From Spirochaetaceae bacterium (GTDB taxonomy: Bacteria; Spirochaetota; Spirochaetia; DSM-27196; SLAA01), in the NCBI GenBank assembly GCA_003552665.1, contig PUNW01000073.1, positions 1 to 32,289 on the forward strand: a stretch of 32,289 nucleotides of DNA. Direction: 5' to 3'. This document shows positions 1 to 32,289 of this stretch, one piece after another (positions within the stretch are counted from its first letter, which is position 1; every line of letters starts with the position of its first letter). Both the position numbers and the translations under genes were made by a program. Below the pieces are notes generated by a model. That model was not told the origin of the DNA. It made no database searches and worked only from the letters and a program-made list of their open reading frames with translations.

Positions 1-579
1 AGCGCGGAAGTGCCGGAGCGGTACTTCGCGTATCTGCGCAGCCGGGACGCGGGAATCCTGGAACCGGTGTTCGCGCACCACTATCACGACATAGTCAGTC
101 TCAGTTGGCTCTTCATAGCGATGGATGAGATCCTAAGGAGCCCGTGTAACTGTCTAAAACGGTCTGAGGTACCGTTCGATGCCGTGCAGGCGGCCGTCTG
201 GCTGCTCTCTGATCCTCGTGCTGCCGACCGGCGGTCTGAAGCCGAGGAGCTGTTGCGCGCGGTGCTCCGGGATGAGAACCGAGGCCGAGACGAACGGGTT
301 AAAGCGGGGCTACTCCTCGGAGCATGCCATAAGCGGGCCGAGCGGCGAAACGAAGCCGAACAGGTGTATCGATTGCTCTATGAGACATATCGTGATCCGC
401 GCGCGGCAATTGAGCTTTCGAAACAGCTCGAGCACAACCGCCGGAACCCGGAAGCAGCTCTCGAGGTTCTGGAAGCAATCGACCTGCAGGGTTGTCCAGG
501 TGGTGTCGTGGATGATATCGAATACCGGGCTCGACGGCTTGTCCGCAAGCGAGATCGACGCGGAGCCTTAGGTAGCTGA
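1..579 (+). CDS. C-terminal part of RNase H-like/YprB-type exonuclease domain protein with TPR-like tail (5' truncated by window)
   Basis: Frame open from base 1; 'YLRSRDAGILEPVFAHHYHDIVSLSWL' resembles the final catalytic motif (HNxxDxxSL) of YprB-type RNase H-like proteins, followed by helical repeats. Confidence 0.55.
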   Translation, partial: SAEVPERYFAYLRSRDAGILEPVFAHHYHDIVSLSWLFIAMDEILRSPCNCLKRSEVPFDAVQAAVWLLSDPRAADRRSEAEELLRAVLRDENRGRDERVKAGLLLGACHKRAERRNEAEQVYRLLYETYRDPRAAIELSKQLEHNRRNPEAALEVLEAIDLQGCPGGVVDDIEYRARRLVRKRDRRGALGS

Positions 580-632
580 CCTCCCGGGGGCTCCGCTTCG
601 CGTGTCGACCGCTCCTGACCGCTCTCGGCCTG

Positions 633-2150
633 CTATTGCCGCATCCTGAGCTGGAGAGCACGCAGATAGACGCGCTCGTACTCGCGGGAGGCGTGGCGCC
701 AGCTGAAGTCCTGCCGCATTCCTCGTCGTCTCATCGCGTCGAGCTTGGCGGGTTCACCGTGGTATGTAGCGATGGCGCGCTCAACCCCGTGTTGAATCCC
801 GGACGGGTTTGAGCTGTCAAGAAAAAAACCAGTGCCGTTGCCGGACGGGTCGTCCGCATCTACGATGCTGTCGCGTAGGCCCCCGGTTGCGGTGGCAATC
901 GGTAGTGTCCCGTAGCGCAGACTGTACATCTGGTTCAGGCCGCAAGGCTCGTAGCGGGACGGCATCAGGAAGAAGTCGCTTGCCGCTTCAATGAGGTGAG
1001 CCAGTTGCTCGTCGAACATGCGTTCGTATACCATGTTCGGGTGACGGTCTGCGAGCTCGGCGAGGCCCTGTTCGTAGTGCGGATCGCCGGTTCCGAGTAT
1101 CACAAACTGCAGATCGTGTTCGCGCAACAGATGCGGTAAGCATCCATAACCGGGCCCGACCAGCTCCGCAATACCCTTCTGGTCAACCAAACGTGTAATC
1201 ATCCCGATCAGGGGGACATCAGCGTGCGCGGGCAGATGGTATCGTTTCTGAAGCGCTGCTTTGCACTCGCTCTTTCCGCGCAGATCCTCAGCGTCGAATC
1301 GTGCCGGGATGAGCTCGTCGTTTTCGGGACTCCAGAGAGTCACATCGATGCCGTTGAGAATGCCAAACAGGTCGCTCGACCGTTCGCGCAGCACCCCGTC
1401 CAGTCCGAATCCGTGCTCCGGTTGCTGGATCTCGCGCGCATAGGAGGGCGAAACTGTTGTAACGAGTTCGGCACAGAGAATTCCGGCCTTCAGTGTGTTT
1501 ACCCGGCCGAAGTACTCGAGACCGACGCGCTCTACCTCGCCCGGATTCAGCGGCAGGTGACGAAGAGCTTCCAAGGGAAACACGCCCTGATAGCCGAGGT
1601 TGTGAATGCTGAAGACCCCTGCGGTTTCGTCGAACGGTCGGATGTTTTCAACCGTCTTAAGGTAAATCGGAACCAGCGCTGCCGGCCAGTCATGCGCGTG
1701 CATCACGTCCGGATACCAATTGAGCTTGCGGCAGAGTTGGAATGCGGCGCGGCACAGCAGGCCGAAGCGCAGCAGGTCTTCGCCTGATTCGCTGCCCCCC
1801 GGACGCGCATAAATGGCATCGCGTCCGAACAGTTCCAGATGCTCGATCATGTATACCCGGACCGGCAGTGTTTGTTCCTCCCGTGGTAGGCAGGATTCCA
1901 GAATCTCGGTCCAGTACTCGCCACGGGCCATTCGAATCCCCAGCGGTCCGGCAATCGGCTCGGCGTTGTCGCGATCCGTGTCGGCATAGCGCGGAATTAC
2001 CAGGCGTACATCATGCCCCAGGCGCGCGAGCTCGGCGGCCAAGGCCGGAACTGCATCGGCAAGTCCTCCAACCTTGGCGAACGGGCTCGCTTCGCTGCTG
2101 ATCATCAGAATACGCATCGGCGGGGCGGCGAAGTCGATTGGTGTGTTCAT
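633..2150 (-). CDS. glgA: Glycogen synthase (ADP-glucose type, GT5)
   Basis: MRILMISSEASPFAKVGGLADAVPAL; HAHDWPAALVP; PSRYEPCGLNQMYSLRYGTLPIATATGGLRDSI. ATG at 2150 preceded by GGGGAGA. Confidence 0.95.
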   Translation of the reverse strand: MNTPIDFAAPPMRILMISSEASPFAKVGGLADAVPALAAELARLGHDVRLVIPRYADTDRDNAEPIAGPLGIRMARGEYWTEILESCLPREEQTLPVRVYMIEHLELFGRDAIYARPGGSESGEDLLRFGLLCRAAFQLCRKLNWYPDVMHAHDWPAALVPIYLKTVENIRPFDETAGVFSIHNLGYQGVFPLEALRHLPLNPGEVERVGLEYFGRVNTLKAGILCAELVTTVSPSYAREIQQPEHGFGLDGVLRERSSDLFGILNGIDVTLWSPENDELIPARFDAEDLRGKSECKAALQKRYHLPAHADVPLIGMITRLVDQKGIAELVGPGYGCLPHLLREHDLQFVILGTGDPHYEQGLAELADRHPNMVYERMFDEQLAHLIEAASDFFLMPSRYEPCGLNQMYSLRYGTLPIATATGGLRDSIVDADDPSGNGTGFFLDSSNPSGIQHGVERAIATYHGEPAKLDAMRRRGMRQDFSWRHASREYERVYLRALQLRMRQ

Positions 2151-2224
2151 TGCTCTCCCCAATACCGGTATCGGCTCGTTTTATCTGTGCGTTAGGAAGG
2201 CCACTCACCCGCAGCCGGAAACGC

Positions 2225-3097
2225 TCAGTGATAGTAGCTGATCACGAACTCCTCACCTTGATCGAAACCGAGATTGCGATACATGCGGCGCGCGGCGTGG
2301 TTAGCTGTCTTCACGAACAGACAGACAGCCTTGCCGTCCTGACGGACCCGACGCATCAGGACGTCCATTAGCAGCGCGGCGACACCGAGGTTGCGATAGC
2401 GTGGGTCGGTGAAGACGCCGCCGATTTGGTCGTAGCGGAATCCGCGCGCATTTGTTCCGGCCTTAGCGATGGGAGTTCCTCCGACCTCGGCGACAAACAC
2501 CAGCTGTTGCTTGAGATCGGATCTGAGCTGCCGTCGTGTGGCCTCGGTATTCAAGACACGATTCGGCAAGAGTACTTCCTCGCGCTCATAGGCTATCTGC
2601 AACGGAAGCAGTTTGCGTGTATCGGTCGGACCGGCCCGGCGGATCTGCGGTTCCGGGTCCAGCCGAGTAGGGCGCTTCGAGATCGGTGGCCCTACGGCTC
2701 GCATCATGTAGTACTGCACCCGATGAAGCGGTGGGCTGTCGACCAGGCGCTCGAACGCGGCCACATCGGCGGCAAGGCCCATGAAGGTGAGATAGCGATT
2801 GCGCGCCGTGCGCAAGCGGGGGCCGAACTCCTCCGCCACTTCCTGTCGGTCTTCGGGCGCCAGAGAGCCGAGGACCGGATAGCAGAAGCCGAAAGCCGTT
2901 TCCAACAAGGCCGCCTGTATTGAAGCAGCTGCGTCCCCTGTGGTGTAGTAGTGAACCACAGCATTACGGCGAGCGGGCAGCCGCGGCTTACGGCCGTTGC
3001 GGAGCTGGGAGCTGAATCCGACGCAACTCCATTCGAGTGGACTGAGGAAGGCAACCAGCGGTTCGAGCAGCGAGGCGCCTGCTGTGTACCACGGCAT
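2225..3097 (-). CDS. GNAT-family N-acetyltransferase
   Basis: C-terminal 'IGGVFTDPRYRNLGVAALLMDVLMRRVRQDGKAVCLFVKTANHAARRMYRNLGF' acetyl-CoA binding motif. Confidence 0.8.
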   Translation of the reverse strand: MPWYTAGASLLEPLVAFLSPLEWSCVGFSSQLRNGRKPRLPARRNAVVHYYTTGDAAASIQAALLETAFGFCYPVLGSLAPEDRQEVAEEFGPRLRTARNRYLTFMGLAADVAAFERLVDSPPLHRVQYYMMRAVGPPISKRPTRLDPEPQIRRAGPTDTRKLLPLQIAYEREEVLLPNRVLNTEATRRQLRSDLKQQLVFVAEVGGTPIAKAGTNARGFRYDQIGGVFTDPRYRNLGVAALLMDVLMRRVRQDGKAVCLFVKTANHAARRMYRNLGFDQGEEFVISYYH

Positions 3098-3103
3098 GGA
3101 GCA

Positions 3104-5215
3104 CTATCCCCCGAGTGAAAATGCGAAGGGCAGCGTCCCTTTCGGTTCAAGCTCCCCTCGTAGTGCAGCGAAGCCCGCCTTAAAGGATTCCTGAGCGATT
3201 CCGTACACCGCAACGGCAGCGTCGATCCAGTCGTGATCGGCGATATAGGCGGGCGTCAGGGTGGACAGCACGATCACGGTCCCGTCGTGTTCGCGCAGCA
3301 GCTCGAGCAACTCCCCGGTGGCCGGGCTGGTAAGGCAAAACACAATCACATCATAGCGCGACGCCGTGTTGCGAATCGCTTGACGGTCGGAGGCGGCGAC
3401 GTCGTGAAACGCCGAACGCAGGCGCAGAGTGTCAGCTCCGGGATAGTGTGTGAGTCCTTCGCGCAGAAACGAGCGATTGCCGCCCACCAGCAGCATCCGC
3501 GAACCCGCGTCGGCCTCCAGCGGCAGCGAGCCTTCCCGCAGCATCGTAACGCTTCGCGCAGCGTGGTCGAAAAAGAACTCCCGTCCGAGGCGGTCCGGGA
3601 TCCTCCATGCGAGCTCATAGGAGTGCGGTTGGAGCGTCACCCGATACTCGTCGCGCAGGTACTCCAGCTTAGTGCGCAGTATGCGCCTGATTGAACTGTC
3701 CAGCCGCTCCCGGAACTCCGGATTGTCGCGGTACTCGGAGTAGACGGTCCGCCAGACCTCGCCGTTGAGCGCCGGCGTCTCCGACAGCATTACCATATCG
3801 GCACCGGATTTCAGTGCCTCGAGCGTCAGCTCACCGAAGCTGAGATTACTGCGCCGCTCGTAGCTGCGCGCACCGACCATCTGCAGGTCGTCGGTGATCA
3901 TCAATCCCTGAAACCCGAGCTCTTCGCGCAGCAGTGTTACGTTGAAAAACCGCGATAGCGAAGCCGGCAGGTAGGGCTCGATGATGTTCGGAAAACTGAG
4001 ATGCCCGCTCATGACCGCCGGCACCGATTCCCGGATTAGGTACTCAAACGGCACCAGCTCCCGTTCCCGCAGGCTCTCCAGGTCGTCATCGAGAACCGGC
4101 AGGATGCCGTGTGAATCTCCGGAAGCATTTCCGTGACCGGGAAAATGCTTGGCTGTGGCAATCACACGGTTTTGTTCCAGTCCCCGAAAGAACGCATTGC
4201 CCAGTATAGCCGTCTGTATCGGGTCGTCGGAGAACGCTCGTGAGCCGATAACGTGCGCTTCGGGATTGGTGTATACATCGACGGTTGGGGCGAAGTTCAT
4301 GTTGATACCGAGCGCTCGCAGCTCTCGGCCGATGTAATAACCGCTGTGATAGGCGTCATCGGGGCGACCGGTGGCCCCGATCGCCATATTGCCCGGAGTT
4401 CTGGAGGTGCTGCCCCGCACATGACGCACCCACCCCCCCTCCTGATCCGTGGCGGTAAACAGCGGAACGGCGTGCGCGGCTGTGAGTGCAGCGTCCTGCA
4501 TGGTTCTGATTGAGTCGGTCAGTACGGCAAGATCATCCGCATTCCACCCGAATACCTTCACCCCGCCGAGCCCCCGCTGTGAAATCCAATCCATAATCCG
4601 CCGGCTCGGCTCTACGCCCTGCCAGCCCAACAGGAAGACCTGCGCCACTCGTTCTTCATCGGTCATGGCTTCCATCAGTGCGGAGACGACATCGGTAGCG
4701 CTACCCGGCTGCCAAAAGGCGGGCAGGGCCTGCGCTGAGCGCTCGCCACTTTCCTGGTCGCCGAGCCGGCGCGTCACCTGCGCCGGCAGAGACGGTGCGG
4801 TCGGCAAAACATGGGTTACCGCTGCTCGCCCGGCAAGGTCTGCCGAAGCGTCAATCGGTTGCGGCGACTGTGAGGTGCTCGGCACCGTTTCACGCTGGGA
4901 TCGCGCGCCGGCCGGACTATCGGCCCTGGTGTTACCCCCTATGCCTGAAGGGTTCCCGCCCGCTTGAGGGGGCGCTACTTGCGGCGTCGGCGGCTGATCG
5001 CCCGAGCGAGCCTGCTCGACGGGGCCGTCGATCGACATTCCTACGAGCATGACGACGGCGGTCAACACCGCGGCAATCGTGAGCGAGACAAGCGTCACCC
5101 GCGGCCCGGTCGCGATCGCAGCACGCCACATCCTGGTACATAGGTCCCGGTGATCACTCGTGAGTTTTCTCATGGACACGGGCGCAGTATAACCCACTTT
5201 GGCGCTGCGAGCCAC
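3104..5215 (-). CDS. Glycoside hydrolase family 3 (beta-N-acetylhexosaminidase-like), N-terminal membrane anchor; start may be 5173
   Basis: KHFPGHGNASGDSH motif, 'MITDDLQM', N-terminal hydrophobic segment VTLVSLTIAAVLTAVVMLVG. Confidence 0.85.
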   Translation of the reverse strand: MARSAKVGYTAPVSMRKLTSDHRDLCTRMWRAAIATGPRVTLVSLTIAAVLTAVVMLVGMSIDGPVEQARSGDQPPTPQVAPPQAGGNPSGIGGNTRADSPAGARSQRETVPSTSQSPQPIDASADLAGRAAVTHVLPTAPSLPAQVTRRLGDQESGERSAQALPAFWQPGSATDVVSALMEAMTDEERVAQVFLLGWQGVEPSRRIMDWISQRGLGGVKVFGWNADDLAVLTDSIRTMQDAALTAAHAVPLFTATDQEGGWVRHVRGSTSRTPGNMAIGATGRPDDAYHSGYYIGRELRALGINMNFAPTVDVYTNPEAHVIGSRAFSDDPIQTAILGNAFFRGLEQNRVIATAKHFPGHGNASGDSHGILPVLDDDLESLRERELVPFEYLIRESVPAVMSGHLSFPNIIEPYLPASLSRFFNVTLLREELGFQGLMITDDLQMVGARSYERRSNLSFGELTLEALKSGADMVMLSETPALNGEVWRTVYSEYRDNPEFRERLDSSIRRILRTKLEYLRDEYRVTLQPHSYELAWRIPDRLGREFFFDHAARSVTMLREGSLPLEADAGSRMLLVGGNRSFLREGLTHYPGADTLRLRSAFHDVAASDRQAIRNTASRYDVIVFCLTSPATGELLELLREHDGTVIVLSTLTPAYIADHDWIDAAVAVYGIAQESFKAGFAALRGELEPKGTLPFAFSLGG

Positions 5216-5319
5216 CCCGACGACCCCGGGCTTGCGGTGCTGCGCACTGTCGGAAACCGCTTGGCCCCGCCTACCGTCCCAACCGGTGACGCTCCCGGCT
5301 TTATTCGAGGCCGAAATCA

Positions 5320-5327
5320 GCCGATAA
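5320..5327 (+). promoter_or_regulatory. Candidate sigma-28 -10 element (GCCGATAA) upstream of flgN
   Basis: Exact GCCGATAA about 33 nt before the flgN ATG; the -35 position (ttattcga) matches poorly. Confidence 0.4.
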
Positions 5328-5359
5328 ACTAGTCGAAACGGAGTCGAGGAGGCCTAAGC

Positions 5360-6034
5360 ATGGCGTTACGCAAGCGTATGCGGGAGTTTAAGGACACGAT
5401 GGATGCGCAGATTGGGCTGCTCGACCAGGTCGCGGCGAAGCAGGAAGATCTGCGTACGCACCTGGTGGAACGGAACTGGCCCAGCCTCGACGGTGTTATC
5501 AAGGAGCTGGAGCGTATTTCGACCGAAATCGCGCGCGTCGAAGACCGCCGTGTGGGTCTGCAGAGGGAGATTGCCGCGGTGGGCGAGGTCGGTAAGGCCG
5601 AAGACGCGGGCCAAAGCGGTGACACCGGCAACCTCGCCAAAGACGGCGCCAACGACCTGGAAGACGCCGACAGGGATGGGGATCCTCGCACCGGCAACGC
5701 CGGTGGGGAGTCGAGCAGCGAAACCGTCGAGGATGAGGCGGTGATGTTCGCGGCGCTCCGCGGCGATAGGGCTCCGGGAATCAAGGCGATCCTGCGCCGT
5801 TGTAACGATGAGGAGCGGCGGGAGCTCAACGACGCGTTTCGTCGTCTCAAGATCGCGGTGCTGCGAGTACAAGCCGGAGCGCGCGGAATCCGCTCGTATA
5901 CCACCGAAGCCGCAGAGACGACCCGTGATATTCTCCACGAGCTGTTCCCCGGCGATACCCAGGGTCAATATTCGCGTGACGGGGAAAAACGACACGGCAC
6001 ACAGCGCGCGCTGATTCTCGACCACACGCTCTGA
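5360..6034 (+). CDS. flgN: FlgN-like flagellar export chaperone
   Basis: Helical N-terminus (RMREFKDTMDAQIGLLDQVAAKQEDLRTHLVERNW) and position directly upstream of flgK; GAGGAGG RBS. Confidence 0.65.
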   Translation: MALRKRMREFKDTMDAQIGLLDQVAAKQEDLRTHLVERNWPSLDGVIKELERISTEIARVEDRRVGLQREIAAVGEVGKAEDAGQSGDTGNLAKDGANDLEDADRDGDPRTGNAGGESSSETVEDEAVMFAALRGDRAPGIKAILRRCNDEERRELNDAFRRLKIAVLRVQAGARGIRSYTTEAAETTRDILHELFPGDTQGQYSRDGEKRHGTQRALILDHTL

Positions 6035-6058
6035 GACTCCGAAACCGGGAGTACCGCT

Positions 6059-7933
6059 ATGCAATCCACCTTTTCGGGCATAGAGATCGGCAAACGCAGC
6101 CTGCTTGCGCACAATCGGGGGCTGAGCACGATCGGGCACAACCTCTCGAACGCATCGACCGAAGGCTACAGCCGGCAGCGCGTTGACCTGGAGACGTTCC
6201 ATCCGTTGGCGCGTGCTCAGCTCAACCGTCCGCATCGTCCCGGACAACTCGGGCAGGGGGTCGAGGTGGCGCGGATCGAGCGTGTCAGGGATATGTTGCT
6301 CGAAGGCCGCATCGTTTCGCAGAGCAGTCGCGAAGCGTACTGGGGCGAGCGCGAGCGCTTTACGCTTATGGTAGACCAAGTCTACAACGAACCAACCGAA
6401 CACTCGGTGCGCGACATGATGGACCGCTTCTGGGATTCATGGCAGGAGCTGTCCATCTATCCGGAGCAGACCGCCGCGCGCGAGCAGGTGCGCGAACGCG
6501 GCGAGGCACTGATCGAGGGAATCAAGCAGCGCAACCGCGGTCTCAACGAGATACGGGTGATGCTCGAGGACGAGATTCGCGGCAAAGTCCGTGAGGTGAA
6601 CGAAATCGGCCGTGAGATCGCCGAGTTGAATCTGGAGATTACTAAATCAAAGGCAGCCGGTGACAACCCGAACGACCTGCTCGATCGCCGGGATCTGCTG
6701 GTAGAGAAGCTCTCGACGTTCGTAAATGTCACCACCGAGGACCGCAATCCGCAGGAGTTCACCGTTCACACCGGGGGACACCGCCTTGTGCAGGGTGGGA
6801 TCGTTCGCGAGTTCGAGACCGTCCCGGAGCCGGAAAACCAGGGCTTTTCACGCGTCACGTGGAGGCATAGCGGCGAAGACGTGGAGCTTCGATCGGGAGC
6901 GCTTGCAGCTCTCGTTGAGCTCCGTGATGAGGACCTGCGGGGCGAGTTGCAGAGCCTCGACAACATGACGATCAACTTCATCGATCTTGTAAACGAGATT
7001 CACCGCGATGCCTATGGAATGGACGGGGAAACCGGACGTGATTTCTTCGTCGAGTATCCGGCGGTTCTGAACGTACTCGGAGACTATGACCGCACCGGTG
7101 ACGGGGCCTTCGATCATACCTACTTGTTTCGTCTCACGGGTACCAACGAGCTCGATGCGCAGCCGCAGATCGGAATCGAAGGCACAATGACGTTATCCGG
7201 GCCGGAACAGAATATCGAGATTCAGTACCACCCCACAGACACGGTGGAAGACGTTATCGCGCGCATCAACACCAGCAGCTCCGAAGTCACCGCGCGTCTC
7301 GATCGAAACAACCGTCTCAGTTTGAAGGCTACTCCTGCGGCGGAAATCGAGGACCCGGATTTCGTGATCCGTCATGTCGAGGATAGCGGCCAGTTTCTCG
7401 CCGGATACGCCGGGCTTCTCGCCGGAAGCGGTTCGGACAATGCCTACCGCTACGATGAGCCGAACATGACCGAGATGTTGACCGCCGATGCGGGGTTTCA
7501 GGTGGCACCCTTGAACAACCCCTCGGGCTGGATGCGGCTCAACCGTGAGATAGAACGCGACGTCACCAAGATCGCCGCTTCGTTCGGAACGGCAGGGAGA
7601 CCGGGCGAGCCGGGTGACGGCAGTGCAGCACAGCAGATAGCACAGCTGCGCCACCGGCCGGTGATGGTCGGTCATGACAATACGTTCGACGACTATTTCG
7701 CCGACAGTGCGGCTTCGGCCGGCCTGGCGGCGCAGGAAGCGCGCTCCACGCTTGATACCCAGAACGCGATTGCCAAGAATCTGCGTGATTTGCGTGACTC
7801 AATCAGCGGCGTGAATATCGATGAAGAGCTTGCCCAGATGATCAAGTTCCAGCACGCATACACCGCCGCGGCGCGCTATATCACCCAGGTAGACCGCATG
7901 CTGGATACAATCATCAACAGGATGGGTGTCTAA
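6059..7933 (+). CDS. flgK: Flagellar hook-associated protein 1
   Basis: MQSTFSGIEIGKRSLLAHNRGLSTIGHNLSNASTEGYSRQRV; C-term GVNIDEELAQMIKFQHAYTAAARYITQVDRMLDTIINRMGV. Confidence 0.97.
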   Translation: MQSTFSGIEIGKRSLLAHNRGLSTIGHNLSNASTEGYSRQRVDLETFHPLARAQLNRPHRPGQLGQGVEVARIERVRDMLLEGRIVSQSSREAYWGERERFTLMVDQVYNEPTEHSVRDMMDRFWDSWQELSIYPEQTAAREQVRERGEALIEGIKQRNRGLNEIRVMLEDEIRGKVREVNEIGREIAELNLEITKSKAAGDNPNDLLDRRDLLVEKLSTFVNVTTEDRNPQEFTVHTGGHRLVQGGIVREFETVPEPENQGFSRVTWRHSGEDVELRSGALAALVELRDEDLRGELQSLDNMTINFIDLVNEIHRDAYGMDGETGRDFFVEYPAVLNVLGDYDRTGDGAFDHTYLFRLTGTNELDAQPQIGIEGTMTLSGPEQNIEIQYHPTDTVEDVIARINTSSSEVTARLDRNNRLSLKATPAAEIEDPDFVIRHVEDSGQFLAGYAGLLAGSGSDNAYRYDEPNMTEMLTADAGFQVAPLNNPSGWMRLNREIERDVTKIAASFGTAGRPGEPGDGSAAQQIAQLRHRPVMVGHDNTFDDYFADSAASAGLAAQEARSTLDTQNAIAKNLRDLRDSISGVNIDEELAQMIKFQHAYTAAARYITQVDRMLDTIINRMGV

Positions 7934-9180
7934 TGTACCGGATCAGTACCAACCTGAGCAACGATAACTCGCAATACCATATGCGTATTCGTGAGCATCG
8001 TATGAACGAGAAGCAGAATCAGATTGCCTCGCAGTCACGGATTCAGAATCTGCGCGATAACCCGTTATCGGCGGCGCACAGCACTCGCTACAAGAGCTAT
8101 CTTACCCGGCTGGAGCGGTACGCCGACAACGCCGAGCACGTCAAAAACAAGCATGAGACGGCCGAGGGCTACGTGCGGCAGCAGGTCGACATGCTCCAGC
8201 GCATTCGCGAGCTGGCGGTTCAGGGTGCGCACGGAACGTACGCGCGTGAGGATCTGGCCGCGATGGCGGTTGAGGTCGACGAGCTCCTGCGTGAGATGGT
8301 GGAAGTGGCCAACGCCCGTGACGGTGACGGTACGGCGATATTCGCCGGAACGCGGACCGCGAGCCAAGCGTTTCGCGCAGTCCACGGAAACGTCCCCGGT
8401 GCCGATCGTGAGCTCATCACCGATGTCGAGTACCTTGGGAACATCGAGACGAAGCGGGCCGAAGTGAGCGAAGGCTCGTTGGTTGACCTCAACCATCCCG
8501 GTAACCGGATGTTCTGGGCCGAACGCCAGGTGATTGCCTCGGAACTGGAGGCAACTCCGTATCAGGTCCAGCAAGACAGCAGCATCTTCATTAACAACGA
8601 GGAGATTCGGCTGACCGCGGGGGACAGCGTCAGCGCGATCATTGCGAAGATCAACGATTCAGGGGCACCGGTGCGCGCGAGGCTCGACCCGGTGATGGAC
8701 TCGCTCGTACTAGAAGGCACCTCACCGCAACAGCTGTGGATCGAGGAGGACCCTGACTCCACGGTACTGCAGGACCTTGGAATCCTCGACCCTCAGGGGG
8801 GGCGCCCGCCCCACAATCTAGCCGGCGACGCGCGGGTTTCCGGCGGGTCGCTGTTCGATATGGTTATAGCGCTGCGTGACAACCTGTTCGCCGGTAATCA
8901 GGAGCAGATCGGCAGCGGCGTACTGCGTGGCATCGATCAGGGGTTCGACAATCTCAACGGAAATCTCGGGCGCCTGGGGGCGCAACACTCGCGGCTGCAG
9001 CATACCTTTCGCCGGTTGGAATACGAGAAGCCGGTTTATCAGGACCGGTTGTCGAAGGAACGGGATATCGACATGGCTGAGGCCGTGACCGATCTGCGTA
9101 TGCTCGAACACACGCACCGGGCCGCGACCGCGGTTACCGCGCGTATCATTCAGCCCACGTTGCTGGATTTTCTCCGGTAG
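7933..9180 (+). CDS. flgL: Flagellar hook-associated protein 3
   Basis: MYRISTNLSNDNSQYHMRIREHRMNEKQNQIASQSRIQNLRDNP; flagellin-like C-term; TAATG overlap with flgK. Confidence 0.95.
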   Translation: MYRISTNLSNDNSQYHMRIREHRMNEKQNQIASQSRIQNLRDNPLSAAHSTRYKSYLTRLERYADNAEHVKNKHETAEGYVRQQVDMLQRIRELAVQGAHGTYAREDLAAMAVEVDELLREMVEVANARDGDGTAIFAGTRTASQAFRAVHGNVPGADRELITDVEYLGNIETKRAEVSEGSLVDLNHPGNRMFWAERQVIASELEATPYQVQQDSSIFINNEEIRLTAGDSVSAIIAKINDSGAPVRARLDPVMDSLVLEGTSPQQLWIEEDPDSTVLQDLGILDPQGGRPPHNLAGDARVSGGSLFDMVIALRDNLFAGNQEQIGSGVLRGIDQGFDNLNGNLGRLGAQHSRLQHTFRRLEYEKPVYQDRLSKERDIDMAEAVTDLRMLEHTHRAATAVTARIIQPTLLDFLR

Positions 9181-9198
9181 TGCAGGGTAGAGTCTATT

Positions 9199-9657
9199 AT
9201 GGGTAGGGAGATGCAGATCAACACAAAGCCGTTTGGCTCGATCATGGTTGAGGAACGACAGATAATCACGTTTCCGAGCGGTATCTTCGGTTTCGAACAG
9301 CACACGCGTTTCGCCTTGCTGGACGCAAGCCAGGCACCGTTCTATTGGCTGCAAAGCGTTCACGCTGTGAATCCGGCTTTTTTGTTGATAAACCCCTACC
9401 TGTTCCGTCCGGATTACCTACTCGAGATCCCGGATACGGATTACGAGGAGCTCGGTCGCCCTCCTCAGGAGGAAATTCTCGTGTTTGCGATCGTGACGGT
9501 GCCGGAGCGGCCGGAGGAGCTGACCGCAAACCTGCAGGGTCCGCTGGTGATCAACCGCAAACAACGGATCGCGAAGCAGAGTATTCATCGCGACGGCCGC
9601 TGGCATACCAAGCACCGTATTCTCGAAGAAAGCCCACAGGCGGTAAGAACGCGATAA
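9199..9657 (+). CDS. fliW: Flagellar assembly factor FliW
   Basis: [32 protein letters not shown]...[14 protein letters not shown]; adjacent to csrA. Confidence 0.95.
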
Positions 9658-9995
9658 TGCTTGTATTGGCCCGGAAGCTGCACGAATCAATTCGAATCGG
9701 CGATGAGATCGAGGTCTCGGTGGTCGAGATCAAGGGCGACCAGGTGAAGCTCGGTATCAAAGCGCCCCCGCGAATCACCGTGCACCGCCAGGAGGTGTAC
9801 GAAGCTATTCAGCGTGAGAACGTTAGTGCGGCAGAGGCCGAGCCCAGCCGTGTTCCATCGCTCGAAGGAGTGCTCAACCAGCCCCAGCCGGACGAGCCGA
9901 ATCAGCCGCAGCGGAAGGCGGCGCCGGGAAAACCGGGCAAACAGGAAAAACCGGGCAAACGGAGCAACTCGGGCGGGTCGAGCGAACGGCCGTAA
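9657..9995 (+). CDS. csrA: Carbon storage regulator CsrA with long low-complexity C-terminal tail
   Basis: [61 protein letters not shown] overlaps the fliW stop (TAATG). The supplied ORF (9345-9995) begins far upstream of this start. Confidence 0.95.
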
Positions 9996-10047
9996 AGTGC
10001 CGCATCGCGTTCAGTCTCGATCGTTCAATATACCGGGTTACGTTCCC

Positions 10048-10779
10048 TTAGGCGCCCGACCCCTTCCCCCTAAGGATCCCGATCTCGGCTTCACTCTTGC
10101 GGATGTAGATCGGTCCTGAATCCGGGGAGTCGAGCTCGCCGCGGGCGACTCGATCCCTGCCGAGCTCGGCGAGAGCCATGGCCGGAGGGCGCCGCGCGTC
10201 GTGCGCCAACTGAAAGCCCGGAACCGTGGATGCGCCGGCGAGCCTGGTGTACAGTTGCTCGGCGCCCGGCCCGGTCAGAAGCGCGGGGACGGCATCCAGT
10301 CCACGGGCTGACGCAATAGCCCTTACGGTTGCGGCAAGCTCTTCGGCCCCGAGGTCGAGCTCGTCGCTCAGGCGCCCACCCTCCTGCAGGAGCAGGCTGT
10401 AATAGCGCCGTTTTCGCGCGTCTATAACCGGCACTACCACCCCATGGTAGCTCCGGTACGGGAAGGCAAACGCCTGCAGTGAGCTCACCCCCAGATAGGG
10501 CACCCCGCTGCCGGCTGACAGGCCTTTGGCCGTAGCGTACGCGATTCGTAACCCCGTGAAAGACCCAGGCCCGGCGCCGACCAGAATTGCGTCAAGCTCT
10601 CGCAGCTGCCATCCGGCCTCGACCAGCAGGCGCGAGATGAACGGCATCACCCGGCGCGCGTGCCCAAGCCCGGAGTCGACGCTGTGCTCGGCGCAGTAGG
10701 CTCGGCGTTCGTTATCCGGGAACTCAACGACGGCGACGCTGAAGATCTCGGTGCTGCAGTCCAGACTCAACAAGCGCAT
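10048..10779 (-). CDS. tsaB: tRNA threonylcarbamoyladenosine biosynthesis protein TsaB
   Basis: MRLLSLDCSTEIFSVAVVE; LDAILVGAGPGSFTGLRIAYATAKGLS. Confidence 0.92.
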   Translation of the reverse strand: MRLLSLDCSTEIFSVAVVEFPDNERRAYCAEHSVDSGLGHARRVMPFISRLLVEAGWQLRELDAILVGAGPGSFTGLRIAYATAKGLSAGSGVPYLGVSSLQAFAFPYRSYHGVVVPVIDARKRRYYSLLLQEGGRLSDELDLGAEELAATVRAIASARGLDAVPALLTGPGAEQLYTRLAGASTVPGFQLAHDARRPPAMALAELGRDRVARGELDSPDSGPIYIRKSEAEIGILRGKGSGA

Positions 10780-11198
10780 CAGGGCTCCTCGATCTCTATG
10801 CGACGGAGGTCATCCGGCTCAATCGTAATCGTCACCATCACGGCGTCCGGAGGCAACACCGCAGGGGCGCGGTCACACCACTCGACGACCGTGATACCGC
10901 CGCGATCGAAATACTCCTCGATTCCTACGTTGTCTATCTCGGCCGCGCGCTGCAGCCGGTAGAGGTCTGCATGGAAGAAAGGCAGCCTCCCTTCATACTC
11001 CGCGATCAGGGTGTAGCTCTGACTGGTCACCGTTTCCGCCACCCCAAGCGCCTCAGCGAGTCCCTTGGCAAAGACCGTCTTGCCGGCGCCGAGCCCGCCA
11101 CGGAGCCCGATGACAGCGCCGGGACTCAGCCGGCCTGCAAGGGTATGTGCGGCCCTGATGGTCTCTTCGGGCCCGGCACTCGTCACTGTTGAGGTCAC
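10779..11198 (-). CDS. tsaE: tRNA threonylcarbamoyladenosine biosynthesis ATPase TsaE
   Basis: GAVIGLRGGLGAGKTVFAKGLAEALGV; SQSYTLIAEYEG; HADLYRL; GITVVEWCDRA. Confidence 0.93.
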   Translation of the reverse strand: MTSTVTSAGPEETIRAAHTLAGRLSPGAVIGLRGGLGAGKTVFAKGLAEALGVAETVTSQSYTLIAEYEGRLPFFHADLYRLQRAAEIDNVGIEEYFDRGGITVVEWCDRAPAVLPPDAVMVTITIEPDDLRRIEIEEP

Positions 11199-11458
11199 GG
11201 TAGCTGCCCGTCCTGCTCCAGTTGCGAGACTCGCTCCTTCACCAGGCGCAACGCCGGCACCAGCGGAAACGGTAATCGCTCGGTGAAACGTACCGACACG
11301 TACGGTCTGCCGGTGGCGGTGCTTTCGATCACGAACTCCACCGTCGTGCCCACCGGGCTCTGGTTACCGACCACAAATCGGGCGGTGGCGTTGAAGGAAC
11401 GGCGATAATGGAGCGGGGACTCTTTTAGCGATATATCGCTGAGGGTTACGAGCTGCAT
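11195..11458 (-). CDS. Conserved-looking small protein of unknown function
   Basis: ORF with 4-nt overlap to tsaE (ATGA), ATG start, no recognised family. Confidence 0.6.
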   Translation of the reverse strand: MQLVTLSDISLKESPLHYRRSFNATARFVVGNQSPVGTTVEFVIESTATGRPYVSVRFTERLPFPLVPALRLVKERVSQLEQDGQLP

Positions 11459-11485
11459 GCGCCGCCGATAGTAGCATGTCTAGGG

Positions 11486-12580
11486 TCAATCATCAACGTA
11501 ACCGTAGACGTAGCTCTGTATGGCGTTGAGGTGCTTGCGGGAGACTCCGGCGAACATGATGTGCATGAGGCCGGAGCGGTACGAGGGCTTTTCCAGGGAC
11601 CGCACTTTCCCGAAGACTGAGAGCGAACTGCCGTCGACGGTTTCAAACTCGATCTTCAGCAGTGACTTGGCGGGGAGGGGACGCTGCGAACGGATTGCCG
11701 CGCCCCCGGCCGACAGGTCCTCGAAGCGCCCGAAGCGCCGGTCGGAATGGTTGACCACAGCTTGCCTGCGGGCACGTCGTCCACGGCCGCTGGTGACGAC
11801 CGAGACCGAGTAGAAATAGCACGGCTGGTCAAACTCGCGGCGGGGATATTTGCGTTGCTGGACATGGGTAATACGGTCCGAATGTGATAGAAACAGGGTG
11901 GGTAGCCGCCGTGCGATCCCATAGCCGAGCACCGTAGTGGTGAAGCTGTAGAGGTTCCCCGAATCGCTGTGGAAGCGCACACGAACCTTAGCCCCCCTTC
12001 CGGGCCGAACTTCGCGGTTGTAGTCGTCATACGGCGCTTCGACGCCGAAACGGTCGGCGCTCTGCGCGCTGACCCGGGTGTCGTGCCAGGTGCGTCCGTC
12101 GGTGGTGAGACGCATCTCCTGGGTGATACGCAGGGACTTGGTTGAGCGCACACCCTTAATACTCTGGCTGTAGATCGCGATGAGATTACGGATGTGAAAG
12201 AGATCGGCCTTGCGTTGCTCGCGATCCTGTTCGTTGCGTACGTTCTCGTCGATATCGTATAGGGATTCGCGTATTGTGCGGTCGAGCAGCGGTCCATCCT
12301 GCAGCAGGCGCATTGGGGCGGCGACACCGTGCGATCGAGCGTGTTGCAGCAAGGTGCCGGCCTGCTGGCGGGTCAATCCGATGCGCCGGGCCTGTCGCAT
12401 GAAGGCACGTTTGGAGTATGCTCGCTGCCGGCTGCTGCCCCCTCCGCTCAAGATGGAGTTGATCACGCCGGCCATGATCACAAGGACCACCACGCCCACC
12501 ATGATCGCGGTAATGCGAGGATCGAACTCCCCAAATCCTGTTACGGGAAGATTACGCTGCTGCTGGAGTAGAAAGTTCAC
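11486..12580 (-). CDS. Membrane-anchored PilZ-domain protein (candidate c-di-GMP effector)
   Basis: N-term TM (ITAIMVGVVVLVIMAGVINSIL); PilZ motifs RKYPRREFDQPC and DRRFGRFEDLSAGGAAI. Confidence 0.8.
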   Translation of the reverse strand: MNFLLQQQRNLPVTGFGEFDPRITAIMVGVVVLVIMAGVINSILSGGGSSRQRAYSKRAFMRQARRIGLTRQQAGTLLQHARSHGVAAPMRLLQDGPLLDRTIRESLYDIDENVRNEQDREQRKADLFHIRNLIAIYSQSIKGVRSTKSLRITQEMRLTTDGRTWHDTRVSAQSADRFGVEAPYDDYNREVRPGRGAKVRVRFHSDSGNLYSFTTTVLGYGIARRLPTLFLSHSDRITHVQQRKYPRREFDQPCYFYSVSVVTSGRGRRARRQAVVNHSDRRFGRFEDLSAGGAAIRSQRPLPAKSLLKIEFETVDGSSLSVFGKVRSLEKPSYRSGLMHIMFAGVSRKHLNAIQSYVYGYVDD

Positions 12581-13506
12581 GGCTGTTCATTACCGGCCGG
12601 GATATACTGCAGCAGAGTCTGGAGGCCCGGCACGATCTCGTATTCGACCAGATCACCGATCAAAACCGCATCCCCGGCGTCGAACGCCTCGATGAGCTCC
12701 TGGAACACGCTGTTCAGCTGAACCGTCTCGTCTTCGAGCGTCCGTGGATTCCAGTCGGAAGGGAGGCAGGAACGATAGACCATCGCAAGCGAGCACAAAC
12801 GCAGAAGCTTGCTCGTCAGTTCCGAGAAGCCTGCGATCCTTTCCATCGCCTCGCGTTCCTTTCCGGTCTGCAGGAGTACCGGTACTTCACTCATCGACTC
12901 GGTATAGCTGTGCAGCACTCGTGCCGTACGACCAAGCTCCGCAACCGGCACCGACAGCTCCCGACGACGGGTGTCGAGCAGCAACAGCAGGCGGTTGATC
13001 GCCCTGTTCAGCGGCTCGAGCTGCTGCTCCGGCGCCTCGGCCAGCCGATGAGCCGAAGGGGCTGAAGTGTCGTTCCCCGGCACCAGAGCCAGCTCGAGCT
13101 CCGTCAATGCGCCCCCCTGCTCCCCGGATGTATCAAAACCGAGTACGGAATCGATGGCTGTACGCACATGAGGAAGCTCCCGGAGCACCTCTTCGATGCG
13201 AGCCTGTTCCCGCGATTGGAGTGCCGCTCGAAAGACCGTGAAGTACTCGAGCAGCGTTTCGAGATCGGCGATGCGTTCCTCGAACGGCCCGGTAGTCTCT
13301 ACGCTGATCTGCCCTATCGGCTCGAGTGCGCGGTCCTGCCATCCCGCCGGTTCGTCGATCGAGAACGGCTCGTTGTCTACGCTCAGAGCCGAGATAACGC
13401 GCGAATGGCTTTCGACAAACGGTTTCAGCTCAGCGATCACGTCCCCGACGGTGTTCTCCTGCTCCAGGGTGTAGTCGATACTCGTATCGTCGATCTTGAT
13501 TTCCAT
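12577..13506 (-). CDS. Uncharacterised protein between fliD and the PilZ gene; beta-rich N-terminus plus helical domains
   Basis: MEIKIDDTSIDYTLEQENTVGDVIAELKPF...; overlaps the PilZ gene by 4 nt; start MEIK at 13506 preferred over the ORF-track start 13542. Confidence 0.7.
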   Translation of the reverse strand: MEIKIDDTSIDYTLEQENTVGDVIAELKPFVESHSRVISALSVDNEPFSIDEPAGWQDRALEPIGQISVETTGPFEERIADLETLLEYFTVFRAALQSREQARIEEVLRELPHVRTAIDSVLGFDTSGEQGGALTELELALVPGNDTSAPSAHRLAEAPEQQLEPLNRAINRLLLLLDTRRRELSVPVAELGRTARVLHSYTESMSEVPVLLQTGKEREAMERIAGFSELTSKLLRLCSLAMVYRSCLPSDWNPRTLEDETVQLNSVFQELIEAFDAGDAVLIGDLVEYEIVPGLQTLLQYIPAGNEQP

Positions 13507-13556
13507 GGTGCGCTCCTTATCGCAGGCTCGACGCCTGCCCACCAGCCCCCCATCTC

Positions 13557-15602
13557 TCAGCGTCCCTGCTGCGGAGCGTTCTGGCGACTGAAGTTCTCAA
13601 TCGCGCGCTGCTGTTCCTCGAGCTCACGCATCGCCCCTTCCATACGGCCGAAATCTTGGCGCAGGGTCTGTTCGCGCCGGTCAAGACGCTCCTCCTCGCG
13701 TTCAATGTCGTCCTGAGTACGCGAAACCCGGCCGTCGATTGTGCCGGTGCGGGTTGCGATGATTCCGCCGCTCTGGGTATAGGGCCCGATCAGCTCGTGT
13801 GCGCGAAAGGCAGCACCTGAATCGATAACGCGGTTCCCACTGCTGTCGTAGCCGAACAGGTCGCGCACCGCCTGGAATCGGGTCTGCAACGCTTCGTCAA
13901 GCACGGCTTCATTGATCTCCAGATAACCGCGCAGACGTGAGGCGTCCACCCCGCCGCCGAAACCGCTTGCATTTGAGGAGATGCCGATCTGAGCGAGCAG
14001 TCGCAGGTTGTCTCCCTCGCGAGTAGGGTAGGGGTCCATCATCATGTTCTGCAGGCTGCGGCGGAGGCGGTTGAGGATACTGTCGCCCTGTAACAGCCCG
14101 AGCTGCTCGCGTGCGCGTTCGCGTTCCTCCTCGTCGAAGTACTCGATCTGATCGATGACGCTCTCGTCCCGTCGCGTGAGAATATTCACATCGCGGATCA
14201 GCTGGTTGTAACGTCCGACGAAATCGATGACTGCGTCCTTGGCAGCCTCGCGGTCAAAGTCGATCTCGAGCTCCACAGGGTAGGGGCCCGGACGGTGTAG
14301 TTGAACGGTTGTGCCGTCGATAAGGTCGTCGATCGTGTTGTTGTCACGCGTGACCTCGATGCCGTCGACGGTAAGGCGCGCGTCCTGAGCGATCTGTACC
14401 GGATTCAGCGGCCGGAACTCACCGGGAGCGGCGGGGTCGTAGATTTCCACCGCGCGTAGCATAATCTCCCGATGGGTGTTGCGATTGACGATCTCCAGTC
14501 CTTCGATCTCGGAGAGCTTCTCGCTGATCGGTACCCGCAGCGTCCGGTACTCATCGGTCGGGCCCAGCGGCGGCAGCTGTATGCGGCGGCCCTCCCCGAG
14601 AACGTAGAACAAACGGTCGTCTTCCACGACCTCCGGAGGCTCGGGCTCGGGCAGCTCGGGAATCGGGGTGCGTGACTCGGCGTCACGAACAGTGACATCC
14701 TCGAGAGTCACTTCGCCGAGGTCCGGCAAGCGCGGGCCGGGGGGCGGCGCGGGAGGCTCCCACTCGTCAACCGGATGCGCCACGACCTTCACCTCGAGCT
14801 CTAAAACCATCCCTGCGTCCAGTCCGAACGCCGGGTCAACCGGAACTCGGACCTGATCCTGCGGGCCGACGGTGAGCTCTGCGTCCGGATCGTCGGCCAC
14901 CTGCACGCTACGGGCCGTCTCCGGCGCACGCTCGACGACGCCGATCTCGAGTGCCAGCTGCTCGGCCTGCTCGAGGAAGCTCAGCCGATTGTCAGCTCCG
15001 GTGACCTGCGCCTCGAAGAGGATTACCTGCGACTCGCGCGTGTCGCGCACCGGGCGCGCGCGGACCACATCCCCGATGCGGCGGTTCAGCTCGCGCGCAA
15101 AGCTTGCTACATCGCCGCCTTCGAACTCGAACTCGGCTTCCTCGTCGCCGACGCGAAAGCGATATGTGCCGCCTTCGATGCGGTGGTCGAGCGGGATGCG
15201 GTCGGAGCGAAAGGCGTCGGCGCGGGCGATCTGGTGTACCTCGATCTCTGAAAAGCCGCGTTCAGCCTGCCGGGTAGCGGTGGCGGTGAGGATGTTTGAG
15301 TCGGTGCTCTCGGCGCGGCGCAGATTGAAAGGATTCTCGAACCCGTAAAGTCGCCTGGCACTTTCGCGAAGGCTGTTCAGGTCGCGCGCTATCTGCTGCC
15401 AGATGCGGCGCTGTTTCTCCTGTTTCTCGATCTCGTCCTCCATCCGCTCCTTGCGCTGGCCTTCCTGTTCCATGATCTCGTCGATCATGCGCTGCGAATC
15501 TACTCCGGAATCGACACCGGGTATCAGCGGGCGGGAGTTGGCGAGCGCCTCGGGTGTGAGGAGCGGTACGAGAAAAAGCAGGATAACGAGCGTCTTGACC
15601 AT
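13557..15602 (-). CDS. fliD: Flagellar filament cap protein FliD with N-terminal signal-peptide-like segment
   Basis: IPGVDSGVDSQRMIDEIMEQEGQRKERMEDEIEKQ...WQQIARDLNSLRESARRLYGFENPF; C-term FliD features (LRGYLEINEAVLDEALQTRFQAVRDLFGYDSSGN). Confidence 0.9.
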   Translation of the reverse strand: MVKTLVILLFLVPLLTPEALANSRPLIPGVDSGVDSQRMIDEIMEQEGQRKERMEDEIEKQEKQRRIWQQIARDLNSLRESARRLYGFENPFNLRRAESTDSNILTATATRQAERGFSEIEVHQIARADAFRSDRIPLDHRIEGGTYRFRVGDEEAEFEFEGGDVASFARELNRRIGDVVRARPVRDTRESQVILFEAQVTGADNRLSFLEQAEQLALEIGVVERAPETARSVQVADDPDAELTVGPQDQVRVPVDPAFGLDAGMVLELEVKVVAHPVDEWEPPAPPPGPRLPDLGEVTLEDVTVRDAESRTPIPELPEPEPPEVVEDDRLFYVLGEGRRIQLPPLGPTDEYRTLRVPISEKLSEIEGLEIVNRNTHREIMLRAVEIYDPAAPGEFRPLNPVQIAQDARLTVDGIEVTRDNNTIDDLIDGTTVQLHRPGPYPVELEIDFDREAAKDAVIDFVGRYNQLIRDVNILTRRDESVIDQIEYFDEEERERAREQLGLLQGDSILNRLRRSLQNMMMDPYPTREGDNLRLLAQIGISSNASGFGGGVDASRLRGYLEINEAVLDEALQTRFQAVRDLFGYDSSGNRVIDSGAAFRAHELIGPYTQSGGIIATRTGTIDGRVSRTQDDIEREEERLDRREQTLRQDFGRMEGAMRELEEQQRAIENFSRQNAPQQGR

Positions 15603-15647
15603 AAGCCGGCGGTCATCTCCGATATGTTCGTGAGCGTCCTGCCGTTA

Positions 15648-15992
15648 TTATATCTCTTCATCCAGCAAGAGACCAATCGCCTCTCGAATTCGGGCGTGGA
15701 CGCGTTGCAGGGCTTCAGGCGGAAGCTCCTTAATCACCTTATCGGTTTCGCCGTCGATCACCTTGACCACCACCTGGTCGATGTCATGGTTGATCGTAAA
15801 CTTGAGTCGCCGGTTGAACGCCCACGAGAGCGTCTCGAGCTCTTCGAGAGGCTGTCTGAGCGAATCAGGCCGGTGATCTGCCGGCGCTGCCGGCCTGGCA
15901 AGTTCAGCCTTCGGTTCGATGCCCGGACGGCTACCCATCGACGTCCGTGTCGGGTTGAATCCGGGTGTAACACCGCGAAAATCGATCGACAT
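15648..15992 (-). CDS. flaG: FlaG family flagellar protein
   Basis: RRLKFTINHDIDQVVVKVIDGETDKVIKELPPEALQRVHARIREAIGLLLDEEI; ATG at 15992 with ACGGAGG RBS. Confidence 0.88.
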   Translation of the reverse strand: MSIDFRGVTPGFNPTRTSMGSRPGIEPKAELARPAAPADHRPDSLRQPLEELETLSWAFNRRLKFTINHDIDQVVVKVIDGETDKVIKELPPEALQRVHARIREAIGLLLDEEI

Positions 15993-15993
15993 C

Positions 15994-16013
15994 TTCTTAC
16001 CTCCGTGTAAGAA
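15994..16013 (-). promoter_or_regulatory. Hairpin over the flaG Shine-Dalgarno, loop ACGGAG (candidate CsrA site)
   Basis: RNA sense UUCUUAC-ACGGAG-GUAAGAA, perfect 7-bp stem, 1 nt before the AUG. Confidence 0.65.
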
Positions 16014-16171
16014 CTTCAGACCGGGGAGTGCGCGAGCCTCCCGGCGGCCTGAAAGGTATCCAAGAAATGACGTCCAGAAATCTCTTGGCACCTGTCTGCA
16101 TACCCTCACGCCCCGTCGGGTCAAATACCCGGTCGAGCGCGCTTCGGTGGTGCGGCCTATGAGCCGCCGTC

Positions 16172-17035
16172 TCAACCCAACAGCTGAAGCACTGACTGCG
16201 GTTGCGTGTTGGCTTGTGCGAGCATCGCGGTGGTGGCCTGCGTGAGAATCTGGCTGCGCACAAAGTCAACCATCTCGTCGGCCATGTTCGCGTCGCGGAT
16301 CAACGACTCGGCTGCGGCGAGGTTCTCGGATGCGATCTGCACGCTCGATTGCGCCATCTCAAAACGGTTCTGATAGGCCCCCAGATCCGCGCGTTGGCGC
16401 GAGACCTGGTTGAGCGCGCTGTCAACGACGCCAATGGCCTGGTTTGCCAGATCAGGGGTAGAGATCGAGATAATGTCGTTATTCCCGTTCTCCCCTGGAG
16501 CGCCGCCCAGCCCCAGCGCCGCCGCGGTCATGGTCCCGATGAACACCTGCTCGTTCTGGTCCATGTTGGGGCCGACGTGAAACTGCATCACTCGGTCAAC
16601 CGCGCTGTCGTGTGCGAACGCACCGGTAAGCATATTCATGTTGTTGAACTGAGCGTGCGATGCGATGCGGTTTACCTCCGCGACCAGCTGCGATACCTCA
16701 ACCTGGATTTGCATGCGGTCTTCATCGGTGTAGATGCCGTTGGCGGACTGGATCGCGAGCTCGCGCATCCGGTGTAGAATGTCCTGCGTGTTCTGCAGGT
16801 AGCCTTCGGTCGTCTGAATGAACGACACCGCATTCTGGATGTTGCGGTCGGCCTGATTCAACCCGCGAATCTGGCTGCGCAGCTTCTCTGACACCGCCAA
16901 TCCCGAAGCATCGTCACCGGCACGGTTGATTCGCATGCCTGAGCTCAGGCGCTCGATTGTGCCGTGCGTTTCCGCGTTACGGAGCCCCAGCTGCCGGCTC
17001 GCAAAAGCCGCACTGGTGTTGTGATTAATGATCAT
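16172..17035 (-). CDS. flaB: Flagellin (FlaB-type core filament protein), copy 1
   Basis: [60 protein letters not shown]-term [33 protein letters not shown]. Confidence 0.96.
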
Positions 17036-17060
17036 AAACCCTCCTTGCAATTGGAAGCAC

Positions 17061-17082
17061 GAAAAGCCATCCATAGCTTTTC
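17061..17082 (-). promoter_or_regulatory. Leader hairpin of flagellin copy 1 with AUGGA in the loop (candidate CsrA site)
   Basis: RNA sense GAAAAGC-UAUGGAUG-GCUUUUC, 7-bp stem, about 25 nt upstream of the AAGGAGG SD. Confidence 0.6.
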
Positions 17083-17148
17083 CCTCGATGCCGACAGAGC
17101 ACACCGAACGCTCTCGCGCCGCGCCCGCCTGCTCGTGCACAGCGAGAT

Positions 17149-17177
17149 TTCCCCGGTTCGCCGGAGCAAACCGGGAA
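17149..17177 (-). promoter_or_regulatory. 5'-leader hairpin of flagellin copy 1
   Basis: AACCGGGAA pairs with TTCC(C)CGGTT, one bulged base. Confidence 0.5.
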
Positions 17178-17186
17178 GTCCCGCTG

Positions 17187-17213
17187 TTATCAGCACCCAA
17201 GGAGGGGCTTTTT
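17187..17213 (-). promoter_or_regulatory. Candidate sigma-28 promoter of flagellin copy 1
   Basis: Minus strand AAAAAGCC-N11-GCTGATAA; resembles TAAAGTTT-N11-GCCGATAA, with a weak -35. Confidence 0.45.
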
Positions 17214-17252
17214 CAAAGAACAAGACTATCCGTCAGGATAAATCATAGTCTC

Positions 17253-18110
17253 CTATTGGAGTAATTGCAACACATTCTGGTTTTGCAGGTTTGCCTGAGC
17301 CAGCATGGCCGTGGTGGACTGCATCAGGATCGCATTCTTGCTGAAGTCTACCATCTCGGCGGCCATATCGGTGTCACGGATCCGTGACTCGGCGGCGGCC
17401 ATGTTCTCAGCCCCGATGTCGATACCTTCAATCGCCATCTCGAGGCGGTTCTGGTACGCTCCAAGGTCGGCGCGCTGCTTGCTCACGACCTGCAACGCAG
17501 AATCGACCATACCGATCGCCTGGTTGGCCAGATCGGGGGTGGACAACGAAATGATCTCGTTATCGGCGCCCCGCATTCCGAGGGCCGTTGCGGTCATCGT
17601 TCCGATGTAGACGCGCTCGCGCTGGTCCATGTTCGCGCCGATGTGGAAATACATCGATGCGGTGACGATGTTCTCGCCGGTATCGGCGGCAAAACGACCG
17701 GTGAGAAGGTTCATGTTGTTGAACTGTGCGTGCGAAGCAACCCGGTCGATCTCGGCGACGAGCTGGGAAACCTCTACCTGGATTTGCATACGATCTTCGT
17801 CGGTGTAGATTCCGTTCGAGGCCTGTATGGCAAGCTCGCGCACGCGCTGCAATATGTCCTGACTCTCCTGCAGGTAGCCTTCAGTGGTCTGGATGAACGA
17901 TACGCCGTTGGCTGCGTTGCGGGAGGCTTGCTGCAGGCCGCGGATCTGAGAGCGCATTTTCTCGGACACGGCGAGGCCGGAGGCGTCGTCGCCGGCGCGG
18001 TTAATGCGCATTCCCGACGACAGCTTCTCCATGTTGCCACTGATCGAGCGTTCGTTGATCCCCAGCTGACGGCTTGCAAATGCAGCGCTGGTGTTGTGGT
18101 TGATAATCAT
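17253..18110 (-). CDS. flaB: Flagellin (FlaB-type core filament protein), copy 2
   Basis: [66 protein letters not shown]-term [22 protein letters not shown]. Confidence 0.97.
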
Positions 18111-18139
18111 AACCTGTTTCCTCCGTGAAGGTTGTTTTG

Positions 18140-18157
18140 CAAGGCTTCCGTGCCTTG
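18140..18157 (-). promoter_or_regulatory. Leader hairpin of flagellin copy 2 with ACGGAA hexaloop (candidate CsrA site)
   Basis: RNA sense CAAGGC-ACGGAA-GCCUUG, perfect 6-bp stem, ~25 nt upstream of the ACGGAGG SD. Confidence 0.65.
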
Positions 18158-18241
18158 TACGGGATTGAGCCGCAAACAGCGACCGTGTTGATGACAGCTA
18201 TTCAGGGTCTGCTATCACCTCCTTATTTGCCCGAATCACGC

Positions 18242-18267
18242 AAAAAAGGCTCAACTGCCTTCAGTTG
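18242..18267 (-). terminator. Terminator-like hairpin inside the leader of flagellin copy 2
   Basis: RNA sense CAACUG-AAGG-CAGUUG-AGCC-UUUUUU; alternative AAGGC/GCCUU stem abuts the U-tract. Confidence 0.5.
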
Positions 18268-18284
18268 CGCGCCGACAATCTAAG

Positions 18285-18337
18285 ATAAGGGGAAAAGAGT
18301 CTTGCGCCCGCAATCAGGTGCGCGCAGTTCCCCTTAT
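18285..18337 (-). promoter_or_regulatory. 5'-terminal leader hairpin of flagellin copy 2
   Basis: Perfect 10-bp stem AUAAGGGGAA/UUCCCCUUAU starting at the predicted transcription start. Confidence 0.6.
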
Positions 18338-18342
18338 TCTGT

Positions 18343-18369
18343 TTATCGGCATACCACCCATTAACTTTA
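18343..18369 (-). promoter_or_regulatory. Sigma-28 (FliA) promoter of flagellin copy 2
   Basis: Minus strand reads TAAAGTTA-N11-GCCGATAA, matching the FliA consensus in both elements and spacing. Confidence 0.88.
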
Positions 18370-18455
18370 GTAAAAATCCGCGCGAATTGCCAACTCTGTA
18401 GGGGAGAGGGCAGGGGAGAGGATCGGTGTGAGCTCGGTGGCTGCCGCGGCGCGGG

Positions 18456-19640
18456 CTAATCGATGCTGCCTGGATACTCCGGATCTTCCGGGTCGTCCTC
18501 GCGGGTTGGGGTTTCGGGGGGGAGCTCAGCCTCAGGGTCGATGTCGCGCAGGTAACGCCGCGCGATAGGGTCGCCGGGCTCGATTGTGAGCACGGTTTGG
18601 AAGTAGCGCGAAGCCTCATCGAGGTTCCCGCGTTTCAGCGCAAGCACGCCCATGTTCGATATGATCTTGGTGTTATCGGGCTCGAGCTGCAGCGCATCGC
18701 GAAGGTGTTTTTCGCCGGCCTCGAACTCTCCGAGCTCCATGCGGCAGATCGCCAGCTCGTTGAGCGTATCCGCCTTCTGGGGGCCGAGCTCGAGGACTCG
18801 AAAAAACGCAGTCTTCGCTTCCTGATACTGCTGCAGCCGGCGATGAGCCCAGCCGAGCAGGAACCAGGCGCGCCAAACCTCAGGAGAGCGTTCGAGAAAC
18901 CGCTGCATCTTCTCAACAGCCTCGTGCTCGCGGCCGAGCTGCACGGCGTCGTAGGCTTGTTGAAACAACTCGTCGAGCAGATTCTGCGCATCGATCTCGG
19001 CGATTGTCTTGCGCGCTTCCTCCAGGCGTTCGCCACCCTCGGGAGCCGCCTCAACGTAGCGCTGCAGATGCTCACGCGCACGCTGGAAGTTATGGCGTTG
19101 CAGGAAGAAGAAACCGGCGTTCAGATCTACTTCGGGAGCGACTTCATCACGCGTTAGCAATGACTTGTAGTACGCGAACGCCTGCTCAAGGTAGGTTTCC
19201 TGTTTCTCGAGCTGCCCGCGCGACTCCGCCTGCTGCGCTCGCTGTTCATAGAGCAGAGCAAGGTTGAGCAACGGAGCGGTCTCCTCCGGCATGAGGCCGT
19301 GGAGGGCAAGAAAAATCTCTTCGGCTTGTTCGAACTGCTGATTGCGTGCCTGCAGAATCGCGGCTTCGGAAAGCTCCCCCGGGAGATCGGGCTTCACTGC
19401 GAGGATGAAATCACGGTAGTACCCGACGTCCTCATGCTCCGGCCGATAGGCCAGGATTTTGAGCATGGCCGAGATAATCTGCTCCCAGCTGAGGGAGCCG
19501 ATATCGTAGCTTTCAACCGGTCCTGAGGTTTCTACCGGCAACATAATGTCCGGGTCAAGGCGAAACTCGCCGATGGTCCGTTCCACCTCGGACGGAATCG
19601 AGATGTAGACGATGTTTTCAAGCGGATCGAACTCTTTCAT
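18456..19640 (-). CDS. Tetratricopeptide repeat protein
   Basis: Multiple TPR units, e.g. PEVWRAWFLLGWAHRRLQQYQEAKTAFFRVLELGP, ADTLNELAICRMELGEFEAGEKHLRDALQLEP. Confidence 0.88.
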   Translation of the reverse strand: MKEFDPLENIVYISIPSEVERTIGEFRLDPDIMLPVETSGPVESYDIGSLSWEQIISAMLKILAYRPEHEDVGYYRDFILAVKPDLPGELSEAAILQARNQQFEQAEEIFLALHGLMPEETAPLLNLALLYEQRAQQAESRGQLEKQETYLEQAFAYYKSLLTRDEVAPEVDLNAGFFFLQRHNFQRAREHLQRYVEAAPEGGERLEEARKTIAEIDAQNLLDELFQQAYDAVQLGREHEAVEKMQRFLERSPEVWRAWFLLGWAHRRLQQYQEAKTAFFRVLELGPQKADTLNELAICRMELGEFEAGEKHLRDALQLEPDNTKIISNMGVLALKRGNLDEASRYFQTVLTIEPGDPIARRYLRDIDPEAELPPETPTREDDPEDPEYPGSID

Positions 19641-19657
19641 AGCGGTGTCCTTCCGCG

Positions 19658-20515
19658 TCAGCTCTGCTGAGAGGCGGAATCGGTATGTTCTTGTTGTTGT
19701 TGATGTAGGTATGTTTTGCCGTACGACTTGAGATAGCTGTTGATTCGGATTTTGTACTGCACCGGCACCGTCTCTTCGTCGTACTGAACCGCGAAGGCGC
19801 AGATGTCCTCGCGGCCTTCCACCGGTTCGAACCGTATTACAATGCCTGAGATCTCGAGCGGAGCGTCCTGGTCCTCGACTTCAATCCGCAGCGTAACTTT
19901 CTTATTCACCAGGAACTTGGCCAGTCCCACGATGATAAGCTTTGCCCCCCCAAAAGACAGATCTCTGATGATGCATTTGCGGGGCACGCCCTCGATTATC
20001 GCAATGGTGTTCTTCGCCTTCAACCCGAGCTTCCGCAGGCTGTCGGCGGTGATGACGATGCGTTCTTCCTTACGGCGCTTGGCGTTGATGTTGGCTTCCA
20101 GAAGGAGGCCGAGTACCTCGATCAGATCGTCCGGGGGACGCTGGGTATAACTAAGGGTCAGGAAGTTCAGCTGTTGCTTTTCAGCGTTGTATTGGCTGAT
20201 GCCGGCAACGCGCGCTGAAACGAAAAACGAAAGCGGATCGGGCTTGTCACGTTGCACGAAGCTGAAGCGCAGCGAAACCAAATTGTTCGCTTTTCGGAGC
20301 GCTGTTGCGAGCGTTTCGTTCATACTTACGATCACCTTTGCCCCCGCCATGGAGCTCGAGTAGATCACGCACGGCCAGTGGTGGCCAAGGCATTTGAGGT
20401 GCACCTGCTTGGGAAACAGGCTGGTCGCCTTGATCACCTCGCGCGTGAAGGTAACGTCGACGGTATGGAACTGGTTATAGTAGTAGGCGATCTGTTGGCT
20501 GGTTGTTACCGGCAT
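19658..20515 (-). CDS. PilZ-domain protein (PlzA-like)
   Basis: RRKEERI...RKCIIRDLSFGGAKLIIVG PilZ-like motifs; N-terminal domain MPVTTSQQIAYYYNQFHTVDVTF typical of spirochaete PilZ proteins. Confidence 0.7.
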   Translation of the reverse strand: MPVTTSQQIAYYYNQFHTVDVTFTREVIKATSLFPKQVHLKCLGHHWPCVIYSSSMAGAKVIVSMNETLATALRKANNLVSLRFSFVQRDKPDPLSFFVSARVAGISQYNAEKQQLNFLTLSYTQRPPDDLIEVLGLLLEANINAKRRKEERIVITADSLRKLGLKAKNTIAIIEGVPRKCIIRDLSFGGAKLIIVGLAKFLVNKKVTLRIEVEDQDAPLEISGIVIRFEPVEGREDICAFAVQYDEETVPVQYKIRINSYLKSYGKTYLHQQQQEHTDSASQQS

Positions 20516-20603
20516 AGCGCTTGTGTTGGGCCATAGTACGGCAGCGACCTACCGTTGTCAATGTAAAACTGTCCCAAGTCTACACCAGGAAGAGGAGGTT
20601 TCG

Positions 20604-20897
20604 CTACCGGTCGTCGAGTCCTGCGTCGATCGTCTCGATCATTCGTTGCGTGAGCGTTTCGATCTCAGCGTCGATGGCTGGGTCACTGCCGGAAGGTGCC
20701 CTGGTGCGTTCCTTGAACAGCTCATCGATACTCAACAAAGCGGCCAGAATCGCCAGCTTCAACGGATCCTTGGTAGCAACCGAGCTTTCGACCTGCTGGA
20801 TCTTGGTCCGCAGGTAGTCTAAGCAATCGGCCAGATATTCCGGATCCTGATCGGTTTCAAGGTGGAATGCTGTTCCGAGGAGCTCGATACGCATCAC
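20604..20897 (-). CDS. zapA: Cell division protein ZapA
   Basis: RIELLGTAFHLETDQDPEYLADCLDYLRTKIQQVESSVATKDPLKLAILAALLSIDELF. Confidence 0.8.
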   Translation of the reverse strand: MMRIELLGTAFHLETDQDPEYLADCLDYLRTKIQQVESSVATKDPLKLAILAALLSIDELFKERTRAPSGSDPAIDAEIETLTQRMIETIDAGLDDR

Positions 20898-20933
20898 GAC
20901 AGGTGCCCTCGCACCAACGGCGGCGGCCGCCGG

Positions 20934-21458
20934 TTAGAAGATCTCCAGCTCACCCGATGTGGCCGAGTCGCGCTCACGCCCGGGCGTGCTTGAGGTTTCC
21001 CCGGTGTCGGAGGCGTTGGACACCGTCCGACGATCATCGAGTTCCGAATGCGGGCTGAGACTCTCGACGTCGGCGTCGCGTGACTCGGAAGGGGCGCTCC
21101 CGGCAGCCTGGCCTTGCTCTGGGTCGGTATCCGCGGTCGCCGGCGTCTCGGGCGACACGCGTTCGCCTGCGAAGGTTTCGCCGTCCTCGAGCTCTGCGCC
21201 GCTCTCAGCCGCCTCTCCGTCATCGGTCAACTCATCCTCAAGCTGGTCAAGCTGCCCAAGGGCGGAGAGGATTCCTTGCTCGATTGCGGTCTGATCTTCC
21301 TTGATCTGCGCAATCTGTTGCTCGAGCTCCGATACGCGCGCTTGATATCCGCTCAGTTCTTCGCGCAACGTCGCGTTCTCCTGCTGAAGCGCGGAGATTC
21401 TGGCTACAGCCTTGTTCACCCGCTGTTCCAGCAGCCGAACCTGCTCGAGGCTTACCAT
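20934..21458 (-). CDS. Coiled-coil protein with acidic low-complexity C-terminus
   Basis: MVSLEQVRLLEQRVNKAVARISALQQENATLREELSGYQARVSELEQQIAQIKEDQ; between rplT and zapA on the same strand. Confidence 0.75.
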   Translation of the reverse strand: MVSLEQVRLLEQRVNKAVARISALQQENATLREELSGYQARVSELEQQIAQIKEDQTAIEQGILSALGQLDQLEDELTDDGEAAESGAELEDGETFAGERVSPETPATADTDPEQGQAAGSAPSESRDADVESLSPHSELDDRRTVSNASDTGETSSTPGRERDSATSGELEIF

Positions 21459-21460
21459 AG

Positions 21461-21823
21461 TTAGTTATTCCCCAAACCGGATCTTGCGGTTTCAACCAGC
21501 GTTTCGAAGCTCTTCGGGTCTTCCAGCGCCAGGTGGGAGATCGTTTTGCGGTTCAGCTGTACGCCGGCTTGTTGCAGGCCGTGCATGAACTGCGAATAGT
21601 TCAAACCGTGCGCCCGTGCGCCGGCGGATATGCGGGCGATCCAAAGCTGGCGGAACTCGCGCTTGCGAGCTTTGCGGTCACGGTACGCGTACTGATTTGC
21701 TTTGCGGACCGCGTCCTTGGCGGTTCGGGTAAGCTTGCTTCGGCGTCCCCAGTAACCCTTAGCCTGGTTGAGGATTTTCTTGCGTCGGTCTTTTCGTCTT
21801 GTACCGTCTACTGCTCGTGGCAT
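21461..21823 (-). CDS. rplT: 50S ribosomal protein L20
   Basis: MPRAVDGTRRKDRRKKILNQAKGYWGRRSKLTRTAKDAVRKANQYAYRDRKARKREFRQLWIARI. Confidence 0.98.
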   Translation of the reverse strand: MPRAVDGTRRKDRRKKILNQAKGYWGRRSKLTRTAKDAVRKANQYAYRDRKARKREFRQLWIARISAGARAHGLNYSQFMHGLQQAGVQLNRKTISHLALEDPKSFETLVETARSGLGNN

Positions 21824-21849
21824 TGTGTTGCTCCTTCAGAGGGCAGGCA

Positions 21850-22047
21850 TCAGCCGTAGGGAAGCAGGCGCTTCGCGCGCTGCGCCTCCACGGTGCTCAG
21901 GATGCCGTTCTTTCGTAACTTCCGCTTGCGCTTGGAAGACTTCTTCGTGAGAATATGGCGCAGCCCCTGCTGCTTGTACTTGACCTTACCGCTGCCGGTA
22001 ACGCTGTAGCGTTTTGCGGCGCTTCTGCGCGTCTTTTGCTTGGGCAT
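21850..22047 (-). CDS. rpmI: 50S ribosomal protein L35
   Basis: [48 protein letters not shown]. Confidence 0.98.
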
Positions 22048-22147
22048 ATCTTCGCTCCCTGTTTCGGTTGAGTTATCAGACCGCTGTGGTCGCTGTCTCT
22101 CGCTCTATCTGCTTCGCGTCTGTCTGTTCTACTCGTCAGGACGACTG

Positions 22148-22699
22148 TCAGGACGACTGCGCTTCAGGTTCCGCTTGCGACTGCTTCTTTCCGGAAGAGC
22201 TCACGATCATCGACATGAACCTCCCTTCCATTGCAGGCGGCTTATCAACGTGGCAATCGTTACCCAGTAAATCCAGAATCCTGTTCAGTACATCCCGTCC
22301 GAGCTCGGTGTGAGCGAGCTCACGCCCGCGGAACCGAATCGTGACCTTCACCTTCTGCCCTTCATCGAGGAACTTGCGGATGTTCTTGGTTTTGAACTCA
22401 AGATCATGGTGTTCGATCTTGGGCTGCATCCGCACCTCTTTGAGCTTCAGCTGCTTCTGTTTCTTGCGTGATTCACGCTGCTTCTTTTCCTGCTCGAACT
22501 TGTACTTACCGTAATCTAAAAGCTTGCAAACCGGCGGGTTGGAGTTCGGGGCAACCTCAACCAGATCGAGCCCCTTTTCACGAGCGAGGTTCAAAGCCTC
22601 GACAGTGGGGACGATGCCTCGCTGACCGCCTTCATCGTCGATGAGGCGGACCTCTCGAACCCGAATCCGTTCGTTTGCTCGCAGTTCTTTACTGGACAA
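22148..22699 (-). CDS. infC: Translation initiation factor IF-3 (TTG start)
   Basis: [78 protein letters not shown] before TTG. Confidence 0.97.
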
Positions 22700-22748
22700 T
22701 GGCCCTCCTTGAATACATTCAGCCTAACGTGTAGGTTTTAGAGCGTAC

Positions 22749-22777
22749 ACTGTATCACCATGGTTTGAAAGAGTCAA
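22749..22777 (-). promoter_or_regulatory. Candidate sigma-70 promoter of the infC-rpmI-rplT operon
   Basis: Minus strand TTGACT-N17-TACAGT, ~50 nt upstream of infC. Confidence 0.6.
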
Positions 22778-22865
22778 AGGGCGGGAACCGTGTTTTCCCG
22801 GCGTTGACGGGCCTCGGTACCGCTCTCCAGCGGGCGTAGCATATCGCATTTGAAAGGTTTTGTAT

Positions 22866-23309
22866 ATGAGTGCGCTTCGTGACGGGATTGAGCTCGCGAA
22901 GTCGTTAGAAGGCGAGAGCATCAATACCTACGAAATCTATCAGGCGATAACCGAACACGCCGATTTGCACCGCATGTTGCAGGCGCTGGTCGAGGGTGGG
23001 CTTGCACGCGTGCAGGATCTCGAGCGCTTTGAGAACCGCTTTGATCCGGAACGAATTGTCGATCCCGCGAAGCTCTCCGGATTGCATATCGACGATCTGC
23101 GGATCGCGCAGGTCTTTGATGCCGGTATGGAGTACACGGACTTCCTGGAGCTGATCTGCGAGCGAGAGGACAACACCGCGGTGCTCTACGATCGCCTCGC
23201 CGCGGTAGTCGCTGACCGGGAGCCGCAGTACGCGCTTAAGCGCCTCGCCGAAGATACCCGCCGCCGGCTATGGCTCGTGCGGTCACGGCTCGAGCTCGAG
23301 CGGCTTTGA
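22866..23309 (+). CDS. Ferritin-like/helical protein of unknown function
   Basis: MSALRDGIELAKSLEGESINTYEIYQAITEHADLHRMLQALVEGG...ICEREDNTAVLYDRLAAVVADREPQYALKRLAEDTRR; helical with rubrerythrin-like E residues. Confidence 0.5.
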   Translation: MSALRDGIELAKSLEGESINTYEIYQAITEHADLHRMLQALVEGGLARVQDLERFENRFDPERIVDPAKLSGLHIDDLRIAQVFDAGMEYTDFLELICEREDNTAVLYDRLAAVVADREPQYALKRLAEDTRRRLWLVRSRLELERL

Positions 23310-23378
23310 CCGGCAGGAACCGCCCCGCACCGTGTGGGTGTTATCCTGAAGCGGTAGCGCGGGAGGCCTCGCGGCGGC

Positions 23379-24008
23379 TCAGTCGGTTCCGCGCAGCAGG
23401 AAGCAGACCTCTGTGGACAGAAGGTTACACAGGAACGGCACGCGCGGCTTTCCGTTGCTCGTGTCTATAATCCGGATGATTTCGTACCCCATCTCCCGGC
23501 AGAGCACTTCAAAGTCCTTGCGCGTACAGAAGTGAATATTCGGTGTGTCGTACCATTCGTACGGGATATGCCGGTTCACCGGCATGCGCCCGCCGACAAA
23601 CAGCTGCAACCTGTTGAGGATATGGGCGAAGTTCGGGAAATTGACGATGCCGAACCGCCCTACGCGAAGCATCTCCTGGAGCAGGAGATCGGGGCGATGT
23701 ACCACCTGCAGCGTATGATTGAGGATGACGTAATCGTAACTATTGGTGGTGTAGTCCTTCAGCCCCTCGTCGAGATCTCCCTGAAAGACCGACAATCCGC
23801 GGCTAATGCAGGTCCGGATCATCCGTTCTTCGATGTCGACGCCGCGACCGCGCACCCCTCTTTCACGGATGAGGCGTTCGAGGAGCTCGCCTTCGCCGCA
23901 GCCGAGGTCGAGCACGGTGCTGCCGGGCTCAATCAGATGCAGGATCTCGGCGTAGCTGAAATGTTGGCGGTGATGTCCGTTATGCTCCATCCGGGCGTTA
24001 TTTTTCAT
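23379..24008 (-). CDS. metW: Methionine biosynthesis protein MetW (SAM-dependent methyltransferase fold)
   Basis: [67 protein letters not shown]; overlaps the 3' end of metX. Confidence 0.92.
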
Positions 24009-25218
24009 CCAGGCCTTCCAGAAAAGACGACACCAACGGCGCCTGCCTGTCGATCTCAAGAAAGAACGCGTCGTGGCCGTAGGGGCTTTCGAGCTGTACG
24101 TACGAGACGTCCACCCCCTGGCGCATCATCGCAAACACTACCTCTTTCGACTGGTAGGGCGGATAGAGCCAATCGGAGCTGAAGGTGACCACAAGAAACT
24201 TCGCCCGGCAGTTCTGTACCGCGCGTTCCAGCCCGTCGAAGCGCGCGCCGAGGTCGTAGTAGTCCATCGCCTTACTCAGGTAGATGTAACTGTTGGCGTC
24301 AAAGCGGTCGACGAACTTATCGCCCTGGTATTCGAGATAACTCTCGACCTGGAACTGGTCTTCAAAGTCAAACCCGAAATTGGCGCGCTCCTGAAGCCGC
24401 CGGCCGAACTTCATGCCCATCGCCTGTTCCGACAAATAGGTGATGTGCCCGACCATCCGCGCGATCGCAAGCCCCCGGGCCGGAGGCTGCCCATCGTAAT
24501 AGTCGCCGCCTTTCCAGAACTCGTCCGAGACGATTGCGTTACGCCCCACGGCGTTGAAGGCGATCGCCTGCGCCGAAAGACGCGAGGTGGCCGCCATGAT
24601 GATGGCCGATCGCGTCCGCTCCGGGTAGCGCACCGTCCATTCGAGCGCCTGCATGCCGCCCATCGATCCGCCCGCGACCGAGTACAAGCGGTCGATGCCG
24701 AGGTGATCGATAAGCTCCCGCTGGACTTTTACCATATCGTCGATCGTGATGACCGGGAAACTCAGGCCGTACGGCCGACCGGTTTCAGGGTCGATGGAGC
24801 CGGGGCCGGTGGTGCCCTGGCACCCGCCGAGCACGTTCGAACAGATAACAAAATAGCGGTTGGTGTCGAAAGCCTTGCCCGGACCGATCATGTTGTCCCA
24901 CCATCCGGGGTGACGGTCCTCGGCGCTGTGATACCCGGCCGCGTGCGCATCGCCGGAAAACGCGTGCTGGATCAGAATCGCGTTGCTGCGATCGGCATTG
25001 AGCCGGCCGTAGGTTTCGTAGCGCACCGTTATCGGGCCGAACTCGGTGCCGCTCTCGAGCGTGATACCCTTTCCGGGTACCCCGAAGGTGTAGTCTTGCG
25101 GCGTTACGATACCGACGCTTCCCGGGGCGGCGGCGTTTCCCGGCCCGGGGCCTGCGGGGTGGTGCTTGATGCGATCGCTGTCTTGTCGAGCGCTCTCTCC
25201 GGCAGGCGCGTGTGAGTC
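23998..25218 (-). CDS. metX: Homoserine O-acetyltransferase (start could be 25266)
   Basis: [50 protein letters not shown]. Confidence 0.95.
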
Positions 25219-25352
25219 CATATCTGTGCTGATCCTAGGCAGCTCGGCGACGACTGTCAATAACACCCGTTTGCCGCCGCAGCTTGATGCGGGGCCGCAT
25301 TCATGATAGCGTTAGCCGCCACGTAACCCGTTGACCAGAGCAGGACGCAACC

Positions 25353-26003
25353 ATGTTTTTGTTTCTTCTAACCGCAGTTCCGATCGCGTATCTCTTGCTG
25401 TTGAGTTTCGGGGGGCAGACTAATCAGCCGGCAGCCATTACGCTGGTGCCCTTTGTGAAGGGCGCGCTCCTGTTTCTCCCGGTGATCGTGCTTCTCCTCA
25501 TCCTCGAGCAGATTGTTCCTGAACAGTTCAACCCCGGCAGGCTGTATCTGCGCTATGCGCTGCTGCGCATGGCGGTGCCGTTTCTGATCGCCGCGGCCGG
25601 CGCATTGCTCGTGGTCCGCGGGGGCTTGAAGAATGACTTTGCCGGGGGAACCACCGCGGTTTTGTCGTTCATGAGCGGGTATTACAGCGTTTTAGGCATC
25701 TTTGACACGGTAGCGAACATCGGTGAAACCGACGCCTACATTCTCTTCATGTTGCCGACCCTGCGCCTGGTGATCATCGCTCTGGTTCCCTTCGTGCTTA
25801 TTGACGCCTTGCGCGCCTATGGTTTTGCGCGAGTCGCAGCTTTTCTCGCGGCTGCGGCAGTCCCGTTCGCGCTCGCCGCGGTCCCATGGTTGTATCGGCT
25901 CGGATTCCTAGGCGGAGCCGTCGGTCTTAGCGCGGCGTTGGTCGTGATCGCCGCTGCGGTCTACCTCAGATTCATGGTCACTCGACTGCCGGTCAGCGGT
26001 TGA
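25353..26003 (+). CDS. Multi-pass membrane protein of unknown function
   Basis: Several hydrophobic helices; no recognised family. Confidence 0.65.
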   Translation: MFLFLLTAVPIAYLLLLSFGGQTNQPAAITLVPFVKGALLFLPVIVLLLILEQIVPEQFNPGRLYLRYALLRMAVPFLIAAAGALLVVRGGLKNDFAGGTTAVLSFMSGYYSVLGIFDTVANIGETDAYILFMLPTLRLVIIALVPFVLIDALRAYGFARVAAFLAAAAVPFALAAVPWLYRLGFLGGAVGLSAALVVIAAAVYLRFMVTRLPVSG

Positions 26004-26042
26004 GCGCCTCGAAAACTGCGTTTGAGGGCACAATTCCGGCTC

Positions 26043-26073
26043 AACACTCGCTTCGGGGTAGCCGAAAAGTGTT
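26043..26073. other. Stem-loop downstream of the membrane-protein gene
   Basis: AACACT/AGTGTT outer stem and TTCGG/CCGAA inner stem; no T-tract. Confidence 0.5.
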
Positions 26074-26158
26074 AGTAGGGGATTGTGTGGTCGCTCGGAG
26101 GCTTTGGCGGTGTTTCAATGGTGGTGTACAGCTCGGCTTTTAGGCCGCGCGCACGCAG

Positions 26159-26170
26159 CCGTCGCGACGG
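26159..26170. promoter_or_regulatory. 12-bp perfect palindrome CCGTCGCGACGG just upstream of the flaA promoter
   Basis: Perfect dyad ending 10 bp before the -35 hexamer. Confidence 0.4.
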
Positions 26171-26180
26171 TGCCGTTCGT

Positions 26181-26209
26181 TTGACAAAGGTATAGGGCGA
26201 CCATATAAT
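26181..26209 (+). promoter_or_regulatory. Consensus sigma-70 promoter of the flaA-like genes
   Basis: TTGACA-N17-TATAAT. Confidence 0.85.
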
Positions 26210-26257
26210 TTCGATAGCGAGAAGTGCGTAACTAGTGTATGAGGTAAGGAGATTCAC

Positions 26258-26980
26258 ATGAAAAAGCGCAGCCTGCTCGCGATATGCCTTGCTGTTATGG
26301 TTTTGTTACTCGCGGCTCCGGCATTCGCGCAGAACGCGGTTCGCAACTTCCAGTCGGTCGTTATTGAGGACTTCAATGACCCCGAGGAGAGCCGCTGGAT
26401 CGTCCGCGGGAGTAAGTTCATAGCAGACGACTATCCCCAGTGGACCCACGTGCGGGCTTGGCCGGATGCTCTGTATCGGCATGAGCCTGAGGATGTTACG
26501 CTGCGGTCGCTCGGCATCAATGCAGCCTTCAATCGTCGCGGGTACAACTATCTCGAGATCATACCGGCGGAGCTAAACGACAACGGGGATCTGGAGCCGA
26601 GTGCTATCCCGATCCCGGGAATGGCCGAGTCGATGGATCTCTGGGTCTGGGGATCGCTGCGCAACTACTACATGGATGTGCATTTCCGCGATCACCAGGG
26701 CATCATCCATACACTGCGATTAGGAGACATCAACTTTCGCGGATGGCGAAACCTGCGCATCAATATCCCTCGATGGATACCGCAGCAGGTTGATTACGTC
26801 CCCGAACGGCGCGGACTGGAACTCGTCAAGCTGGTGTTGTGGACTCGCCCTCAGGAGCGCGTAGACCAGTTCTTCGTATACCTGGATGAGATCAAAGTCA
26901 TGACTGATCTATTCGAGGAACGCTTTGACGGCGAAGACCTGGCCGATCCGGAGTTCATCCGCCAGATCTGGGAAGATTAG
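26258..26980 (+). CDS. flaA: FlaA-type flagellar filament outer layer (sheath) protein, first copy
   Basis: Signal peptide; SVVIEDFNDPEESRWIVRGSKF; FFVYLDEIKVMTDLFEERFDGEDL. Confidence 0.88.
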   Translation: MKKRSLLAICLAVMVLLLAAPAFAQNAVRNFQSVVIEDFNDPEESRWIVRGSKFIADDYPQWTHVRAWPDALYRHEPEDVTLRSLGINAAFNRRGYNYLEIIPAELNDNGDLEPSAIPIPGMAESMDLWVWGSLRNYYMDVHFRDHQGIIHTLRLGDINFRGWRNLRINIPRWIPQQVDYVPERRGLELVKLVLWTRPQERVDQFFVYLDEIKVMTDLFEERFDGEDLADPEFIRQIWED

Positions 26981-26995
26981 TAAGGAGTGCGAGTA

Positions 26996-27697
26996 ATGAA
27001 AAGGCTGTGCTATGTCGTCGTGCTGTTGACGATTATTCCCACTATGCTGATTGCGCAACCGCAGGAGATTGATCCCGGTCGCCTGGGGGTGGATGCTGCG
27101 CAGCAGCGCCTGCAGGAAATCTCGGTCAGCCGCTTCGAAGATCCCGGATTCTGGCGGGTTTCGATGACCCTGGACAGTGGAGTGATAACCTATCGCCGTC
27201 TGGAAGGCGGTCCGATGGAAGCCGAGCCGATTGAAGCTGAGCTCGAGGCGGGCATCGACGAGCAAAACCGCTACGTGCTGGGCGTAAAGGCGGAGTTCTT
27301 TCGCCGTAGGGCGAGCAACATCTTCATTGAAGCGGCACGCCCCATTCCGATTCCCGGGGTTGTGAAGACACTGTCGGTATGGGTGGTCGGGCGAAACCGG
27401 AATCACCGGTTGAACGTCGTGTTAAACGACTATTTCGGCAACCCTGTCGTTCTGCCGATGGGGAGGATGAACTTTTCCGGCTGGCAGCAAATGGAGGTTG
27501 CGATTCCGCCGCGCATACCGCAGGAGGACCTGTACATCGGCGGTGATCGCGGCCTACAGTTTGTGGGGTTCCTGATCGAGCCTGACCTCCTGCAGAGCTA
27601 CGGGTCATACTATGTATACTTCGACGACATGCGCGCCGTTACCGATCTCTTCGCGGAGGAGGTCCGCGATCCGGACGACATGGTAGACTCATGGTAG
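26996..27697 (+). CDS. flaA: FlaA-type flagellar filament outer layer (sheath) protein, second copy
   Basis: Signal peptide MKRLCYVVVLLTIIPTMLIAQ; VKTLSVWVVGRNRNHRLNVVLNDYFGN; YYVYFDDMRAVTDLFAEEVRDPDD. Confidence 0.88.
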   Translation: MKRLCYVVVLLTIIPTMLIAQPQEIDPGRLGVDAAQQRLQEISVSRFEDPGFWRVSMTLDSGVITYRRLEGGPMEAEPIEAELEAGIDEQNRYVLGVKAEFFRRRASNIFIEAARPIPIPGVVKTLSVWVVGRNRNHRLNVVLNDYFGNPVVLPMGRMNFSGWQQMEVAIPPRIPQEDLYIGGDRGLQFVGFLIEPDLLQSYGSYYVYFDDMRAVTDLFAEEVRDPDDMVDSW

Positions 27698-27760
27698 CGG
27701 TCGCATAGGAGGCGCAGGTCGGGTCGGCGAAAACGGCACCGATGATCACAAGCTGTCAGG

Positions 27761-27797
27761 AAAAGCCCGTCGCGATAGACTCGTCGGCGGGTTTTTT
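27761..27797 (+). terminator. Rho-independent terminator after the flaA pair
   Basis: GCCCGTCG...CGGCGGGTTTTTTG stem with T-tract. Confidence 0.8.
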
Positions 27798-27876
27798 GTA
27801 TAACTCCGGCAACTGCACTGCCCGGAGGTGACGGGTCTGTTCGACTCGCCGACGCGGTTGTGCACAAGGAGAGATC

Positions 27877-29100
27877 ATGGCTGGTCGCGACTCGAGCAAG
27901 GATCAGAACCAGAGTCCGCTTCAGGGTGCGGAAGACTACAAGGAGCTGTTGCGCTCCGTCTATTTTCTGCGCAATTTGCAGGATTCCGACCTGGAGCTGG
28001 TGGCCGAGCGCTGCAGCGAGCAACAGTTCGCTCCCGGCGAGACGATCTTCCGTGAAGGCGACCGCGGCGAGCGGTTCTACATCATTCTCTCCGGCGATGT
28101 CGAGATCTGGAAACGCGATCCGCAACTCGGGGAGCAGTTGCTTGCCATACAGGGTCCGGGGGAGATGTTCGGTGAGATCGCATTGGTGGACGATCTGTCG
28201 CGCAGTGCCACGGTGATGGCGCGCGGGCCGGTGCGAGCATTGTATCTCACGCGCGAGCGACTCGACGAAGTCCTCGATGCCTCATCCTCGGTCGGGCGCT
28301 CGCTGCTGCGGTCGCTTGCCTCGATGGTACGCGAGAGCAATCGCCATTATCTCGAAGATCTGCGCGCTCGCAACCGCAAGCTTGAGCAGGCGTATCGGAG
28401 GCTCGAAGCCACGCAGAATGAGCTGCTACGGGCCGAGCGGCTGTCAACCCTTGGGAAGTTTTCGGGGATGCTGCTCCACGACCTGCGGAATCCGCTTTCG
28501 GTGTTGCGCGGCTTTGCGGAGCTGATCTATAACCACCACGCGGACCCCGAGCGGGTGAGACGCTACGCCGCGAGGATTGTGAAGGAGGCTGAGAGGCTCG
28601 ATGAGCTCACTACCGAGCTCCTTGATTACTCGCGCGGTGAGATCAGGCTCGAGCTGCAGCCGGTCAGTATCGATGCGCTGTTCGCAACGGTACGCTCCTG
28701 GTTCGAAAGCAGCGAGCGAGAAAGCGAGATAACCCTCAAGGTGCGCAATGAGCTATCCGACACAGTGCTGCTCGACGAGAAGCGCATGCTTCGCGTCCTG
28801 TGGAACCTGGTAGAGAACGCCGCAAAGGCGATGCCTAAGGGCGGCGACCTGGTACTCGAAGCGGTTACCGAGGAAGACGAACGCCTCTGCATCACGGTGC
28901 GGGATACCGGTTTCGGGATGACCGAGGAGGTCCGCGCGCGAGTGTTCGAGCCGTTCTTCTCGACGGCACACGGCGGTGGTACCGGGTTGGGCATGGTCGT
29001 CGTTCGAACGGTCGTCGAGGCGCACGGCGGCAGCGTATCTCTGTCGAGCGAACCGAATCACGGCACAACCGTCCGGCTGCGACTGCCGCTCAATGGATAG
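27877..29100 (+). CDS. Sensor histidine kinase with N-terminal cyclic-nucleotide-binding domain
   Basis: CNB: FAPGETIFREGDRGERFYIILSGDVEIW...GEMFGEIALVDDLSRSATV; HisKA: LLHDLRNPLSVLRGFAE; HATPase: NLVENAAKAM, DTGFGM, GGGTGLGM. Confidence 0.93.
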   Translation: MAGRDSSKDQNQSPLQGAEDYKELLRSVYFLRNLQDSDLELVAERCSEQQFAPGETIFREGDRGERFYIILSGDVEIWKRDPQLGEQLLAIQGPGEMFGEIALVDDLSRSATVMARGPVRALYLTRERLDEVLDASSSVGRSLLRSLASMVRESNRHYLEDLRARNRKLEQAYRRLEATQNELLRAERLSTLGKFSGMLLHDLRNPLSVLRGFAELIYNHHADPERVRRYAARIVKEAERLDELTTELLDYSRGEIRLELQPVSIDALFATVRSWFESSERESEITLKVRNELSDTVLLDEKRMLRVLWNLVENAAKAMPKGGDLVLEAVTEEDERLCITVRDTGFGMTEEVRARVFEPFFSTAHGGGTGLGMVVVRTVVEAHGGSVSLSSEPNHGTTVRLRLPLNG

Positions 29101-29133
29101 CGTTCGGACCGGAGCGCCGTCGCCGCGGAGATC

Positions 29134-29940
29134 TCACTGCGTCACTCTGAACAACATCCGGTAGTTCTCGCGCACGCGATCGATCAGGTACGGCAGTGAA
29201 ACCCCGCGCAGCTCCGCGAGGGCGGCGTACGTATGACCGATCAGCCCCGGGTGATTAATCCGACCGCGGCGCGCCTGGGGGGCGAGGTAGGGCGCGTCGG
29301 TCTCGACCAGAAGGCGCTCCCAGGGAACCATACGAGCGGCTGCGCGTACCTCATCGGCTTTTTTGTAGGTGAGGTTACCCGCAAACGATACATGGAAGCC
29401 TCGCGCAAGCGCCTGCTCGGCAAACTGCGGGCCGCTCGAGAAGCAGTGCATGATTCCGCGTCCGGGCGCCGGTGAGACTGCGTCGAGCGCGGCGAGAATG
29501 TCGTTGTCGGCGTCACGATTATGGATGATCACCGGGAACTCCCGCTCAGCCGCCATCTTCAGCTGTTGATCGAACAGGTAGCGTTGGCGGTCCATCGGGG
29601 CGTACATGCGAAAACGGTCGAGCCCGGTCTCCCCTAAAGCGACTACAGCCGGGTTGTTCAGCTGGGAGGCGAGGTCGCTGAGAAGGGGACCATACTCGGC
29701 TTCGGCGGACGTCACCGGATGAAGCCCTGCCGCCAGATGGAGCCCCGGTTGTTGCGCTGCCCACTCACGTCGCCGGTCGAACCCCGCGGTGCTGATGCCG
29801 ATGTCGAGCGCGTATTCGAGCCCGGCCGCGAAACAGGCGCTGAGTACGGCAAGGGGATCGAGCCCTTTCCGTTCCATCTCGGACAGGTGCAGATGGCTGT
29901 CGATCATGCCGTCTGCGAGCTGTGACTCGAGTTCGCTCAT
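29134..29940 (-). CDS. tatD: TatD family metal-dependent hydrolase
   Basis: MIDSHLHL; VVALGETGLDRFR; QLKMAAEREFPVIIHNRDA; LLVETDAPYLAPQARRGRINHP. Confidence 0.93.
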   Translation of the reverse strand: MSELESQLADGMIDSHLHLSEMERKGLDPLAVLSACFAAGLEYALDIGISTAGFDRRREWAAQQPGLHLAAGLHPVTSAEAEYGPLLSDLASQLNNPAVVALGETGLDRFRMYAPMDRQRYLFDQQLKMAAEREFPVIIHNRDADNDILAALDAVSPAPGRGIMHCFSSGPQFAEQALARGFHVSFAGNLTYKKADEVRAAARMVPWERLLVETDAPYLAPQARRGRINHPGLIGHTYAALAELRGVSLPYLIDRVRENYRMLFRVTQ

Positions 29941-30824
29941 GCGTTCGAGTCCTTTGTCTGCTGCAGATCCCCGGCACGCGGCTCGAGTACGTGGTCAAGG
30001 CGTGCCCGCAAGGTGGGAAGCAGAGCGCTGAGCCGGCCAGTTACCTTTAAGCTGCAGATCTCGTCGGCGCGCGTGCGTCCGTCGTTCAGGATAACGATCG
30101 GAATTCCTAGTTTGTGCGCCTTCAGCACAAAACGATAACCCGAGAAAACCGTCAACGAGGACCCCAGAGCAACCAGGCAACCGGCGGAAGACAGGAGCCG
30201 AAACGCGCGCTCGACGCGTTCACGCGGCACGGTCTCACCGAACAGAACGACGTTCGGCTTCAGCGGGCCGCCGCAATGCAGGCACTTGGGCACGCGAAAA
30301 GCGGCTTCGTGATCCCGGTTCAACTCAATATCACCGTCGGGCGCAATCGCCTGCGTCTCGGTGATCCAGTCCGGATTCGCCCTCAGGATGCGGTGCTGCA
30401 GCGCGCTACGGGCCTCGAGCGCGCCGCATGCGAGGCAGACTGCCTCGGCCAGGGTGCCATGCAGGTCGATCACCGTCCTGCTGCCCGCCGCCTGGTGAAG
30501 TTTGTCGACGTTCTGCGTCACCACCGGCCCGAACGCTCCCTGTCGCTGTAGCTCTGCTACAACCCGATGAGCGAGGTTCGGTCGCGCTGCGGCGATATGG
30601 GGCCAGCCGATCGCGCTGCGTGCCCAGTACCTACGACGCGCGGCGGTGCTGCGCCGAAACTCCTGATAGCCGATCGGATTACCACGCCGCTGCACGGCGT
30701 CGGGACCCCGGTAGTCGGGTATTCCCGAGTCGGTGCTGACACCTGCGCCGGTCAGCACGAACGCCGGCCCGGTCGCTGTGGTGAGTAGGCGAGCGCACTC
30801 CGCTAATGCGTCATCAGTGGTCAC
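29937..30824 (-). CDS. Sir2-family NAD-dependent deacylase (GTG start)
   Basis: FVLTGAGVSTDSGIPDYRGPD; TQNVDKLHQAAGSRTVIDLHG; CxxC pairs; PNVVLFGETVP; GSSLTVFSG. Confidence 0.94.
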   Translation of the reverse strand: MTTDDALAECARLLTTATGPAFVLTGAGVSTDSGIPDYRGPDAVQRRGNPIGYQEFRRSTAARRRYWARSAIGWPHIAAARPNLAHRVVAELQRQGAFGPVVTQNVDKLHQAAGSRTVIDLHGTLAEAVCLACGALEARSALQHRILRANPDWITETQAIAPDGDIELNRDHEAAFRVPKCLHCGGPLKPNVVLFGETVPRERVERAFRLLSSAGCLVALGSSLTVFSGYRFVLKAHKLGIPIVILNDGRTRADEICSLKVTGRLSALLPTLRARLDHVLEPRAGDLQQTKDSNA

Positions 30825-30842
30825 AGCTCGTACGCTACGGCA

Positions 30843-30963
30843 AGGCGGTGCACGCGGTCAAGCGGTTGACAACCGGTCGGCGGGCTTCCCGCGCCTCTCC
30901 GGGGAAGCGCCGCGCCGGCCAAGGGTTTTCTGTCAGGCGCTTGACTACCGCGCCGCTCCGCCT
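30843..30963. repeat. ~121-bp imperfect inverted repeat in the sir2/ABC transporter intergenic region
   Basis: Left arm AGGCGGtGC..CGCGGT-CAAGCG..TGACA..AACC..GG.CGGCG pairs with the right arm, with bulges (AGT, GAA). Confidence 0.75.
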
Positions 30964-31037
30964 AAGAGCCGCTCCAGCCGCGCGTAGCCCGTGCGCGGCC
31001 CGCGCGTTGCGCGCGCCGGCGGCCGCCTTTGTCCCGA

Positions 31038-31066
31038 TTGACAAACGTGCTCTCTCATACTATATT
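31038..31066 (+). promoter_or_regulatory. Sigma-70 promoter of the metal ABC transporter operon
   Basis: TTGACA-N17-TATATT. Confidence 0.8.
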
Positions 31067-31076
31067 TTGAGTAGTC

Positions 31077-31093
31077 AAACATGTAGCTTGTTT
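31077..31093. promoter_or_regulatory. Operator-like dyad AAACAtgtagctTGTTT just downstream of the -10
   Basis: Inverted repeat overlapping the predicted transcription start. Confidence 0.45.
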
Positions 31094-31103
31094 AATTCAA
31101 ACA

Positions 31104-32069
31104 GTGAGTTCGCCTGTGAGAAGCTGCCGAATTGTCGGCGGCCGAGCAACCGACTACGAAAGCGAGGATGCCGTGTTACAGCGGGTTGAACGCAGCAGAT
31201 TGAGGCGCGGTGGAGAGCCGCGCGCCTACCAGGCGGTTCGTCGGCGCGACCATGACGCGACCGAGACGATCAGCGCCTACCCGCGCAGTACGGTAGCGGT
31301 GGGCGTGTATGAGCTCAGCGCTGCCTACGACGGTCCTCCGGTGCTTGAAGACGTGAGCTTTGAGCTTGCCCGCGGCGAGCTCGTGATCATACTCGGTCCC
31401 AACGGAGCCGGCAAATCCACCTTGTTCAAGATCCTCACCGGGCTCAAAACTGCGAGCTCCGGGCGCATTTCGGTCCTCGGACATTCGATCGGCGCGGCGC
31501 GGGCGGAGGGCTGCATCGCGTACGTCCCGCAGGAAGAACACATCGACTGGCAGTTTCCGATCTCGGTCTGGGACGTTGTTTTCACCGGGCGGTACGGACT
31601 GCTCCGCAACGAGGGCGGCGTCAAGCGTTTTCTCCCGGCACGTTGGGCACGGCGTGAGGACCGGGAGGCGGTCGCCGCTGCGCTCAACGCGGTTGCGATG
31701 TACGAGTACCGCGATCGGCCGATCGGAGCGCTGTCGGGGGGGCAGAAGAAACGGGTGTTTCTTGCGCGTGCGCTCGCGCAGGAGGCGGCCGTGTTGCTGC
31801 TGGATGAACCGCTCGCCGGGGTTGACCGCCGCTCCGAGGATCTCATTTTCGATGTTCTCCAGCGGGCGAAAGCGGAAGGTCGGACGTTGTTAATGGTGAC
31901 GCATGACCTGCAGAGTGCCGAAGAGCACGGCGATCGTCTGCTGCTGCTCAACCGTTCAGTTATCGCACTGGGATCTCCGGATGAGGTCCTGAGCCACGAC
32001 AACCTGCTGCAGATGTTTCACGGGGCCGCGCCGTTGCGCCGCCACGCGCAGGTATCGACGCAGGTCTAG
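31104..32069 (+). CDS. Mn/Zn-type metal ABC transporter ATP-binding protein (start uncertain; in-frame GTG at 31173 has a better RBS)
   Basis: GPNGAGKST; IAYVPQEEHIDWQFPISVWDVVFTGRYG; LSGGQKKRVFLARALAQEAAVLLLDEPLAGVD. Confidence 0.92.
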   Translation: MSSPVRSCRIVGGRATDYESEDAVLQRVERSRLRRGGEPRAYQAVRRRDHDATETISAYPRSTVAVGVYELSAAYDGPPVLEDVSFELARGELVIILGPNGAGKSTLFKILTGLKTASSGRISVLGHSIGAARAEGCIAYVPQEEHIDWQFPISVWDVVFTGRYGLLRNEGGVKRFLPARWARREDREAVAAALNAVAMYEYRDRPIGALSGGQKKRVFLARALAQEAAVLLLDEPLAGVDRRSEDLIFDVLQRAKAEGRTLLMVTHDLQSAEEHGDRLLLLNRSVIALGSPDEVLSHDNLLQMFHGAAPLRRHAQVSTQV

Positions 32070-32094
32070 ACGCAGATATAGGGGCAGGTATGGT
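32047..32094 (+). repeat. Four degenerate 12-bp tandem units across the ATPase stop and permease start
   Basis: cgcaggtatcga / cgcaggtctaga / cgcagatatagg / ggcaggtatggt. Confidence 0.7.
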
Positions 32095-32289
32095 GAGCCG
32101 GGTTGCACAACTGGCAACGGGACTGTACGAGGTCGGGATCGCGGCGACCGAAGCGTTGGTGCGGGTGTTTGCCGCCTTTGTTTCGCTGTTTCCGGCGGTC
32201 ATCTCGCAGCCGTTTCAGTATGCTTTTATGCAGCGCGCCCTGTTGACCGCGTTGATTGTCGGTGCGGTGTGCGGGGTCCTTTCCTGTTA
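32090..32289 (+). CDS. Metal ABC transporter permease, N-terminus (truncated by window end)
   Basis: Open frame from ATG 32090: MVSRVAQLATGLYEVGIAATEALVRVFAAFVSLFPAVISQPFQYAFMQRALLTALIVGAVCGVLSC, typical ABC-3 permease start; not in the ORF track because it is open-ended. Confidence 0.8.
   Translation, partial: MVSRVAQLATGLYEVGIAATEALVRVFAAFVSLFPAVISQPFQYAFMQRALLTALIVGAVCGVLSC

Follow-up and report, generated by a model that had tools for sequence, protein, structure and literature searches.

The question raised by this locus is whether the leader of a spirochaete flagellin gene contains a switch through which CsrA controls translation. The window, that is, the whole stretch of 32,289 nucleotides that was analysed, contains two flagellin (FlaB) genes arranged in tandem on the minus strand and recognized by their Pfam Flagellin_N/C domains: copy 2, the first of the tandem (17253–18110), and copy 1, the second (16175–17035, with its ATG at 17035). 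An original prediction proposed that the copy-2 leader folds into a CAAGGC-ACGGAA-GCCUUG hairpin, with GGA in the hexaloop, followed at a GGA-to-GGA distance of about 25 nt by an ACGGAGG at the Shine-Dalgarno (SD) sequence, which would be the architecture by which CsrA represses hag in Bacillus subtilis. The hairpin was found exactly as described at 18157–18140 of the minus strand, with the 5′ arm CAAGGC at 18157–18152, the loop ACGGAA at 18151–18146 and the 3′ arm GCCTTG at 18145–18140. It is followed by a 13-nt linker, CAAAACAACCTTC, absent from the sequence quoted in that prediction, by the SD ACGGAGG at 18126–18120, by AAACAGGTT and by the ATG at 18110–18108. The loop GGA (18149–18147) and the SD GGA (18124–18122) are separated by exactly 25 nt. 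The first predicted CsrA site is thus the hairpin (18140–18157), which presents GGA in an CANGGANG hexaloop and is backed by sequence, fold, covariation in 54 distinct relatives and a covariance model match of 4.1e-11, and the second is the ACGGAGG overlapping the SD (18120–18126), ANGGAGG being common to all 49 leaders of first-of-tandem genes and to almost every other leader. Taken together with the evidence described below, the copy-2 leader is very probably a two-site CsrA target that would coordinate the production of flagellin with the assembly of the filament.

The 6-bp stem is without mismatches, and it is the structure given by the centroid when the leader is folded in isolation. The fold of the whole 68-nt leader is of ordinary stability (z −0.8), so that energy alone was unable to prove the hairpin and the evidence was sought in relatives. 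A longer fold of the leader gave z −2.4, with no conserved RNA structure found in its upstream part, and no curated Rfam family was matched in the window at the gathering score. A second hairpin around the copy-2 SD would have only 3 bp and is weak, and it is not claimed for this locus; such an SD-side hairpin is supported in a standalone paralog and, among first-of-tandem leaders, in just a minority.

Leaders were collected from up to 61 related genomes (the nearest named relatives of the source genome being Spirochaetaceae/Spirochaetales MAGs) and divided into those of first-of-tandem genes such as copy 2 (A), second-of-tandem genes such as copy 1 (B) and standalone genes (C). At a strict cut-off, a hairpin with GGA in its loop was present in 41/49 A, 33/44 B and 34/37 C leaders, compared with means of 0.46, 0.56 and 0.34 in dinucleotide shuffles, counts that are not readable as probabilities because the leaders share descent. 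Only 1 of 49 upstream control stretches contained a hairpin of such strength. A looser, in-register search recovered the hairpin in 47/49 A and 37/37 C leaders, and most of the A leaders that failed the strict cut-off still closed the same loop with a GC stem of 4 bp. The CANGGANG hexaloop itself was found in 44/49 A and 37/37 C leaders and in 8/44 of the B leaders, where it is scarce because their loops are mostly of 7 nt. The SD reads CANGGAGG in 49/49 A leaders, so that a second ANGGA overlaps the Shine-Dalgarno sequence, and the median GGA-to-GGA spacing is 25, 25 and 24 nt in A, B and C, respectively.

A key observation was that the stem covaries strongly, as revealed when the covariation check suggested by the original prediction was carried out. 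Each of the seven pairs showed changes on both sides among the 54 distinct hairpins of types A and C, with 121 double-change cells versus 41 in shuffles; the hairpins counted had been chosen for their GGA loop, and two of the three groups kept nearly all of their leaders. The covariation score was 0.723, compared with at most 0.248 when the partners were slid, a control that preserves relatedness, and swapped arms paired at 0.75–0.82 versus 0.97 for own arms. Within the loop, the A, G, G and A are invariant, the C/G closing pair is kept in at least 90%, and the two remaining positions are free. The original prediction had named a result that would tell against it, namely close relatives whose leaders lack the stem and the loop GGA; when this was looked for, stem, loop, spacing and SD site proved to persist in many families. 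These observations argue that the two-site arrangement is real and not due to chance, and that it would represent an ancient regulatory element of a type described before.

The layout is not special to copy 2. The original prediction called copy 2 canonical, which holds, although it understated the case, since all three intact flagellin copies of the genome share the layout. In copy 1, the hairpin GAAAAGC-UAUGGAUG-GCUUUUC (17061–17082, minus strand; model match 1.5e-7) has GGA in its loop and is followed by the SD AAGGAGG (17040–17046, minus strand), a second GGA site at a GGA-to-GGA distance of 28 nt. The third gene, a standalone one on contig C295 (L002), has a leader with CUCCGGAC-ACGGAA-GUCCGGGG and AAGGAGG. 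The three intact flaB paralogs therefore present one two-site layout, with a different stem in each. The leader loop of the standalone gene is a close match to the SELEX core of CsrA, ACANGGANGU. Part of yet another flagellin gene, with its start outside the assembly, lies at the end of contig C396 (G000:C396:4-477).

A covariance model of the element (R1) was used to search the whole genome and the class. In the genome, R1 identified the three flaB leaders (E 4.1e-11, 2.4e-10 and 1.5e-7), all of which were in its training set, so that the informative part of this result is that nothing else matched: the next match had E 0.045, taken as chance, and no other CsrA target of two-site layout was found in the genome by R1. 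Across 198 genomes of the class, 116 were matched at E≤1e-5 (tallied by hand), all of them among the 157 FlaB-positive genomes, while none of the 41 FlaB-negative genomes was matched at that threshold or showed any value below 2e-4. Every one of the best 30 class-wide loci directly precedes a flagellin start. Borrelia-like small genomes and some other families gave no R1 match despite having csrA and flaB. Earlier accounts, each limited to one species, of CsrA action on spirochaete flagellin are thereby extended to a class-wide, covariation-backed RNA element, which is found ahead of most flagellin genes of the class, in front of several paralogs per genome, and disappears where flagella are lost.

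Both fliW and csrA had been reported to lie in the same window, and both were found there, overlapping, on the plus strand. The product of fliW (9211–9657; PF02623, E 4e-39) is the flagellin-binding CsrA antagonist, and its nearest solved structure is the FliW of the FliW–CsrA complex 5dmb. The csrA gene (9657–9995; PF02599, E 3e-24) begins at the final base of the stop codon of fliW, a 1-base overlap. Its product gives a gapless alignment with the CsrA chain of that complex (5dmb_D) and keeps R44, I51 and N55, the last of which is needed for FliW binding in B. subtilis and Campylobacter jejuni (PMC7829508). The protein has 112 amino acids in all, with a long, low-complexity C-terminal tail (encoded at 9822–9995). 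Among the 61 relatives, csrA was found in 54, fliW in the identical 54, and flaB in those plus one incomplete genome, so that the three genes are jointly present or absent in 60/61 and are inherited and lost as one set. Given that the searches found one csrA per genome and that it is lost jointly with fliW and flagellin, CsrA would look like a dedicated flagellar regulator in such spirochaetes.

In the mechanism that these elements suggest, one CsrA dimer would place one RNA pocket on the ANGGAN hexaloop and the other on the SD-containing ANGGAGG 25 nt away, a gap that falls within the range bridgeable by one dimer (about 10–63 nt, with an optimum above 18; PMC4066749, PMC7652899). The bridged CsrA would block ribosome entry. 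By analogy with B. subtilis and C. jejuni, once flagellin is exported, free FliW would bind CsrA, releasing the leader for translation; when flagellin backs up, it would hold FliW and CsrA would repress again. The interpretation of the original prediction, namely CsrA repression, is well supported by the conserved two-site layout, the covariation, the specificity of R1 and the joint loss of fliW, csrA and flaB, with binding, repression and relief by FliW being the presumed steps. The sequence would be compatible with either direction of effect, repression or activation; for comparison, flaB mRNA was raised by csrA overexpression in Leptospira interrogans (PMC8668096).

The copy-2 leader is of a kind already known from B. 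subtilis hag, C. jejuni flaA, and Borrelia and Leptospira flaB. The comparison with hag drawn in the original prediction is fair: as described (PMC7652899, PMC6529632), hag is a flagellin target with two sites, one of them on the SD, and fliW and csrA are adjacent, although one flagellin target is described there and several are found here. At least as close is C. jejuni flaA (PMC4894983), a flagellin mRNA with two GGA sites (21 nt apart there, 25 here) and an CANGGANG hexaloop, named in that work as the high-affinity CsrA/RsmE hexaloop, where CsrA is under FliW control. It differs in that both its sites lie in hairpins, whereas any hairpin at the copy-2 SD site is weak or missing altogether, and in that here three paralogs have a common layout. 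Within the spirochaetes, the flaB leader of Borrelia burgdorferi, insofar as the work of Sze (2011) is summarized in PMC8668096, is likewise bound by CsrA, with GGA on or near the SD, although Borrelia-like small genomes are those without a significant R1 match. The Leptospira flaB leaders are also bound by CsrA at GGA on or near the SD, but their sites were reported as a single SD-proximal hexaloop (PMC8668096). In Treponema denticola, csrA belongs to a flgN-flgK-flgL-fliW-csrA cluster, and flaB1 and flaB2 have predicted CsrA sites near the SD, flaB2 with a sigma28 promoter (PMC9481697); csrA near fliW, CsrA sites by the SD and the sigma28 promoter of flaB2 are all points of likeness to the present locus. 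In contrast, leader architecture does not feature in that paper, and the Treponema loci in the present comparison carry the hairpin at a more upstream position or not at all and are without the facing sigma28 pair described below.

A different role for the same elements would be that of a sponge: the abundant flaB mRNA would mainly titrate CsrA off other transcripts, the repression of FlaB being secondary. The C. jejuni flaA leader both titrates CsrA and is repressed by it (PMC4894983), and the CANGGANG loops of the A and C leaders, together with the closeness of the standalone paralog to the SELEX core, would suit such a role. However, the SD carries a second site in every first-of-tandem leader, which fits repression, and the R1 search revealed no other strong target of two-site layout from which CsrA could be titrated in this genome. 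We consider it unlikely that titration is the main function; the leader might act as a CsrA sponge in addition to being repressed.

Less probable still is the notion that CsrA does not read the loop GGA and that the hairpin serves stability or spacing, as ordinary structures at the 5′ end of an mRNA do. The ordinary stability of the isolated leader would be compatible with it, and so would a natural case of GGA loss: in family f8, 7/7 copy-1 leaders (L022, L026, L027, L029, L032, L034 and L164) retain the stem (CCGGC...GCCGG) with loops reading AAYGANU in place of the GGA loop, which indicates that the hairpin can persist where the CsrA motif is absent. Against it, the copy-2 leaders of the same f8 genomes retain GGA, the 54 distinct sequences all have an unchanged A-N-G-G-A, whereas their stems and the two N positions are free to vary, and csrA and fliW co-occur with flaB. 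In C. jejuni flaA, changing the GGA of the first hairpin to UGA raised flagellin two- to threefold and freed it from dependence on csrA (PMC4894983), and this change, which releases repression there, is the one seen naturally in the f8 copy-1 leaders. We infer that copy 1 of f8 escaped hairpin-dependent repression, through a loss of the loop GGA that may have been a single ancestral change; this paralog-specific loss provides a ready test of how paralogs of a mixed filament get different levels. Equally improbable is that only the SD-overlapping GGA is used, with one CsrA site per mRNA and the hairpin as a relic, for although such single-site targets exist (review PMC7652899), compensatory change maintains the hairpin and all three paralogs keep the two sites about 25 nt apart.

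Upstream of the CsrA switch, the copy-2 leader presents a feature that was unanticipated and lends itself to testing. The sequence and the scan of relatives identify a sense sigma28-type promoter of copy 2, TAAAG-N14-GCCGATAA, at 18343–18369 of the minus strand, and the scan also identifies a second one facing it in antisense, TCAAC-N15-GCCGACAA, at 18251–18278 of the plus strand, the two −10 elements having their inner ends 64 nt apart. Such a facing pair upstream of the CsrA hairpin was found in 45/49 A, 0/44 B and 0/37 C leaders (0.65 in shuffles), the weak members being approximate because the scan accepted a −35 with 3/5 matches and fixed only the CGA of the −10. A sense sigma28 promoter was found in 36/37 C leaders. 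The inner ends of the −10 elements lie 57–68 nt apart in 44 of the 45 paired A leaders, 64 being the commonest distance. The pair is present in most named loci outside Treponema and absent from the Treponema-like ones. The open frame upstream, a TPR gene in the window, is on the same strand as flaB and ends before it in the loci examined, so that the antisense promoter serves no divergent gene here. Between the two −10 elements, no RNA covariation or conserved structure was found (the consensus was empty, and own and swapped arms paired similarly), and the inverted repeat is therefore read as two promoters at the DNA level. Nothing on facing flagellin sigma28 promoters was found in a literature search of partial coverage. 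A terminator-like hairpin, GAAGGC-AGTTGA-GCCTTTTTT, lies within the same leader (18237–18262, minus strand); its reading as an attenuator was rejected, as it is genus-only and overlaps the antisense −35 region.

The same leader contains an orphan SD, AAGGAGGTGAT, at 18214–18224 of the minus strand, identified in the sequence and in relatives, which is a full complement to the anti-SD of the 16S tail, has no start codon behind it and is also an AAGGA site. A AAGGAGGTGAT-like sequence near −91 to −122, with at least 7 nt exact, was found in 32/49 A leaders and in 0/81 of the B and C leaders. The possibility that it starts a small ORF was rejected, there being no ATG 4–15 nt behind it in 28/28 leaders with AGGAGG. 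It could bind 30S subunits that protect the 5′ end, or could be a third CsrA site. A tentative reading, judged slightly less likely than not, is that the copy-2 leader might be a composite device: the facing sigma28 promoters, at a fixed distance of about 64 nt, would either hinder one another or give rise to a short RNA antisense to the start of the leader, the start-less SD downstream of them would bind 30S or protect the RNA, and the CsrA switch would set translation. The device would belong only to the first flagellin of the tandem in Spirochaetales except the Treponema-like ones, and is undescribed in the literature searched.

A minor observation concerns the region between the two flagellin genes, where CCCTCCTTG (17198–17206, minus strand) is complementary to the copy-1 SD CAAGGAGGG (17038–17047, minus strand). 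Sequestration of the SD is possible in copy-1-type leaders, as an exact 8–9-nt complement to the SD was found in 12/43 of them, compared with 1/37 standalone and 1/49 copy-2-type leaders.
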